Of a stretch of DNA of 64,000 nt, positions 1 to 64,000 are shown piece after piece. The stretch spans positions 186,001 to 250,000 of the forward strand of contig NZ_LDZY01000002.1 of NCBI RefSeq assembly GCF_001029285.1, read 5' to 3'. The translations under genes and the position numbers were made by a program. Each line of letters opens with the position of its first letter. Positions within the stretch are counted from its first letter, which is position 1. This DNA comes from Desulfosporosinus acididurans (lineage in GTDB: Bacteria; Bacillota; Desulfitobacteriia; Desulfitobacteriales; Desulfitobacteriaceae). A model generated the notes under the pieces. The model was not told where the DNA came from and searched no databases. It saw only the letters and a list, made by a program, of their open reading frames with translations.

Positions 1-349
1 TGTCACCGGGAACTCTGCTGGCTAAAATGGTCTTACATTCTTCATCAAGTTTCTCAGGTGTTACGCCAGCATTAACTGCTTTATGTTTGAGTTCATCTTT
101 TAGTTGTGTGAGATCGACTTTTTGCTTAGATAAGTCAACAACTTTGTATTCAGTGCTGATTTTTGCGTTGGAAATCTGAGTTTGGCTATTCCCTTTTGTA
201 ACGTTAGCAGAGGAAACGACATTGGCGGAGACGGTTTCCGGTATGTTATTGTTGAGAGCATAGGCCATTGTAGAACTGCTTACGATAATGATCGCGGTTG
301 CTGCACCATAGATCCAGACTTTTTTAGCTGGGGGTATAATCTTGAACAT
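1..349 (-). CDS. Exported or membrane-anchored hypothetical protein, partial (5' end only)
   Basis: An open frame runs on the minus strand from an ATG at 347-349 off the window edge, so about 116 N-terminal residues are visible. The start is preceded by a good ribosome site (AAAGGAG, about 8 bases upstream). The N-terminus is MFKIIPPAKKVWIYG followed by a hydrophobic stretch (residues about 12-30), which reads as a signal peptide or membrane anchor. The rest is polar, Asn/Ser/Lys-rich and not recognised as a family. It lies 46 bases downstream of the histidine kinase on the same strand and could be the third gene of that operon. Function unknown. Confidence 0.7.
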   Translation of the reverse strand, partial: MFKIIPPAKKVWIYGAATAIIIVSSSTMAYALNNNIPETVSANVVSSANVTKGNSQTQISNAKISTEYKVVDLSKQKVDLTQLKDELKHKAVNAGVTPEKLDEECKTILASRVPGD

Positions 350-395
350 CTTGTTAACTCCTTTTTTAAATAGTTTGTTCGTAGCTACATACAAA

Positions 396-1850
396 TTATA
401 TCTCAGCGGGAATTAGGGAGTTTTCAGAGGGTTGTAAAGATGTTGTAAAAACAATCTGTATTTTGGTTCCTTTTCCGGGGCTGGAGATGATTCTTAATTC
501 CCCGCCATGCATTTGGGTAACCTCACGGCAAAGGGCTAATCCCAGACCGACGCCGCCGGAGCTGCGGGAACGTGCCTTATCCACGCGATAAAAGGGTTCA
601 CATACTAAAGCAGTCTGTTCTTCGTCCATACCGCAGCCTGAATCTCTGACTTCGAGGATGGGAAAAGAATCAAAATAAGCTGAGAGCTCAATGATCGAAT
701 GTTCCGCGGAAGCTTTTGCAGCATTGTTAACAAGGTTTATTAGCAGCGACTGCAGGAGGACAGAGTCTCCCTTTAGTTTATCTAGAGTGGAATTAAGGAC
801 TAATTTTTGACCTTTCTCCTTTAAGGTCGGTTCTGAGGTTAATTTAACCTGCTTAAGTAATTCCAAAGGGGTGATTTCTTGCAGCTCCAGTTTGCTGTTT
901 CTGATCAGCGCCAGATCCAGTAACTTAAAGGCCAGATTTTTTAAACGGTCAATCTCGCTAATAATATAGTCTGCTGCTTTGAGCCGCTTCGCTTCACTGG
1001 TATGGGCGTTTTGCAGATATTCGGCATAGCCTCGAATTGCTGTCAGCGGAGTTCTCAATTCATGGGCCAGATTATCAATAAGACGCTGTTTATCCTGGGC
1101 ATTTTTATCAAGCTCGTTAATCTTCTCTTGGATGCTTGAAGCCATCTGATTAAAGTTTACGGCTAAATCATGAAATTCATCCTTGCCCGGTATACAAATT
1201 CGTTCATCGTATACTCCGCCGGCAACTTTTTTGGTGGCTTTTTGCATGATTCTTATAGGATGGGTGAGTTTTCTTAAAATCAGCAAGAGTGCCAGGGTCA
1301 GTATAATTTCAACTAAGGTACTGATGGTGATCAAATAGCGGGTGAGCTGGAAGTGGGTATTATAAAGTTCAGACAGGTCACGCACGTAAGTAAGAGTATA
1401 ATCGCTGTAAAGCCCCCCGATGTTTCCGGTGATATACAAGTAATGGATTCCGTTGCTGGGCAGAACTTTAATGGTATAGGTGTTATTGGAGCTCTGGGTT
1501 TGTCCCTCGGTATTGATGTCAGATTTAGCCTGAGAGGGAATATTAGTAAACACGATCTGCTTGGACTTCTTAAGTTCAAAATATACGTTTTGCGGTTTGT
1601 AATAGTCCGCATATGAGCGCATCAAACTTTCTGTTGAGGAAGGCGTTGGCAAAGCCTGGTCACGGTAATATAAACTGTTCATGGTTTCTGAGACACCATT
1701 AAGAATAAGTTGGTATTCCCCTAATGCCCGGTCCGTATCTCGCTTCATGTTGAGGGAGAAGCTATAACTGGAGGTAAGGTATAAACAGATATTGATAGAA
1801 AAGATGAACACTATTAGAATTCCTAAAAAGGCCTTTTGCCAGAACTTCAA
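396..1850 (-). CDS. Membrane sensor histidine kinase (HAMP-HisKA-HATPase)
   Basis: This is a two-component sensor kinase partnered with the response regulator just upstream. The chosen start is TTG at 1848-1850: it has GGAGGTG just upstream and its first bases overlap the regulator stop (TTGA overlap). An ATG frame extends 19 codons further up but has no ribosome site. The 484-residue product has a TM segment near residues 6-30, an extracellular loop of about 135 residues, a second TM near 170-195, HAMP, a HisKA box with HELRTPL (phospho-acceptor His about 263), an N box, the G1 box DSGCGMDEEQ and G2 box GVGLGLAL. The ligand sensed by the extracellular loop is not identifiable. Confidence 0.93.
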   Translation of the reverse strand: MKFWQKAFLGILIVFIFSINICLYLTSSYSFSLNMKRDTDRALGEYQLILNGVSETMNSLYYRDQALPTPSSTESLMRSYADYYKPQNVYFELKKSKQIVFTNIPSQAKSDINTEGQTQSSNNTYTIKVLPSNGIHYLYITGNIGGLYSDYTLTYVRDLSELYNTHFQLTRYLITISTLVEIILTLALLLILRKLTHPIRIMQKATKKVAGGVYDERICIPGKDEFHDLAVNFNQMASSIQEKINELDKNAQDKQRLIDNLAHELRTPLTAIRGYAEYLQNAHTSEAKRLKAADYIISEIDRLKNLAFKLLDLALIRNSKLELQEITPLELLKQVKLTSEPTLKEKGQKLVLNSTLDKLKGDSVLLQSLLINLVNNAAKASAEHSIIELSAYFDSFPILEVRDSGCGMDEEQTALVCEPFYRVDKARSRSSGGVGLGLALCREVTQMHGGELRIISSPGKGTKIQIVFTTSLQPSENSLIPAEI

Positions 1851-2503
1851 GGGTCCACCTCCAGGCGATATCCTAATTTGTAGACGGTCTTTATTCTCTG
1901 TTCCCAATTGAGCTTTTTGCGTAGTTTTTGGATGTGTACATCGACAGTTCGCGTTTCGCCTAAGTAGTCGTAATTCCAGGCCATTTTGAGCAGTTTTTCG
2001 CGGGATAAGGCGATGTTCTTATTTTTAATGAGTATTTCTAATAATTCATATTCGCGAAGAGTGAGTTCGATTTCCCTGTCGTCTACTGTAACGATTCTGC
2101 TTTCTAAATTAACAACCGTCTTATCAAGGGAAAAGGTATTTGTTGAGCGCTGGGTACGGCGGAGAACTGCTTCAATCCGGGCCAACAGCTCAATGGTCTC
2201 AAAAGGTTTAACGATATAATCGTCGGCACCTAATTTAAGTCCTTTAACTCGATCGGCTAGGTTGCCCATGGCAGTGAGAAAAATAACCGGGGTATTTTCG
2301 GAGACATACTCCATCAGGGTGAATCCATCCAGGCCTGGAAGCATGATGTCCATAATAATCAGAGAATAGGTATTTTGCTTCATGTAATTCAGTGCTTCAG
2401 GGCCGTTATAGGCCTGCTGGCTGGTATGTCCAACTAATTCAAGATTCATAGCAATCAGATCACTGATGGATTTTTCATCCTCAATAATAAGAATATGTGC
2501 CAT
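1847..2503 (-). CDS. OmpR/PhoB-family response regulator
   Basis: This 218-residue protein has an N-terminal receiver domain with the acidic pocket IIEDE and the phospho-acceptor Asp at about residue 52 (LIIMDIMLPG), the conserved Lys in DDYIVKPFE, and a C-terminal winged-helix trans_reg_C domain (about 120-218, TLREYELLEIL and RTVDVHIQKLRKKL). It starts with ATG behind GAGGTGG. Its stop overlaps the kinase start by four bases, so the two are translationally coupled. It probably controls envelope or stress genes, but no target can be named from the sequence. Confidence 0.94.
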   Translation of the reverse strand: MAHILIIEDEKSISDLIAMNLELVGHTSQQAYNGPEALNYMKQNTYSLIIMDIMLPGLDGFTLMEYVSENTPVIFLTAMGNLADRVKGLKLGADDYIVKPFETIELLARIEAVLRRTQRSTNTFSLDKTVVNLESRIVTVDDREIELTLREYELLEILIKNKNIALSREKLLKMAWNYDYLGETRTVDVHIQKLRKKLNWEQRIKTVYKLGYRLEVDP

Positions 2504-2598
2504 AAAACCACCTCAACTCATATTGTAGCATGCCCTCAAGGTCAACAATGTAATAGAGTTGTAAATTCGGTAGTTATAAGGTAAGGCGGCTGCGTAAA

Positions 2599-2652
2599 AA
2601 GGAGTGCCCCAAAGCAAATCGAAGACCCGCTTTGCTTTGGGGACACTCCTTT
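2599..2652 (-). terminator. Rho-independent terminator downstream of the DUF1992 gene
   Basis: A long inverted repeat (GGAGTGCCCCAAAGCAAA pairing with TTTGCTTTGGGG-ACACTCC) is followed on the minus strand by TTTTT. It separates the DUF1992 gene from the two-component operon, and could also act weakly on the plus strand. Confidence 0.65.
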
Positions 2653-2790
2653 AATTATTTCATAGCATTAATAAATAACATCATAAATACTATTTGATTA
2701 GGCCTTGCGATTTAAGCCATGCACTTGCTGCATCTTCTCAATAATTGAGCAGCTTGTTTTTGACTTAAGAAATAATCTTGGGCAAAGAGA

Positions 2791-3117
2791 TTATTTCTTC
2801 TGTTTTTTATATTCGCTTATTAGGTTATATTTTAATTGCGTCTCTTGCAGCTTCCTCTGCATAGCAAGCCTTTCTTCTTGATCAGGGCAACTTGACATTT
2901 CTTCCCTTAATGTTTCCATATCCTTTAACAACTGTACTTCTTCAGGAACAAATCCTGCATTTTTTAAAAGCATATATCCGGCGCGAATTCCTGCGGGAAG
3001 ACTTGCCCAGTAGTCGAGGTTGATAGGCTTACCCTGGGAAGGGAGGTTATCAAATTCACCGTTTCTAAGGGCCTCTTGAATCCTGTCTTCTGCAATCTTA
3101 TCGAAAATGTTTGACAT
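2791..3117 (-). CDS. DUF1992 (DnaJC28-like conserved domain) protein
   Basis: This 108-residue cytoplasmic protein matches the DUF1992 family (E. coli YhdN and the conserved domain of eukaryotic DNAJC28). The signature is at the N-terminus: DKIAEDRIQEALRNGEFDNLPSQGKP, then LPAGIRAGYMLLKNAG. The C-terminal half is a charged helix with many Glu, Gln and Lys residues. No J domain is present, which is normal for the bacterial single-domain form. The molecular function of the family is not established. It is monocistronic, with a terminator-like hairpin downstream. Confidence 0.88.
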   Translation of the reverse strand: MSNIFDKIAEDRIQEALRNGEFDNLPSQGKPINLDYWASLPAGIRAGYMLLKNAGFVPEEVQLLKDMETLREEMSSCPDQEERLAMQRKLQETQLKYNLISEYKKQKK

Positions 3118-3414
3118 CGAAGGACAGCTCCTTAATCCAAACTATAGATTTCATAATCTTATTATATAAGGTTTAGAGAGCTTTTTTAACTTAAATTTGC
3201 AATAAAACGGCTAACTTGATGATCTAAGATTTCTCCTGACTGACAAGCCGGAAGAATTGAGAAAACTAATTTTCAAAACGAGCAGAATAGGGGGCCATAA
3301 ATTAACAGAGGATACAACCTAGAGGCATTATTAATGTTGACAACTCATTCTATTGTTATCAAACTATTATCATGTATAACAGGAACATAAGAAATAATAA
3401 GGAGGTCCCAGATA

Positions 3415-4407
3415 ATGTATTTAGATCAACCTTTAGAAAACAGTAAATTAGCCTTAAAAAATAGATTAATAATGCCGCCAATGGCTACTGCGAAATCTGG
3501 AATAGATGGGGGCATCACCCAGGATATTTTGAACTATTATGAGGAAAAAACTAAGGGTGGTTATCTTTCTCTGGTAATCATTGAACATAGTTATGTCACT
3601 CTTGCTGGAAAAGCCAGTAAAAATCAACTTTCCGTCGCTGAGGATTCTCTTATAGACGGACTGAAAAAGCTGTCTAACCTTATCCGTAATAATGGTTCCA
3701 AAACAGTGATGCAAGTTAACCATGCCGGAAGCGCCGCCAGCGAAGAAGTTACTGGTATGAAACCAGTTGGCCCTTCGGCTATAAGTAATCCTTCTAAGGA
3801 AAATGCAGTGATGCCTATATCTTTGGACAAAGAGGGGATTAAAGAAGTTGTTAATGATTTCAAAGAAGCTGCGGTCCGGGTAAAAAAGGCGGGATTTGAT
3901 GGTGTGGAGATTCATTCTGCCCATGGCTACCTCCTCAACCAATTCCTATCCCCCCTGACAAATAAAAGAACCGATGAGTATGGTGGGGATATTACAGGAA
4001 GAATCAAAATTCATCTAGAAATTATCAAGGCGATCCGCGAGGCGGTTGGTGACTTCCCGATTCTTCTGCGTATGGGTGCAACGGATTACAGAGAAGATGG
4101 CCTTACCATTGAAGATAGTCAAAAAGCCGCATCAGCTTTTGCTCAGGCCGGGGTCGACATTTTAGATATCTCGGGGGGAATGTGCCGATATTCCCTTCCA
4201 GGCGTTCAAGAACCCGGATACTTTGCCCCCTATTCTGCAGCTATCAAGGCAGCAGTGTCAATTCCTGTTATTGTTACCGGTGGTATCACTAAAACTGAAG
4301 ACGCTGAAGTGATTCTTAGGGACAAAAAGGCCGATTTGGTTGGTGTTGGCAGGGCTATTTACAAAGATTCTAATTGGGCCCAAAATGCAATGAGAAGTTT
4401 CGAGTGA
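3415..4407 (+). CDS. NADH:flavin oxidoreductase, Old Yellow Enzyme family
   Basis: This is a 330-residue FMN TIM-barrel of the OYE family. Visible motifs are LKNRLIMPPMAT at the N-terminus, the substrate-binding pair in EIHSAHGYLLNQFLSP, the NKRTDEYGG signature, and VTGGIT with VGVGRAIYKD at the phosphate-binding end. It is the short form without the C-terminal 4Fe-4S/FAD/NAD modules of 2,4-dienoyl-CoA reductase. The ATG has a strong AAGGAGGT site. Its TGA stop lies inside the first bases of a dispersed repeat (see 4404-4505). Substrate unknown; such enzymes reduce activated C=C or nitro groups. Confidence 0.92.
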   Translation: MYLDQPLENSKLALKNRLIMPPMATAKSGIDGGITQDILNYYEEKTKGGYLSLVIIEHSYVTLAGKASKNQLSVAEDSLIDGLKKLSNLIRNNGSKTVMQVNHAGSAASEEVTGMKPVGPSAISNPSKENAVMPISLDKEGIKEVVNDFKEAAVRVKKAGFDGVEIHSAHGYLLNQFLSPLTNKRTDEYGGDITGRIKIHLEIIKAIREAVGDFPILLRMGATDYREDGLTIEDSQKAASAFAQAGVDILDISGGMCRYSLPGVQEPGYFAPYSAAIKAAVSIPVIVTGGITKTEDAEVILRDKKADLVGVGRAIYKDSNWAQNAMRSFE

Positions 4408-4505
4408 ACTCGTTCAACTGAAGCCGAACATCGGGGTTTCGGTGACGAAGGTGTCCAGCCCATAACAAATGCTATCGCGCTGAAAGGATGGACTCTTCCC
4501 TCGCG
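4404..4505 (+). repeat. Dispersed right-end/omega-RNA-like repeat, diverged copy A
   Basis: Begins GTGAACTCGTTCAAC, followed by CCGAACATCGGG, a TGTCCAG block and a GGATGGACTCT block, in the same order as the fullest copy at 51042-51220. The TGA of the repeat is the stop codon of the OYE gene. No transposase lies next to it. Confidence 0.6.
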
Positions 4506-4513
4506 TTTAAATT

Positions 4514-4550
4514 AACAGCCAGAGGTTAAATTGCTCTGGCTGTTTTAATT
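4514..4550 (+). terminator. Rho-independent terminator after the OYE gene
   Basis: The perfect 11-bp stem AACAGCCAGAG / CTCTGGCTGTT with a nine-base loop is followed by TTAATTCTT. Confidence 0.75.
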
Positions 4551-4603
4551 CTTAAACTTGTTTGTTAAAAAGGATTAAGATTTAAGATCTAAGGCAAGCT
4601 TTT

Positions 4604-4646
4604 TGTGATAACAATCACAGTCACAAAAGAGTTAAGGGCTTATACT
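4604..4646 (+). promoter_or_regulatory. asrABC promoter with CRP/FNR-family (HcpR-like) operator
   Basis: The operator TGTGAT-AACA-ATCACA (4604-4619) has perfect 6-bp arms of the CRP/FNR/HcpR type. A -10 hexamer TATACT sits at 4641-4646, which puts the transcription start near 4653 and the operator centre near -41.5, the class II activator position. No good -35 box is visible, as expected for an activator-dependent promoter. HcpR-type regulators of this family control nitrite/sulfite stress genes in anaerobes; the exact regulator is inferred. Confidence 0.65.
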
Positions 4647-4684
4647 TAACATTGAAGTAAAAGAAATCAAAGGAAGTGTGAACT

Positions 4685-5695
4685 TTGGGCTATAGGTTTA
4701 CCGCCGCGGCGTTTAATCAGCTTCTTGAGAGTCTAAGGGAAAAGTACCGAGTCTATGCGCCGACTTTATTAAAAGGCAAAGGCAAGTTTTCCGATACCGA
4801 TTTGGTCGGGTATGCTGAAATCTCAAAAATTGAAGACGTTGTCTTTAACCAAAAGTCCTATTTTTCTCCTAAAGAAACCTTTTATCCTGTTACTCAGAGA
4901 CTTTTCTATTTTAATGAAAATGGGTTTAGTGAAGCTGTTGTTGATGAAAAAGGTATGATTGTTTTCTTGCGTGCTTGTGACATACAGGCGGTAGAACGTC
5001 TGGATAAAATAATGTTAGAAAACGGTCTCTCTGCGGATTATTACTATGAGAGACTGAGAAATAAACTAAAGCTGATTGTTATGGATTGTCAGGAGAGCTT
5101 TGACAGTTGTTTTTGCGTTAGTATGGGAACTAATAAGACTGAGAACTACAGTGCATCTGTGCGTTTGGAGAACGGTGTTTATCTAAGCGATGTTCAAGAA
5201 GACATTGAAGGATTGTTTGCCTTCCATGGTGAGACGATTGAGGTGTCTCCTAAGTTTGTTGAGAGTAATAAGCAATCAGTTAAGGTCCCAGAAAATCTGG
5301 TCCTTGAATCGGTGGCTGCAAACCCTATCTGGGAGGAGTATGGTTCACGCTGTATTGCCTGCGGACGCTGTACTGTCGTCTGTCCCAGCTGTAGTTGTTA
5401 TACAATGCAGGATATTTTCTATGACGATAACCCTAAGTGCGGAGAGAGACGTCGGGTTTGGGCCAGCTGCCAGATCGATGGTTTTACAGATATGGCCGGG
5501 GGGCACAGCTTTCGCCGTAATAATGGAGAGCGGATGCGTTTCAAGGTTATGCACAAAATAAAAGACTTTAAACAAAGATTCGGAGTTCATATGTGTGTTG
5601 GATGCGGACGTTGTGACAATGCCTGTCCCGAATACATCTCCTTGGCTCACTGCATCGACCGCCTGGGCAAAGAGGAGGCAGGAAACCGTGGTTAA
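4685..5695 (+). CDS. asrA: Anaerobic sulfite reductase subunit A (electron-transfer Fe-S subunit)
   Basis: This 336-residue Fe-S subunit of the AsrABC complex reduces sulfite to sulfide in the cytoplasm. The C-terminal third holds two cysteine clusters, CIACGRCTVVCPSCSC (about 222-237) and CVGCGRCDNACPEY (about 307-320). The N-terminal two thirds match the AsrA-specific region that is shared with the large hydrogenase beta-subunit-like family. The start is TTG, preceded by AAAGGAAGTG. The 3' end overlaps asrB by eight bases. The upstream CRP/FNR-type site suggests activation by a redox or nitrosative/sulfite-responsive regulator. Confidence 0.95.
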   Translation: MGYRFTAAAFNQLLESLREKYRVYAPTLLKGKGKFSDTDLVGYAEISKIEDVVFNQKSYFSPKETFYPVTQRLFYFNENGFSEAVVDEKGMIVFLRACDIQAVERLDKIMLENGLSADYYYERLRNKLKLIVMDCQESFDSCFCVSMGTNKTENYSASVRLENGVYLSDVQEDIEGLFAFHGETIEVSPKFVESNKQSVKVPENLVLESVAANPIWEEYGSRCIACGRCTVVCPSCSCYTMQDIFYDDNPKCGERRRVWASCQIDGFTDMAGGHSFRRNNGERMRFKVMHKIKDFKQRFGVHMCVGCGRCDNACPEYISLAHCIDRLGKEEAGNRG

Positions 5696-6509
5696 AAACA
5701 GCTATATACCCTTTAAGGCTAAAATTCTCGCTAAATATCAACAGACCGAACTGGATTGGACCTACCGTTTAGAGTGCCAGATACAACCTATTGCCGGTCA
5801 ATTTATGGAAGTCTCCCTTCCCGGAGTCGGGGAATGTCCGATTTCCATCAGTGACTTTGGGGATGGCTATATCGAAATGACCATTCGCAGGGTTGGCCAG
5901 GTGACAGGGGGTATCGATAAGCTAGTTCCGGGAGATTATCTTTTCCTGCGAGGCCCTTATGGGAAAGGGTTTCCTCTGGAGTCCTTTTACAATAAACATT
6001 TGATTATCGCCGCAGGTGGAACAGGACTTGCTCCTGTCAAAAGTGTCATTAATTACTTCTATGCTCGTCCGGAGCTTTTGCAACGGTGCGATATTTTAAC
6101 CGGATTTAAAACCCCTAACGACGTTTTGTTTAAACATGACTTAGATAAATGGGCCCAAACGTTCAGAGTTGAAGTTACCGTTGATAAACTTGATGAGTCT
6201 GGAAACCTCGAAGTAATCGCCAATTCTTGCAGCCGCAGAACAGGTCTTATTACTGCTTTGATTCCGGATGTAGAGATACCCTCCCTGGAAGATGTGCGGG
6301 TTATCATCGTTGGTCCGCCGGTCATGATGAAGTTTACTGCTCAAGAATTCCTGTGCAGAGGCTTAGCCAAAGAGAACATTTGGGTCTCTTTTGAACGTAA
6401 AATGTCTTGCGGCCTTGGCAAATGCGGTCATTGCAAGATTGACGAAACGTATGTATGTTTGGAAGGTCCGGTATTTAATTTTGCTCAAGCGCAAACTCTC
6501 TTGGATTAG
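5688..6509 (+). CDS. asrB: Anaerobic sulfite reductase subunit B (flavin/NAD(P)H subunit)
   Basis: This 273-residue ferredoxin-NADP reductase-like subunit passes electrons from NAD(P)H to AsrA and AsrC. It shows the FAD-binding barrel, the nucleotide loop AAGGTGLAPV (residues about 107-116), and a C-terminal cysteine-rich 2Fe-2S motif (CGLGKCGHC followed by a distal C). GTG at 5688 is chosen because AGGAGG lies 9 bases upstream and the length then matches known AsrB proteins. The open frame extends 31 codons further into asrA without a ribosome site. It overlaps asrA by 8 bases and lies 15 bases before asrC. Confidence 0.95.
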   Translation: MVKNSYIPFKAKILAKYQQTELDWTYRLECQIQPIAGQFMEVSLPGVGECPISISDFGDGYIEMTIRRVGQVTGGIDKLVPGDYLFLRGPYGKGFPLESFYNKHLIIAAGGTGLAPVKSVINYFYARPELLQRCDILTGFKTPNDVLFKHDLDKWAQTFRVEVTVDKLDESGNLEVIANSCSRRTGLITALIPDVEIPSLEDVRVIIVGPPVMMKFTAQEFLCRGLAKENIWVSFERKMSCGLGKCGHCKIDETYVCLEGPVFNFAQAQTLLD

Positions 6510-6524
6510 TTGGAGGGATTTAGG

Positions 6525-7511
6525 ATGACAATTAATACAAAAAAAGTTATGAAAAATGCCTGGCGGATTACGAAAGACAGAAATCTTACCTGTCTGCGTC
6601 TCAGGGTACCCGGAGGTCATTTGCCGGTAAAGCTGCTTCCGCTGGTCCAGGAAATAGCTGAACGCTTCGGCAATGGCGAAGTTCATCTCACGACAAGACA
6701 AGGCTTGGAAATTCCTGCTATTCCTTTTGAGTACATGAAGGAAATTAATGCTCTCCTCGAGCCATTCCTTGAGGAACTGGAAGTTAATATCGGAGTACTC
6801 CTCGAGCAGCCTGCTCAGGGTTATCCTGCGGCTGGGACACGAAATGTAGTAGCTTGTATCGGCAATAAAGTTTGTACTAATGCTGTGTTTGATACGACGG
6901 CTTTAGCTAAGGATATCGAGAAAATTATTTACCCTAATAATCCCCACGTTAAAATTGCAGTCACCGGCTGCCCCAATGACTGCGTAAAAGTTCATATGCA
7001 TGATATCGGCATTATTGGACAGGTTGAACCTCTTTACGATGCCCAGCGCTGCATTAACTGCCAAGCCTGTGTTAAAAATTGTGCCAAGGTTTCTACCGGG
7101 GCTCTTTCCATAGTCAATTATAAAGTGAAACGAGATGCTTCCCGCTGTATAGGCTGCGGCGAGTGTGTTTTGAAATGTCCGACAGGTGCCTGGACTCGGG
7201 GCGGACAATATTATCGAGTTGTGGTTATGGGCAGAACCGGGAAAAAGAATCCTCGTTTAGCTGCTCCATTCCTGGAATGGGCAGAACGAGAAGCAGTCCT
7301 GCGGCTGTGTAATAACCTTTATGATTATATTGATAAGCACATTGACCGTTCTCTTCCTAAAGAACATGTTGGTTATATCCTGGATCGCACAGGCTATCCT
7401 GTCTTTAGAGAGGAGATGCTTAAGGGAGTTGAATTGGGCCCGAAAGCAAAAACAGCCAATTATTTGGATTTCTCAGGATACACCTATGATAAAAAATGTC
7501 TTTTTGACTAA
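6525..7511 (+). CDS. asrC: Anaerobic sulfite reductase subunit C (siroheme catalytic subunit)
   Basis: This 328-residue catalytic subunit has the siroheme/4Fe-4S ligand pattern C-x5-C (ACIGNKVC, about residues 111-118) and C-x3-C (GCPNDC, about 149-154). An inserted two-cluster ferredoxin domain follows (RCINCQACVKNC and RCIGCGECVLKCP). TTRQGLEIPAI is the substrate-side loop typical of nitrite/sulfite reductases. ATG at 6525 sits six bases after GGAGGG and is preferred to an upstream in-frame TTG. It is the last gene of asrABC; the next gene is convergent. Confidence 0.95.
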   Translation: MTINTKKVMKNAWRITKDRNLTCLRLRVPGGHLPVKLLPLVQEIAERFGNGEVHLTTRQGLEIPAIPFEYMKEINALLEPFLEELEVNIGVLLEQPAQGYPAAGTRNVVACIGNKVCTNAVFDTTALAKDIEKIIYPNNPHVKIAVTGCPNDCVKVHMHDIGIIGQVEPLYDAQRCINCQACVKNCAKVSTGALSIVNYKVKRDASRCIGCGECVLKCPTGAWTRGGQYYRVVVMGRTGKKNPRLAAPFLEWAEREAVLRLCNNLYDYIDKHIDRSLPKEHVGYILDRTGYPVFREEMLKGVELGPKAKTANYLDFSGYTYDKKCLFD

Positions 7512-7523
7512 TTTGGTCAATAA

Positions 7524-8648
7524 TTAGTACATTAAATCCTTTACTTTTTCAGCCAAAGTCAGGGAAGAGGTTAAACCGGGCGATTCTATGCCGATGAGGT
7601 TAATTAACCCTTCAAAACCGCGTTCGGCTTCATGACAGACAATGAAATCGCGAACGGGATCACCAGGGGCCTGAATTTTTGGGCGTATGCCGGCCATGTC
7701 AGGCAAGAAATCCTCAGAGTCTAAAAATGGCATATACGTTGTGACGGCATTATAGAACTCCTGCCCATGAGCTTCATCTACATCATAATTCAGGGTTTCG
7801 GTATAGAAAGCATTGGGGCCGAACCTCAGCCGACCATCCAAGGATTTGGTAGCATGTATACCTAAGCCCTTCAGTGCCTTGAGGGGAGGCGGATAAATAA
7901 GATGTGACACCAGTGCGGATTTGGAGCTCGGAACACTAAAATATTCTCCTTTGCAGGGATAGATGCGGTAACCGCTGTTATCAATGTCAATCCCCAGGAA
8001 GGAAGGAATATGATCTGAATTTAAGCCTGCACAGTTGATAAGCCATTGGCAGCGCAGTGTTTCGAGTTGGCCTGCCGGGTTGCGGTAAGTCACCTCATAG
8101 CCCTTATCCATGTGTTCAACACCTTGGACGTTATGCTGATAGGCTATAACGGCTCCTTGTTCAAGAGCTAACCATTCAAGTCTTAACATCAACTGGTGAG
8201 AGTCAACGATCCCGGTAGAAGGAGATAAGACGGCGGCGACCGCGCTAATGTGGGGCTCTAATCGGGCGATCTGATCGTTGTCGATAAGTTCCAGATCATT
8301 AACTCCGTTCTTTTGCCCCTGTTCCAGAAGGGAGTCCAGTACTGGGATTTCCTGTTCACTTCGGGCAATAATTAATTTCCCAATTCGTTGATGAGGAATA
8401 TTCCAAGCCCGGCAGAAGTGATAAAGGCGTTGGTTGCCCTCAACACATAGGTTTGCCTTGAGACTTCCTGATGGATAATAAATACCGGCATGGATGACTT
8501 CGCTGTTGCGGCTGGAGGTTTCCTGCCCAAATTTGCTATGCCGCTCAAGCAGGACCAGAGAACGATCATTGAATTGCTTTGATAGTTCCGCAGCGACGGC
8601 TAAACCGACGACTCCCGCTCCGATAACAACAATATCTACTTGCTCCAT
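7524..8648 (-). CDS. FAD-dependent oxidoreductase, L-2-hydroxyglutarate dehydrogenase-like
   Basis: This 374-residue DAO-fold flavoprotein starts with the Rossmann motif VIGAGVVGLAVAAELS and ends near residue 360 with the second FAD-contact strand (NLIGIESPGLTSSLTLA). The substrate-domain layout (ERHSKFGQETSSRNSEVIHAGIYY, and NCAGLNSD) is typical of the LhgO/L2HGDH branch. No Cys cluster or membrane segment is present. It probably oxidises a 2-hydroxyacid or an amine; the true substrate is not shown. It is convergent with asrC (12-base gap) and stands alone; the ribosome site (GGGACGG) is modest. Confidence 0.85.
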   Translation of the reverse strand: MEQVDIVVIGAGVVGLAVAAELSKQFNDRSLVLLERHSKFGQETSSRNSEVIHAGIYYPSGSLKANLCVEGNQRLYHFCRAWNIPHQRIGKLIIARSEQEIPVLDSLLEQGQKNGVNDLELIDNDQIARLEPHISAVAAVLSPSTGIVDSHQLMLRLEWLALEQGAVIAYQHNVQGVEHMDKGYEVTYRNPAGQLETLRCQWLINCAGLNSDHIPSFLGIDIDNSGYRIYPCKGEYFSVPSSKSALVSHLIYPPPLKALKGLGIHATKSLDGRLRFGPNAFYTETLNYDVDEAHGQEFYNAVTTYMPFLDSEDFLPDMAGIRPKIQAPGDPVRDFIVCHEAERGFEGLINLIGIESPGLTSSLTLAEKVKDLMY

Positions 8649-8780
8649 AGCTACCGTCCCTTTTTGTCAATTGTGAACGTAAATTTTCCAAGGTATTACT
8701 AGTCTTACTCTATAATTATAAGCGTTATGTCTTGGTATTTGTCAACATTTCCAAACTGTGCTTGATCTTTTTTTTAGAGA

Positions 8781-8831
8781 GTGAACTGGGAACCGCCCCC
8801 ACTGGGAGAAGTGGGCGTCTTACAATTGGAT
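8781..8831 (+). repeat. Dispersed right-end-like repeat, copy C (terminal part)
   Basis: GTGAACTGGG is followed by a CCCACTGGGAGAAGTGGG hairpin, a GTCTTACAATTGGAT end and then AT-rich sequence. This matches the last 45 bases of the copy at 51042-51220. It lies in the intergenic stretch 8649-8991, which otherwise contains only the terminator of the paaK operon. Confidence 0.6.
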
Positions 8832-8846
8832 TAAAGTAAAGTAAAA

Positions 8847-8880
8847 CCCGAGAACTTCCAGCAATTAGGATTTTCTCGGG
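8847..8880 (-). terminator. Terminator of the iorA-iorB-paaK operon
   Basis: The perfect stem CCCGAGAA / TTCTCGGG is followed on the minus strand by TTTTACTTTACTTT. Confidence 0.75.
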
Positions 8881-8991
8881 CTATTTGTAATATCAGAAAG
8901 TATAATCTGAAATTATAATCTTCGGTTGTAGACTTTCATCTAGCTTCAGTGCAACTAACCTGCCGCTGCCGCCAGAGGCTGGCAAAAGCGC

Positions 8992-10221
8992 TTAATATCT
9001 GTTATCGAAAATCCGCGTGGATTTCTTCTCACTTCGGGGAAGTTCACCAATGGCAACAGCCTTTGGCACAATTGTGATTCCGATTTTTGCTTTACAATGT
9101 TGCTTGACGTTCTGTTCAATGACTCGTTTATCGGCTTCATTCTCCGTTTCAAAGAACACCGTCATAATATCTTTCCCATTCAAATGGTCAATAATGACCT
9201 GATATTCACTGCTTGCTCCCTCAACTTCCCGCAGCATTTCATCAATTTGCGCCGGAAAAATATTTGTGCCTTTAACTTTAACCATATCGTCGGTTCGGCC
9301 AATCAGGGTATCGATCCTTGGATATTTCAAACCACAAGCACATTCTCCTGGTATGAACCGCGTCAGATCGTGAGTGCGATAGCGAATGAGCGGAGCGCCT
9401 TCTTTACGGAGAGTTGTAATAACCAACTCGCCGATCTCCCCAAAAGGAACCGGTTCTCCGGTATTATGATTAATAATCTCAAAATAGAAATAGTCATCCC
9501 AATAATGCATGCCGCATTCTTGATCACAGCTCATAGCGATGCCGGGCCCGTAGATTTCAGTCAAACCATAGACATCATAGAGCTGAACTCCGAGTTCATT
9601 GGCTATGCGGCGGCGCATTTTTTCTCCCCAACGCTCTGAACCAATGATGCCCTTAGTAAGATGAATTTTATCTTTGACTTTGCGTTTGGTGATCTCTTCC
9701 GCTAAAAGTAAGGCATAGGAAGACGTCGCACATAAAACTGTACTTTTTAAATCTTTCATCATCTGAATTTGCTTGTCCGTATTCCCAGGTCCCATAGGAA
9801 TAACCATAGCACCTAACAGTTCTGCACCGGTCTGAAAACCTATTCCTGCAGTCCATAAACCATAACCGGGCGTGATATGGACTCGGTCTAAATTGGTTAA
9901 CCCGGCAGTTTCATAACAGCGTTTGAACATTTCTGCCCAATCAGCAACATCCTTTTTAGTATAGGGAATGATTACCGGAGTACCCGTCGTGCCGGAAGAG
10001 GAGTGAATACGAACAATTTCACTGTCGGGAACTGCCTGAAGTCCTAAGGGATAAGCCTCTCTTAAATCGCCTTTGTCAGTAAAAGGGAGCTTTTCAAAAT
10101 CCCCTTGGCTCTGAATAGCCGTTACATCGATGTCTGCAAATCTTTTCTTATAAAACCCATCGACTCGGGAAAGTTTGACAAGCATTTTTTTAATAGCGTC
10201 AAATTGGGCCTGATTCATCAT
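8992..10221 (-). CDS. paaK: Phenylacetate/arylacetate-CoA ligase
   Basis: This 409-residue AMP-forming ligase has the phosphate-binding loop SSSGTTGTPVI, the DVYGLTEIYGPG adenylate motif, and the C-terminal hinge and lysine region (RTDDMVKVKGTNIFPAQI; LPRSEKKSTRI). It activates phenylacetate, indoleacetate or 4-hydroxyphenylacetate to the CoA thioester. It is slightly shorter than aerobic PaaK, like the versions paired with indolepyruvate oxidoreductase in anaerobes and archaea. It starts six bases after iorB. AAAGGAG precedes two consecutive ATG codons, so the start may shift by one codon. It is co-regulated with iorAB by the T-box upstream of iorA. Confidence 0.93.
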   Translation of the reverse strand: MMNQAQFDAIKKMLVKLSRVDGFYKKRFADIDVTAIQSQGDFEKLPFTDKGDLREAYPLGLQAVPDSEIVRIHSSSGTTGTPVIIPYTKKDVADWAEMFKRCYETAGLTNLDRVHITPGYGLWTAGIGFQTGAELLGAMVIPMGPGNTDKQIQMMKDLKSTVLCATSSYALLLAEEITKRKVKDKIHLTKGIIGSERWGEKMRRRIANELGVQLYDVYGLTEIYGPGIAMSCDQECGMHYWDDYFYFEIINHNTGEPVPFGEIGELVITTLRKEGAPLIRYRTHDLTRFIPGECACGLKYPRIDTLIGRTDDMVKVKGTNIFPAQIDEMLREVEGASSEYQVIIDHLNGKDIMTVFFETENEADKRVIEQNVKQHCKAKIGITIVPKAVAIGELPRSEKKSTRIFDNRY

Positions 10222-10227
10222 TTTAAA

Positions 10228-10815
10228 TTACTCCTTTATGGCGGTTTTAGCGCCTGCACGCAATGCTTTTAGATTCATCGCAATAAATTGCTGTGGTAAT
10301 TTATGCTCAATGGTTCGCTCTATTTCTGCCAAAGAAATATCGAATACACCGGCAGCTGCCGCCGCTCCCAGCAGGGCAATATTTAAAACTCTAGTGCTGC
10401 CGCAGGCAGCGAAGATTGGCTCAACATCAATAATGATCAGACGTTTGACATGACTTTTCAGGTAGTCAAGCATTTCTGTTCCCTCATAATTCGTGTTGGC
10501 AAGAGAGTCTGTAACCGGCTTGATATCTTTTTGGCTGACAATGACAATTCCTTCTTCTTTTAAATAAGGCAAGCTTCTCACCGCTTCGGCAGGTTCAAAG
10601 CCAATAATAACATCGGCGGACCTGAGGGGAACCAAGGGAGAATGAATCTCTTCACCAATTCGGACATGGCTGACGACACAGCCGCCGCGCTGTGCCATAC
10701 CAATAGTTTCCGCTGTGCGGACGTTTTTGCCCTTGCCCATGGCCGTTTGGGCAATGAGTTTCGATGCAAGTACCGTACCTTGACCGCCGACCCCCGCTAA
10801 AATGCAATTAATCAT
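10228..10815 (-). CDS. iorB: Indolepyruvate ferredoxin oxidoreductase, beta subunit
   Basis: This 195-residue gamma-domain-type subunit of 2-oxoacid oxidoreductases starts CILAGVGGQGTVLASKL, the CoA-binding glycine loop, and continues with ETIGMAQRGGCVVSHVRIG, both typical of IorB. With IorA it interconverts aryl-2-oxoacids and aryl-acetyl-CoA using ferredoxin. The ATG directly follows the iorA stop (TAA then ATG), and the ribosome site GGAGGTG lies within the last iorA codons. Confidence 0.95.
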   Translation of the reverse strand: MINCILAGVGGQGTVLASKLIAQTAMGKGKNVRTAETIGMAQRGGCVVSHVRIGEEIHSPLVPLRSADVIIGFEPAEAVRSLPYLKEEGIVIVSQKDIKPVTDSLANTNYEGTEMLDYLKSHVKRLIIIDVEPIFAACGSTRVLNIALLGAAAAAGVFDISLAEIERTIEHKLPQQFIAMNLKALRAGAKTAIKE

Positions 10816-12603
10816 TTAGTTTGCACCTCCGATTGCCTTAAATGGACAGACTTGTGCACATATTGAACAGCCATAACATAAGGAAGCATCAATTCGAACT
10901 TTGTTATTATCTTTAACAATAGCCGGACATCCCAATTCCTTAATACATAGTTTACAGCCTGTACATTTGTCGCTGTCAACTGAAAAGACAGGTGCCGGGT
11001 CGGCAACAGCAATGCAGGGGGATTTAAAGATAACAGCGGATATCCCCTTGTTGGCGGCTGCTTCTTCGACGGCTGCGCTAGAGTCTTGGAGGTTAAAAGG
11101 ATTCATCGTTGTAATATGCTTAACGCCGAGTGCTTTCAGCACTTCGCTGATCTTGATTTTTTCAGAAATGTTTCCCATCATTGTTTTGCCTGTTCCCGGA
11201 TGTGGTTGGTGACCGGTCATAGCAGTTGTTGAGTTGTCTAAGATAATAAGAACAATATCTGTCTCATTGTAAACGGCATTAATGACACCGGGTATACCCG
11301 TGTGGAAAAAGGTAGAGTCTCCGATAAAAGCAAAATTTACCGCATCGGGTTCTGCTCGATGAAGGCCTTGGGCTATGGTAATTCCGGCGCCCATGCAAAG
11401 GCACGTATCAACCATGTCCAAGGGCTTGGCGTTTCCTAACGTATAGCAGCCGATGTCACCGGAGAAAACGGCCTTTCGCCCTTTCATCGCTTGTTTTACG
11501 GCATAGAAAGAAGCTCTGTGCGGACAACCTGCACATAAAACAGGCGGCCTGACGGGAAGAGCCGGCATATCCTCAGAGGGTTTTACAGGATGAATTGGGA
11601 TTCGCAAAAATTCAGAAACGGCCTTACTGACTGACTCGACTGAATTTTCCCCGGCGTTTTGGATATGCTTTGTCAGCTTGCCCATAATTCTCACAGGTAA
11701 ATGATGCTTTCCGCATAAGTAAACCAATTCTTTTTCAATAACAGGATCTAATTCTTCGATTACGAGAACTTCATCAAGGCCTGTCAGGAATTCGAGAGCC
11801 AATTTCTCCGGGAAAGGATGCGGTGTAGCCACGCGGAAGATTTTGCATTCTCCCTTTAGGTTTGATAATGCTTCGCAAGTATAGGCATAACTGATTCCTC
11901 CGGAAGCAATCCCCTTTTTACCGCTTCCCTGCAGGGAATTATAGCGATAAGACGAAAAATCTTCACTAAGCACAGGCTGTCGTGCTTCCATTTTCAAATG
12001 ATTGAGGTAAGAAAGCCGGGGGAAAATTGCCCACTTGGGGTCTTTAATGAAGCCCTCGGCTTTAACTTCAAAGCGTTTTTCTTCAAGATCGACTGTGGCA
12101 TAACCATGGCATACTCTGGTAGTTGGACGGAATAACACGGGAGTATTATATTTCTCCGAGTATTCAAAAGCATCACCGATCATCAGATAGGCTTCTTCGG
12201 GAGAAGAGGGGTCAAAGACAGGTAATTTGGCAAAGATGCCAAAATGCCTGGTGTCCTGTTCCGTTTGTGAAGAGATCGGGCCGGGGTCATCGGCGACGAC
12301 GATAACCATGCCTCCTTTGACGCCAAGGTAGGCCAGACTCATTAAGGGGTCTGAAGCTACATTTAGTCCAACCTGTTTCATGGTTACCATGGTTCGAAAC
12401 CCGGCGAAAGCAGCGCCAGAGGCAACTTCCAATGCCGATTTTTCGTTGACAGACCACTCAACATAGATGCCGGGATTCCTCTTAGCAACTGTTTCCAGGA
12501 TTTCAGTTGAAGGTGTACCTGGATATCCTGTAACGACTCCGACTCCGGAGCGAATTGCACCCAGAGCGATAGCCTGATTGCCCATTAATAACTCTAATGC
12601 CAT
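10816..12603 (-). CDS. iorA: Indolepyruvate ferredoxin oxidoreductase, alpha subunit
   Basis: This 595-residue TPP-dependent subunit has an N-terminal pyrimidine-binding domain (GYPGTPSTEIL, about residues 25-35), a C-terminal TPP/Mg domain (GDIGCYTLG, GDSTFFHTG, about 400-460) and two 4Fe-4S clusters at the end (KCTGCKLCIKELGC and LCYGCSICAQVCP). The length is that of the normal family. The ATG follows GGGAGGT. The gene sits directly behind a complete T-box leader with a probable Trp specifier, so the operon is expected to be induced by uncharged tRNA-Trp. Confidence 0.95.
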   Translation of the reverse strand: MALELLMGNQAIALGAIRSGVGVVTGYPGTPSTEILETVAKRNPGIYVEWSVNEKSALEVASGAAFAGFRTMVTMKQVGLNVASDPLMSLAYLGVKGGMVIVVADDPGPISSQTEQDTRHFGIFAKLPVFDPSSPEEAYLMIGDAFEYSEKYNTPVLFRPTTRVCHGYATVDLEEKRFEVKAEGFIKDPKWAIFPRLSYLNHLKMEARQPVLSEDFSSYRYNSLQGSGKKGIASGGISYAYTCEALSNLKGECKIFRVATPHPFPEKLALEFLTGLDEVLVIEELDPVIEKELVYLCGKHHLPVRIMGKLTKHIQNAGENSVESVSKAVSEFLRIPIHPVKPSEDMPALPVRPPVLCAGCPHRASFYAVKQAMKGRKAVFSGDIGCYTLGNAKPLDMVDTCLCMGAGITIAQGLHRAEPDAVNFAFIGDSTFFHTGIPGVINAVYNETDIVLIILDNSTTAMTGHQPHPGTGKTMMGNISEKIKISEVLKALGVKHITTMNPFNLQDSSAAVEEAAANKGISAVIFKSPCIAVADPAPVFSVDSDKCTGCKLCIKELGCPAIVKDNNKVRIDASLCYGCSICAQVCPFKAIGGAN

Positions 12604-12648
12604 AGTCTTACCTCCCTGATATGATTTTCAAAATAAAGGTTTCCTAAA

Positions 12649-12940
12649 AGCAAAAAAGCCATATCACCCACATAAATATGGGGCGATATAGCTCGCGGTG
12701 CCACCCAATTCAGAAACCGGCACTTTCTCGGAAAGTTGGTTTCTCTTCAAAAGGTACGCAACGCAGGTGTCAAACCTTAGTATTAATACCCTTCCCTTAT
12801 AACGCAGGGACAACGGCGCGGGCTAGTTAAGCATTGCTCTTTTACCCTGCTCCTCCCAGAACCATTCGCTGATTTCCACTGCACCGGACCTTTCACCAAT
12901 CGCCGGCTCGCTTCTCAATATTCATCAGTTACTTTTTCTG
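12649..12940 (-). promoter_or_regulatory. T-box riboswitch, probable Trp specifier, controlling iorA-iorB-paaK
   Basis: On the minus strand the T-box sequence GGGTGGCACCGCG lies at 12694-12707. It is followed by a terminator hairpin (AGC-ATATC arms) with a TTTTTT run ending near 12649. Stem I shows the usual GCGAGCCGG and TTGGTGAAAG elements, and a specifier region reading GAA-TGG-TTCTGGGAG, with TGG at 12862-12864. The Ile leader in this same window reads GAAG-ATC-ACCTTGGAG with identical spacing to GGAG/GGGAG, which supports TGG (Trp) as specifier. Phe (TTC) is the main alternative. Confidence 0.88.
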
Positions 12941-13199
12941 ATCATAGGATTTAATTTAAAATTTACTTAATTTTAGATGGAATAAGTTCCTTTGTCAATA
13001 GGCACCTGGTAAGCTCTCTCGTGCAGATGCGGTGAAATGCTAAAATATCTGCAGGTATTTGCGGTCAAGCTATTTACTTATTATGGAATATTTTCCTGCT
13101 AATACAACTAATATTTACTTAAACGCAATTATATGATACAATAAGCCAACATCAGGGTGACAACTTCGCTAAACCTCCTTTGTTATCATTTAAAGTGGG

Positions 13200-14258
13200 G
13201 TGAGTTTCATAGTAAACTTAAGAATCAAATGTTTAAATATTTTGGCAAAGATTAGAGGTGATCTTAAATCTAATAAGAAAAATTTACTTAAAACTATCTT
13301 ACCTTTAACGTTAACAGCACTTTTTGCTGTTGTGATTATTATTTTAATCACAAGAAAATCCGTATGCATTATTATTAATGGCAATTCGAAAAATGTCATT
13401 ACCTATAAATCTAATGTAAGTCAAGTGTTATTTAGCGAAGGTGTTAAAATATCTCCTTATGATAAAGTTACTCCAGCGCTGGATTCGAAAGTAACTAATC
13501 ATTCGACCATAACTGTAAAACATGCCGTCGCTGTAAATTTAACCCTTGAAGGGAAAGAAACTACAAAATACTCTCCTGAGGATAATGTCAAAGACTTCTT
13601 AACCTCTCAAGGAATCGTCGTAGGTTCGGAAGATAAAGTTACCCCTGAAAAAGAAGCTAAATTGTACAATGGGATAAAGATTGATGTGGTTAGAGTTGAG
13701 CATAAGACTCTTTCTTCCCTGGATACGGTTGCCTATAATACTATTAGAAGGCCTGACAGCAGTTTGCCTAATACCTATGAACAAACGGTGCAAGAAGGAC
13801 AAAATGGAGAAAAACAAACTATTTTTGATACAATCTATGAAAACGGTAAAGAGATTTCAAAGAAAATTATAGATGAGCATTTCACGAAAAAGCCCGTTGA
13901 TAAAATTGTAGTTGTCGGCACCTTTCCTTCAATGCCTGTATCTAGAGGCGGACAACAAATTGATTATAAAAAAGTTATTCAAGTTAAGTCGACAGCCTAT
14001 TATGCTGTTCATGGTGTTGGCAGTACTTACACTAGTTCTGGACGAATGGCAGTGAGAAATCCGGACGGATACAGCACGATTGCCGTAGACCCCAGCGTTA
14101 TACCTTATGGGACTAAAGTTTTTGTCGAAGGTTATGGCTTTGCCGTTGCCGCTGATACCGGTACGGCAATTCGAGGAAATTGGATTGATGTTTTCTTTGA
14201 TACATCTGCGGAAGCTCGCAGATGGGCTGTTAAATATGTAAAAGTATATATTCTTTAA
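13200..14258 (+). CDS. Cell-wall protein with DUF348 repeats, G5 domain and 3D domain (Rpf/YabE-like)
   Basis: This 352-residue surface protein has a TM anchor (about residues 35-53), two DUF348 repeats (about 58-150, each ending in a KVTP motif), a G5 domain (about 155-240), and a C-terminal 3D domain (about 258-350) with the conserved Asp motifs AVDPSVIPYG, AADTG and DVFFD. The layout is that of Firmicute YabE/resuscitation-factor-like murein hydrolases, which remodel peptidoglycan. The GTG start at 13200 is uncertain because the Shine-Dalgarno sequence nearby is poor. The 13012-13199 stretch before it is AT-rich with possible -10 sequences, but no riboswitch was recognised. Confidence 0.88.
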   Translation: MSFIVNLRIKCLNILAKIRGDLKSNKKNLLKTILPLTLTALFAVVIIILITRKSVCIIINGNSKNVITYKSNVSQVLFSEGVKISPYDKVTPALDSKVTNHSTITVKHAVAVNLTLEGKETTKYSPEDNVKDFLTSQGIVVGSEDKVTPEKEAKLYNGIKIDVVRVEHKTLSSLDTVAYNTIRRPDSSLPNTYEQTVQEGQNGEKQTIFDTIYENGKEISKKIIDEHFTKKPVDKIVVVGTFPSMPVSRGGQQIDYKKVIQVKSTAYYAVHGVGSTYTSSGRMAVRNPDGYSTIAVDPSVIPYGTKVFVEGYGFAVAADTGTAIRGNWIDVFFDTSAEARRWAVKYVKVYIL

Positions 14259-14311
14259 AACATCCCATAGCGGGTATAATCGAAATGGTTCTAATAAGTA
14301 CGGATTATGAA

Positions 14312-14339
14312 AACTCTAGCAGGAAGCTAGAGTTTTTTT
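14312..14339 (+). terminator. Rho-independent terminator after the 3D-domain gene
   Basis: The 9-bp stem AACTCTAGC / GCTAGAGTT is followed by TTTTTTG. Confidence 0.85.
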
Positions 14340-14518
14340 GGCTTTAAAGCATGTTTGGAAAACAATAAGAGGTAGTGGTAAAGATAATGCAGAAAGGCTG
14401 GTACATCAATATCTATATATGGTAAAATATGTAAACGAAACAGAAGCTTTGTTTATGGACGCTTCATAGGTCTAAAGCGATTGATGTTACACAATTCGCG
14501 AGAGGAGTTGTAGGATAA

Positions 14519-15361
14519 ATGACTAGCTTTAGAAAATACAAATACTTAAAGAAACCTATCAATTGGTACCTATCGCTAAAAGCCACGATCGTTACAGGGC
14601 TATTGTTTTTATTGATCTTTGGCTTTTTCTTGCCCTTAAGGGCTGGAAAAGCAAACAATCCCACGCAATCTCCTGATTCAACAGCAAAGGAAACCCAGAC
14701 CCAGACCCAGACTAAAACCAGAACAATCCCCGCTTCTGCGCCCTCAACTCAAACTATTGTTCAATCCGAATCCCAATCGAGATCTTCATTATCGACTATA
14801 GTGCCAAGCAGAGAAATAAAGGCCGACTTTTCAAATGTAATATTTGTCGGTGATTCAATAACATATGGATTTAAGAAGTCTCACAATACTGTAGTAAAAC
14901 AGGACCACGTTTATGCCAAAATTGGGGCTCATGTTTATGAAGGGGCTAAACTTTTGGGAGACAACAGCAATATAATCAGGAGTCGATGTAATGGTTCGGT
15001 AGATTATGTATTCCTGATGTTTGGAGCAAACGATTTTGGCTATGATATGCGTTCTTACCAAAAATGGTATAAAGAATTAATAGAATCCACAAAAAGGATG
15101 TTCCCCGAGTCCAAAATTATTTTGCAATCTGTGATGCCTATGAAGAGTACCATTGATCAACCGCAAAGGAATTTGGAGCCGCAAAAACTGAATAAGATTG
15201 TAAAAGCTGTAGCTGCTGAAGAAGATGTAACGTATTTGGATATTTCCAAGAGTATTCCTAATGCGACAAATTTACTTCTTTCAGATGGATTGCACTTTAA
15301 ATCAGAGTTGTATCCCCTCTGGATTGCGGTGATTAAAAATAATGTTAAACAACTATTATAA
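14519..15361 (+). CDS. Membrane-anchored SGNH/GDSL hydrolase (1 of 3)
   Basis: This 280-residue protein has one N-terminal TM (about 20-42), a Ser/Thr/Gln-rich linker with a QTQTQT run, and an SGNH-hydrolase domain (about 100-280). The catalytic Ser block is FVGDSITYG, the Asn block is MFGANDFG, and the Asp-His pair is LSDGLHFKS. Outside the cell it probably removes or adds acyl groups on a polysaccharide. It belongs to a local group with two other SGNH proteins (15475 and 21665), an MBOAT transferase and a DHHW protein. Confidence 0.88.
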   Translation: MTSFRKYKYLKKPINWYLSLKATIVTGLLFLLIFGFFLPLRAGKANNPTQSPDSTAKETQTQTQTKTRTIPASAPSTQTIVQSESQSRSSLSTIVPSREIKADFSNVIFVGDSITYGFKKSHNTVVKQDHVYAKIGAHVYEGAKLLGDNSNIIRSRCNGSVDYVFLMFGANDFGYDMRSYQKWYKELIESTKRMFPESKIILQSVMPMKSTIDQPQRNLEPQKLNKIVKAVAAEEDVTYLDISKSIPNATNLLLSDGLHFKSELYPLWIAVIKNNVKQLL

Positions 15362-15412
15362 TTCTCAAGCTGGTTAGAGCAATTTTAAAAAGGACCTCCA
15401 TGCAAACGTAAG

Positions 15413-15450
15413 GCCGCTGCTATAAAACGATTCAGTCGTTTAGCAGCGGC
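15413..15450. terminator. Bidirectional terminator between convergent SGNH genes
   Basis: GCCGCTGCTA pairs with TAGCAGCGGC, extended by AACGA/TCGTT, and is followed by TTCTTTT on the plus strand. It lies exactly between two converging SGNH genes. Confidence 0.75.
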
Positions 15451-15474
15451 TTCTTTTGGGTAATCAGGATATCG

Positions 15475-16368
15475 CTATAGAGCATTGTTTTGCAGAAAGT
15501 TTAACCAAGAAGTATAAAAAGACGGTTTATAGTGTATGCCATCATTGGCATAGTAACTTTGATTAAAGTTAACTAAAGATGAAGGATTAATAAATCCAAC
15601 ATTTTCATTATTGGCTATCTGGAAGATTGCCGAATTATATTCGTCAATATTAACATTATTTAAAGAGGGATTTCTTTGAGTTGCTTGATTTTGCACAGGA
15701 AGGATAGATTGTACATATATTTTGGCATTTGGGCATTCGGCCTTGACCGTATTTATTAAGTCGGTATAGTGCTGAGTAAATTGGGCCTTTGTATATTTTC
15801 CCACGTCATTAACTCCACACATAATAAAAACTCTTTGCGGATTCTGTTTTGCCGCCGAATCAACCAACTGTCTAACCTTGTCAGTACCAATTCCAACTTG
15901 GGCATAGACCTTGGAATCATCCAACAGTTTGTAGGCAGATAATCCTTTCGTTATTGAATCTCCTAAAAACACATCATTATTAAATATTTTATTGTAATTG
16001 CTGTTAGATGAGGTGGAGTATATGGGCTGGTTCTGTGAATAAATTCGGGCAACTTGATTTTTATCTTCCAAAGGCAGCGAACCGGTTTCATGTTCGAGAA
16101 GGGTATGGGCAATTAAATTAGTAAAAAGCTGATTCGTGAGCATATTATTATGGACGCTCAATATATTAGGGAATGAATTATCTGAATTATCAAAGCTTGA
16201 GGAATTGGAGTTAAATAGACCGGAAGAGTCTTCAGTATGTAAAAGTTCGTATTGCAAAAATGTTTCAAAGCAATTGAGAAATGCAGGCAGTTCGCTTTTG
16301 GTGGAAGATTCTTGATTAAGAGTACTGGATTGAAGTAATGTTGCTAAATCAGGATTAGATATATACAT
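15475..16368 (-). CDS. SGNH/GDSL hydrolase without a signal sequence (2 of 3)
   Basis: This 297-residue protein has a C-terminal SGNH domain (about 130-297): FLGDSITKGLS, MCGVNDVGK, NDGIHYKPS. Unlike its two neighbours it has no N-terminal TM or signal peptide. Instead residues 1-125 form a polar, Asn/Ser-rich region with a helical part (NMLTNQLFTNLIAHTLLEHETG) that I do not recognise. The start is ATG with GGGAGGATATAACAATA before it. It is transcribed toward the first SGNH gene. The decayed IS110-type element lies just upstream and may have separated it from its original promoter. Confidence 0.82.
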   Translation of the reverse strand: MYISNPDLATLLQSSTLNQESSTKSELPAFLNCFETFLQYELLHTEDSSGLFNSNSSSFDNSDNSFPNILSVHNNMLTNQLFTNLIAHTLLEHETGSLPLEDKNQVARIYSQNQPIYSTSSNSNYNKIFNNDVFLGDSITKGLSAYKLLDDSKVYAQVGIGTDKVRQLVDSAAKQNPQRVFIMCGVNDVGKYTKAQFTQHYTDLINTVKAECPNAKIYVQSILPVQNQATQRNPSLNNVNIDEYNSAIFQIANNENVGFINPSSLVNFNQSYYANDGIHYKPSFYTSWLNFLQNNAL

Positions 16369-16454
16369 TATTGTTATATCCTCCCTATAATATCTTGATA
16401 TTTTCTTTAGATATCTCGTATTTTCATAGAATTCCTAGCTAACCAAATTAGCTC

Positions 16455-18200
16455 ACCACGGATAGAATTCGCATAAAATGTCTAATTCGGAGAAATTGGA
16501 TATGGCAAAGCCAACGTCTACTATTTGTGGATATGTTGGCCGTTGTAAACCCATGATTCTCACGGTGGTAAACCTCCCATGTCTAACAGGGTCAAGATTA
16601 TAAATCTGCCCTAAATTCCTTCGTTCCACCTATCCATGATTGGGTGTCAGTTATGCTCCTCTACCGAGTCCTTGCTCTAATGGAAAAATATGCGACTGAC
16701 TACCAGCTCTTTTGTTTTGCTAGGTTACCTGGATTGCTCGCTTCTGTGGTGACGCTTTAACCCACAGATCGTTTGTTTCTTATGGTTTCGCTGCTATTCT
16801 AATTACGCTGCTAAATGCTCAACTGGACGATGAATGTCCTTAATTAGCTTTTCTGGATCGTATTCTGTACCTTTTGTTAATATTGCATAGAACACCCGAA
16901 TTAGTTTACAGCTTAAGGGCAATTAGTGATTGTTTCTTCTTCAGGGGATTCTTGATCCTTGTTGTGTAGTAGTTGTGTATCTCTGCAAACTCTGCGTTTT
17001 TTTGCGACTAGCGGCATCACTGCTTGAAATAGGATTGCCCTCAGTCGTGCGCGGCCGCGCTTACTGATCGTGGTCTGTCCCTTGTGCTTACCTGAGCTGC
17101 TTTCTCGTAAGGCTAAGCCCGCAAGCTTTTGGATCTGCTTTGGAGAATTAAAGCGTCTAATATCTCCAACTTCGGAGAGAAAGCCTGCCACGGTAACAAG
17201 GCCAACACCTTTAATTTCAAGTAACTTCGCTACTTCTGGTATCTGACGGCACAACTCATCGATGGTTTCTATGACTGCCTGATATTGTGCTGTTTTAGTG
17301 TGATAGTCTTGGAGTAATAGCTGAATTTCCATTCGGGAACAAGACTCTCCTTCGGTGCAACCAATGCTCTTCTGAGCAGCTTCATACAGGCTCTTAGCCC
17401 TTTTCATTCCGACTGCTCTCAACTTGTTGTCTCTCCAAATTCGGTTTATTCCTTCTACTCCAAGTCTTTTGATATCCCTAGGTTGCGGGGCAACTTGCAG
17501 AACCAGCATGCTACTTGTCGCATCAAACTTTCCAAACACCGTTTCATGCTCGGGAAAGTAGATTTTCAGCCACCTCTGAATGCGATTTTTTATACTGCTC
17601 ATTTCCTTTTGGATGCGCATTCTGCAAGCCATCGCTATTCGCAGTTCTGCATAGATCCCCTCCGGGATATAGGGCTCATTGTATCTCCCCTCGATGACCA
17701 GCTTAGCAATTGTTTTGGGGTCCTTAGCATCCGTTTTGCTGGGGTGGTTGTCATCAAGCTCCTTACTACGCTTTACATGGAATGGGTTTACGAGGACTAG
17801 CTTAATGCTTTGCTCTTTTAGATATGATGCCAGGCCGAACCAGTAATGGCCGGTTGGCTCTGCGCCTACCACTATGCAGTCCTTTTGTGCTTGACCTTTT
17901 AAACGTTCAATCCATGCATAGAAATCCCTGAATCCTTCAGCACTGTTTTCAAACTTGAATACTTTGCCCAGCTCTACTCCTCGCCAGTCGAAAGCCCTGG
18001 CGTAATGAAGCTCGCTGGCGATGTCCACTCCGATAACAATACTTCTTTCAGAAAGTTGCTTTAGTTTCTCGTTTTGTGTAAAATTCATTTGGGATGACCT
18101 CCGTTATTTTGATTGGATTCTGTTGGCCAACAGTCCTTTCAAATTGTAACGTGAGGTCTTCTTTTTGACAAAGCTCATTTTTTCCTACTACAGGAATGCT
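16455..18200 (-). mobile_element. IS110/IS1111-type insertion sequence, decayed (ends approximate)
   Basis: The element contains a DEDD transposase pseudogene with about 340 bases of structured-looking non-coding sequence on its 3' side (16455-16802) and a shorter 5' side (18089-18200). The 5' side holds the palindrome TGTTGGCCAACA; a TGTTGGCC also occurs in the 3' part. IS110-type elements lack conventional inverted repeats, so the ends cannot be fixed from one copy. Non-coding ends of this family encode the bridge RNA, and the long 3' side is the candidate region here. Confidence 0.55.
16803..18088 (-). pseudogene. IS110-family DEDD transposase, frameshifted twice near the C-terminus
   Basis: The uninterrupted frame (391 residues to 16913) has the RuvC-like DEDD motifs GVDIASELHYA, GAEPTGHYW and SKTDAKDPKTIA, and the catalytic-Ser domain around LALRESSSGKHKGQTTISKRGRARLR. 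After VAK the frame diverges at a run of seven A (16997-17003). Reading with six A restores a family-like sequence (NAEFAEIHNYYTTRIKN), and dropping one A near 16915 then continues into CKLIRVFYAILTKGTEYD and ends at 16803-16805. Two single-base insertions therefore broke the last 90 or so residues. The start has a GAGGTCATCCCAA leader, and the copy is probably inactive. Confidence 0.85.
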
Positions 18201-18492
18201 CCTTTCTGAACAAAGAACTAGTATCTAACATCGTCATCTTAGATTATGCTGCCCTGAAGAATCGTATAGCTTTTTTGCGATATTTTGCTATAAATATACT
18301 ATTACGAGACTTCTAAATCAAGATTAGAATTGGAAAATTCACCGTAATAATAATTTAAACATACTGTAATAATTCTGTAATAATTTGCGTCTTGACAAGG
18401 TTTTCAGATTAATATAGCCTATACTTATGAGTTTATTCACATATTACCAAGAAATTTGGGTACTTATTTACGAAAACGGGGGATAAAGGGAA
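18089..18492. other. Intergenic: IS110 5' flank and upstream region of the DUF4358 gene
   Basis: The first hundred or so bases belong to the IS110 end. Nearer the lipoprotein gene there are direct repeats (CTGTAATAATT twice in tandem at 18364-18385, with a related CCGTAATAATA at 18342), then TTGACA at 18392-18397. A convincing -10 at the right spacing was not found. The repeats could be an activator site. Confidence 0.4.
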
Positions 18493-18972
18493 ATGGTGAA
18501 AAAGTTTGGAATTATTTCTTTAATGCTGTTAATTACGGTCATAACCTTAGTTGGATGTGGTTCATCGCAAACAGTAGCGGCTAAAGACCCTTCTGCGGCA
18601 GATATAGTTCAGAAAGTCAAACAAACAGTTGATATTTCTAAAATGAGACTTGCAGATGCTGCAGAATTAAAGAAGTTATATGGCATAAATAGTGACGAAC
18701 TTTCTGATTTCGCACTTTACACGGCATCTTCTAATATAAAAGCTGATGAATTAGCTATTTTCAAAGTTAAAAATTCTAATGATATTCAAAGTATTAAAGA
18801 CCAAATTAAGAAACGCATCAATAAGCAAGAAAGGAACTTCGGCGGATATCTTCCTGACGAGACATATCTTGTTCAACATAATATCGTCAAAGCTAAGGGG
18901 AATTTTGTTATCTTAATTATTTCCAAAGATGCTGACAAAATTTCCAGTGCAATCGATCAAGTGCTTAATTAG
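18493..18972 (+). CDS. DUF4358 lipoprotein
   Basis: This 159-residue protein has a lipoprotein signal peptide ending in LVGC (Cys at about 22), so it is anchored to the outer face of the membrane. The mature part matches the DUF4358 family (residues about 35-155) common in Clostridia, often beside MBOAT/DHHW acetylation genes as here. Function unknown. The MBOAT gene follows 46 bases downstream on the same strand, so the two are probably co-transcribed. Confidence 0.82.
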   Translation: MVKKFGIISLMLLITVITLVGCGSSQTVAAKDPSAADIVQKVKQTVDISKMRLADAAELKKLYGINSDELSDFALYTASSNIKADELAIFKVKNSNDIQSIKDQIKKRINKQERNFGGYLPDETYLVQHNIVKAKGNFVILIISKDADKISSAIDQVLN

Positions 18973-19018
18973 TGTTTTTAAATCTAATTTAATTTGATTT
19001 CGTTTAGGAAGTGGCAAT

Positions 19019-20425
19019 TTGGTTTTTAGTAGTCTGCTTTTTATCTTTAAATTTTTGCCCATTACTCTTCTTTTGTATTATATCGTACCAAAGTCTCTAA
19101 GAAATATTGTTTTAATTCTTGCCAGCTTAATATTTTATGCTTGGGGAGAACCTGTCTATATAGTAATTATGCTTTTCGCAATAGTCTTTGATTATACTAA
19201 TGGGCTGATTATTGAAAAAAATTCTGCGAATATCGTTATAAAAAGATTGGGCTTAATTGCGTCTTTAGTAGTAAATCTTGGCCTGCTAAGTTTTTTTAAG
19301 TACTATGGTTTTTTTGTCAGCAACGTTTCGGCCTTATTTCATCTTAATTTAACGATTAAAAGTCTTCCTTTACCTCTGGGAATTTCCTTTTATACGTTCC
19401 AGTCTATGTCATATATTATCGATGTTTATTTAGGGAAAGTCCCTGCACAAAAGAAGATTTTAGCCTATGCTACATTTGTAACTATGTTTCCTCAACTTGT
19501 TGCTGGGCCGATAGTACGGTACATTGATATCTCAAAGCAGATAGACAACAGAAAACAAAACTTAGTTCAATTTTTAGATGGCCTTGAGCTTTTTATTATC
19601 GGGCTAGCTAAAAAGGTTTTGCTTGCTAATAATATTGGCATCTTATGGACCAGCATCAAAGCAACTCCGCAGGGGGAAATATCTATTCTCACAGCATGGA
19701 TAGGAATTATTTCCTTCACCTTTCAAATTTACTTTGATTTTAGCGGCTATTCTGATATGGCTATCGGCCTTGCCAAGATGCTTGGTTTTGAATTAAATAT
19801 AAACTTTAATTACCCTTATATATCCAGGAATGTTACGGAATTTTGGCGGAGGTGGCATATATCACTCGGTACATGGTTTAGAGAATATTTGTACATACCT
19901 CTTGGGGGAAACAGACAAGGTAAATGGAAACAACTGCGAAATTTGTTTGTTGTATGGTTTTTAACAGGCTTTTGGCACGGAGCTAACTGGAATTTTATTG
20001 TGTGGGGTTTATACTTCGGAAGTTTTGTAGTATTAGAGAAATTCTTCTTATTAAAATGGCTTAACAATAAACCCAGATTTATAGGTCATGTCTATACACT
20101 TTTGGTTGTCATTGTAGGCTGGGTATTTTTTGAGTTTGACAGCTTAAGTCAAGGGTTAGGGTTTATTAGAACAATGTTTGGGATTGGAGCTAATAAACTG
20201 ATTGATGGGCATTCATTATACTATCTCTATACTAATGCCATATTGTTTGTTATACTCGCCATTTGTTCCACACCTCTTATGCGTAATTTATTGAATAAAT
20301 TTAAGAAAACTATGAAAGTAACCGGAACCATTGCTATTCCTGTTGCCTATATGCTCATTGTCGTATTATGTACTGCCTACTTAGTTAATGAAAGCTATAA
20401 TCCATTTTTATATTTCAGATTCTAA
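19019..20425 (+). CDS. MBOAT-family membrane O-acyltransferase (AlgI/DltB-like)
   Basis: This 468-residue polytopic membrane protein has about ten hydrophobic segments. It carries the MBOAT signature: NVTEFWRRWHISLGTWFREYLY, and the catalytic-type His in LTGFWHGANWNFI. It moves acetyl groups across the membrane for transfer to an exported glycan. The start is TTG behind AGGAAGTGG. Its partner is the DHHW/AlgX-like protein directly downstream, as in AlgI-AlgJ/X and PatA-PatB systems. The glycan acceptor is unknown. Confidence 0.92.
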   Translation: MVFSSLLFIFKFLPITLLLYYIVPKSLRNIVLILASLIFYAWGEPVYIVIMLFAIVFDYTNGLIIEKNSANIVIKRLGLIASLVVNLGLLSFFKYYGFFVSNVSALFHLNLTIKSLPLPLGISFYTFQSMSYIIDVYLGKVPAQKKILAYATFVTMFPQLVAGPIVRYIDISKQIDNRKQNLVQFLDGLELFIIGLAKKVLLANNIGILWTSIKATPQGEISILTAWIGIISFTFQIYFDFSGYSDMAIGLAKMLGFELNINFNYPYISRNVTEFWRRWHISLGTWFREYLYIPLGGNRQGKWKQLRNLFVVWFLTGFWHGANWNFIVWGLYFGSFVVLEKFFLLKWLNNKPRFIGHVYTLLVVIVGWVFFEFDSLSQGLGFIRTMFGIGANKLIDGHSLYYLYTNAILFVILAICSTPLMRNLLNKFKKTMKVTGTIAIPVAYMLIVVLCTAYLVNESYNPFLYFRF

Positions 20426-20496
20426 CTCAACTTTCGCTTGAAAGTTGAGTTAACTATGCGCGATAGTTATGTAATTTTGGAGAAAGAAGAATTATT

Positions 20497-21621
20497 TTGA
20501 AGAATTATAGTTTATCATATAAATATTTTTTGGGAATTTTCGTGGGTATATATATCTTCTTACTTGTTTTCTTCAATTTGATATCACCGATTAAAACCTT
20601 TTCTGAAACAGAAAATAGGGACCTTGAACAGAAGCCTGTCTTCTCCTTGGAAAATCTCTTTCAAGGACGGTTTACTAAAGAGTATGAGAAGTATATCGAA
20701 GACCAATTCGTATTAAGAGATTTGTGGATCGGAATTAAAACTGACTGTGAAAGATTATTCCTTAAAAATGAAAGTAATGGTGTATTCTTAAGTCAACATA
20801 ACTACTTAATTCAAACATACATTAAACCTAGCACCCGAAGTTTTAAGTCTAAACTTGACACCATTAATCAGATTGCGGCTCAAGCTCCCTTGGCAAACAA
20901 GTATTTAATGATGGTTCCGACGACTGCAGAGATATTAAAGGATTATCTTCCGGCATATGCTCCAACGGACAGTGAAGCGGCGGCTCTTAAGCAAACGAAG
21001 CAGTTACTTGATAAAAGTATAAAATTCGTTGATGTATCTGATACCTTGAATTCCAAAAAGAATGAATACATTTTCTACCGGACAGATCATCATTGGACGT
21101 CGAAGGGCGCTTATTATGCATATCAAGAGCTTTCGAAGTATATGGGATTCAAGGCTCATGCTGAAAGCTATTATAATATTAAGGATGTCACTGATGATTT
21201 TCTGGGTTCATTGGCATCAAAAAGTGGTTATCAATTTCTAAAACCAGATAGTATTGAACTATACGTTCCTAAAGATGAAAAAAGTTATACAGTGGACTAT
21301 GTTGATTTGAACAAAGTTACCAATACTATTTATGATATGAAAAGTCTTCAGACAAAAGACAAGTACAATGTATTTTTTGGCGGGAATTACGGTCTAGTAA
21401 AAATAACGACTAGTGTACCCGGTGGGAAAAAGCTTTTAATAGTTAAAGATTCCTTTGCTAACTGCTTAATTCCTTTTCTCATGAGTCATTATAGTGAAAT
21501 CTATGTTGTAGATCCAAGGTATTATGAAGATGACATAAGTAAATTAGTTACAACGAATAAGATCAATGATCTGCTCATTTTATATAATGTAAATACATTT
21601 TATAATGACTCATCCAATTAA
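20497..21621 (+). CDS. DHHW/AlgX-like O-acetyltransferase partner protein
   Basis: This 374-residue protein is anchored by one N-terminal TM (about 10-32), with an extracellular SGNH-like domain. It contains FYRTDHHWTSKGAYYAY, the DHHW hallmark, and a Ser block around KLLIVKDSFANCLIPF near residue 315. The ENRDLEQKPVFS motif after the TM is shared with AlgJ/AlgX-type proteins. It probably completes transfer of acetyl from the MBOAT protein to the polysaccharide. The start is TTG; the ribosome site (GGAG about 17 bases up, AAGAAG nearer) is not ideal. Confidence 0.87.
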   Translation: MKNYSLSYKYFLGIFVGIYIFLLVFFNLISPIKTFSETENRDLEQKPVFSLENLFQGRFTKEYEKYIEDQFVLRDLWIGIKTDCERLFLKNESNGVFLSQHNYLIQTYIKPSTRSFKSKLDTINQIAAQAPLANKYLMMVPTTAEILKDYLPAYAPTDSEAAALKQTKQLLDKSIKFVDVSDTLNSKKNEYIFYRTDHHWTSKGAYYAYQELSKYMGFKAHAESYYNIKDVTDDFLGSLASKSGYQFLKPDSIELYVPKDEKSYTVDYVDLNKVTNTIYDMKSLQTKDKYNVFFGGNYGLVKITTSVPGGKKLLIVKDSFANCLIPFLMSHYSEIYVVDPRYYEDDISKLVTTNKINDLLILYNVNTFYNDSSN

Positions 21622-21664
21622 ATTGATAATTTTCAGATAACTATTGGGTATGGGGGTAGGGCTT

Positions 21665-22483
21665 ATGGATATTAGAAAATTAAAACGCTGGCCAATAATA
21701 CTGGGACTGATAATTTTTGTTGTGGTCGTCACAGGCGTATCAATTTTTGTTTTTGCCGGTTCTAATAAAGCTCAGGCTTCAGGTTCTCTTCAGAGTCCTG
21801 CTACAGACAACAATACTATCGCGGGTTCCTCAAACAAAGAATCAACAGCTCCTACAAATACCGCTGAAAAAAGCTCTCCCAATACTACTGATGCGCAAGA
21901 GACAAAATCGCAGCCTATAACTTCTGCCAATGAGCCTGCGGCACAACAGACCTCGGATTTTAAAGAATTCTTTAAGGATGATGCTTTCCTTGGTGATTCT
22001 ATAACGGAAGGATTATCATTTTATGATTATTTAGATGACAGCAGAGTTATTGCAGAAATGGGTCTTAGTATTACTAAAGGCATTGACGAGGCTGATAAAG
22101 TTATAGCACTCAAGCCTAAGCGTGTCTTTATACTTATCGGTTTAAATGAGGCAGATGACAGAACTTCAAGCAAAGTCCTTGTAGACGACTATACGAAGTT
22201 AGTAGAAAAGTTAAAAGTCAACCTGCCAAATTCCCAAATTTATGTCACATCTATGCTTCCTGTTTTGGAGAACATTGTTAAAAACCCTCACCTTAACAAT
22301 GCCCATATTAAAGAATGCAATACCGGACTCCTTGAGATGGCAAATAAAGAAAACGTAAACTATGTTAATTTAAGCTCGATCTTGAATGACAGCAATAAAA
22401 ACTTGTACGAAGGCGATGGCATTCATTTTAAATCGGATTTCTATCGTATGTGGCTAACCTATCTGGAGAACCTTCTTAAATAG
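21665..22483 (+). CDS. Membrane-anchored SGNH/GDSL hydrolase (3 of 3)
   Basis: This 272-residue protein has an N-terminal TM (about 10-32), a Ser/Thr/Asn-rich linker to about residue 105, and an SGNH domain with FLGDSITEGLS, LIGLNEADD (Asn block) and GDGIHFKSD. ATG at 21665 follows GGGGGTAGG and is preferred to an upstream in-frame TTG. The domain is close to that of the protein at 15475-16368 (GDSIT-GLS and DGIH-K signatures), so the two are probably paralogues. It is the last gene of the DUF4358-MBOAT-DHHW group. Confidence 0.87.
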   Translation: MDIRKLKRWPIILGLIIFVVVVTGVSIFVFAGSNKAQASGSLQSPATDNNTIAGSSNKESTAPTNTAEKSSPNTTDAQETKSQPITSANEPAAQQTSDFKEFFKDDAFLGDSITEGLSFYDYLDDSRVIAEMGLSITKGIDEADKVIALKPKRVFILIGLNEADDRTSSKVLVDDYTKLVEKLKVNLPNSQIYVTSMLPVLENIVKNPHLNNAHIKECNTGLLEMANKENVNYVNLSSILNDSNKNLYEGDGIHFKSDFYRMWLTYLENLLK

Positions 22484-22521
22484 CGCTTAATTTTATCCAA
22501 TCACTAGACCTTGACCCTAAG

Positions 22522-22568
22522 AACCAACCCGGCAAGTCCAAGCAAAGAAAGGCATGGCGGGTTGGTTT
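22522..22568 (+). terminator. Terminator of the MBOAT/DHHW/SGNH operon
   Basis: The arms AACCAACCCG and CGGGTTGGTT flank a long loop and are followed by TAATTGTATTT. Confidence 0.6.
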
Positions 22569-22693
22569 AATTGTATTTACGGGCGATTAATTATTAATCT
22601 GTTGGGAAAATTTTGTTTTGAGTTTTAAACAAGTTTTCTTCAGGATTAGATTAAACGCTTCTCAAAGTGAAACTTCATAAAGGGAGGTTAGGA

Positions 22694-24394
22694 ATGTATT
22701 CAAGTCTTTTTAAGCAGCTTGCCTTAAACACAAGTTTTATAATTACTATTGCCTATTTATTAAGCCTTACTCCCTTATTCAAAAGGACAATACAAGGAAT
22801 GATTAATACAAAAGAAAAAGTCATTCTCATATTACTATTTGGAAGTGTAGGGATTGTTGGAACCTATATTGGTCTGCCGACAAAAGGAGCTTTAGCAAAT
22901 TCACGAATAGTGGGAGTTGTCGCCGGTGGACTTTTAGGCGGGCCGATTGTAGGTTTGGCTTCAGGGATTATTGCCGGGGGGCATCGACTGCTCTTGGGGG
23001 GATCAACAGCCCTGAGCTGTGGAATTGCGACAGTACTCGATGGTTTTTTAGCCGGAGTTCTTAGTAAACATGCTTCCAACAAAATGTTAACTTGGAAGCA
23101 GACCGTCTTAATTGGTATTGGTTCTGAAATCCTGGAGATGGCAATGATTTTATTGGCCCAACCCACCTCTGCAGGTTGGGATGTCGTCAAAACGATGGGC
23201 CCTCCCATGATTGTGATGAATGGAATAGGAATTGCTGTTTTTTACGGAATTGGTCAAAAGTCTATTCTTGAAGAAGAACGAATTGGTGCCCTGCAGGCAC
23301 AAAAAGCATTATATATCGCGAACCTGACTCTCCCTATCTTACGGCTCGGACTCAATGAAGAAACGGCTAAGAAAGTCTGCGATATAATTATTGAACGCTC
23401 CGATTTTAGTGCCGTGTCAATCACTGGAGATCACAATGTCTTGGCCCATGTGGGCAAAGCGGCGGATCACCAAACAGATGCCCTGGGGTTCATGGCTAAG
23501 GAGACGATGGAGAGCATACGAACAGGTGAAATAAAATTGGCTGTGAGTGGAGAAGAAAGCGGATCTTTTGAGAATACTGGCCTTCGGGGTTCAGCCTTAA
23601 TTGTTCCTTTAAAGTTTAAGAACACTGTTGTAGGTTCACTCAAAATATTCAGGCAAGGAAAAGGAAGTTTAACAAAAGTTGATTGGGAATTTGCCGAGGG
23701 GCTTGGGCAATTATTTTCGACTCAGTTGGAACTGTCAGCTTTAGAAACAAAGGCTCACTTGGTTAGTAAAGCCGAATTGAAAGCACTCCAAGCCCAGATT
23801 AATCCTCACTTTCTGTTTAATGCTATCAATACCATTGTGTCCTTCTGCAGAACAAACCCCGGTAAAGCTAGAGATTTATTATTACAGTTAGGTGACTTTT
23901 TTAGAATAAATTTGCAGAGTGGTAATCGTTTTGTCTCCTTGCGGGAGGAATGTGATCATATTCGAGCTTACTTAGCAATTGAGCAAGCACGATTTTCTGA
24001 TCGCTTAAATGTCCAGGAACAGATAGCGGAGGAAACTTTAAATTGGCAGATCCCGGGATTAACACTTCAGCCATTAATTGAAAATGCCATTAAACATGGG
24101 ATTTATCCCTTAAATTCAGGCGGAAAGGTGATTATTTCGGCTGTTGAGGATGAAGGCTATCTTGTGATTAAAATCATTGATAATGGAGTAGGTATACCCG
24201 AAGAAACCTTAACATTATTGCAATCAGGAATAACCGTTCAAAGTAAAGGGTTAGGCATTGGCCTTAAAAATATTGAACAGAGATTGAAATATGCCTACCA
24301 TGGGCAGGCAAAATTCACGATTAACAGTGATCTTGGCAGAGGGACTGTGGTGACTTTAAAAATTCCTGAAGTATCCCATTTGGAAATCGCTTAA
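22694..24394 (+). CDS. lytS: LytS-type sensor histidine kinase
   Basis: This 566-residue kinase has an N-terminal 5TMR-LYT membrane domain (about 1-190, with the conserved NSRIVGVVAGGLLGGP and GGHRLLLGG loops), a GAF domain (about 215-345), a His_kinase domain with ALQAQINPHFLFNAINTI (phospho-His about 371), and a HATPase domain ending GLGIGLKNIEQRL. ATG at 22694 directly follows GGGAGGT. Members of this family sense cell-envelope state or extracellular pyruvate. The lactate-permease gene two genes downstream makes a carboxylate signal plausible. Confidence 0.93.
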   Translation: MYSSLFKQLALNTSFIITIAYLLSLTPLFKRTIQGMINTKEKVILILLFGSVGIVGTYIGLPTKGALANSRIVGVVAGGLLGGPIVGLASGIIAGGHRLLLGGSTALSCGIATVLDGFLAGVLSKHASNKMLTWKQTVLIGIGSEILEMAMILLAQPTSAGWDVVKTMGPPMIVMNGIGIAVFYGIGQKSILEEERIGALQAQKALYIANLTLPILRLGLNEETAKKVCDIIIERSDFSAVSITGDHNVLAHVGKAADHQTDALGFMAKETMESIRTGEIKLAVSGEESGSFENTGLRGSALIVPLKFKNTVVGSLKIFRQGKGSLTKVDWEFAEGLGQLFSTQLELSALETKAHLVSKAELKALQAQINPHFLFNAINTIVSFCRTNPGKARDLLLQLGDFFRINLQSGNRFVSLREECDHIRAYLAIEQARFSDRLNVQEQIAEETLNWQIPGLTLQPLIENAIKHGIYPLNSGGKVIISAVEDEGYLVIKIIDNGVGIPEETLTLLQSGITVQSKGLGIGLKNIEQRLKYAYHGQAKFTINSDLGRGTVVTLKIPEVSHLEIA

Positions 24395-24407
24395 GGAGTA
24401 GAATGCA

Positions 24408-25184
24408 ATGAGAGTTATCGTAGCAGATGATGAACAGCCAGCCCGGGACGAACTTGTTTATCTACTGACTAAAATGCAGGGCGTTATGGTCATAGGTGAA
24501 GCCTCAACCAACGAAGAAGTATTGCAAAAAGTAAGAGAATTAAAGCCCGATGTAGTTTTTCTGGATATAGAGATGCCTGACGGTTCCGGTATCGACACTG
24601 CCTTAAGAATTTCGAAGGATAAAGAATTTGCTGTTAAGCCTGCCATCGTTTTTGCTACTGCTTATAATCATTATGCTGTGCAGGCTTTTGATTTAAATGC
24701 TGCAGATTATTTGCTTAAACCTTTCAAAGAGTATAGGCTGTTTGAAACGCTCCAGCGACTAAAAACTCGTATAGAAATGGAGAGAGACAAAGGAACTCTG
24801 TCCAGCGAGTTTAAAGACAAGTTAGATAGCATTTACGCGCTACTTCGGACGAATAACGATAAATTGAAACTCAAAGTTGAAGAAAATGAAACGATATATT
24901 TAATTCCGATCGAAAACATTATCTATGCAACAATTGAAGAGCGATCTGTCAGGGTGTTTGCAGGTGATGGCAATTATCTAACCCATTATTCCTTAAATGA
25001 ACTGGAGAGCATTTTAGGAGACTCCTTTTTAAGAGTTCATAAGAGTTATATCGCCAATCTCAATAAAATTAGGGCTATTGTTCCTTGGTTTAATAACACA
25101 TTCAATTTAACGATGGAAGATGGTTCGGGAATTCATGTTAGTCGTACGCACGTTAAATCGTTAAGACAACGTTTAAAACTGTAA
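24408..25184 (+). CDS. lytT: LytTR-family response regulator
   Basis: This 258-residue protein has a receiver domain with DDEQPARDE, the phospho-Asp in DVVFLDIEMPDGSG (about residue 54) and AADYLLKPF. A short coiled linker leads to a LytTR DNA-binding domain (about 155-255: IYATIEERSVRVF, FLRVHKSYIANLNKI, VSRTHVKSLRQRL). It starts 13 bases after lytS behind AAGGAG. The nearest candidate target is the lactate-permease-like gene downstream, but I could not pick out a clear LytTR direct repeat. Confidence 0.93.
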   Translation: MRVIVADDEQPARDELVYLLTKMQGVMVIGEASTNEEVLQKVRELKPDVVFLDIEMPDGSGIDTALRISKDKEFAVKPAIVFATAYNHYAVQAFDLNAADYLLKPFKEYRLFETLQRLKTRIEMERDKGTLSSEFKDKLDSIYALLRTNNDKLKLKVEENETIYLIPIENIIYATIEERSVRVFAGDGNYLTHYSLNELESILGDSFLRVHKSYIANLNKIRAIVPWFNNTFNLTMEDGSGIHVSRTHVKSLRQRLKL

Positions 25185-25195
25185 AAATCCGTTCG

Positions 25196-25238
25196 GACAG
25201 GATTTATGGCTGTTTAGACATAATATCCTGTCTTTTTT
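25196..25238 (+). terminator. Terminator after the lytST pair
   Basis: GACAGGAT pairs with ATCCTGTC across a 21-base loop and is followed by TTTTTTG. Confidence 0.8.
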
Positions 25239-25403
25239 GTTAAATCGAAGTTCAGTGAACTTTTCCTTTGTAAAATACAATCAGAATTGCAAATTTTGTT
25301 TGATTTATTAATGAAGGGCGGTGCGTAAAGGGACTAAATTTCTAAGATTTTCTTTTTCTAGGGGGGTTCCTGTACTTAAATAATTGGTAAAGGAATGAAT
25401 GAC

Positions 25404-27053
25404 ATGCACTGGTTACAGAATTACTCAGCATTAGGAAGCACTGGCCTAACCGCATTAGTTGTTGCGATCCCGATCTTTTTCTTATTCTGGGCCCTGGCCA
25501 TAAAGCGTATGAAGGGTCATGTCGCCGGACTTTTAACCTTATTGATAGCAATTATTGATGTTGTACTCGTTTATAAAATGCCTGTTGGTGCTGCGGTTTC
25601 CTCCACAATCTTAGGGGCGGTCAATGGACTGTTTCCCATTGGCTGGATTATTGTTTCAGCCGTTTTCTTATATAATCTTACTGTTGAAGCTGGACAATTC
25701 GATATTATTAAAAGTTCTATTTCTTCAATCTCCAGCGATCGCCGAATGCAGGCCTTGCTGATTGCTTTTTGCTTTTCAGCCTTTATGGAAGGGGCAGCCG
25801 GTCAGGGTGCACCCGTAGCCATTGCCGCAGCTATGTTAATCGGTTTGGGCTTTGATCCCTTATGGGCGGCTGTTATTTGCCTTGTGGCCAATGTTCCGCC
25901 GGTTCCTTTTGGGCCTGTGGGAACTCCGACGATTATGATGGGATCGGTCACTGGTATTAACGAAAATATTATTACTGCGGCAGTTGGTCGTGAGGTTTCA
26001 ATTGTAGCTATTATTATTCCTTTTGCTATGTTAATCGTCATGGCTGGATGGAAAAAAACAGTAGAAGTTTTGCCGGCGGTTCTAGTGGCTGGGATTAGTT
26101 TCGCGATTCCCTTTTTCATTGTAACGAATTACCTGGGACCAACACTTCCAAGTATTGTTTCACCGATTGTCTCTTTATTTTGCATGACGTTGTTTCTGCG
26201 TTTTTGGAAACCTAAATCTATTTGGCGTTTTCCCAATGATCAGGAAATATCGGCGGCTAATGAACCTCACTATACAGGAGGTCAGGTTTTTAAGGCCTGG
26301 TCACCCTTCTTAATGTTAACCCTCGTCATGGGATTTTGGAGTACGTCTATGTTTAAAGATTGGGTGGCGAAGGATTTAAAGTGGTTTGTTAATATTCCCC
26401 ATTGGCCGGGTTTAGACGGCCTTGTTTATAAGGCTGCACCCATTGCAACTAAACCTGCCGTCTATGCTGCGAACTACAAATGGGATTTTTTTGCCGCACC
26501 AGGAACTGCTATGCTAGTTGCCTCAATTATCTCAATGATTATTTTAGGAATAAGTCCGGCGACTGGAGTAAGAGTTTTTAGCAAAACGTTAAAACAATTA
26601 TTCTTCTCGCTAGTGACTATTGCCTCAGTACTTGGCCTGGCCTATTTAGCCAATTATTCGGGCATGTCGTATACGTTAGGTCTGGCGTTCGCTTCAACCG
26701 GTGTTATTTTCCCCGTATTCTCTCCAATTTTAGGCTGGTTAGGAGTATTTCTTACCGGTTCTGTTACTTCTTCAGCTGCCTTATTTGGTAAACTACAGCA
26801 AGTGACAGCGGGCCAACTTGGCTTAAATCCTATCCTAACTGTGTCTGCCAGTTTAACCGGCGGAATCATTGGTAAGCTTATTTCTCCTCAATCTATAGCA
26901 ATTGCCTGTGCGGCCGTTGGGTTAGTTGGGAGGGAGACAGATATCTTCAGACGTACTCTGAAATATTCGGTAACACTTTTGGGCATTGTTATTGTTATGA
27001 TCTTGATTTTTGCCTATGTCATTCCGGGAGCTCTTCCTGTAATTGCTGCCTAG
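25404..27053 (+). CDS. lctP: Lactate permease (LctP/LldP family)
   Basis: This polytopic transporter of about 549 residues has twelve or more TM segments. It carries family motifs such as FMEGAAGQGAPVAIAAAML, PPVPFGPVGTPTIMMG and GSVTSSAALFGKLQ. It imports lactate or glycolate, and possibly related 2-hydroxyacids, with protons. The second in-frame ATG (25404) is preferred because AAAGGA lies nine bases before it; the first ATG (25395) is almost on top of that site. It lies between lytST and a cupin/PrpR/UxaA-like group, suggesting uptake for that hydroxyacid pathway. Confidence 0.92.
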   Translation: MHWLQNYSALGSTGLTALVVAIPIFFLFWALAIKRMKGHVAGLLTLLIAIIDVVLVYKMPVGAAVSSTILGAVNGLFPIGWIIVSAVFLYNLTVEAGQFDIIKSSISSISSDRRMQALLIAFCFSAFMEGAAGQGAPVAIAAAMLIGLGFDPLWAAVICLVANVPPVPFGPVGTPTIMMGSVTGINENIITAAVGREVSIVAIIIPFAMLIVMAGWKKTVEVLPAVLVAGISFAIPFFIVTNYLGPTLPSIVSPIVSLFCMTLFLRFWKPKSIWRFPNDQEISAANEPHYTGGQVFKAWSPFLMLTLVMGFWSTSMFKDWVAKDLKWFVNIPHWPGLDGLVYKAAPIATKPAVYAANYKWDFFAAPGTAMLVASIISMIILGISPATGVRVFSKTLKQLFFSLVTIASVLGLAYLANYSGMSYTLGLAFASTGVIFPVFSPILGWLGVFLTGSVTSSAALFGKLQQVTAGQLGLNPILTVSASLTGGIIGKLISPQSIAIACAAVGLVGRETDIFRRTLKYSVTLLGIVIVMILIFAYVIPGALPVIAA

Positions 27054-27079
27054 TAGAAAATTAGAAGGGGGTCATGATC

Positions 27080-27427
27080 ATGAAAGATAGAGTATTTGAT
27101 TTGGAGCAATTGGCGAAATTTGATAAGAATGCTCCGCAGAAGGTGTCAGTCTATGAATCTGATAAAACACTGGCCGCCATGTGGTGTCTCGAACCAGGGC
27201 AAGAAGTTTTTTTGCATGCCCATCCAAATGCTGACGATGTTTGGATATGTTTAGAAGGGGAATCCGGACTTTATTTTGCTGGTGAAGGTCAAGAGGTGAA
27301 CATTAAAAAGGGCATGGCTATTTTGGCCAAAGCGGGTCAAACTCATGGGATGAGAAATACAGGAACCAATCGCTTTGTTTTCGTAGGTGTTTGCGGACCT
27401 GTTCCTGTTGAGGTAATAAAACTGTAA
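27080..27427 (+). CDS. Small cupin-domain protein
   Basis: This single-domain cupin of about 115 residues has the metal-site motif HAHPNADDVWICLEGES (first half) and GQTHGMRNTGT (second half). It follows lctP by 26 bases and ends at a terminator, so the two are probably one transcript. Cupins beside transporters often bind or isomerise the transported sugar acid, but no activity can be assigned. GGGGGT precedes two close ATG codons; the second (27080) has the better spacing. Confidence 0.82.
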   Translation: MKDRVFDLEQLAKFDKNAPQKVSVYESDKTLAAMWCLEPGQEVFLHAHPNADDVWICLEGESGLYFAGEGQEVNIKKGMAILAKAGQTHGMRNTGTNRFVFVGVCGPVPVEVIKL

Positions 27428-27447
27428 TTTTCAAGCCTTAAGGCATA

Positions 27448-27490
27448 GGGGCTTAGGTCAAACATTTATTTTTGACCTGAGCCCTTATTT
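27448..27490 (+). terminator. Terminator of lctP-cupin
   Basis: GGGCTTAGGTCAAA pairs with TTTGACCTGAGCCC (one mismatch) and is followed by TTATTTG. Confidence 0.8.
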
Positions 27491-27708
27491 GTTGCCTAAC
27501 ATTGAGCTTTGTTTCATGCGGTAACTTCGCTCTTGTGGGCGAAGCAGCTCTACTTGAAGGTCCATGGTATTTTTAAGATATTCGTATGTCCTCTTGCTGG
27601 GATAGTATATAATATGACTAATTCGTATGGTCAAACAGTGGTTCTTTCGCTGAAGACTTTGTTCTGATGTCACAACTAAGCATTTAATGAGAATTTTGGG
27701 GAGGACAT

Positions 27709-29667
27709 ATGGACTATTCGCGCGTTTTATTTGTTGCACCTTATGAAGAGCTTGCCGAAGAGGCTAGAAAAACTGTTGAGGTACTGAAAAAGCCGTGCCG
27801 CGTTATTGTGGCAGATATGAGCGATGGTGCGGCGGCTGCCCAAAAGGCTCTTAATGACGGGGTTGAAGTAATTATTAGCCGTGGAGGAACAGCTTCCTTA
27901 ATTCGTCAAGCCGTAACTATTCCTGTCGTTGACGTTGAGGTGACCGGTTATGATATCTTGCGGGCTTTCTATCCTTTGAGGGATATTGAGGGTTCCTTCG
28001 GTATTATTGGTTTTCCTTCCGTCATTAAAGGCTGTCGAACTGTTGCAGAAATGTTTGGGCTTAACTACTTTATATATGAACTTGAAGAAGGAAATGATTC
28101 ACTCCAGTCCCTGAATAAAGAAGAGTTGGCGCAAACAAAAGTAATTATCGGAGACACTCTTGCTGTTCGCTATTCGGAAATTTTAAATCGACCGGTGCAT
28201 CTCATTAAGTCTGGGCCGGAATCAATTGCTGCAGCCATTTTACAAGCTGAGGGGCTTATTGAAGCTCTGGAAAGGGATCGTGCCAAAACAGCACTCAGTA
28301 CAGTAATTCTTAATGCAGTTCATGAAGGTGTAGTCACTATCGATAAAAACGAGACAATTGTTAACATAAATGCCGAAGCATTAAAAATGCTGGAGCTTAC
28401 TCCAGATATCTTAGGGAAGCCGGCCAAGACTCTATTCCGACCTCAATTGTTGGCAGGGATTCATTTTAAAAAATTCACAGGCCACCCTGAAAGGGTGAAC
28501 GGAAGAGATTTGGTTCTAAATCTTTACCCCATACTTGTCCGAGATACCCACTTAGGGACAGTAGTGACCTTGCAGAATGCCCAGGAGATTCAGCAAGCCG
28601 AATATAATATTCGTCGAAAGCTCTACCACAAAGGATTAATTGCTAAATTCTCACTAAAGGATTTTATTGGAGACAGCAATTCTGTACATTTAATACTAAA
28701 TCAAGCCCGAAAATACGCCTTTACAGACAGCAGCATTTTGATTCAGGGGGAGTCGGGTACGGGAAAGGAAATTTTAGCCCAGGGAATTCATCAAGTGAGC
28801 CTGCGTCAAAATGGTCCCTTCGTGGCTGTAAACTGTGCTGCCTTGCCGGAGAATTTGTTAGAAAGTGAACTGTTTGGGTATGAAGAGGGGGCTTTTACCG
28901 GGGCTCGCAAAGGCGGAAAAGCTGGACTCTTTGAATTAGCCCACAGAGGAACACTTTTTCTTGATGAGGTTGGGGAATTGCCCCTCCATGTCCAAGCTCG
29001 TTTGCTGCGGGTTTTGCAAGAAAAGGAAGTCATGCGGGTTGGGGGTGACCGGGTAATTCCGGTGGATGTACGACTTATTTCAGCTACCCATCGCAGGCTG
29101 AATGAAGCTGTGGAGAAGAACGAATTTCGGGCAGATTTATTTTACCGTTTACATGTTTTAGGTTTAACGGTTCCCCCTCTGAGGGAACGAAAAGGGGATA
29201 TACGGCTTTTGATGACGAAATTCCTTCATGAGCTTGCTCCTAAATTGGGAAAGCCCAAGCTCAACTTTACCGAAGAAGTTTATCAAGCCTTTGAAAACTA
29301 TCAATGGCCCGGTAATGTGCGGGAATTAAGAAATTGTGTTGAGAAACTTATTGTTCTGTCTGAAACCGACTTGATCCTTCCAGAAAGTTTAATGGCTGTT
29401 TCCTTTATTAAAAACCAAAACGAGTCTGCCCATCTCTTAGATCGACCTCATCAGAATCCCGAAAGCCAGCAAAAGGCACTTTTTTCTCAGCCGCCTGAGA
29501 CATCTGATCCTGCTGAAAACGTTGTATCCGTTCAAGGAAGTTTAAATGACATCGAAAAGCGTGTGATTGAGAAAGTTGTGCAGTTAGAAAATCATAATCT
29601 TACCCGTGCTGCCAGACGACTTGGCATTGACCGTTCAACCCTCTGGCGCAAAAGACGCCAAGAGTGA
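27709..29667 (+). CDS. PrpR-type sigma-54-dependent transcriptional activator
   Basis: This 652-residue protein has an N-terminal PrpR_N sensor domain (about 1-190), a PAS domain (about 200-305), a sigma-54 AAA+ domain (about 320-555) with Walker A GESGTGKE, the sigma-54 contact loop GAFTGA and Walker B GTLFLDEVGELP, and a C-terminal Fis-type helix-turn-helix (NLTRAARRLGIDRSTLWRKRR). PrpR_N proteins sense small organic acids or their CoA derivatives. The gene lies immediately upstream of a clear -24/-12 promoter that reads into the UxaA/SuyAB-like pair, its probable target. Confidence 0.94.
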   Translation: MDYSRVLFVAPYEELAEEARKTVEVLKKPCRVIVADMSDGAAAAQKALNDGVEVIISRGGTASLIRQAVTIPVVDVEVTGYDILRAFYPLRDIEGSFGIIGFPSVIKGCRTVAEMFGLNYFIYELEEGNDSLQSLNKEELAQTKVIIGDTLAVRYSEILNRPVHLIKSGPESIAAAILQAEGLIEALERDRAKTALSTVILNAVHEGVVTIDKNETIVNINAEALKMLELTPDILGKPAKTLFRPQLLAGIHFKKFTGHPERVNGRDLVLNLYPILVRDTHLGTVVTLQNAQEIQQAEYNIRRKLYHKGLIAKFSLKDFIGDSNSVHLILNQARKYAFTDSSILIQGESGTGKEILAQGIHQVSLRQNGPFVAVNCAALPENLLESELFGYEEGAFTGARKGGKAGLFELAHRGTLFLDEVGELPLHVQARLLRVLQEKEVMRVGGDRVIPVDVRLISATHRRLNEAVEKNEFRADLFYRLHVLGLTVPPLRERKGDIRLLMTKFLHELAPKLGKPKLNFTEEVYQAFENYQWPGNVRELRNCVEKLIVLSETDLILPESLMAVSFIKNQNESAHLLDRPHQNPESQQKALFSQPPETSDPAENVVSVQGSLNDIEKRVIEKVVQLENHNLTRAARRLGIDRSTLWRKRRQE

Positions 29668-29672
29668 CAGGA

Positions 29673-29701
29673 GTGTCAGGGGGACGGTCCTTTTAACACA
29701 C
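29673..29701. repeat. REP-like GGGGGACGGTCC palindromic fragment
   Basis: GTGTCAGG, then GGGACGGTCC, then AACACAC form a short interrupted dyad just after the PrpR-type gene. Similar GGGGACGGTCC/TGACAC sequences are scattered in many Firmicute genomes. Only one clear copy is seen here. Confidence 0.35.
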
Positions 29702-29746
29702 TTTTGCTATATTTAGAACTGGGCGTAATAGTGGTATTGTATAAAT

Positions 29747-29785
29747 TGTTGCATAATGCAGCATCGTTTTAGTTTGCAACGCAAA
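29747..29785 (+). promoter_or_regulatory. Candidate upstream activator sites for the sigma-54 promoter
   Basis: There are two dyads: TGTTGCATAATGCAGCA (29747-29763, one mismatch) and TTTGC-AAC-GCAAA (29773-29785, perfect). They lie roughly 150-190 bases before the -24/-12 element, a usual enhancer distance, and could bind the PrpR-type activator encoded just upstream. Confidence 0.5.
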
Positions 29786-29867
29786 GTTGTTGAATTATAA
29801 AGCGGTGCTGCTTTTGCTGTGATGTAATCAAGGAGCAAAGCATAATATTCTTGGCTCCAAATACTTT

Positions 29868-29910
29868 ATCCAATCGTAAGACTCCCCCTTCTACAAGTGG
29901 GAGTGGATCC
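29868..29910 (-). repeat. Dispersed right-end-like repeat, copy D (terminal part, minus strand)
   Basis: On the minus strand it reads CCACTCCCACTTGTAGAAG, then GGGGGAGTCTTACGATTGGAT, the terminal hairpin and end of the 51042-51220 copy. It sits between the putative activator sites and the -24 element. Confidence 0.65.
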
Positions 29911-29933
29911 TAATTTTGACAACCATTAAAATA

Positions 29934-29949
29934 TGGCATGTTTTTTGCG
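29934..29949 (+). promoter_or_regulatory. Sigma-54 (-24/-12) promoter of the UxaA/SuyAB-like operon
   Basis: TGGCATG-TTTT-TTGC has the required GG-N10-GC spacing and lies about 37 bases before the first start codon. A sigma-54 activator gene is directly upstream. Confidence 0.85.
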
Positions 29950-29985
29950 TAAATAAATCAGGTATTAATTTGGAGGTGAATCTCT

Positions 29986-30273
29986 TTGAAAAAACAAGCA
30001 GTGGTGATTAATGTTAAAGACAATGTAGCCACCTTAGTGGACGATTTTACATCGGGTACTGAAATTCATTATTTTATAGGAGATCAAGAACAATCGGTAA
30101 TTCTTCTTCAGGATATCCCCCTTGGTCATAAAGTGGCTATTCGGGAGATTAAAAAAGGTGAAGAGGTTATTAAATACGGAGAAAGCCTTGGAGGCGCAAC
30201 TACAGATATTAAAGTCGGCCAGCACGTTCATGTTCATAACATGGAGAGCTTGCGCGGCCGTGGAGATAAGTAA
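29986..30273 (+). CDS. UxaA-family small subunit (SAF domain), SuyA-like
   Basis: This 95-residue SAF-domain protein corresponds to the N-terminal domain of altronate/galactarate dehydratases (HYFIGDQEQSVILLQDIPLGHKVAI; QHVHVHNMES). As a separate small subunit it is the same size as SuyA of (2R)-sulfolactate sulfo-lyase. The start is TTG, six bases after GGAGGTGA. It is followed 15 bases later by the large subunit and is driven by a sigma-54 promoter. Whether the complex dehydrates a sugar acid or releases sulfite from sulfolactate cannot be decided from the sequence alone. Confidence 0.85.
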   Translation: MKKQAVVINVKDNVATLVDDFTSGTEIHYFIGDQEQSVILLQDIPLGHKVAIREIKKGEEVIKYGESLGGATTDIKVGQHVHVHNMESLRGRGDK

Positions 30274-30288
30274 AAAAGGGAGGATTTT

Positions 30289-31449
30289 ATGATGGAGATT
30301 TTGGGATATAGACGTCCTGACGGTAAAGTAGGCATACGTAATCATATTGCTATAATTCCAACGGCAGTATGTTCCAGTACAGTTGCAGCCAATATAGCAG
30401 CTCAGGTTCCCGGAGCGGTAGCTCTTCCCAATCAGCATGGCTGCTGTCAAATCGGGGCTGATCATGAACAAACTGTTCGCACATTGATTGGCCTTGGTAA
30501 GAATCCGAATGTTGCAGCAGTTCTAGTCGTCGGACTTGGCTGTGAAGGTGTTCCTATTCGTGAGGTCGCTGATGAAATCGCCGCTACCGGGAAACCAGTG
30601 GAGGTAATAGTAATTCAAGAAGTTGGCGGGACACTCAAAGCCACGGCTGAAGGACTCCGTAAAGCCGGTGAACTCGCCCGCAAAGTTGCCCATTTACAGC
30701 CTGAAAAAACAGATGTTAGTGAACTGGTTATGGCTATTGAATGCGGCGGTTCTGATTTCACCTCCGGCTTAGCTTCTAATCCGGCTTGTGGAATTGCCTC
30801 AGACATGCTTGTTGCTGCAGGTGGTACGTCTATGCTTTCAGAGACAACAGAATTTATTGGCGCCGAACACGTTTTGGCTCGTCGCTGTAAGACGCCGGAG
30901 ATTGGAGAAAAATTAATCCGCTATGTCCGCGAATGTGAAGAGAGGGCAAAACTTCTGAACGTCGATATACGCGGCGGCCAACCAACACCGGGAAACATTG
31001 CCGGCGGAATCAGTTCGATTGAGGAAAAATCTTTGGGCTGTATCCATAAGGCAGGACATGCCCCTATTCAGGACGTTTTGGCCTACGGCGAAGTTCCCAA
31101 GGGCAAGGGTCTATACGTTATGGATTCTCCCGGGCAGGATATCGAGTCAATTACCGGTATGGTTGCCGGCGGAGCTACCGTCGTTATCTTTACTACCGGG
31201 CGGGGAACTCCAACAGGCTGTCCGATTGCTCCGGTCATTAAAATCACGGGCAACGAGCGGACGTTTAAAATGATGGAAGATAACATGGATATTGATGCTT
31301 CAACCATTATTTCCGGCGAAGAAACTATTGAACAAGTCGGAAAAAGAATCTACGAGATGGTTGTTGAAGTCGCTAACGGGCATATGCCTAAGGCTGAAAG
31401 TCTTGGACACAAGGAGTTTGGAATTTATAAAATTGCTCCGACCTATTAA
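30289..31449 (+). CDS. UxaA-family large subunit (altronate/galactarate dehydratase or SuyB-like)
   Basis: This 386-residue enzyme has the UxaA/GarD C-terminal fold. Conserved stretches include GRRPDGKVGIRNH-type opening residues (here YRRPDGKVGIRNH), NQHGCCQIG, GLGCEGVP, ECGGSDFTSG, MDSPGQDIESITGMVAGG and FTTGRGTPTGCPIAPVIKI. Cys residues in these loops normally bind an iron centre. Split small/large subunits of 95 and 386 residues match SuyA/SuyB better than the fused E. coli UxaA. If it is SuyB, it would make pyruvate and sulfite, which AsrABC could reduce. The operon ends at a terminator at 31532. Confidence 0.85.
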   Translation: MMEILGYRRPDGKVGIRNHIAIIPTAVCSSTVAANIAAQVPGAVALPNQHGCCQIGADHEQTVRTLIGLGKNPNVAAVLVVGLGCEGVPIREVADEIAATGKPVEVIVIQEVGGTLKATAEGLRKAGELARKVAHLQPEKTDVSELVMAIECGGSDFTSGLASNPACGIASDMLVAAGGTSMLSETTEFIGAEHVLARRCKTPEIGEKLIRYVRECEERAKLLNVDIRGGQPTPGNIAGGISSIEEKSLGCIHKAGHAPIQDVLAYGEVPKGKGLYVMDSPGQDIESITGMVAGGATVVIFTTGRGTPTGCPIAPVIKITGNERTFKMMEDNMDIDASTIISGEETIEQVGKRIYEMVVEVANGHMPKAESLGHKEFGIYKIAPTY

Positions 31450-31531
31450 TGGCCTTGGCAAATAATGATAACCGGATAAAGAAATTCGAAATATCTGACA
31501 TGAACTAAGGCTCTTTGAATATATTTTTGCA

Positions 31532-31566
31532 AAGAAGGGTTCCGCGATGTAGGAATCCTTCTTTTG
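31532..31566 (+). terminator. Terminator of the UxaA/SuyAB-like operon
   Basis: AAGAAGGGTTCC pairs with GGAATCCTTCTT and is followed by TTG. The rest of 31450-31807 is AT-rich and holds the rubredoxin promoter. Confidence 0.8.
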
Positions 31567-31696
31567 TCGGTGCTTTCAGCTTATGTCAAGACGCCAATGG
31601 ATGAATAGAGGAACAGTTATTGGTAAACCCTAAATCATGATCAACTATATGTCGAAATAAATCGAAAAAAATTTTAGAGAAAATCAAATTTAATTA

Positions 31697-31725
31697 TTGA
31701 TTTATAATTAAATTAATTATAAAAT
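31697..31725 (+). promoter_or_regulatory. Promoter with PerR-like palindrome before rubredoxin-desulfoferrodoxin
   Basis: TTGATT (31697-31702), 17 bases, then TAAAAT (31720-31725) make a plausible sigma-A promoter. The spacer is almost entirely a perfect 21-bp palindrome (31702-31722): TTATAATTAA, A, TTAATTATAA. Its outer heptamers TTATAAT/ATTATAA are exact PerR-box half-sites, though separated by seven bases, not one. Confidence 0.5.
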
Positions 31726-31807
31726 AAGAACAAGGTAAATGAGTTAACACTTATTAATTACTAATTAGCTTAATACTTAAAATCATAATATTAAGGGGGA
31801 AAAGACA

Positions 31808-31969
31808 ATGAAAAAATATCAATGTACTGTTTGCGGTTATGTTTATGATCCGGCCTTAGGAGATCCTGATTCAGGAATTGCACCGGGCACTTCTTTTGAA
31901 GACATACCAGAGGATTGGGTTTGCCCCACATGCGGTGTTAGCAAAGATCAATTTGAACCTGTTGATTAA
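31808..31969 (+). CDS. Rubredoxin
   Basis: This 53-residue rubredoxin has the two iron-binding knuckles CTVCGY (residues 6-11) and CPTCGV (39-44), and the core motif [22 protein letters not shown]. Length and spacing are canonical. The ATG follows AAGGGGGAAAAGACA. It passes electrons to the desulfoferrodoxin encoded 23 bases downstream, in the superoxide reductase pathway. The two genes form an oxygen-defence operon. Confidence 0.96.
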
Positions 31970-31992
31970 CGATTGTTTTGGAGGGATAAGAA

Positions 31993-32376
31993 ATGACGAA
32001 TTTGCGAGAATTATATAAGTGCAGTATTTGTGGTAATGTGGTTGAAGTAGTGAATCCAGGAGCACCTGCCTTAGTGTGTTGTCATCAGCCCATGGAGAAA
32101 TTGGAAGCGGGTGTTACTGAAGCCAGCACTGAAAAGCATATTCCCGTTATCGAGCCGTCTGCTGGCTGGGTAAAAGTAAAAGTAGGCAGTGTTGCTCACC
32201 CAATGGAAGAAAAACATTTTATTCGCTTCATTGAGGTGTTAACAAAAGATCAAGTACTAAGAGTGGAACTTACGCCCAATGATCCACCTGAAGCATTGTT
32301 TAAAGTTAATGCTTCAGAAGTCCTGGAAGTACGAGAATACTGTACAATACATGGTTTATGGAAAAATGCTCAGTAA
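31993..32376 (+). CDS. dfx: Desulfoferrodoxin (superoxide reductase)
   Basis: This 127-residue class I desulfoferrodoxin has an N-terminal desulforedoxin domain with CSICGN and the adjacent CC pair (about residues 10-30) binding Fe(Cys)4. The C-terminal neelaredoxin domain has the Fe(His)4Cys ligands in EKHIPVI, AHPMEEKHFI and CTIHGLW. It reduces superoxide to peroxide without releasing oxygen, with rubredoxin as donor. The ribosome site is GGAGGGATAAGA. Confidence 0.96.
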   Translation: MTNLRELYKCSICGNVVEVVNPGAPALVCCHQPMEKLEAGVTEASTEKHIPVIEPSAGWVKVKVGSVAHPMEEKHFIRFIEVLTKDQVLRVELTPNDPPEALFKVNASEVLEVREYCTIHGLWKNAQ

Positions 32377-32395
32377 CTGGATAAAGATATATCAA

Positions 32396-32428
32396 AATAA
32401 CAGACGGATTAATTTCCGTCTGTTATTT
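32396..32428 (+). terminator. Terminator after desulfoferrodoxin
   Basis: The perfect 12-bp stem AATAACAGACGG / CCGTCTGTTATT with an 8-base loop is followed by TTGG. Confidence 0.85.
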
Positions 32429-32487
32429 TGGTTGTGGTTCTTAAAGAAATGAGAAAAATGAGAAAATATTGCTTAGAGTTATAAAAA

Positions 32488-32529
32488 CTTAGTAAACTTA
32501 TCTTAGTAAACTTATCTTAGTAAACTTAT
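32488..32529 (+). repeat. Three perfect tandem copies of a 14-bp unit
   Basis: CTTAGTAAACTTAT is repeated three times without mismatch and is followed immediately by AAGGAGGG. It lies upstream of the CBS-PAS sigma-54 activator gene and could be an operator array. Confidence 0.9.
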
Positions 32530-32544
32530 AAGGAGGGTCTTTAC

Positions 32545-32625
32545 GTGTTTATGGTAACACTCAATGGTTTTTTTTATATAGAAGTAAGGGAGCAGGGAAT
32601 ATATAAAGAGTATAGAATGGTATGA
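32545..32625 (+). CDS. Possible 26-residue small protein or leader peptide
   Basis: A GTG start preceded by a near-perfect AAGGAGGG at 8 bases opens a frame of 26 codons (MFMVTLNGFFYIEVREQGIY and a short basic tail). It sits between the 14-bp repeats and the sigma-54 activator. Too short to recognise; it may be a leader peptide or the remains of a gene. The rest of 32377-32734 shows nothing else convincing. Confidence 0.35.
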   Translation: MFMVTLNGFFYIEVREQGIYKEYRMV

Positions 32626-32734
32626 ATATATAGAAAATTTTCGAACATATAGAACCATTAACGGTATTTGCGCAAACTTCTCAAATTTTTCAAGGAGAAG
32701 CCGGTTTGAGTAAAAATTAAAGGAGTGATCAGAT

Positions 32735-34825
32735 ATGCTCCTGCAGGAAGGGACTAATAAGCGAATCTCATATCTAGTCCTTGGCGACACGATTGCCAAA
32801 GCTGTGCAGATTTTCATGGATTTAAAAATTGCAATTATCCCTGTGTTAGATGGAAAAGGAAGTCTTGTGAGTATATTTAGCAGGAGCAGTCTTTATCGGG
32901 CAATCCTAAATGGAGCAACCCATCAAGACATCGTCGATCCGTATCTGATCAAAGAAGTGATTAGTATTTCCGATGATATCTCCGACGAAGAGTTAGCGGA
33001 TTTTGTAAAAGTGAGTCCTGTGGGCTCTGTTCCTGTCGTCAACAAGGAAGGAAAAGTAATTGGCCTTTTATGTAAGACGAATATGGTTATGACTTTATTT
33101 AGGCAATCTGAACTGCTTAATGGTCAATTAAAAGCTATTCTAGATTCCATGCACAATGGTGTCATTGCCGTTGACAGCAGTGGCATAGTAACACACCTGA
33201 ATATTGGCGCCAGCCGTATATTAGGCTTAAAGTCTGAGAACTATCTTGGGTGCGGGTGTAATAGGCTATTACCGAATCTGGACTTAACTCCGGCTTTGGT
33301 CAATGGTGAGGTTAAAATAGGATTGAAATATAAGCATGATAACATTACCATGATTGTTAACATAACTCCCTTAAATATTGGAGGCAGCATCGCCGGAGGA
33401 ATTGTGATTTTTCAAGACCTCACAGATTTAGAGCAGGCCGCTAAAGAATTAGAGACGGTTAAAGCTTTAAACAAGACTTTTGATACAGTTCTAAATATTA
33501 TTCATGATGGTATTATTGTGGTGGATGAAAAGGGAAAAACTGCATTAGTTAATCAGGCTATGGCAGACTTTTTAGCCTTGCCTTCCAAAGAAATGATCGG
33601 AAAACATGTTACGGAAATTATGGCGGACAGCAGGCTTCATTTAGTAGCTGGTTCAGGTGTTTCGGAAACAAGTGACGTTATGACAATTCAGGGTAAGCCG
33701 ATTATTGTTTCCCGCCTGCCCATTGTTCGAGAAGGCGAGGTTGTGGGTGCAGTAGGTAAAGCAGTATTTCCCCAACTTGCTGAAGTTCGAGAACTTGCCG
33801 ATAAAATAAGATTACTGGAAAACAAAGTAACTTTTTTTCAGGAGGAATTACAGAGAAGCAAAACTGCTCAAGATATTATGAATAATATTGTTGCTGAGAG
33901 CAGCGAAATGAAAAAGCTGAAGGAAGAAATAACGATTGTTGCCTCAAGCAGTTCCACTGTTTTAATTACCGGGGAGAGCGGTACAGGCAAAGAAGGAGTG
34001 GCTCAGGCAGTACATGCCTGTAGTGATCGCTGGAAGGGTCCCTTCATAAAGGTAAACTGTGCAGCCATTCCGGAAAACTTAATGGAGGCAGAAATGTTTG
34101 GCTATGTAGGGGGGGCATTTACGGGGGCCGCAAAGAGCGGAAAACAAGGACGAATAGAAATTGCCGATGGCGGTACTCTTTTTTTAGATGAAATCGGCGA
34201 CATGCCTCTTGGTTTACAATCGAAGCTGCTTAGGGTTCTGCAAGATCGTGAATTTGAACGTTTAGGCAGTACCAAATGCATTAAAGTCAATGTCCGAATT
34301 ATTGCGGCAACGAATAAAAATCTTCATAGAGCCATTTCTGAAGGTCAGTTTCGAGCCGATCTTTTTTATCGCTTAAATGTTATCAATCTGCATTTACCTC
34401 CTTTACGGGAGCGTTGGGAAGATATTAAACCTTTAACCCATTATTTCATCGGGAAATTCAATAATATTCTTAAAGGAAATGTCAAGGGTATCGACGATGA
34501 TACTATGGCAGCCCTCTTAAACTATTCCTGGCCGGGAAATATACGTGAATTGGAAAATGTTATTGAGAGGGCCGTTAATTATACACGCAGCGGTTTAATA
34601 CGTTTAACTCATTTGCCAAATCAAATTCTAAGCAACAGCTCCTCTGAAAGTCAGACAAATAATGGTGAGATCCGCCATCAAGATCAGATTGCCCGCATAG
34701 AGCGGAATATGATTATCGTAGCTCTAGAGAAAGCCGGCGGGAACAAGACAAAGGCCGCCAAAATCCTTAACCTTAGTCGATCTAGGCTTTATGATAAACT
34801 GAATAAATATAATCTGAAAAACTAG
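32735..34825 (+). CDS. Sigma-54-dependent activator with CBS pair and two PAS domains
   Basis: This 696-residue protein has an N-terminal CBS pair (about 5-125: VPVVNKEGKVIGLL), two PAS domains (about 130-235 and 250-350), and a sigma-54 AAA+ domain (about 380-610) with GESGTGKEG, GAFTGA and GTLFLDEIGDMP. A Fis-type helix-turn-helix closes it (GGNKTKAAKILNLSRSRLYDKL). CBS pairs bind adenine nucleotides, so energy state or CoA/AMP may be sensed. It lies upstream of a -24/-12 promoter leading into the thiolase operon, its likely target. The ATG follows AAAGGAGTGATC. Confidence 0.94.
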   Translation: MLLQEGTNKRISYLVLGDTIAKAVQIFMDLKIAIIPVLDGKGSLVSIFSRSSLYRAILNGATHQDIVDPYLIKEVISISDDISDEELADFVKVSPVGSVPVVNKEGKVIGLLCKTNMVMTLFRQSELLNGQLKAILDSMHNGVIAVDSSGIVTHLNIGASRILGLKSENYLGCGCNRLLPNLDLTPALVNGEVKIGLKYKHDNITMIVNITPLNIGGSIAGGIVIFQDLTDLEQAAKELETVKALNKTFDTVLNIIHDGIIVVDEKGKTALVNQAMADFLALPSKEMIGKHVTEIMADSRLHLVAGSGVSETSDVMTIQGKPIIVSRLPIVREGEVVGAVGKAVFPQLAEVRELADKIRLLENKVTFFQEELQRSKTAQDIMNNIVAESSEMKKLKEEITIVASSSSTVLITGESGTGKEGVAQAVHACSDRWKGPFIKVNCAAIPENLMEAEMFGYVGGAFTGAAKSGKQGRIEIADGGTLFLDEIGDMPLGLQSKLLRVLQDREFERLGSTKCIKVNVRIIAATNKNLHRAISEGQFRADLFYRLNVINLHLPPLRERWEDIKPLTHYFIGKFNNILKGNVKGIDDDTMAALLNYSWPGNIRELENVIERAVNYTRSGLIRLTHLPNQILSNSSSESQTNNGEIRHQDQIARIERNMIIVALEKAGGNKTKAAKILNLSRSRLYDKLNKYNLKN

Positions 34826-34869
34826 TTATATCCCCGTTAGTGGTTTTCATACTTTCAAGTACCTCCTGT

Positions 34870-34925
34870 CGTCCTGAAAGCGGACACACTTTGAACAGAT
34901 GTGTCCGCTTTCGGGACGATTTTTT
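34870..34925 (+). terminator. Terminator after the CBS-PAS activator
   Basis: The long stem TCCTGAAAGCGGACACA / TGTGTCCGCTTTCGGGA is followed by TTTTTTG. Confidence 0.88.
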
Positions 34926-35046
34926 GTCCTCTCAGAGGCTAACATGTGCAAAGATAGCGGTCTTGAGAGTTAAAAGTTCATGATTAGCAACGGTATAGGC
35001 TGATGGATCAACTGAATTTAAGATTATAAAGGCCTGCAGTCTTCAG

Positions 35047-35062
35047 TGGCATAGTAATTGCA
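35047..35062 (+). promoter_or_regulatory. Sigma-54 (-24/-12) promoter of the thiolase/acyl-CoA operon
   Basis: TGGCATAGTAATTGCA matches the consensus with exact GG-N10-GC spacing, about 60 bases before the thiolase start and downstream of a sigma-54 activator gene. Confidence 0.87.
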
Positions 35063-35121
35063 AAATAATTCTTACGATTCGGACATATAAAAAAATAAGG
35101 GATTTGAATGGAGGAAGACAG

Positions 35122-36480
35122 ATGCCCAAGGAAGTGCAAAAGCTAAAAATAGTTAGAAAAAATTACTACAAAGATGCGAAAATCTGTGCTTATGGCGAAC
35201 GAAAGCCTGATTATTCGACTATGGGACGGAAAATCGGCAATACCTATGCACGACAACGAGAGGTGGTATGTGTAGAAGCTTGCCGGACTCCATATGGTAA
35301 ATCTCTTGGGGCTTTAGGCGAGTATGATGCTGCTCAATTAGGAGCTTTAGCTATTAAAGAAGTGATCCACAGAACTGAAGGCAAGGTCGCCCCTGGTGAT
35401 GTTGACTATGTCATTATGGGTCACGTCGTTCAAGCCGGCTGCGGGCAGGTTCCCAGCCGCCAGGCCACTCTTTTGGCAGGACTTCCCGAACATGTACCCT
35501 CGATTACGGTGAATAAGGTTTGCTCTTCGGGTGTGAAAACCATCGATTTAGCCGCGCAAATGATTGCCCTGGGAAGAGCGGATATCGTCATTGCCGGCGG
35601 ACAAGAGAGCATGAGCAAGATTCCCTTTGCCCTTCCTGATATGAGACGCGGCAAGAAGATGGGTCTGCTCAATGCGGCCTGTGAAGACTTAATGGTTAAA
35701 GATGGCCTTTGGGATTCGATTTACGATCGGCATATGGCTATTCATGGTTCTGAAGTAGCCGATGAATTCGGCTACAGCCGCGAAGAACAGGACGAATGGG
35801 CACTTCATTCCCAATTAGCTGCCTCAGCAGCCATCGCTGCCGGAAAGCTTGATGATGAAGTTTTTCCCGTTGCTGTCAAAAAGGGTCAGGAAATTATGGA
35901 AAAGGATGAAGGACCGCGTGCTAATTCTACCCTGGAAGGTTTGGCTAAGCTTGGACCGGTGTTCAATCATGTCAGTGCCGTAACCGGAAAGCCAGGGAGT
36001 GTAACCGCCGGTAATGCCCCCGGTACGAATGATGGGGGGGATGTCTGTCTGCTGATGAGCCGCGCTAAAGCTGATGAATTAGGGATTAAACCTCTCTTTA
36101 CCATAGTGGATTATGCGGAGGTGTCACAGCCTACGAAGGACATTGCCACGGTTCCCGGTCTTTCTATCAAGAAGGTTCTGGAACAAAACAATATGACGTT
36201 AGAAGATGTAAAGCTTATCGAAATCAACGAAGCCTTCGCAGCCGTGGTTCTCGTAAGCGCCAGGAGTATTCTGGGGATGACCAAAGAACAGATGTATGCA
36301 AAGGTTAATGTCAACGGCGGGGCTATTGCCTACGGTCATCCCATTGGGGCTTCAGGCGCTCGGATTGTCATGACCTTAGCCTATGAACTAAAACGTCGCG
36401 GCGGAGGGTATGGGGTTTGTGGAATCTGTGCCGGTCACGCCCAAGGTGACGCTATGCTGATACGTGTGGATGCAGACTAA
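35122..36480 (+). CDS. Acetyl-CoA C-acyltransferase (thiolase) with N-terminal extension
   Basis: This 452-residue thiolase has the acyl-accepting Cys in NKVCSSGVKTID (about 134), the GGAIAYGHPIGASGAR His motif and the C-terminal CGICAGHAQGD Cys motif. It cleaves or forms 3-ketoacyl-CoA. About 45 basic and Tyr-rich residues precede the usual thiolase start (REVVCVEACRTPYG), an unusual extension with no known domain. ATG at 35122 follows GGAGGAAGACAG and is preferred to TTG at 35104. It is the first gene of a sigma-54-driven operon. Confidence 0.92.
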   Translation: MPKEVQKLKIVRKNYYKDAKICAYGERKPDYSTMGRKIGNTYARQREVVCVEACRTPYGKSLGALGEYDAAQLGALAIKEVIHRTEGKVAPGDVDYVIMGHVVQAGCGQVPSRQATLLAGLPEHVPSITVNKVCSSGVKTIDLAAQMIALGRADIVIAGGQESMSKIPFALPDMRRGKKMGLLNAACEDLMVKDGLWDSIYDRHMAIHGSEVADEFGYSREEQDEWALHSQLAASAAIAAGKLDDEVFPVAVKKGQEIMEKDEGPRANSTLEGLAKLGPVFNHVSAVTGKPGSVTAGNAPGTNDGGDVCLLMSRAKADELGIKPLFTIVDYAEVSQPTKDIATVPGLSIKKVLEQNNMTLEDVKLIEINEAFAAVVLVSARSILGMTKEQMYAKVNVNGGAIAYGHPIGASGARIVMTLAYELKRRGGGYGVCGICAGHAQGDAMLIRVDAD

Positions 36481-36530
36481 GGGCTTTAATGGGGTTATTA
36501 CTACTATTAAATGATTGGAGTGGAGTTAGG

Positions 36531-37679
36531 ATGGAATTTCAGCTCAGCGATGAAACCCTAATGGTCAGGGACATGGTAAGGAAGTTTGCCAAGAGTCAGG
36601 TTGCCCCATTGGCCGAAAAAATTGACAAGAGCCATGAGTTTCCCGTGGAAACTTGGAATAAAATGAGGGAACTGGGATTGACAGGGTTTCCTGTTCCGGA
36701 AGAATGGGGCGGTGGAGGCGGTACTTATCTCGACTTTGCAATTATTGTTGAGGAATTAGCCAAAGCCTGTGCCTCGACGGCAGTTATTACGAGCGTACAC
36801 ACGGGTTTAGGCTGTATGAGTATTTACTTATATGGGAGTCAGCGGCTAAAAGAAAAATATCTCAAAAGACTTGCCACTGGTGAGATTATCGGGGCTTATG
36901 CACTGACCGAACCTAATGCCGGATCGGACGCTGGTTCGCTGAAATGCAGGGCCGAAGATATGGGTGACCATTTCCTGGTTAACGGCAGCAAAATATTTAT
37001 CACCAATGGAGGTCAGGCAACAACCTATTGCACGTTTGTCAAAACTGATTCCTCCCAGCCTAATGGCAAAGGGATTACCTGCTTAATCATTGAAAAGGAC
37101 ACTCCTGGGTTTACCATCAGCAAGCCTGTTGAGAAAATGGGAATGCATGGTTCACCGACGGTGGAACTGAATTTTGAAAACGTAAAAGTTCCTAAAGAAA
37201 ATGTCCTGGGAGAGATTAATAACGGTTTTGCTGTCGCCATGGGGCTTTTGGCCGGCGGTCGCATCACAATCGGTGCCCAGGGCCTGGGAATTGCTGAAGG
37301 GGCTTTGGAATATACCAATAACTACATCAAAGAACGACAACAATTTGGCAAACCGCTGGCAGCGAATCAAGGTGTTCAGTTCATGATTGCTGAAATGGCC
37401 ACCAAAATTGAGGCTGCCCAAATGTTAATTTATCGAGCAGCCTGGCTCAAAGACAATAACTTGCCTCATAACAAGGAAGCGTCAATGGCTAAGTTTTTCG
37501 CTACAGATACTGCCATGGAGGTTACCACCAATTGTGTACAATTGATGGGCGGATATGGCTATTGCTCGGAATACCCGGTCGAACGCATGATGAGAGACGC
37601 TAAAATTACCCAAATTTACGAAGGATCTAATCAAATTCAGCGTATGATTATCGGACGGGAAGTCATCGGCCGTTTTTAG
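36531..37679 (+). CDS. Acyl-CoA dehydrogenase
   Basis: This 382-residue flavoprotein is of the short-chain acyl-CoA dehydrogenase type. It has YALTEPNAGSDAGS (FAD/substrate loop), FITNGGQA, the RQQFGKPLAANQ signature and the catalytic Glu in QIYEGSNQIQR near the C-terminus. It oxidises acyl-CoA to enoyl-CoA and would pass electrons to an electron-transfer flavoprotein, which is not encoded in the window. ATG at 36531 is chosen because GGAGTTAGG is adjacent; the frame opens 14 codons earlier without a site. Confidence 0.93.
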   Translation: MEFQLSDETLMVRDMVRKFAKSQVAPLAEKIDKSHEFPVETWNKMRELGLTGFPVPEEWGGGGGTYLDFAIIVEELAKACASTAVITSVHTGLGCMSIYLYGSQRLKEKYLKRLATGEIIGAYALTEPNAGSDAGSLKCRAEDMGDHFLVNGSKIFITNGGQATTYCTFVKTDSSQPNGKGITCLIIEKDTPGFTISKPVEKMGMHGSPTVELNFENVKVPKENVLGEINNGFAVAMGLLAGGRITIGAQGLGIAEGALEYTNNYIKERQQFGKPLAANQGVQFMIAEMATKIEAAQMLIYRAAWLKDNNLPHNKEASMAKFFATDTAMEVTTNCVQLMGGYGYCSEYPVERMMRDAKITQIYEGSNQIQRMIIGREVIGRF

Positions 37680-37739
37680 ATTAATTGGGATTTGCGTGCA
37701 CTGAAGGAAGCAATGAAATAACAGTGAGGGGGTTGTGTC

Positions 37740-38714
37740 ATGGCTAGACCTAAAGTTGTAAGCCTTACAGAAGCTATCGGGCAGATCAATGACGGGGATA
37801 TGTTAACCTTCGGAGGATTTACAGTCTGGCGTCGTCCTATGGCTGCTATTTATGAATTGATTCGCCAGAAGAAGCGGAATCTTCACCTCGTAGAGGTTAA
37901 TGGCGGAACACATGATGATATGCTTGTCGGAGCCGGCTGCGTTGGCATATGGGAATCGAGCTGGTGCGGGCATGAACTTTATGGGAAATTTGGCAGCAAT
38001 CTTGCCCGCAGGATTGAAAAGGGCGAAATTTTATACGAAGATTGGGCCCATATTCATATTTTAAACCGGTTAACTGCCGGAGCAAAAGGTCTCCCCTTTT
38101 TGCCGACCTATTCTGCTATGGGCTGCGATATGTTGAATCCGGAGAATGATAATCTTGGTAAAGCGGGACTTCGTAATGGCTCCAATCGTCATATCGGCAA
38201 GCATAAATACATGATGTATAAAGAGCCCTTCACAGATTCTGAGATTATTCTTGTTCCTGCTGCTAATCCGGACTGGTGCATCACCCATGTTCAGATGGCA
38301 GGCAATGAAGGAACTGTAAGAGTTGAGGGGTTAAAATTCAGCGACCAGGAAGTTATCAAAGCTTCGAAGCACAATATTATTATTACAGAACAAATTGTTC
38401 CAGAGGAATACTTGCGGCGGGAACCAACCCGCAATATGCTGCCGGGATACCTGGTTGACTATATTGTTGAGTTGCCTTGGGGTGCTCACCCAACGGGGTT
38501 ATATGGGGTACATGAACCGGACGGTGAATTTATCTCCAGCTTTTTTAAAGCGACTCGGACTCAAGAAGGCTTTGACCAATGGGCTGAGGAATGGATCTTT
38601 GGTGTCAAAGATTTTCAGGAATATCTTAATAAGCTGGGAATCAACCGCCTAGAATCCCTCAGAGCCAATCCTGCTCTAGGCTATTCTTCGACAATGAAAA
38701 GGGGGTCGAGATAA
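37740..38714 (+). CDS. CoA-transferase subunit A (glutaconate CoA-transferase-like)
   Basis: This 324-residue alpha subunit of a class I CoA-transferase opens with SLTEAIGQINDGDMLTFGGF. It contains the long GctA/IpdA-type insert (SAMGCDMLNPEN) in place of the compact SCOT alpha form. It activates a carboxylic acid by CoA exchange. The start codon ATG follows GAGGGGGTTGTGTC. The stop overlaps the start of the B subunit by one base (TAATG). The acid substrate is not evident. Confidence 0.9.
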   Translation: MARPKVVSLTEAIGQINDGDMLTFGGFTVWRRPMAAIYELIRQKKRNLHLVEVNGGTHDDMLVGAGCVGIWESSWCGHELYGKFGSNLARRIEKGEILYEDWAHIHILNRLTAGAKGLPFLPTYSAMGCDMLNPENDNLGKAGLRNGSNRHIGKHKYMMYKEPFTDSEIILVPAANPDWCITHVQMAGNEGTVRVEGLKFSDQEVIKASKHNIIITEQIVPEEYLRREPTRNMLPGYLVDYIVELPWGAHPTGLYGVHEPDGEFISSFFKATRTQEGFDQWAEEWIFGVKDFQEYLNKLGINRLESLRANPALGYSSTMKRGSR

Positions 38715-39523
38715 TGGAGAGCAAAAAAGGATATTCTAAACCCGGCGAATTTAAGCCCATGGATCTTTTAGCCTGTGCTGCTGCTCGAGAAGTAAAGGAT
38801 GGTGAAATCGTCTTTGCAGGGACCGGTTTGCCGATGTTAGCAATCATGGTTGCTCAGCATACTCAAGCCCCTACAGCTGTATGCATTTATGAGTCAGGTT
38901 CAATTGACGGCAGACCTATTGATCTGCCGACCTCGGTGGCAGATGCCCGCTGTAGTTATCAAGCGGCTGTGGCTGATGGTTTAACGGATGTTTTCGGGCA
39001 GCTCCAGTCAGGTAAAGTTGACCTGGCTTATCTGGGAGGGGCAGAAGTTGACCGCTATGGAAACGTTAACTGCACCTTCATGGGCGGCCCTACAGGCAAA
39101 AGACTTACCGGCAGCGGTGGAAATTCGGATATACACTCTCTGGCGAAGAGAAGTGTTTTAATTATGCCTCAGTTAGGTCAAAAACGGCGCTTTGTGGAGA
39201 GAGTCAGCTATATTACCTCTCCGGGTTGGAAAATTCCTCATTGGCCGGATCAAGAATGGGTTCCCAAACAACAAGTCTACGGCCCGGCCTTCAATGGCGG
39301 CCCGGCCGCCGTGATTTCTGACATGGGAGTCTATCGTTTTGACGAGCAGGGCGAAATGTACCTTGACACCGTTCATCCAGGTTTCACGCCTGAGGAATGC
39401 CGGGAGAACTGCAGTTTCGAGCTTAATATTGCCCGATGTCAGGGAGAAACGCTGACTCCTACGTACGAAGAATTGGATTTGCTCTACAAAGTCATCGATC
39501 CTGAAGGAATCATTATGAAATAA
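38714..39523 (+). CDS. CoA-transferase subunit B (glutaconate CoA-transferase-like)
   Basis: This 269-residue beta subunit has IFESG-type sequence CIYESGSIDGRPIDLP (its Glu is the probable catalytic residue that forms the CoA thioester) and GGAEVDRYGNVNCTFMGG. RBS AAGGGGGTCGAGATA lies in the end of subunit A. It is the last gene of the operon. No hydratase or 3-hydroxyacyl-CoA dehydrogenase is present locally, so the beta-oxidation spiral needs genes elsewhere. A degenerate dispersed repeat begins ten bases after the stop. Confidence 0.9.
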   Translation: MESKKGYSKPGEFKPMDLLACAAAREVKDGEIVFAGTGLPMLAIMVAQHTQAPTAVCIYESGSIDGRPIDLPTSVADARCSYQAAVADGLTDVFGQLQSGKVDLAYLGGAEVDRYGNVNCTFMGGPTGKRLTGSGGNSDIHSLAKRSVLIMPQLGQKRRFVERVSYITSPGWKIPHWPDQEWVPKQQVYGPAFNGGPAAVISDMGVYRFDEQGEMYLDTVHPGFTPEECRENCSFELNIARCQGETLTPTYEELDLLYKVIDPEGIIMK

Positions 39524-39532
39524 GTGCTCACA

Positions 39533-39580
39533 GTGAACTTGTTCGGTCTAATGTGAACAACGGGTGTCCATGCTCGCTAA
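39533..39580 (+). repeat. Dispersed right-end-like repeat, degenerate copy I
   Basis: GTGAACTTGTTCGGTC, then GTGAACAACGGGTGTCCA parallel the first 45 bases of the 51042-51220 copy with several changes. It starts ten bases after the CoA-transferase B stop. Confidence 0.45.
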
Positions 39581-39621
39581 AAGCGGGACATTTAGGATTT
39601 GATAATAGAGGTAAAAAGAAG

Positions 39622-39664
39622 AGGTTGACTTATCTTCCTGGGCGGAGATATGTCAACCTTTTTC
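39622..39664 (+). terminator. Terminator of the thiolase/CoA-transferase operon
   Basis: AGGTTGAC(T)TATCT pairs with GGAGATA(T)GTCAACCT and is followed by TTTTCG. Confidence 0.8.
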
Positions 39665-39787
39665 GCTTAGGCAGTATTAAATGGATATCGAATTTGTTAT
39701 TTTTCCTATAAATCATGTATGAGAGTTTTTCAATGACGAATACTAATTTGGACCAGATTTAAAGTTTTTTCAGAGGAGGCTCTCAGT

Positions 39788-42700
39788 GTGGCTAAGAAAA
39801 TGAAAACAATGGACGGGAACCAAGCTGCAGCAGAAGCATCGTATGCTCTGACTGAGGTTGCAACGATCTTCCCAATCACGCCCTCTTCCCCAATGGCAGA
39901 AGGGGTTGACGAATGGGCTGCCCACGGTAAGAAGAATTTATTTGATCAACCTGTAAGAGTTGTGGAAATGCAATCAGAATCAGGGGCTGCCGCCGCAACT
40001 CATGGCTCCCTTCAAGCTGGAGCCCTGACGACAACCTACACTGCTTCTCAGGGATTACTGCTTATGATTCCCGAGATGTATAAAATGGCCGGAAATCTGG
40101 TGCCGGCAGTATTCCATGTTAGTGCCAGGGCTTTGGCAACTCATGCTTTATCAATTTTTGGTGATCATCAAGATATTAATGCTGCTCGTCAAACCGGTTT
40201 TACAATGATCTGTTCAAATGACGTTCAAGAAGCCATGGATTTGGGGTTTGTTGCCCATCTTGCAGCGATTAAATCAAGGGTTCCGGTTTTACACTTTTTT
40301 GATGGGTTCAGAACCTCCCATGAGGTCCAGAAAATAGAAACGACAAGCTACGATGAGATTGGGAAGCTTGTAGATTATGATAAGATTAAAGAATTCAGAG
40401 ATAGAGCTTTAAATCCCAATCACCCTGTTCTCAGAGGAACAGCCCAAAACCCTGACATCTATTTCCAAGGCCGGGAAGTTTCCAATCCTATCTTTGAAGC
40501 TGTTCCTGATATCGTTGAAGATTACTTCAAAGAGATTAAAAAAGTAACCGGACGGGAGTATCATCCCTTCCAATATTACGGTGATCCTGGGGCAGAAACG
40601 ATTATTGTCGCCATGGGTTCTGTCTGCAATACCATTGAAGAAACTATAGACTTCTTAGCCCAGCGGGGAGAAAAGGTCGGACTAATAAAAGTACATTTAT
40701 ACCGGCCTTTTTCCAAAAAATACTTTTTTGATGTTTTACCTAAATCTGTTAAAAAAATTGCCGTTCTCGATCGGACAAAAGAACCGGGTTCGACGGGGGA
40801 ACCTCTGTACCTGGACATTGTTCAGATCTTTAATCATGAATCCTCAAAACCTATAGTTGTGGGCGGGCGTTATGGTTTGGGTTCCAGAGACACCACTCCG
40901 TCACAGATAATCGCTGTTTATCAGAATTTGAAGAAGGCTCAGCCTAAGGATCGCTTTACGATTGGCATTGTTGACGATGTGAGCAATACGTCTTTACCTA
41001 TCGAAGAGACCGTTGACACCTCGCCGGAGGGTACTATACGCTGCAAATTCTGGGGACTCGGTTCTGACGGTACAGTTGGGGCCAATAAAAGTGCTATCAA
41101 AATTATTGGTGATAATACGGATCTCTATGTTCAAGGTTACTTTGAATATGACAGCAAGAAATCCGGTGGTACAACGATTTCTCATTTGCGCTTTGGCAAG
41201 AAACCGATTAAATCCTCCTATATGGTGTTTGACGCCGACTATATTGCTTGTCATAATAGGTCATTTATTTATCACTATGACATTCTTAAGGGTTTGAAAA
41301 AAGGCGGAACGTTTGTTTTAAACTGTCCTTGGAGTGCTGAAGAAATCGGCGATCATTTACCGGCTTCTTTAAAACGATATATAGCTAAGAACAATATCAA
41401 TTTTTACATTATCGATGCTATTTCCATCGCTGGGGAAATTGGTCTTGGCGGGCGGATTAACATGGTCATGCAGGCTGCCTTCTTCAAATTAGCCAAGGTC
41501 ATCCCTGTTGAGGACGCTATTCAATACCTCAAAGACTCTATTCAGAAAGTCTATGGCAAAAAAGGCTCCAACATCGTAGAGATGAATCATAAGGCTGTGG
41601 ATCGCGGAATTGAAGCTCTACATAAAGTGGAGGTTCCTGCTTCCTGGGCTGAAGTTCCGGATGAGGAAATGCCTGTTAAAGATGAACCGGATTTTGTTAA
41701 AAATATTCAAAGGCCTATGGCGCGTCATGAAGGAGAAGACTTGCCGACTAGTTCCTTTGTTGGGGTGGAGGATGGGACCTTCCCCTTAAGCACTACGCGC
41801 TACGAAAAACGAGGAATTGCCGTCTACTTGCCTGAATGGCAAATCGATAAATGTATCCAATGTAATCAGTGTTCCTATGTTTGTCCTCACGCAACGATCC
41901 GTCCCTTCCTCTTGGATGACAGCGAGCTTGAGAAAGCTCCAGATACTTTCAAAACTAAGAAACCGATCGGCAAAGGGCTGGAAGGTTACCACTACCGAAT
42001 TCAGGTTGCTCCCCTCGATTGTACCGGTTGTGCAAACTGTGCTGACGTTTGTCCCGCACCGGGTAAAGCCATTGTCATGAAACCTGCTGACCATGAAATA
42101 GAAATGGAATCCGAAAATTGGGAATACGCGATTAAACATGTTGTTGAAAAGCGTCATCTCATGGATGTTAAGTCCCTGAAAGGCAGTCAATTTGCCCAAC
42201 CGCTTCTTGAATTTCACGGAGCATGTCCAGGTTGCGGTGAAACACCTTATGCTCGCCTGGTAACCCAGCTGTTTGGCGATCGGATGATTATTGCTAATGC
42301 CACAGGTTGTTCTTCAATCTGGGGAGGCAGTGCACCTTCGGTTCCCTATACGGTTAATGCCGAAGGCAAAGGCCCCGCTTGGATGAATCCTTTATTTGAA
42401 GATAATGCCGAGTTCGGCTATGGTATGTACTTAGGTTCTAAACAGGTTCGAGCAAAGCTTGCTCAATTGATGCGCCAAGGATTAGAAAGCGCATTAAGCG
42501 ATAATCTCAAAGACGCTTTCCGTGAATGGCTTGATAATATGGAAGACGGTGAAGGATCAAAAAGAGCTTCTGCCCGGTTGCTTGAAGTGATGGAGAATGA
42601 AGATTCTGCAGGTAATCCGCTTCTTTGTGAAATCAAAGAAAAGAAAGATTATCTCATTAAACCTTCCGTTTGGATTTTCGGAGGTGATGGTTTTGCTTAT

Positions 42701-43315
42701 GATATTGGTTATAATGGAATCGACCATGTCATCGCCAGCGGCGATGATGTAAACATTCTGGTAATGGATACGGAAGTGTATTCCAACACCGGCGGACAAT
42801 CCTCAAAGGCCACGCAGACGGCGGCTATCGCCAAATTTGCAGCAGCAGGTAAGAGAGTCCGTAAGAAAGATTTAGGCCTCATTGCCACAACCTATGGCTA
42901 TGTCTATGTTGCCCAAATAGCCATGGGAGCGAATATGAATCAAACGATTAAAGCGATTGCCGAGGCCGAAAGTTATCATGGCCCCTCGATTATTATTGCC
43001 TATGCTTCTTGCATAAACCATGGAATTAAATCCGGAATGGGAACAAGTATTTTTGAGCAGAAAAAGGCTGTCGAAGCCGGTTATTGGCATCTCTGGCGCT
43101 TTGACCCCCGCCTTAAGGATCAAGGAAAGAATCCATTTATACTTGACTCCAAAGAGCCAACGGCTTCTTTCCAAGACTTCCTCAAAGGCGAAATCCGATA
43201 CTCTTCTCTGCTAACCGTATTCCCGGATGTCGCACAGGAAATGTTCGATGTTGCCGAAGGTCATGCTCGAGATAAATATCAAACCTTAAAGCGTTTTGCA
43301 GAAATGCAATATTGA
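39788..43315 (+). CDS. nifJ: Pyruvate:ferredoxin (flavodoxin) oxidoreductase, single chain
   Basis: This 1175-residue homodimer-type PFOR contains, in order: the pyrimidine-binding domain with TIFPITPSSPMAEGVDEWA; the central CoA/gamma domain (GLGSDGTVGANKSAIKI, about 420); two 4Fe-4S clusters (CIQCNQCSYVCP and CTGCANCADVCP, about 690-770); and the C-terminal TPP domain with CPGCGETPYARL, GCSSIWGGSAPS and GDGFAYDIGYNG. It makes acetyl-CoA, CO2 and reduced ferredoxin from pyruvate, or the reverse. The start is GTG behind GAGGAGG. It stands alone between terminators. Confidence 0.97.
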   Translation: MAKKMKTMDGNQAAAEASYALTEVATIFPITPSSPMAEGVDEWAAHGKKNLFDQPVRVVEMQSESGAAAATHGSLQAGALTTTYTASQGLLLMIPEMYKMAGNLVPAVFHVSARALATHALSIFGDHQDINAARQTGFTMICSNDVQEAMDLGFVAHLAAIKSRVPVLHFFDGFRTSHEVQKIETTSYDEIGKLVDYDKIKEFRDRALNPNHPVLRGTAQNPDIYFQGREVSNPIFEAVPDIVEDYFKEIKKVTGREYHPFQYYGDPGAETIIVAMGSVCNTIEETIDFLAQRGEKVGLIKVHLYRPFSKKYFFDVLPKSVKKIAVLDRTKEPGSTGEPLYLDIVQIFNHESSKPIVVGGRYGLGSRDTTPSQIIAVYQNLKKAQPKDRFTIGIVDDVSNTSLPIEETVDTSPEGTIRCKFWGLGSDGTVGANKSAIKIIGDNTDLYVQGYFEYDSKKSGGTTISHLRFGKKPIKSSYMVFDADYIACHNRSFIYHYDILKGLKKGGTFVLNCPWSAEEIGDHLPASLKRYIAKNNINFYIIDAISIAGEIGLGGRINMVMQAAFFKLAKVIPVEDAIQYLKDSIQKVYGKKGSNIVEMNHKAVDRGIEALHKVEVPASWAEVPDEEMPVKDEPDFVKNIQRPMARHEGEDLPTSSFVGVEDGTFPLSTTRYEKRGIAVYLPEWQIDKCIQCNQCSYVCPHATIRPFLLDDSELEKAPDTFKTKKPIGKGLEGYHYRIQVAPLDCTGCANCADVCPAPGKAIVMKPADHEIEMESENWEYAIKHVVEKRHLMDVKSLKGSQFAQPLLEFHGACPGCGETPYARLVTQLFGDRMIIANATGCSSIWGGSAPSVPYTVNAEGKGPAWMNPLFEDNAEFGYGMYLGSKQVRAKLAQLMRQGLESALSDNLKDAFREWLDNMEDGEGSKRASARLLEVMENEDSAGNPLLCEIKEKKDYLIKPSVWIFGGDGFAYDIGYNGIDHVIASGDDVNILVMDTEVYSNTGGQSSKATQTAAIAKFAAAGKRVRKKDLGLIATTYGYVYVAQIAMGANMNQTIKAIAEAESYHGPSIIIAYASCINHGIKSGMGTSIFEQKKAVEAGYWHLWRFDPRLKDQGKNPFILDSKEPTASFQDFLKGEIRYSSLLTVFPDVAQEMFDVAEGHARDKYQTLKRFAEMQY

Positions 43316-43339
43316 AAACCGATTTATAAGTAAAGTGAA

Positions 43340-43387
43340 GAATGAGGACGTTGCTTAAACCTTAGGTTTTTGTAACGTCCTCATTCT
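43340..43387 (+). terminator. Terminator after PFOR
   Basis: GAATGAGGACGTT pairs perfectly with AACGTCCTCATTC. The T-run after it is weak. The rest of 43388-43724 is AT-rich, with TATAAT at 43625-43630 as a possible -10 for the ileS leader and an inverted CATACGC/GCGTATG pair just before it. Confidence 0.7.
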
Positions 43388-43724
43388 TACTGGAGTTTAC
43401 ATTATGGTCCATGTCAGGTGCCAGGCTTTTAGGTAAAGCGTGGGCAGCGAGATTAAAATGAGTATTCCGGGTAAAAAAAGTACTAGGAAGGGTTTACTTT
43501 TAGCAAAATATTGGTTAAACTTTATTAATTAGATCTACTAATTGGCTAACTTTATTAACCCTTTCGCATACGCTTAATTTGGATTTTCACGTTATTTCTT
43601 ACAATCTTTTAGGCGTATGGGTATTATAATTCGAGGATACGTGGGGGGATTGTAAATGTTAACCTTGAGTAAAAGACTAATGGTGTAGGTTTAAAGTTTT
43701 ATAATTTCGGTTAAAGTATGGAAA

Positions 43725-43975
43725 ACAACGATGAAAAGGACAGTAATCTAGAATCCGGTTCTTAGAGACATAATCCCTGGCTGAAAGATTATGACGAAGG
43801 TTCTTTATGAAGATCACCTTGGAGTTGGGCGGCTGAACTAATTAAGCTGCTCCGAGTGACATACGTTACATGTTTTGAGTGATTAACGGATTGTTTCTTG
43901 AACAATCCATTAATAAAAAGGGTGGTACCGCGATAATTCGTCCCTAAGTCATAGACTTAGGGACTTTTGTTGTTA
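43725..43975 (+). promoter_or_regulatory. T-box riboswitch of ileS, Ile specifier
   Basis: The T-box sequence AGGGTGGTACCGCG (43919-43932) is followed by a perfect terminator stem GTCCCTAAGTC / GACTTAGGGAC (43940-43964) and TTTTGTTGTT. The specifier region reads GAAG-ATC-ACCTTGGAG with ATC (Ile) at 43813-43815. Uncharged tRNA-Ile should stabilise the antiterminator and switch on ileS. Confidence 0.95.
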
Positions 43976-44024
43976 TCGCCACAGTTTTTTGCCACAATTA
44001 ACTCATTGAGAAGGGAAGATAATC

Positions 44025-47000
44025 ATGGCTGACTTCAAACCTTTAGCTGAGCAACACGTAGCTCATAAAGAAAGCGAAATCGCTGATTTCTGGGACAAAA
44101 ATGAGATACTCGATAAAAGTATTCAAATTAGAGAAGGTAAGACTCCTTTTGTTTTCTATGAAGGGCCTCCTACAGCTAACGGTAAACCGGGAATCCATCA
44201 CGTTATAGCCAGAACTCTTAAAGATTCCGTCTGCCGCTTAAAGTCTATGCAGGGGTATCAAGTTAAACGCAAAGCCGGATGGGATACTCATGGGCTCCCT
44301 GTAGAAATCGAAGTCGAAAAACAACTTAAGCTTTCCAATAAACAGGAAATAGAAGCTTATGGTATTGCCGCATTCAATCAAAAATGCCGGGAATCTGTAT
44401 TTAGTTATGAGAAACAGTGGCGGGAAATGACAAAACGGATGGGGTATTCCATTGATTTAGATCATCCTTACGTGACATTAGATAATAATTATATTGAAAG
44501 CGTGTGGTGGATTCTTGATCAGTTTTTCAAACAGGGTTTAATCTATGAAGGACATAAAATCCTCCCCTATTGTTCACGCTGCGGTACGGGGTTGGCTTCC
44601 CATGAAGTTGCCCAAGGATATAAGGAAATAAAGACCAATACTGTCTACGTTAAGTTCAAGAAAAAAGATGCCGAGGAATACTTTTTAGTCTGGACGACCA
44701 CGCCCTGGACGCTGCCCTCAAATGTAGCCCTGACAGTAAATCCTCAGGAATTGTACCTGAAGGTTAGACAAAATAATGAGGTCTATTATGTTTCTAAGAC
44801 GTTGTCCAACAAAGTGCTGGGAGAAGAGTTTGAGGTTTTGGACGAAATCCTTGGTCGGGACCTTGAGTATGTAGAGTATGAACAGTTGATGCCCTTTGTA
44901 AAATCAGATAAAAAGGCCTTCTTTGTTACCTTAGGCGATTATGTAACGACGGAGGATGGGACAGGAATTGTTCATACTGCTCCGGCTTTTGGCGAAGATG
45001 ATTACAATACCGGGAGAAGATATAACCTGCCTGTGCTTCAACCAGTTGATGAAACCGGGAAATTTGTGACCACACCCTGGGCAGGCACTTTTGTTATGGA
45101 TGCCGATCTGGAGATCATCAAATGGCTGCACGGAGAAGGAAAATTATATAAAAAGGAAAAGGTAGATCATAATTATCCCCATTGCTGGAGATGTCATACT
45201 CCGCTGCTCTATTATGCTAAACCGAGCTGGTATATTGAAGTTACCAAATTTAAAGACCAATTAGTCGAAAACAACAACCGTGTTGAATGGTATCCTGATT
45301 ATGTGGGAGAAAAAAGGTTTGGCAACTGGCTGGAGAATGTCAACGATTGGGCACTGTCCCGCAGCCGATATTGGGGCACACCGCTTAATATCTGGCGATG
45401 CCAATGTGGTCATACCACATCCATAGGCTCCCGCAAAGAGTTAATAGAGAAATCTCTGGAACCCTTGGATGAAACAGTGGAATTGCACCGGCCCTTTGTT
45501 GATGGCATTCATCTAAAATGCGAGAAATGCGGCGCAACGATGACTCGTGTTACGGATGTAATCGATTGCTGGTTTGACAGTGGATCAATGCCATTCGCCC
45601 AGCAGCATTATCCCTTTGAAAACAGCGAGACCTTTGATCAAGTCTTTCCGGCAGATTTTATCTGTGAAGGGATTGACCAGACGAGGGGATGGTTTTATTC
45701 GCTGCTCGTGATCTCGACCTTTGTCAAAGGTGTTGCCCCTTATAAACGTGTTCTCGTTAATGATCTGATCCTGGATAAGGACGGTCATAAGATGTCCAAG
45801 TCCAAAGGAAATACTGTCAACCCCTTTGAATTGTTTGATCAATACGGAGCCGATGCTTTACGATGGTATTTGCTCTATGTATCTCCGGCTTGGACTCCAA
45901 CAAAATTTGATATTGAAGGGCTGAAAGAGGTACAAAGTAAATTCTTCAGCACTCTCAGAAATGTTTATGCTTTCTTTTCCTTGTATGCCAATACAGATAA
46001 GCTTGATCCGAGAACGTTCTTCATTGAGTATAAGGATCGCCCAGAACTCGATCGGTGGGTCATGTCGAAATATAACAGTCTCCTTCGAGCTGTTGAGTCA
46101 GATCTAAATGTTTTTGACCTAACCAAAGCTGTCAGAAAAATTCAGGAGTTTGTCAATGAAGATCTTTCCAACTGGTATATCAGACGTGCACGCCGTCGTT
46201 TCTGGAGTACAGAACTAACAGATGATAAGAAAGCTGTCTACAATACCACCTATGAAATTCTTGTAGGACTGTCCAAACTGGTAGCGCCATTTGCACCTTA
46301 TATTTCTGAAGAGCTCTTTAAGAGACTAACAGATGAACTGTCGGTTCATCTGGCTGATTATCCTGTCGCTGACGTGCAGTTGCTTGATAACGAGCTGGAA
46401 ACAAGAATGGATTTGGTAAGAAATCTTGTAGGCTTGGGCAGAGCGGCCAGGGAACAAGTTAAGATTAAAGTGCGGCAGCCAATTCAAAGGATTTTAATCG
46501 ATGGCAAATATCAACAATTAATAGACTATATGCTTCCCTTAATTCAAGAGGAACTAAATGTTAAAGAAGTTGTTTTTGCTCAGGATTTAAATCAGTATAT
46601 GAGCTTTAGTCTCAAACCCAATTTCAAAGTAGCAGGATCTATCTTTGGCTCGAAAATAAAGTCTTTAAGCAAAGTGTTGGCAGCCTTAGACGCTTCTTCG
46701 ATCGTGCCTAAATTAGAAGCGGGGGAAACTGTTTCGCTTGAGGTAGAGGGAGAAAACGTAGAACTGGTTAAAGATCATGTGATTACTTCGATTTCTGCCA
46801 AAGAAGGCTTCACAATGACCGTGGAGGACAATTTATTCGTAATTCTGGATACAACACTGACGAAAGAGTTAATTAATGAAGGATATGCGAGGGAGTTTGT
46901 TTCCAAGGTACAACAAATGCGAAAAAATAACGGCTACGAAATGATGGACAGGATTAATATCTTCTTTGATGGCGATGAGGAAATAAGCGAGGCCGTCAAG

Positions 47001-47123
47001 TTGTTTGAAAACTATATTAAACGGGAAACTCTAGCCGTCACTATTGGAAAGGTTAATGATCCGAGTTTGGAGAAACAAAATCTTAATGGTCATAAGACAG
47101 GCCTGAAGCTGGAAAAACTATAA
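44025..47123 (+). CDS. ileS: Isoleucyl-tRNA synthetase
   Basis: This 1032-residue class I synthetase has a HIGH-type motif PPTANGKPGIHH (about 47-58), the CP1 editing domain with VWTTTPWTLPSN, the KMSKS loop HKMSKSKGNTVNPF (about 590), an anticodon-binding domain, and no obvious C-terminal zinc-finger tail. Length and the GIHHVIARTLKD variant place it with the long IleRS type (often called type 2) found in some bacteria and eukaryotes. ATG follows GAAGGGAAGATAATC. It is regulated by the Ile T-box directly upstream. Confidence 0.97.
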   Translation: MADFKPLAEQHVAHKESEIADFWDKNEILDKSIQIREGKTPFVFYEGPPTANGKPGIHHVIARTLKDSVCRLKSMQGYQVKRKAGWDTHGLPVEIEVEKQLKLSNKQEIEAYGIAAFNQKCRESVFSYEKQWREMTKRMGYSIDLDHPYVTLDNNYIESVWWILDQFFKQGLIYEGHKILPYCSRCGTGLASHEVAQGYKEIKTNTVYVKFKKKDAEEYFLVWTTTPWTLPSNVALTVNPQELYLKVRQNNEVYYVSKTLSNKVLGEEFEVLDEILGRDLEYVEYEQLMPFVKSDKKAFFVTLGDYVTTEDGTGIVHTAPAFGEDDYNTGRRYNLPVLQPVDETGKFVTTPWAGTFVMDADLEIIKWLHGEGKLYKKEKVDHNYPHCWRCHTPLLYYAKPSWYIEVTKFKDQLVENNNRVEWYPDYVGEKRFGNWLENVNDWALSRSRYWGTPLNIWRCQCGHTTSIGSRKELIEKSLEPLDETVELHRPFVDGIHLKCEKCGATMTRVTDVIDCWFDSGSMPFAQQHYPFENSETFDQVFPADFICEGIDQTRGWFYSLLVISTFVKGVAPYKRVLVNDLILDKDGHKMSKSKGNTVNPFELFDQYGADALRWYLLYVSPAWTPTKFDIEGLKEVQSKFFSTLRNVYAFFSLYANTDKLDPRTFFIEYKDRPELDRWVMSKYNSLLRAVESDLNVFDLTKAVRKIQEFVNEDLSNWYIRRARRRFWSTELTDDKKAVYNTTYEILVGLSKLVAPFAPYISEELFKRLTDELSVHLADYPVADVQLLDNELETRMDLVRNLVGLGRAAREQVKIKVRQPIQRILIDGKYQQLIDYMLPLIQEELNVKEVVFAQDLNQYMSFSLKPNFKVAGSIFGSKIKSLSKVLAALDASSIVPKLEAGETVSLEVEGENVELVKDHVITSISAKEGFTMTVEDNLFVILDTTLTKELINEGYAREFVSKVQQMRKNNGYEMMDRINIFFDGDEEISEAVKLFENYIKRETLAVTIGKVNDPSLEKQNLNGHKTGLKLEKL

Positions 47124-47157
47124 TCAGCCGCTTAACAAATTTACTCATAAAAAACAA

Positions 47158-47201
47158 GAACTCCGTATCGCTTTCCAAGGGAAGAAAGTGGTACGGAGTT
47201 C
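47158..47201 (-). terminator. Terminator for the DUF3787 gene, shared with ileS
   Basis: GAACTCCGTA-C-CTTTC pairs with GAAAG-G-TACGGAGTTC. The minus side is followed by TTGTTTTTTATG, so it mainly serves the minus-strand gene. Confidence 0.7.
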
Positions 47202-47269
47202 ATTCACTATTAGACAATAAAGTTCACGACAGATGTGTTATGGCTTTCTGGCCTTGCCCAGGGTAATAC

Positions 47270-47443
47270 TTAAGAAAGAGAATTTGTATCTACCCATTCT
47301 TTGGCATTGAGTACGGATTCTTCACTGGGGATAGGAACATTCGATTCCGGTTTGACGTTTTCGATATGTCCCCGCCAAGCTGCTGTGTCGTGTCTTTCAA
47401 TAGGATTAGCAATAAACTTTTCCTTGGACTTATTTTCAGCCAT
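47270..47443 (-). CDS. Small DUF3787-family protein
   Basis: This 57-residue protein starts MAENKSKEKFIANPIERHDTA and ends SVLNAKEWVDTNSLS. The ERHDTAAW core and NVPIPSEE-type segment match the short DUF3787 proteins of Clostridia as I recall them. It is hydrophilic, with no membrane segment. The ATG is preceded by a perfect AAAGGAGGTAATTGAA. It is monocistronic; function unknown, possibly sporulation-linked given the adjacent tlp gene. Confidence 0.8.
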   Translation of the reverse strand: MAENKSKEKFIANPIERHDTAAWRGHIENVKPESNVPIPSEESVLNAKEWVDTNSLS

Positions 47444-47540
47444 TTCAATTACCTCCTTTAAAATTCATGCTTAGTATTCCCAAATTTTTAATCTATAGTT
47501 TCTTATTATTAAGGTCATAAGAGCCAATCATACTAAATAA

Positions 47541-47582
47541 AGAATGACAGCCCTTTTCATGGAAGAGATAGACTGTCATTCT
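47541..47582 (-). terminator. Terminator of tlp
   Basis: AGAATGACAG pairs with CTGTCATTCT around a 22-base loop, followed on the minus strand by TTATTTAG. Confidence 0.7.
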
Positions 47583-47602
47583 TATTAAAAGGTACCGAGG
47601 TA

Positions 47603-47818
47603 TTATTTCTGAGACTCGTCTCTTTTTTCTGAAATAAAGGCATTAATACTCTCTTTGCGCCGCTCGTTTTTGGTTTCGATATCTTGTTTGTCTTTTGCAG
47701 ATAGTTCTTCGGCATGTTCATTAAGATATTCTTCTGCGGCATGCAATTTTGCTAGAGTATGGTTGATATGTTCTTGCAAATGGACATCGTTATCGGCACG
47801 ATTATCTGGTTTGGCCAC
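47603..47818 (-). CDS. tlp: Small acid-soluble spore protein Tlp
   Basis: This 71-residue hydrophilic protein of the Tlp family opens AKPDNRADNDVHLQEHINHT. The middle AAEEYLNEHAEEL and the KDKQDIETKNERRKESI region are typical, and there are no Cys residues. Tlp proteins are packed in the spore core. The start is GTG preceded by GGGGGGATTAGG. It supports a spore-forming host; expression in the forespore by sigma-G is expected but no promoter was assigned. Confidence 0.88.
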   Translation of the reverse strand: MAKPDNRADNDVHLQEHINHTLAKLHAAEEYLNEHAEELSAKDKQDIETKNERRKESINAFISEKRDESQK

Positions 47819-47927
47819 CCTAATCCCCCCTGCTTAAATTAGAATTCTCTTTATGATTTGCCTTATTTCTTCAATTTATACTGGAATAATTTCAAGATTA
47901 CAGGAGTTGGGTGATCATTAATAATAA

Positions 47928-47960
47928 CAAGGTGCTTTGCCATTGAGGCAAAGCACCTTG
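47928..47960 (-). terminator. Terminator of the chemoreceptor gene
   Basis: The perfect 14-bp stem CAAGGTGCTTTGCC / GGCAAAGCACCTTG with a 5-base loop is followed by TTATTATT on the minus strand. Confidence 0.85.
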
Positions 47961-47984
47961 TTTGGTTTAAAGTTTTTTGGCTGA

Positions 47985-49970
47985 CTAGTCATCAACTTTA
48001 AATTTAAGAATTTCTTCAGTAAGCTGTTTAGCGACTTTATCCAGCGCTTCCGCGGTTTCAGCAACATGCTCAACGGCGTTTGACGTTTGTTGCATTGAAG
48101 CTGTAACTTCTTCAGAGGCTGCTGCTGTTTGTTCGGAAACAGCCGATATGTTTTGTAAAACTTCAACGACCTTAGCGCTATTAGTTGAAGCTTCTTTCAT
48201 ATGATCTGTATTTTGTTGTATAATTCCGTGAATCGTCTCAATTGCTATGGAAATATCCGCAAATGATGAATTGACTTTAGTTACCGCAGACATTTGGGCA
48301 ACAGTTTGTGTTTGAACCTCCTGCATAACACCGACAGTATGCTGACTTTCAGTTTGAATATCTAAAACAATTTGTCGGATGCCATTTGCCGAATCTGAGG
48401 ACTGTTCTGCAAGTTTTCGGATTTCTTCGGCAACTACAGAGAATCCTCTACCCGCTTCGCCGGCACGTGCAGCTTCAATCGAGGCGTTAAGTGCCAGGAG
48501 GTTTGTCTGTTCGGAGATTGTGGTAATAGCTTGGAGAATGGTACTGATAGCTTGCACTTTATTATTGAGGAGAGAAATTACACTTTCGATTTTGTCGATG
48601 GAATCTTTATTGGCTTGAGATGTTGTTGTAAGCTCGTTAACCGAATCGATACCTCTTTGATTAGCTTGAGCGGCCTCTTGAGAGGCTTCAAGCATATTAT
48701 TGCTGCTCATTTCCAATGACTGAAAATTATTAGATACATGTTCCACAAACAGAGATCCCTGTTCTGCCTGAGTTGCTTGATCTGAGGCGCCGGTGGCAAT
48801 TTGGCTAACGGTTGTCGATACTTCTTCCGCAGATTTGCTCGTTTGCATAGCGGTACTTGCTAAATCATGGGCCGACGTACTGACGTGCAGGGAGAGATTT
48901 TGAATGTTTTTCATTAGAGTTCCAAGCTCTTCAACCATTCCGTTAAGGGTTGCAGCTAGAATTCCTGTTTCATCGCTTGAGGTCAGTTTACAGCGTACGG
49001 TAAAGTCTCCATTTCCGATTTTTTGGGCATCTTCAACCAATAGATTTAAAGCTTTGGTAACAGTTTTGGAAAAAAGAATTCCTACAACGATAGCCAAAAT
49101 AGCTAAAAGTATTGAAGCTATGACGGTATGATGGAGAATTTGGGAGGTCGAGGTCTGAATTTCAGCATAACTTACAACGCCAACAAATTTCCAGCCTGTT
49201 TTCTTAAAGGTGTCAAAGCTTCCGAAATACCGACTGCCACTTGCCTTAAAGTCTGCAACTCCGGATGCACCGTTTGCCAAACCAATCTTGAGTTCAGGGA
49301 CCGAAAGATCTTTTCCTAATTGAGTCTTGTCAGGATCCACCATGATTTTATTATTTTTGTCCAACATAATTAAATAACCTTGCTGACCGATTTTCATTTG
49401 TGAGATAATCTGAGTGAGTGAATTTAAGGATATATCAATGCTCATAATTCCAAGAAGTTCATTTGTTTGTGGATTGTAAACAGGTTTAGCAACAGTAATG
49501 ACCAATTGGTTAGTACCTGCATCTACATAGGGATCAGTCCAAACAATCCCTTTTGCCTTCTCAGCCTGCGTGTACCAGGGACGTGTTGTCGGATCAAATC
49601 CATTTGGAAGTTGAGTTGACGGGTAGAGAATCATGCGCTTGTCTGCAGTACCAAAATAAACATTTAGGACATCACTGTTAGATTCTTTGTAGGCTTTAAA
49701 AACGGCTAAGGCCTGAGATCCGTTGCTTCCTGGAGTAATTCCTATAACGCTGGGATCGTTGCTTAAGCGGTTAACGTCCTGCTCAATACCCTTCATAAAC
49801 ATGTTCGTTGTTTCTTCGACTTTAGTGACCGATTGAGAGGCGGAGGTTTTAAGCTCTGAAGCAAGAACAGAATTAGCATCCTCATAACTATAGAAACCTA
49901 AAATCGAAGTTGGCACCAGGGACAAGACCAGAATTAAGCCTACTAATTTTCGCTGCATGGACCCTTTCAT
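47985..49970 (-). CDS. Methyl-accepting chemotaxis protein with dCache sensor
   Basis: This 661-residue chemoreceptor has TM1 (about 8-28), a periplasm-side dCache_1 ligand domain (about 35-270, [23 protein letters not shown]-like region), TM2 (about 278-298), HAMP and a cytoplasmic signalling hairpin with the conserved tip [28 protein letters not shown]. The ATG at 49970 has GGAGGCGAACCC before it; the frame opens 21 codons earlier without a site. dCache domains bind amino acids or small carboxylates; no ligand residues can be named with confidence. Confidence 0.94.
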
Positions 49971-50052
49971 GGGTTCGCCTCCAATTATTCTATATCGTCC
50001 TTCGTCAAATCGCAAAGCAATATAAGGTTGCATTTTTAAGAATAGCAGAGCA

Positions 50053-50097
50053 CGGGAGACCCACTCCCACTTAAGAAGTGGGAACCGTACGATTGGA
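50053..50097 (+). repeat. Dispersed right-end-like repeat, copy E (terminal part)
   Basis: CCCACTCCCACTTAAGAAG, then TGGGAACCGTACGATTGGA is the terminal hairpin and end of the family. The remaining part of 50034-50444 is AT-rich, and no gene or RNA was recognised in it. Confidence 0.65.
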
Positions 50098-50444
50098 AAA
50101 AGTTTTATGTTATATATAACTAAAAATATAATATATTTGTTATAAAATTGCTATTTATCATTCCGATAATTATATAGATTTCAAATTAATGTCTAATCTT
50201 CCAATATATTCGTCTCCTTTGCGGTCTTTTCCTTATATTTCTTGCATATTTTATTTTAACTTGTTTCTTTAAATTAGAATAGTGCTTTTTGTCATGAATT
50301 TATTGCAACAATCATATATCAAATGCAAATATCTCAAAAGTACGTTTCATTATACAGATGCAATTTCTCGTTTTTGTTAGAGTGGTCTTAGAATACTCAT
50401 TTTCGATTCGCAATAAAAAGCATTTAGATTGCGGAGGGATTAAA

Positions 50445-51059
50445 TTGGAAACTAATTATCGAGCTGCCTACGACAAATATTGGAATGACATAAAGAAGAA
50501 GCTTCCTGAGGAGGTTTCTGCCTATCGTGCTGTAACATTTAACAGCATCAACCATCAATTTGAACTGAACTTCTTTGGTTCGGCATATGTTTTCGACTGT
50601 CTCAGTGAAAGGATTTGTCGTAAGGGTGACAAGTATGTTCCCGATATTATGGGATCAATAATTATGCTGAATTATTTAGCTTATGCAGGGCCATTTAGAA
50701 AAAAGGAAAACAGGTGGGTTAGCCTTAAAGAAATCGCTAATGGCGGAGCATTGTTTTATCCAGCATTTCAGAAGAACTCGATTATTCCTCTTATCAAGGC
50801 ATTTGGTTGGCAATCTCAGAAATTGTTAGTAAGTGCTGCCGCCATGAATGGAAAACCTACAAACTTAGGTGACGCATCTGTGACTTTTCAAGCCTTTCCC
50901 GAGATTCCCATGTGTGTAATCGTTTGGGAAGGGGACGAGGAAGTTCAGGCAAACGCCACAATTCTATTCGATCCCTCTGTTAAAGATTTTTTGCATATTG
51001 AGAGTATTATTGGACTGGGTATGTATCTTTCTGAAAAACTAGTGAACTCGTTCAGCTAA
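50445..51059 (+). CDS. DUF3786 protein, 3' end formed by a repeat
   Basis: This 204-residue soluble protein is of the DUF3786 type (DIMGSIIMLNYLAYAGP, SLKEIANGGALFYPAF, FPEIPMCVIVWEGDEE, ANATILFDPSV, then ESIIGLGMYLSEKL). The family is common in anaerobes with cobalamin/acetogenic or reductive metabolism; its function is unknown. TTG at 50445 has GGAGGG six bases upstream; the frame extends 29 codons further without a site. The last five residues (VNSFS) and the TAA come from the dispersed repeat that starts at 51042, so the original C-terminus has been altered. Confidence 0.82.
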   Translation: METNYRAAYDKYWNDIKKKLPEEVSAYRAVTFNSINHQFELNFFGSAYVFDCLSERICRKGDKYVPDIMGSIIMLNYLAYAGPFRKKENRWVSLKEIANGGALFYPAFQKNSIIPLIKAFGWQSQKLLVSAAAMNGKPTNLGDASVTFQAFPEIPMCVIVWEGDEEVQANATILFDPSVKDFLHIESIIGLGMYLSEKLVNSFS

Positions 51060-51220
51060 AGCTGAACATCGGGTCTTCAGATACAATAATGTCCAGTGGA
51101 CATTATTGCCGAGCCGCCTTTCCCAATAGGAATACTTGGCGGCGAAGGAGGACTCTACCCCACCTGAAGTTAACGAGGGACCCACCCCCACTTATAGAAG
51201 TGGAAGTCTCACGATTGGAT
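51042..51220 (+). ncRNA. Right-end/omega-RNA-like element, fullest copy (B), without tnpB
   Basis: About 179 bases fold into four successive hairpins: GTTCAGCT/AGCTGAAC; CAATAATGTCC/GGACATTATTG (perfect 11-bp); GCCGCC/GGCGGC around a loop; and the terminal CCCACTTATAGAAGTGG hairpin. It ends GTCTCACGATTGGAT. This arrangement resembles the right end of IS200/IS605 elements, where the omega-RNA scaffold is encoded. No tnpA or tnpB lies upstream; a host gene runs directly into it. The rest of 51221-51396 is AT-rich promoter-like sequence for the next gene. Confidence 0.55.
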
Positions 51221-51396
51221 ATTGTATGAAAATATATACTGACAAACCAAATTGTGGTATCATATTAAAAATAGATTACAACATAAAATTGTATGAAAAC
51301 GGCTAAAGAACACTCTTTGCTTTAAAATTAGCCTATTAACCTAAGAAACTGTCTCTTTGATGAATATGTAAATGTGTTCAAATGGTAGGAGGAGTT

Positions 51397-52062
51397 ATGA
51401 AAAAAAAGCTTTTGCTAATTTCTGGGGTTATTCTTGTGCTAATAGGCTTTGGAGGAATATGGGGATACAATAAATATTTCAGACTCAACCCTGTAATTCA
51501 GAAGCAACTGCAAAATCAGTTTGGGACTGATTTTTTTAACATTGCCCTTCCCAAAGAGATAACCGGTTCAAATGCAGCTGATAATGGCAAAACGGATAGC
51601 GATCAGACCAGGCAGAGTGATATAAGAGAAAATTCTCAGTCGCATACGGCAACAGAGCAAGATGCTGAAAAAACATTAACCTCAACGTTTGGGAATGCAT
51701 CCACGAGTGCCAAAGGGGTTACTCAAGATGAGATTATTAAAAAGTATACGCCGCAGTTTGGTTATCTGCAAAATCTCGCCCTAAGCCGCTTAAACGCTTT
51801 GTACGCAGCGGCTGTGCAAGAGTATAAACAAGGTGAAAAATCCGGGACATTAAATCGCTCTGCGCTTGCTGAAAAATATATTCAGGCTGGGAACATGCTT
51901 GAGGCCAGCGTGGACAATCAATTCTACCGAACTCTGGATGCGATGCAGGCTGAACTAATTGCCAATCATCTTTCAACCGATATTATTAATGCTGAAAAAA
52001 ATGAATATGAAAAAGCTAAATCTGCCGAACGATTTCAATTATTATCCAAAGCTCGTAAATAG
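51397..52062 (+). CDS. Membrane-anchored hypothetical protein
   Basis: This 221-residue protein has one N-terminal TM (about 4-24), a polar Ser/Thr/Asp-rich linker (about 55-100) and a helical C-terminal domain (about 110-221: IIKKYTPQFGYLQNLALSRLNALYAAAVQEYK). No family is recognised. ATG at 51397 is preferred over an upstream in-frame codon because AGGAGGAGTT is directly before it. It is monocistronic with a terminator overlapping its stop. Confidence 0.78.
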   Translation: MKKKLLLISGVILVLIGFGGIWGYNKYFRLNPVIQKQLQNQFGTDFFNIALPKEITGSNAADNGKTDSDQTRQSDIRENSQSHTATEQDAEKTLTSTFGNASTSAKGVTQDEIIKKYTPQFGYLQNLALSRLNALYAAAVQEYKQGEKSGTLNRSALAEKYIQAGNMLEASVDNQFYRTLDAMQAELIANHLSTDIINAEKNEYEKAKSAERFQLLSKARK

Positions 52063-52096
52063 AAAGAGGCCACTCATAAGAGAGTGGTCTCTTTCT
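52061..52096 (+). terminator. Terminator overlapping the stop of the hypothetical gene
   Basis: AGAAAGAGGCCACTC pairs with GAGTGGTCTCTTTCT (one mismatch) and is followed by ATTGG. Confidence 0.75.
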
Positions 52097-52120
52097 ATTG
52101 GCAGAATCTATTTAAGTTAT

Positions 52121-52153
52121 GGGTTATGTTCAACTTTAGCTGAACGAGTTCAC
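52121..52153 (-). repeat. Dispersed repeat, copy F (first hairpin only), at the xpt stop
   Basis: On the minus strand GTGAACTCGTTCAGCTAAAG continues TTGAACATAACCC. Its TGA is the stop codon of the phosphoribosyltransferase gene. Confidence 0.65.
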
Positions 52154-52722
52154 TTAAAAATCACTTGTCCATTTTCGATTGAGTCGATGATGGCCAAAGA
52201 TTCTAATTGAATACCTTTTTCGAGAACGCGTTGTCTGCCTTCTTGAAATGTTTTTTCTATAACGACTCCTGCACCGGCAATTTCCACATCACTCTGGGAC
52301 AGCAAGTTAATTAATCCAATGAGTGCACTTCCGCTAGCTAAAAAATCATCAATAATTAATACTTTGTCATTAGAAGTTAGGAACTCCTTTGATATTTTTA
52401 TCGTATATTCCTGCTCTTTTGTATAGGAATAAATTTTTGCTTCGTAAACATCTTGAGTCATGTTAATGCCAGCATGTTTTTTAGCAAATACAACGGGTAC
52501 AAAGTTAAAGTATTGAGCAACAATACTTGCAATAGCAATACCAGAGGTTTCAATGGTAACTATTTTTGTAACTTCTTTATTGGCAAATCTATGTTTGAAT
52601 TCCTTGCCTATTTCATTGAATAGCGAAATATCTAACTGGTGATTTAAAAAGTTATCAACCTTAATAATGCGATTTTCAATAATTTTTGCGTCGTTTCTGA
52701 TTTTATCCTTTAAAAGCTGCAT
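52150..52722 (-). CDS. xpt: Xanthine phosphoribosyltransferase
   Basis: This 190-residue purine salvage enzyme has the PRPP-binding loop VLIIDDFLASGSAL (about 120-133), the ETSGIAIASIVAQ hood region and the FAKKHAG segment seen in Xpt of Bacillus. It converts xanthine and PRPP to XMP. ATG at 52722 has GGAGGGAG ten bases upstream. No purine riboswitch was seen in its leader; a dispersed right-end-like repeat lies there instead. Its TGA stop is contributed by another copy of that repeat. Confidence 0.92.
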   Translation of the reverse strand: MQLLKDKIRNDAKIIENRIIKVDNFLNHQLDISLFNEIGKEFKHRFANKEVTKIVTIETSGIAIASIVAQYFNFVPVVFAKKHAGINMTQDVYEAKIYSYTKEQEYTIKISKEFLTSNDKVLIIDDFLASGSALIGLINLLSQSDVEIAGAGVVIEKTFQEGRQRVLEKGIQLESLAIIDSIENGQVIFK

Positions 52723-52850
52723 ATGATAAATACTCCCTCCCTCCATGAAAAACTCCTTGTAAGTTTACGAAAATATAATAATAACAAGAATAACTTGATT
52801 GCCTTAAAAAATCAAATAAAGTTTTTTACAGTAATTATTCAATTTTTAAC

Positions 52851-52910
52851 ATCTCCACTTTTTGTAAGTGAGGGTGGGCCCTTTGTAAACTTCAGGTGGG
52901 GTAGAGTCCT
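52851..52910 (-). repeat. Dispersed right-end-like repeat, copy H, in the xpt upstream region
   Basis: On the minus strand AGGACTCTACCCCACCTGAA, then GTTTACAAAGGGCCCACC and a CACTT-AAGTG hairpin match the last 75 bases of the copy at 51042-51220. It lies between xpt and the divergent ferredoxin gene. Confidence 0.65.
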
Positions 52911-52948
52911 AAACACTGAATTGAAGCGGCCGGAATTGTACCAGCCTC

Positions 52949-53011
52949 TTGACAGGATACCATAATTCAAGTACACTTATACCTGCTAGGGGTATACCGT
53001 AGAATGGTATA
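52949..53011 (+). promoter_or_regulatory. Promoter and triple TATACC operator of the small ferredoxin gene
   Basis: TTGACA (52949-52954), 17 bases, then TACACT (52972-52977) form a good sigma-A promoter. Directly over the start site are TATACC (52978-52983), N7, GGTATACC (52991-52998), N7, GGTATA (53006-53011). This gives two overlapping TATACC-N7-GGTATA dyads centred 15 bp apart, a likely repressor site. GGGGTAT/ATACC-type operators are used by CsoR/CstR-family metal or persulfide sensors; the regulator is not known. Confidence 0.6.
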
Positions 53012-53048
53012 GTCGTTGCTATTATTTATTTGCAAGGAAGGTGCTTTC

Positions 53049-53234
53049 ATGAATGTATCCATTAACAAAGATAGATGTCCTCAAAATCATCCTTGTCCTT
53101 CAATAAGGGTCTGTCCGGTGGGGGCGATTGTACAAATTGGTTTTAATGCTCCTGTAATTAATCAAGATAAATGTATCGGGTGTAAAAAATGCGTGAAATA
53201 TTGTCCGATGGGAGCTTTTCAAGTAGGCGAGTGA
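53049..53234 (+). CDS. Small two-cluster ferredoxin with atypical first motif
   Basis: This 61-residue protein has one normal 4Fe-4S motif, CIGCKKCVKYCP (C-x2-C-x2-C-x3-C reading), and a first motif with unusual spacing, CPQNHPCPSIRVCP (C-x5-C-x5-C). Such proteins are small electron carriers found in anaerobes. ATG at 53049 has AAGGAAGGTG before it; an earlier in-frame ATG lacks a site. It is under a promoter with a triple operator-like dyad. Its redox partner is not indicated by its neighbours. Confidence 0.88.
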   Translation: MNVSINKDRCPQNHPCPSIRVCPVGAIVQIGFNAPVINQDKCIGCKKCVKYCPMGAFQVGE

Positions 53235-53252
53235 ATCTGGTATGGGAACTGT

Positions 53253-53301
53253 TCCCATTCTTAGAAGTGGAAGAAGTGAACTCGTCCAGCTAAAGCTGAA
53301 C
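53253..53301 (+). repeat. Dispersed repeat, rearranged copy G
   Basis: A terminal-hairpin piece (CCCATTCTTAGAAGTGG) is followed directly by the opening segment GTGAACTCGTCCAGCTAAAG and CTGAAC (53276-53301). The order is inverted relative to a full copy, as if two copies abut. Confidence 0.6.
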
Positions 53302-53307
53302 AAAAAT

Positions 53308-53336
53308 GGAAATCCTTTACGAATGAGGGATTTCCA
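53308..53336 (-). terminator. Terminator of the alcohol dehydrogenase gene
   Basis: TGGAAATCC pairs with GGATTTCCA and is followed on the minus strand by TTTTTGTT. Confidence 0.75.
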
Positions 53337-53379
53337 TAAGTTATACCTTTTAAAGGTTAAAGCGGCATATAAAGCGGAC

Positions 53380-54543
53380 TTATAAAGCGGACTTTAGGAT
53401 TTGGAGGACGTCCTGATTATTAATGGGGCGGAATTCACCTAAAGTCCCTTTTTTTGTGGCGGCATCGGCCATGAGTTTAAGCTTTTCTTCATCAATATTA
53501 ACTGATCTTAGTGTTGTCGGAAGCCCTAAGGTGATAAAGAATTCTTTCGTTTTGGAGATGGCCGTTCTCGCTATAGCATAATTATCTTCATTAGGGTTTA
53601 AGCCCCAAACGTTGACACCATAGTTCTTAAAGACTTCAACGGTACTATCTTCTAAGACATGCTCCATCCAATGCGGTGTGATAATGGCAAGTCCCACCCC
53701 ATGTGTGATGTCATAATAAGCGCTCAGCTCGTGTTCGATAGGATGGCAGCTCCACTTCCGCATTTTTCCATAAGACAGAAGCCCATTGATAGCTAAACTG
53801 GAGGCCCACATCAAATTAGCCCGAGCTTCATAATTATTGGGTTCCTCCAGAGCAATGGGACCATAATGAATACATGTTTTTAAGATAGCCTCAGCTAATC
53901 GGTTCTGTACATATGCACTTTTTATATTGCTGAAATAGGCTTCGAAAACATGACTCATAATGTCGGCAATGCCTGCAGCAGTTTGATTTTTAGGGACAGA
54001 ATAGGTGTAAGTCGGGTCAAGAATTGAGAACTTAGGCGCCATTAAGGGATGTCCCATTCCAAGTTTTTGGTTTGTCTCAGGATTGCTGATGACTGCGATA
54101 GGATCCATTTCGGAGCCTGTCGCAGCTAGGGTTAAAATTGTACCGATGGGCAGAGCATTTTCAAATTGCCCTTTACCAATCATTAAATCCCAAGGATCGC
54201 CGGAATAATAATAACCCGCGGCAACTAGTTTCGCGCAATCAATGGTACTTCCTCCTCCAATAGCTAAGACGAAATCAATTTGATGGTTATGGCAAAGGTC
54301 AATTCCGCGGCGGACACTCTCAATTTTTGGATTCGGATCTACTCCGGAAAGTTCCCAAAAGGGGATGTTTGTTTCCCTTAATAGCTTTATTGCCTGATCG
54401 TATAATCCGATTTTTTTAATACTTCCTCCGCCGTAAATAAGAAGTACCCGTGAACCAAATTCTAATATTTGTTCTGGTAGTTTCTGAATCTGGTCTTTGC
54501 CAAAGAAAATTTTAGTGGGGATTGAGTAATCAAAGTTTAACAA
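53380..54543 (-). CDS. Iron-containing alcohol dehydrogenase (butanol dehydrogenase-like)
   Basis: This 387-residue group III alcohol dehydrogenase has the cofactor motif GGGSTIDCAKLVAAG (about residues 95-109) and the metal-ligand region DIMSHVFEAYF (D and H), with further His residues in HPIEHELSAYYDITHG. This pattern matches NADPH-dependent butanol/aldehyde reductases (BdhA/YqhD-like) better than Adh2. The start is TTG, seven bases after AAAGGAGT. It is monocistronic and probably reduces aldehydes in fermentation or detoxification. Confidence 0.92.
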   Translation of the reverse strand: MLNFDYSIPTKIFFGKDQIQKLPEQILEFGSRVLLIYGGGSIKKIGLYDQAIKLLRETNIPFWELSGVDPNPKIESVRRGIDLCHNHQIDFVLAIGGGSTIDCAKLVAAGYYYSGDPWDLMIGKGQFENALPIGTILTLAATGSEMDPIAVISNPETNQKLGMGHPLMAPKFSILDPTYTYSVPKNQTAAGIADIMSHVFEAYFSNIKSAYVQNRLAEAILKTCIHYGPIALEEPNNYEARANLMWASSLAINGLLSYGKMRKWSCHPIEHELSAYYDITHGVGLAIITPHWMEHVLEDSTVEVFKNYGVNVWGLNPNEDNYAIARTAISKTKEFFITLGLPTTLRSVNIDEEKLKLMADAATKKGTLGEFRPINNQDVLQILKSAL

Positions 54544-54643
54544 AGTATTGACTCCTTTCTTTTAGTTCTGTTGAAACAACATAGATTAAGGCTGATTATC
54601 TGAATTATAGTTTTTGCGAAAATGAGATTTAAATGTCACCTTT

Positions 54644-55369
54644 TCAGTGAATAAATCCTTCTATTTGTGGAATGATGAAGTCACTCTTATACAAAGAAAA
54701 CCAATGATCGGCTTCAGGAATTGTTGCAAACTCAATGAATGGGGATAATTTCGAACTTTCTTTTACTTTCTCATAAATTGGATCATTTTCTCCAGCCAGC
54801 ATTAGGCACGGCACCGACATGGTTTTTAAGAGCTCAGTGCTATTAGTTCTTGGTTCTTCGACTGCCGCTAATAACGCCTTTCTGTCATTTAATAAAAACC
54901 TTCGTTTATGCTCCACAGAGATGTTATGTTTCGGGACCCAATGTTCAAGGTTTACGACAGAGTCCCGTAAAGAAAGCATATCATTCTCGTAAGGATGGAT
55001 GGCATCCAGAATAAAAGATTTAAAGCGCGCCGTGAACCACTTCATTAATCCAAAGGAAATCCAGCCTCCCATTGAATAACCGAAGTAATGACATTTGTCA
55101 ATGTTCTCAGCATCAAGTACCTTAATTACATCCTGGGCCCGTAGATATAAAGAGTATTGCTCTGAACGATGAGGTTTATCGCTCTTGCCATGCCCTCTAG
55201 CATCAATTACTATTAATTTAAAGGTTTTCTTAAGCTTTTCAACGTAGTTATAGTCATACCAATCCTCTATACTGCCGAAAAAGCCATGCTGCAGAACTAG
55301 GCACTCTCCCTTTGTTGTTCCTTCAATTTCATAATTGATTCTTATATCATTGTTAAGAATAAATGGCAT
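54644..55369 (-). CDS. Alpha/beta-fold hydrolase
   Basis: This 241-residue hydrolase has the oxyanion HGFFGS, the nucleophile elbow GYSMGG (Ser about 101), a late Asp in LAGENDPIYE and His in EADHWFS. ATG at 55369 follows GGGAGG; the frame opens eight codons earlier. It could be an esterase or a carboxylic-ester hydrolase of metabolites; the substrate is unknown. It lies just downstream of a LysR regulator on the same strand. Confidence 0.88.
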   Translation of the reverse strand: MPFILNNDIRINYEIEGTTKGECLVLQHGFFGSIEDWYDYNYVEKLKKTFKLIVIDARGHGKSDKPHRSEQYSLYLRAQDVIKVLDAENIDKCHYFGYSMGGWISFGLMKWFTARFKSFILDAIHPYENDMLSLRDSVVNLEHWVPKHNISVEHKRRFLLNDRKALLAAVEEPRTNSTELLKTMSVPCLMLAGENDPIYEKVKESSKLSPFIEFATIPEADHWFSLYKSDFIIPQIEGFIH

Positions 55370-55426
55370 TATTTTCCTCCCGAAACCCATCAATAATATG
55401 CTGTGAATTCTGTTGGAATTCTCTTT

Positions 55427-56362
55427 TTATAGATCAATTCCCTTTTTGGTTAATTTTCTCCACGATGTAATAAGATCTTGACCAAGGAGCTGTTCTGTGA
55501 ACGCTTCCGTTACTTCATTTGCTTCTTGATTCTTCGGTTCTATTAAGTAAAAGGAACGAGTAAGTCGTTTCCCTTTGATTCTCAGAGACTTTAATTCTTT
55601 GGCATTTAATTCTTTTCGTACGATCCAGCGTGAGACAAGGGCAATTCCTAGACCAGCAATAACAGCCTGTTTAACTGCTTGACCACTTCCAAAAACATAA
55701 CTTTTTCTGACATTGATACCCCATTCTTTAATAAGCTTGTCGCTAAAAGCGCGAGTTCCTGAACCGCTTTCCCGGAGTATCCATACTTGATCTTGGAGAT
55801 GCTCAGAGGTTGCAATAGGAAGTTTGGCTAAAGGATGTTGGTTAGGAACAACCAGGATAATTTCATCCTCCATAATAGAATGGATTTGAATGTCTGTATG
55901 ATTGACTTCTCCCTCCACAAGAGCAACGTCTAATTGATTCCTTCGAACTGCTTGAATAATTTCTTCTGTATTAGCGATGGAAGTTTCAATTTCTACTCCA
56001 GGATAGTGGGCAGCGAATTCAGTGACGGCAAAAGGCAAAATGTATTCTCCAATAGTATAGCTTCCTCCGACTCTCAAGCTGCCTGTAACCATGTTGGTCA
56101 AATTTTTAATTTCTTCTCTCGCCTTATCCTGTAAATTAATAATTTGTTTAGCGTATTTATAATAAATCTCACCAGCGAGCGTAAGTTCCAGATGGCTGGA
56201 CGAGTTGGAAGGATTGTTAAAGAGTTTTGCATCGAGTTCTTGCTCTAAACGGCCAATTTGCGAATTAACGTCGGTATTGGCAAGATAAAGTTCTTCAGCA
56301 GTGTGAGAGAATTTTTTGAGCTCAACTACGGTAACGAAAGTTTTTATGGGATCGTTGATCAT
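55427..56362 (-). CDS. LysR-family transcriptional regulator
   Basis: This 311-residue regulator has an N-terminal winged helix (about 1-62: DPIKTFVTVVELKKFSHTAEEL) and a periplasmic-binding-like effector domain (about 88-295: GSLRVGGSYTIGEYILP). It resembles the CysL/CbbR-like branch used for sulfur or carbon metabolism regulators, but the effector cannot be named. GAGGTG precedes the ATG. It may regulate the hydrolase 57 bases downstream or its own divergent region. Confidence 0.9.
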   Translation of the reverse strand: MINDPIKTFVTVVELKKFSHTAEELYLANTDVNSQIGRLEQELDAKLFNNPSNSSSHLELTLAGEIYYKYAKQIINLQDKAREEIKNLTNMVTGSLRVGGSYTIGEYILPFAVTEFAAHYPGVEIETSIANTEEIIQAVRRNQLDVALVEGEVNHTDIQIHSIMEDEIILVVPNQHPLAKLPIATSEHLQDQVWILRESGSGTRAFSDKLIKEWGINVRKSYVFGSGQAVKQAVIAGLGIALVSRWIVRKELNAKELKSLRIKGKRLTRSFYLIEPKNQEANEVTEAFTEQLLGQDLITSWRKLTKKGIDL

Positions 56363-56691
56363 AGTTTACACCTCTATTAATTGAATTCTGATAATTAGAT
56401 TCTAATTATAATACTTCTTTTTCTAGCATTTAACAATGTCATAGTAGTTACATTTTTATTCTGAAGTAATCTTAATATTATCGGATATCAATGTTCTATA
56501 TCAAAATCGGGTTTTCGAGAACGATAACAAAACAACGGAAGGCCACGGCGGTACTAAAAGTTAACGAGTGAAGCTGTAAGTAGTTTGAAATAACCTTAAT
56601 AAGTAATCATTTTGTGATTAAGTAATTTGAGGAGTAGATTTGAGGAATTTGGGTAACTATAAACTAAACTATTTAAAATGGAGAAAATACC
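56363..56691. other. Divergent intergenic region without recognised elements
   Basis: AT-rich spacer between the LysR gene and the HD-domain gene. TTAGATTCTAA lies close to the LysR start and is a weak T-N11-A-like candidate. Nothing else is convincing. Confidence 0.4.
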
Positions 56692-57357
56692 ATGCAGATA
56701 TTTAATGAATTTGAGAACCATTTGTTAAATGATCGTAAACCCTCCAAGTATTTTAATGAATTAAGTAGAACAGGGATATTTTCTCAGGAATATCCTTATA
56801 CAATGATCGGTGACCTAATGAGCACGCCTCAATCACCAAAACATCATCCCGAAGGGAGTGTTTGGAACCATACCATGATGGTTCTGGACAACGCCGCGGA
56901 AAGAAAAGATCTAAGCCAAAATCCAAAGGCATTTATGTGGGCAGCATTGCTCCACGATTTAGGCAAAGCCCCTGCAACCAAGTTAAAAAAGGGGCGGATT
57001 ACTTCTTACGACCATGATAAATTGGGGGAGAGTCTTTCGGTAAAATTTCTTCAGGAGCTGACAAATGATAGGGATTTTATAAGCCAAGTTTCCAAATTGG
57101 TACGTTGGCATATGCAAATTTTATTTGTTACCAAGAAATTGCCTTTTGCCGATATAGGAAAAATGTCGTCAGAGGTTTCTATCCATGAGGTCGCTCTTTT
57201 AGGGTTATGTGATCGTTTAGGGAGGGGAAATATGACCCCTGATAAAAAAATAGAAGAGGAAAAAAGTATTATAACTTTTTTGGAGAATTGCAGTGACTAT
57301 TTAAATCCGGGAGTTCATGCTGATAATTTTCAAGGTTTTATTCTGAGAATTGATTAA
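56692..57357 (+). CDS. HD-domain phosphohydrolase
   Basis: This 221-residue single HD domain has metal-site motifs HHPEGSVWNHTMMVLD, LLHDLGK (HD pair, about residues 89-90) and DHDKLG, then VRWHMQ. It resembles the HD part of CCA-adding enzymes and nucleotide phosphohydrolases (2',3'-cyclic phosphodiesterase type) without the nucleotidyltransferase half. The substrate is unknown. The ATG has only a moderate site (GGAGAAAATACC). Confidence 0.87.
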   Translation: MQIFNEFENHLLNDRKPSKYFNELSRTGIFSQEYPYTMIGDLMSTPQSPKHHPEGSVWNHTMMVLDNAAERKDLSQNPKAFMWAALLHDLGKAPATKLKKGRITSYDHDKLGESLSVKFLQELTNDRDFISQVSKLVRWHMQILFVTKKLPFADIGKMSSEVSIHEVALLGLCDRLGRGNMTPDKKIEEEKSIITFLENCSDYLNPGVHADNFQGFILRID

Positions 57358-57449
57358 ACTGGGTAAACAAAATCTTCACGTTAATTTTCGCATATCTATG
57401 CTTAAACCTATGGTAAAATGTATAAAGACCGGTATTGAGGTGATCAGAA

Positions 57450-57599
57450 ATGATCATAGGTTTTGGCTTTGGAAATTCATTTCAGAGTTTTCTCATGCTT
57501 GTATTCACTTCGCTGATTAGTTATAGTTTGCAGCGGGGTTTGCGAAATTTAGGACGTGGGAAAGAAGAGAGGAAACAACGTGAGAGAAATAAGTGTTGA
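57450..57599 (+). CDS. Possible 49-residue small membrane protein
   Basis: The ATG is preceded by GAGGTGATCAGAA. The product has a hydrophobic stretch (SFQSFLMLVFTSLISYSL, about 10-27) followed by a strongly basic tail (GRGKEERKQRERNKC). It overlaps the start of the HD-GYP gene by 20 bases in another frame, which suggests translational coupling. Not recognised. Confidence 0.45.
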   Translation: MIIGFGFGNSFQSFLMLVFTSLISYSLQRGLRNLGRGKEERKQRERNKC

Positions 57600-58650
57600 A
57601 CGTCTTAATGATGGCGATATTCTGGCAAAAGAAATTTACACTTCCTATGGCAAAATACTACTTGGAAAAGGTGTTGTGCTAAAAAAGCCCTACATTGAGC
57701 GCTTAAAAGATATGGGGATTTATAGCATATATATTGAAGATGAATTAACAAATGATGTTATCATAGAGGATGTTATTTCCGATCAACACCGCTTCGATGC
57801 TTTGAAAGCAATCGAGACCTCCTGTAAAACGATTCAAAGTGATAAAGATAAAGACAAAGATAAAGAAATAGATATCAAAGAATCTGTAAGCAATATCGTA
57901 CAGGATATTCTCTTTCAAAAGGATATAATGATTAGCCTAATGGATATGCGAAGTTTGGATAATCGGGTGTACTTCCATTCTGTCAATGTTTGTGTACTGG
58001 CTACTGTCCTGGGAAAAGGGCTCGGTCTGCCGGTGGAGAAGCTTAATGATCTTGCTCAAGGTGCTCTGCTCCATGATGTGGGAATTATCACTTTGCCAAA
58101 AGAAATTATTAATAAACGAGGATCCCTGACAAAGGAAGAACAAGAGATATACCAGACTCATACAATTCAAGGATATGAACTTATCCGTAAAAGGCCTGAA
58201 AGCAGCATAATAACCGCCCACATGGCTTATCAGCATCATGAATGGACTAACGGGAAGGGTTATCCTCGTCAGCTGAAAGGTACCTCAATTCATCCCTTGG
58301 CGGAAATTATTGCCGTTGCCGATTTCTATGATTGTCTGATTCATGGTTGTCCTGCTATTCCGAGGGTATTGCCCCATGTGGCTTGCGAAATAATGATGGC
58401 TAACGCCGGTGTCCGTTTTCGGCATGAATTAATAAATGTCTTTTTAAGGCACATAGCAGCCTACCCTACCGGATACACGGTCAAGCTTAATAATGGAGAA
58501 ACAGGAGTCATTGTAGGTCAAAATAAAGGCTTGCCAACTCGTCCTATCGTGCGTGTTTTCGAAGGAAAAGTTAATCTCAAGCAAGTGCGAGTTGTTGAAC
58601 GCGATCTTGTCGAAGAACGAACATTATTTGTAGAGTATATTATAGAATAA
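57580..58650 (+). CDS. HD-GYP domain protein (putative c-di-GMP phosphodiesterase)
   Basis: This 356-residue protein has an N-terminal DUF3391-like region (about 1-60), a short Lys/Asp run (DKDKDKDKE), and an HD-GYP domain (about 115-300) with HSVNVCVLA, ALLHDVG and HHEWTNGKGYP, then IIAVADFYDCL. HD-GYP enzymes hydrolyse cyclic di-GMP, controlling motility and surface behaviour. GTG at 57580 follows AGAGGA; the frame opens eight codons earlier with a poorer site. A small membrane-protein frame overlaps its start. Confidence 0.9.
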   Translation: MREISVERLNDGDILAKEIYTSYGKILLGKGVVLKKPYIERLKDMGIYSIYIEDELTNDVIIEDVISDQHRFDALKAIETSCKTIQSDKDKDKDKEIDIKESVSNIVQDILFQKDIMISLMDMRSLDNRVYFHSVNVCVLATVLGKGLGLPVEKLNDLAQGALLHDVGIITLPKEIINKRGSLTKEEQEIYQTHTIQGYELIRKRPESSIITAHMAYQHHEWTNGKGYPRQLKGTSIHPLAEIIAVADFYDCLIHGCPAIPRVLPHVACEIMMANAGVRFRHELINVFLRHIAAYPTGYTVKLNNGETGVIVGQNKGLPTRPIVRVFEGKVNLKQVRVVERDLVEERTLFVEYIIE

Positions 58651-58693
58651 CAAACGAGGGCCTTGACAGAGTTCATGGCCTTCGTTTGTTATT
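58646..58693. terminator. Bidirectional terminator between HD-GYP and DUF4474 genes
   Basis: AATAACAAACGA-GGCC pairs with GGCC-TTCGTTTGTTATT; both sides are AT-rich after the stem. Confidence 0.75.
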
Positions 58694-58713
58694 CATTTGG
58701 GTGTCTCGGACAG

Positions 58714-59658
58714 CTAGAGTAAAACAAAATTTGAGAAAAAGGTACCGATAATAATAACCAATAAAGCTATAGCTGCTGTTAAAATACTTTGATACAAGTT
58801 ATACAATGGTTTTGATCTCCCCATTCTGAGGATTCGTTTGTAAAGTTCTGGTGCTAATTCTTCAAGAACTTTCAATTTTTCTGGTACAGTATTTGATTCT
58901 CCTGTAATGTCTTGGAATTCGTGGCATAATTGCTCATTTTTCCACTGAATAATCCACTCAAAGACTTTGTTTCGGGTGATCGGCTGGGGGGTATGAGGAA
59001 CGTCAAAATTTAAACTCACGGTTGTTCCAAAATGAGTAAATTCCTCAGCAGAATAGCCGGCATTTCTCAATCCATCAATAAAGGCATCACGCATAATTGG
59101 GTTATCTAAAGTAATAGTTATGGCCATGGATAATTCCGATGGCTGAGAGAATTCGCCCAGTTTGAAACCCGTTAACCACCAGTGGAGGTCTTTTCTGGTA
59201 AAAAGCACTTTCCCGTTTTTTCTTAACGTAAAGGACATTGGCAAGAGCTCATTGTTGTCAGCACTTTTATAATAAGAACCCAACATATAACTCAGGGGAT
59301 TACGATTTGAAGTCCTTGTATAGATCCCGATTTCTGCTCCTGAAACTAAATCATATTGCCCCTTCCAAAAGCCGATCATCCATTGCTTATCATTATAGTC
59401 AAAGAAAATGGGTTCGCAGTCAATGATCATTCCCATAGGTGCTGCTGCCACATCGAAAAAATGACAATAGCCAATCTTCCTCTGCCAGGGGTCCATATTT
59501 GAATAAAAAATATCCTGGTTAGGATCATAGGAATAACCGGAAATCTCTATTATTTCATCAAGTGTTTTATTCCCTGTCTCATCAGGCATAGATGCTAATT
59601 TATCGTAGTTTCCCTCTGAAATAATCCCGCTGTTAAATAACGTTAACTGTTCGGGCAT
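58714..59658 (-). CDS. DUF4474 protein with C-terminal membrane anchor
   Basis: This 314-residue protein matches the DUF4474 family (about residues 25-240; SGYSYDPNQDIFYSNMDPWQRKIGY, WMIGFWKGQYDLVSGAEIGIY). A C-terminal TM segment (about 290-312) is preceded by a basic region. The family is found in Clostridia; no function is established. The active part is probably on the cytoplasmic side because there is no signal peptide. GGGGGAG precedes the ATG. Confidence 0.82.
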   Translation of the reverse strand: MPEQLTLFNSGIISEGNYDKLASMPDETGNKTLDEIIEISGYSYDPNQDIFYSNMDPWQRKIGYCHFFDVAAAPMGMIIDCEPIFFDYNDKQWMIGFWKGQYDLVSGAEIGIYTRTSNRNPLSYMLGSYYKSADNNELLPMSFTLRKNGKVLFTRKDLHWWLTGFKLGEFSQPSELSMAITITLDNPIMRDAFIDGLRNAGYSAEEFTHFGTTVSLNFDVPHTPQPITRNKVFEWIIQWKNEQLCHEFQDITGESNTVPEKLKVLEELAPELYKRILRMGRSKPLYNLYQSILTAAIALLVIIIGTFFSNFVLL

Positions 59659-59843
59659 AATGATACTCCCCCTTTTATATTATAGTACGGGCTTGGGGGG
59701 GTAGAGTTGCATGAAATTGTATGTTTTTTGCAGACATGACCAGAAAGAAATGTAATTAGGTTGAGTATGGACGAAAGAAGTTACAATAAGAAAATAACGA
59801 TAAGTGCTTATTATCAAGCCATAGACTAAATATTCTTAACATT

Positions 59844-59856
59844 CTAAATAATTTAG
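59844..59856 (+). promoter_or_regulatory. Palindrome in the acs promoter region
   Basis: CTAAATAATTTAG is a perfect 13-bp dyad just before a TATTATATAC -10-like sequence and about 45 bases before the acs start. It is a candidate operator. Confidence 0.35.
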
Positions 59857-59898
59857 TGTATTATATACAAAACAAATAAATGACAGGAGGAGTATAGT

Positions 59899-62208
59899 AT
59901 GGAAGAGAAACGCCGTGAGGGATTATTGGAGGAAAAGCGGTTGTTTTTCCCTCCTTTAGAGTTTCGTTCTAAAGCCGTTATTCAAAATTCGGAAGTTCAT
60001 GAACTTGCTCGTGATCGGGAGAAATATTGGGGCGAACAAGGGGAAAGGCTGCACTGGTTTAAACCTTGGGACAAAGTTTTAGAATGGAACCCTCCTTTCG
60101 CCAAGTGGTTTGTTGGCGGAAAATTAAATGCGGCCTATAATTGCTTGGACCGGCATTTGGAAGGTGCGCGCAGAAATAAAGCCGCCTTGATTTTCGAAGG
60201 CGAATTGGGAGACCGGAGAGTTTTAACGTATCAAGATCTTCAACGTGAGGTATCTCAGTTTGCTAATGTTCTGAAGTCGTTTGGGGTAGAAAAGGGCGAC
60301 CGTGTGACAATTTATATGCCGATGATTCCTGAGGCTGTCATTGCGATGCTCTCTTGTGCCCGAATCGGTGCTGCCCATTGTGTCGTTTTTGGGGGTTTTA
60401 GTTCTGATGCTTTAAAGGATAGAATTCTTGATGCTCAGGCAAAAGTGGTTGTTACCTCAGATGGAAGCTATCGTCGTGGAAATATTATACCTTTAAAAGA
60501 AAGTGTGGATCAAGCATTACGTGGTGTTAGCTGTGTCGAAAAAGTTGTGGTTATTCAGCGGACGGGACACCCTGTGGACATGAAAGCTGAAAGGGATGTG
60601 TGGTATCATGAAGTCATCAGGAATGTGACTCATCTTTGTCCCGCAGAACCTATGGAAGCCGATGATATGCTCTTTATTCTTTATACCAGCGGAACGACCG
60701 GTAAACCTAAAGGGGTGGTTCATACTGTCGGCGGTTATATGGTAGGCGTATCGACAACTCACGAATGGGTATTTGATATTAAAGATGAGGATGTTTATTG
60801 GTGTACCGCTGATGTTGGCTGGATAACAGGGCATAGTTATTTGGTATATGGCCCTTTGTCAAATGGAGCAACAGTTGTGATGTACGAAGGAGCACCCGAT
60901 TACCCTGAAAAGGACCGTTATTGGGAAATTATTGAGAAATACAGAGTAACCATTTTATATACGGCACCAACTGCGATTCGCACCTTTATGAAATGGGGGG
61001 AAAACTATCCTGCGGGCAGGGATCTCTCAAGCTTACGGCTTTTAGGGTCGGTAGGGGAACCAATTAATCCTGAAGCTTGGATGTGGTATTACAAACATAT
61101 TGGGGGAGAGCACTGCCCAATTGTTGATACCTGGTGGCAGACAGAAACCGGTATGATTATGATGACGCCTGTTCCGGGGATTACTCCTTTAAAGCCGGGG
61201 TCATGCACAACCCCCTTTCCGGGTGTTTGTGTTGAAATAGTAGATCCGTCAGGTAAACCTGTTCCTAAGGGTGAGGGCGGGTATTTAGTAGTTTGCGAGC
61301 CATGGCCGGCAATGCTGAAAACAGTCTATGGCGATGATAAACGTTATGTGGATACCTATTGGAGCGATATTCCAGGCGCTTATTTCACGGGAGACGAAGC
61401 AAAGTGGGATGAAGATGGATACTTCTGGATAATCGGGCGTGCCGATGATGTTATCAATGTTTCGGGGCATAGAATCGGAACAGCCGAAGTAGAAAGCGCT
61501 TTGGTTGATCATCCATCGGTTGCTGAGGCTGCTTGTGTTGGCAAAACTCACGATATCAAAGGTCAATCAGTATTTGCCTTTGTCAGTGTCAAAGAGGGAA
61601 TTGAGATAGGAGATCAACTTATTAATGAACTCAAATCTCATGTGGTGATGAAAATTGGTTCACTAGCCCGACCTGACGATGTTTTTTTAACAGCTGAATT
61701 ACCCAAGACCCGAAGCGGAAAGATTATGAGGCGGCTTCTCAAAGATATTGCTGAGGGCCGAGCCATGGGTGATACCACGACTCTGGCCGATGCAACGGTC
61801 ATTAATTTCCTTAAAAAGAATATTGATGCCCATAAGATTCGCGATGCCCGTAAGGCTGCAATGAGATTAGGAAATAGAATTTTGATTCCTGATACGGCTA
61901 TCGTTAACCATTGCCAAGAAGAGTCCTATGATGGGTATAGTTATACAGTATGGTTTTCAACTCCTGCCAAAGATGGCTCACCTCATCCAGTTACCAATTT
62001 TTATTGCTTTAAGTGGATAGGACGATTAAATCTCCCGGCGGAAGTGGCACTGGCAATCTCCAACATTATGATCAATAATAACAGCGCCTGCGATGCGATA
62101 TTTGGTAATGGGGAACCGGATTTTAGCCATGCAGTTATCAATGAGGGGAATATTAAGGATGACTTATCTGAAGAAGGACAAATTTGCTTCTGTGGCTCAG
62201 CGGGTTAA
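59899..62208 (+). CDS. acs: Acetyl-CoA synthetase (AMP-forming) with extra C-terminal domain
   Basis: This 769-residue protein has a complete Acs in residues 1-640: the P-loop [11 protein letters not shown] (about 267-277), DTWWQTETG, the [14 protein letters not shown] hinge, and the catalytic Lys in [13 protein letters not shown] (about 610). It makes acetyl-CoA from acetate, ATP and CoA. It then continues in frame for about 129 residues (DNA 61819-62205), ending [10 protein letters not shown]. This extension is not part of known Acs and is not recognised. ATG follows AGGAGGAG; a dyad operator lies upstream. It is monocistronic. Confidence 0.93.
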
Positions 62209-62237
62209 GAAGGTATAGTTAGGCATTTTTCCAAATC

Positions 62238-62292
62238 CCACAATAACGAGGGCTCGTTTTTTGCGATGCGAAGAACGGGCCTCATTGTTTTG
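62238..62292 (+). terminator. Terminator after acs
   Basis: ACAATAACGAGGGCTCGTT pairs imperfectly with AACGGGCCTCATTGTT, followed by TTG. Confidence 0.65.
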
Positions 62293-62444
62293 TGTCTGGC
62301 AGAGACTTTTGCAATGATTGTCAACCAGCCGTTGAATTAGTTTGCTTGGAGGGTTAAGATATTAAATATCCTGCAGGTATATACTAACAATAATTGAGAT
62401 ATTAAGCCCATACCTTCCAAAGAATATACAAAGGAGTCTTAGTA

Positions 62445-63470
62445 ATGTACAGTTTTAAAAACGACTATAGTGAAGGTGCCCACCCAAGATTATTAAAAGC
62501 TTTGAGTGAAACAAATTTCGAACAGGTTGATGGTTACGGGGAAGATCTCTATACGCAAAAAGCTGTTCAATTGCTAAAGCAAACAATAGGGAGAGATGAC
62601 ATTGACATTCACCTGCTTTCGGGGGGAACACAAACAAACCTTACCGCTATCTCAGCCTTCTTAAGACCTCATGAAGCAATCATTGCGGCCAACACTGGAC
62701 ACATATTGGTTCACGAAACGGGAGCTATCGAAGCAACGGGACATAAAATTATTTCCGTTGAAGTAGGGGATGGAAAACTTAATTCTTTGCATATTAAATC
62801 TGTTCTTGATTTACATACAGATGAACATATGGTAAAACCAAAATTAGTTTATATTTCAAATCCGACAGAAATTGGTTCGATTTATTCAAAGAAGGAACTT
62901 GAAGAGATCAGTGTCTGTTGTCACGAGAATAATCTATTTCTATACATAGATGGAGCAAGACTGGGCTCAGCCTTGTGTTCAGATGAAAATGACCTGGAGC
63001 TCTCTGCCTTGGCAGATCTTGCAGATGCTTTTTATATCGGCGGAACTAAAAATGGAGCACTTTTAGGAGAAGCTCTGGTAATTTGTCGCGAATCACTTAA
63101 GGAAGATTTTAGATTCCATATGAAGCAGAAAGGAGCTATGCTTGCTAAAGGTAAGGTCCTTGGCATTCAATTCCTGGAGCTTTTCAAAGATGATTTGTAC
63201 TTTGATATGGCCGGACATGCCAATACAATGGCCGGTTTGCTTCGGGATGAAATAACGAAAGCAGGCTTTAACTTTTTGGTTCATTCACCATCGAATCAAA
63301 TTTTTCCTATCTTACCGGATAGAATAATTTCCGAACTACAAAAGAACTACGCGTTTTATGTTTGGTCAAAGGTTGACCCCGATCATTCGGCAGTTCGTCT
63401 CGTTACTTCTTGGGCAACCAAAGAAGAAAAAGTGTTAGCTTTTATCAAGGATTTAAATGGTGCACTGTAA
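62445..63470 (+). CDS. PLP-dependent threonine aldolase/beta-eliminating lyase family protein
   Basis: This 341-residue fold type I PLP enzyme has LSGGTQTNLTAI (cofactor phosphate loop), HETGAIEATGHK (stacking His), YIDGARLGSA (PLP Asp) and the Schiff-base Lys in YIGGTKNGAL (about 206). These match low-specificity L-threonine aldolases, which cleave threonine to glycine and acetaldehyde. A few beta-eliminating lyases share the motifs, so the exact substrate is open. The ATG follows AAAGGAG. The Nudix gene starts 37 bases downstream. Confidence 0.9.
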   Translation: MYSFKNDYSEGAHPRLLKALSETNFEQVDGYGEDLYTQKAVQLLKQTIGRDDIDIHLLSGGTQTNLTAISAFLRPHEAIIAANTGHILVHETGAIEATGHKIISVEVGDGKLNSLHIKSVLDLHTDEHMVKPKLVYISNPTEIGSIYSKKELEEISVCCHENNLFLYIDGARLGSALCSDENDLELSALADLADAFYIGGTKNGALLGEALVICRESLKEDFRFHMKQKGAMLAKGKVLGIQFLELFKDDLYFDMAGHANTMAGLLRDEITKAGFNFLVHSPSNQIFPILPDRIISELQKNYAFYVWSKVDPDHSAVRLVTSWATKEEKVLAFIKDLNGAL

Positions 63471-63507
63471 GTTTTGCCTAATCGACGGCCGGGAAGGTGA
63501 AAATACG

Positions 63508-63909
63508 ATGAAGACTACGATTGAAGTAGGCGCTGCCATTATCATTAGGGACAAGAAAGTTTTGATTGCTCAACGGGCAGCGGGTGAGGATTTAGAGGGG
63601 AAATGGGAGTTCCCGGGAGGAAAGATTGAACCCGGTGAAACTCCGCAAGATTGTTTGAGACGTGAAATCCGGGAAGAATTTGAGGTAGAAATCAAAGTTC
63701 AGGATTTTTTTGGAGAAAGTATTTATGATTATCCACATGGCACTATTAAACTGCTTGCATTTAGGTGCCAATGGTTTTCGGGTATCTTTACGTTAAATGT
63801 TCATAGCCAGATTGCTTGGATTAGTTATGACGAATTGGACAACTATGATTTTTCTCCGGCAGATATCCCCTTGGCAGAAAAGCTAAAGTCACAGATTGTA
63901 AAAGCATAA
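63508..63909 (+). CDS. Nudix hydrolase, MutT-like
   Basis: This 133-residue protein has a Nudix box from GGKIEPGETPQDC to RREIREEF (about residues 36-57), with the REIREE metal-binding core intact. The usual Gly near the end of the box is replaced by Glu (EEFEV in place of EExG). ATG at 63508 follows GAAGGTGAAAATACG. It probably removes oxidised or odd nucleotides such as 8-oxo-dGTP. It may be co-transcribed with the aldolase-like gene. Confidence 0.88.
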   Translation: MKTTIEVGAAIIIRDKKVLIAQRAAGEDLEGKWEFPGGKIEPGETPQDCLRREIREEFEVEIKVQDFFGESIYDYPHGTIKLLAFRCQWFSGIFTLNVHSQIAWISYDELDNYDFSPADIPLAEKLKSQIVKA

Positions 63910-63964
63910 AGCAGCGTTGCTTTGGATGATGTCAATGACAATTGCAATTTAATTGAGTGCAGTT

Positions 63965-63990
63965 AACCCTAAGCCAGTTGGCCTAGGGTT
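63965..63990 (+). terminator. Terminator after the Nudix gene
   Basis: AACCCTAAGCC pairs with GGCCTAGGGTT (one mismatch) with an AGTT loop, followed by ATTAATTGTT. Confidence 0.75.
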
Positions 63991-64000
63991 ATTAATTGTT

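Follow-up and report, generated by a model that had tools for sequence, protein, structure and literature searches.

The iorA-iorB-paaK operon and its leader

The window, by which we mean the whole 64-kb stretch of DNA that was analysed, contains the genes iorA, iorB, and paaK in this order on the minus strand, with gaps of almost nil between them. The iorA gene (10816..12603, minus strand) encodes the alpha subunit of indolepyruvate:ferredoxin oxidoreductase (IOR), including a TPP domain and a C-terminal 4Fe-4S region; its product passes the equivalog cut-off for IOR alpha (TIGR03336, 745.7 bits; cut-off 650.9), and PF02775, PF01855, and PF00037 are matched above their cut-offs. The nearest named iorA is that of Desulfosporosinus sp. 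FKB (96% identical), and no second IOR match at E<=1e-60 occurs in the source genome. The products of the other 2 genes fall in the correct families, but with equivalog scores below the cut-offs. The second IOR subunit, encoded by iorB (10228..10815, minus strand), scores 165.4 bits with TIGR03334 (cut-off 205.8) and 174.2 bits with NF004918 (cut-off 278), and exceeds the cut-off of PF01558 with 141.4 bits. The ligase gene (8992..10221, minus strand) encodes a protein of the AMP-binding family that matches PF00501 and PF14535 above cut-off and TIGR02155 with 377.5 bits, below the PaaK equivalog cut-off of 646.3; judged from these family matches, the enzyme is PaaK-like. Its best matches among solved structures are the phenylacetate-CoA ligases 4r1l (E 1e-99) and 2y27.

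Beyond paaK, the minus strand continues with an L-2-hydroxyglutarate oxidase-like gene (7524-8648, minus strand; 280.7 bits, slightly below the cut-off of 299), followed by genes for the anaerobic sulfite reductase subunits asrB and asrC on the opposite strand (5595-7511, plus strand; above cut-off). On the other side, a convergent ORF pair (14519-15361, plus strand, and 15475-16368, minus strand) appears by eye to be SGNH hydrolase-like (GDSIT motif), and a further ORF (16913-18088, minus strand) resembles, by eye, an IS110-type transposase.

At the gathering threshold, Rfam returned 2 matches in the 64-kb window, both of them T-box leaders (RF00230): one ahead of iorA (12676..12954, minus strand; 93.3 bits against a gathering value of 93, E 4.1e-19, and E 7.0e-21 in a search of the source genome) and one ahead of an ORF identified by eye as ileS (43722..43948, plus strand; 117.7 bits), which served as a control for the codon register. 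The full T-box leader that the earlier note had described ahead of iorA is thus confirmed, with a 5′ end 14 bases further upstream than the position 12940 given there. Several homologous leaders score slightly below the gathering value (82.8-92.7 bits), and others reach 121.7 (L025) and 107.7 (the genome of L054).

A sigma-70-type promoter, TTGACA-N17-TAAAAT (12970..12998, minus strand), was recognised by eye upstream of the leader, and a TTGACA-N17-TA(A/G)AAT arrangement was likewise seen by eye ahead of the L051 and L052 leaders. The lower part of stem I is formed by a 5′ strand CAGA (12937..12940, minus strand), which pairs with positions 12860-12857, that is, with the 3′ strand UCUG (12857..12860, minus strand) located by the codon-blind stem rule described below; the types of these pairs differ across 25 leaders. 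Further downstream, the T-box sequence GGGUGGCACCGCG (12694..12706, minus strand) includes a UGGC that could base-pair with the terminal GCCA of tRNA-Trp (G73), the tRNA-Trp gene of the source genome ending in ...CCCCT-G-CCA. The leader closes with an intrinsic terminator (12652..12692, minus strand), a hairpin (12692-12658) followed by six T, whose 5′ arm shares sequence with the antiterminator 3′ arm. This hairpin folds at -21.5 kcal/mol (z -7.25), a stability that none of 200 shuffles attained. Stem I and the short antiterminator piece do not exceed shuffled sequences in stability (z 0.10 and 0.05, respectively); therefore, their assignment draws on the family model and the covariation rather than on energy.

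Assignment of the specifier codon

The codon-blind rule takes a lower stem of 4 bp, with the 5′ strand starting 14 bases into the Rfam match, and reads the codon, one spacer base, and the 3′ strand. Applied to the iorA leader, it ranks UGG (Trp; 12862..12864, minus strand) first, in the form UGG-U-UCUG with CAGA; at offset 15 it also finds AUG, with a lower rank. In the Rfam alignment, this UGG shares its columns with the AUC codon of the ileS leader, which the rule also recovers. The earlier note had read the specifier as TGG by alignment with the Ile leader and had proposed placement with a covariance model as a check; the Rfam columns and the codon-blind rule agree with that reading.

The rule was controlled at offset 14 on the T-boxes of the source genome, whose targets were named by eye from translations. 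The cognate codon was recovered in 11 of 14 T-boxes with a known target (trpS, cysE-cysS, ileS, leuS, thrS, leuA, valS, trpE, proC, serC, and glyQ), although it ranked only second for cysE-cysS and leuA. The failures were pheS (Phe codon found only at offset 15), tyrS (wrong codon), and hisS (no solution).

The same register was followed through 25 distinct ior/paaK-linked leaders: the 22 found among the closest relatives (below) together with those of the source genome, G009, and G069. Duplicates of the same leader were left out, namely L019 (from the source genome, = L010) and L020, L022, and L025 (= L051, L052, and L070). The full RF00230 model scored 11 of the 25; for the other 14, the antiterminator model was used together with the stem rule. 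A pattern search requiring TGG placed UGG in register in all 25; because such a search by itself could not show that no other codon fits, the survey was repeated with the codon-blind rule, which ranked UGG first in 24 of the 25 and gave no solution only in L067, a leader included in the pattern-search result. The base pairs of the lower stem vary between loci, the spacer can be A, U, G, or C, and in none of the 25 leaders does a Phe or Tyr codon stand in register. As a point against, 17 of the 25 carry U and not C at the position that would pair with the discriminator base, although the trpS leader of the source genome does so as well.

A Met specifier, which would make the operon responsive to methionine, is extremely improbable: the shifted stem AGAA/UUCU also pairs in the iorA leader, which makes AUG formally possible, and the AUG register is able to pair in 7 of the 25 leaders (AUG is absent in L063, since that leader reads GUGG), but UGG stands in register in 25 of 25 leaders by the TGG-requiring search and in 24 of 25 by the codon-blind rule, the spacing from the GAG motif and the Rfam alignment are consistent with UGG, and the UGGC of the iorA T-box goes with the G73 end of tRNA-Trp, whereas the three tRNA-Met genes called by ARAGORN end in A73. 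The Trp specificity asserted in the earlier note is well supported at the level of sequence.

The Trp T-box among related operons and genomes

The source genome contains 18 T-boxes, of which those with UGG precede trpS, trpE, one DAHP synthase gene, and iorA. Two genes identified by eye as DAHP synthases carry T-boxes with different specifiers, UUC (Phe) at L008 and UGG (Trp) at L009. Among the UGG leaders, the T-box sequence contains UGGC in iorA and trpE and UGGU in trpS and the DAHP synthase gene. TrpC, TrpA, trpD, and trpB are all found above cut-off; thus, the operon adds to an apparently complete Trp pathway.

Relatives were taken from a scan of genome contigs, as the best 80 of 540 IorA relatives. 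An antiterminator covariance model (R1), built from 22 leaders, was run over 95 loci; five ior/paaK-linked leaders (L010, L025, L050, L075, and L096) match it by construction because they were used to build it. An operon T-box was found in 22 of the best 80 iorA loci, 19 times ahead of iorA and 3 times between iorB and paaK (L065, L070, and L124); a number of the carriers are gut and sediment bacteria. In the remaining 58 loci no operon T-box was found, some of them having short upstream DNA (131 bases in L061, 278 in L109, and 472 in L100). Weak R1 matches of <18 bits occur in L074, L101, L115, and L053. The match in L053 ([Clostridium] fimetarium; 5865-5913, ahead of iorA; 11.9 bits, E 4.6) resembles an antiterminator and terminator with no stem I visible by eye; it is perhaps a decayed T-box, and the locus was counted as T-box-negative. 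A T-box on the opposite strand in L061 (5714-5762) belongs to another gene rather than to ior/paaK, and no UGG was seen in register by eye. Of the paralogous IOR loci (clade B, n=13 only), none has a convincing T-box; the weak matches there are in L038 (16 bits, E 0.015, antisense to iorA) and L044 (11 bits, E 0.76).

In a quick tree of iorA, comprising 96 clade rows of which 3 were unscored owing to short upstream DNA, the T-box label requires 11 changes, yet the specifier stays UGG. The distribution is patchy. Across the order, a match at E<=1e-185 was found in 16 of 73 genomes, a count that misses orthologues with a split match (G037, G039, and G041 among them). The iorA-iorB-paaK arrangement is also present in Rhodocyclus tenuis (Pseudomonadota; L102), which forms a long branch among clostridial rows of the tree, a position that suggests horizontal transfer. 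No group of neighbouring genes (ORFs of at least 130 aa) that could be an extra operon member occurs in more than 13 of the 80 loci, the largest group being ABC transporter-like by eye. In five loci (L105, L106, L107, L120, and L123), iorB and paaK are separated by an ORF resembling methylglyoxal synthase by eye. A look for leader-peptide attenuation in the 58 T-box-negative loci found 8 (a raw count, uncorrected for chance) in which a short ORF containing two closely spaced Trp codons lies upstream.

TrpC (PF00218) is absent above cut-off from 30 of the 80 genomes, namely 11 of the 22 with the T-box and 19 of the 58 others. The idea that the T-box marks loss of the Trp branch is not supported, as TrpC absence is not associated with it (Fisher p 0.20) in a comparison confounded by the incompleteness of draft genomes and MAGs. 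Within the 11 TrpC-less T-box genomes, trpD is found above cut-off in 1, trpB in 5, and TrpA in 4, with weak scores of 92-95 bits for two of the TrpA matches; in the draft genome of Clostridium thermopalmarium DSM 5974, none of trpA-D is found above cut-off. Of 40 genomes examined for prephenate dehydratase, the source genome included, 38 have it; thus, loss tends to fall in the Trp branch.

T-box specifiers were also read in 3 further genomes. Caproiciproducens G090 has 13 T-boxes (one without a codon), with UGG ahead of a TrpX-like protein (293.2 bits, below the cut-off of 390), a TrpB-like enzyme (above cut-off), and iorA. In G091, where 10 of 12 T-boxes could be read, UGG precedes a TrpB-like enzyme and iorA. 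The 27 T-boxes of C. thermopalmarium (5 without a codon, a few doubtful) include UGG leaders ahead of trpS (by eye) and iorA. In Caproiciproducens, AUG occupies the specifier register of leader L177, which precedes an ORF identified by eye as metF, and the L179 T-box likewise has AUG in the codon register.

Proposed role in tryptophan acquisition

As read from the DNA, the operon carries a T-box in the Trp register, this T-box recurs on related operons, and it takes its place among those of Trp genes; iorA-iorB-paaK is a member of a Trp T-box regulon with a probable anabolic IOR module. It is quite likely that the operon constitutes a tryptophan-acquisition unit, switched on at Trp shortage, that makes Trp from indoleacetate through indoleacetyl-CoA and indolepyruvate; the induction, the direction, the substrate, and the aminotransferase are the parts that we infer. 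T-boxes raise the expression of their genes in response to uncharged tRNA, and reduced ferredoxin would be the electron donor for IOR. When Trp is short, uncharged tRNA-Trp would pair with the UGG specifier and the T-box sequence, the antiterminator would be stabilised, and iorA-iorB-paaK would be transcribed. PaaK would then convert indoleacetate into indoleacetyl-CoA at the expense of ATP (to AMP), IorAB would work reductively with reduced ferredoxin and CO2 to turn indoleacetyl-CoA into indolepyruvate, and an aromatic aminotransferase would complete the conversion to Trp. For a UGG T-box on trpX of Streptococcus suis, passages of PMC9382623 report that the response to uncharged tRNA was tested. 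The 3 loci in which the T-box precedes paaK alone make activation look like the controlled step. AMP-forming ligases have been argued to favour acyl-CoA synthesis, and a biosynthetic role has been suggested for the Bacteroides IOR, in the part of PMC13285125 used here.

A broader salvage of arylacetates, in which phenylacetate, 4-hydroxyphenylacetate, and indoleacetate would yield Phe, Tyr, and Trp and Trp would be only the control signal, overlaps with the salvage of Trp and is possible, if rather doubtful. The substrates reported for characterised IORs are phenyl-, hydroxyphenyl-, and indolepyruvate (PMC13285125), and the nearest solved structures of the ligase are phenylacetate-CoA ligases. 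Against such breadth stand the specifiers, with a Phe or Tyr codon in register in 0 of 25 leaders, and the pattern of gene loss, in which 38 of 40 genomes retain prephenate dehydratase, whereas 30 of 80 lack TrpC above cut-off.

The usual annotation would make this a catabolic IOR that oxidises Trp to indoleacetate for energy, with the T-box incidental, and this we regard as improbable. Catabolic arylpyruvate oxidoreductases do exist, and no operon T-box was found in 58 of the 80 loci. The IOR of Bacteroides thetaiotaomicron is reported, in the portion of PMC13285125 cited here, to take part in the conversion of Phe to phenylacetate; thus, an IOR beside such a ligase can run oxidatively. However, given the response of T-boxes to uncharged tRNA, Trp breakdown would make little sense for the operon: it would be turned on exactly at Trp shortage. 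Furthermore, according to PMC13285125, many other oxidoreductase clusters lie near a phosphotransferase and kinase or an ADP-forming ligase, whereas the ligase here belongs to the AMP-binding family, and genomes that are TrpC-less (above cut-off) keep the operon under a T-box. The recurrence of the UGG T-box, its placement on paaK alone in 3 loci, and the company of Trp genes fit anabolic salvage and not Trp catabolism, in support of the interpretation given in the earlier note.

If tryptophan acquisition is taken beyond the source genome, the operon might serve in a set of Clostridia as a T-box-controlled alternative Trp supply that replaces the branch from chorismate to Trp, C. thermopalmarium and similar anaerobes using the indoleacetate of their neighbours. 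If true, such a cross-feeding loop would run counter to the assumed flow of indoleacetate in gut and soil. IOR is usually read as a sign of aromatic amino acid catabolism; a Trp T-box on an operon that also encodes a PaaK-like ligase suggests, from the sequence itself, which way the flow runs. A number of Clostridia are accordingly predicted to consume indoleacetate for Trp, which would change pathway calls for indole compounds, and a T-box on iorA or paaK would be a simple sign of anabolic clusters.

The same net reaction has a longer history: Allison and co-workers reportedly described in the 1960s that rumen anaerobes make Trp from indoleacetate by reductive carboxylation. To our knowledge, no genes or regulation have been attached to that work, and the operon would turn this biochemistry into a testable genetic system. 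In the literature searched, we found no paper linking a T-box to IOR, although a mention in subscription T-box surveys is possible; an anabolic IOR has already been proposed for methanogens and Bacteroides.

Among known systems, the trpXYZ T-box of S. suis, as presented in passages of PMC9382623, is alike in its UGG specifier, its UGGC T-box sequence, its terminator and antiterminator, and its control of Trp acquisition; its target is a Trp uptake system, whereas the target of the iorA T-box is a probable indoleacetate salvage. The anabolic IOR of methanogens resembles the proposed module in its reverse use, described or proposed, from aryl acids to aromatic amino acids; by contrast, it is archaeal, and the portions of the sources cited here (PMC4162585, PMC3462420, and PMC13285125) do not mention T-box control. 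The closest likeness in gene arrangement is Bacteroides, where the IOR adjoins an AMP-forming arylacetate-CoA ligase that has been assayed and a biosynthetic role has been suggested; Trp-responsive control is not mentioned in that part of PMC13285125, whereas in the operon described here a regulatory RNA suggests both the direction of the pathway and the amino acid that it serves.
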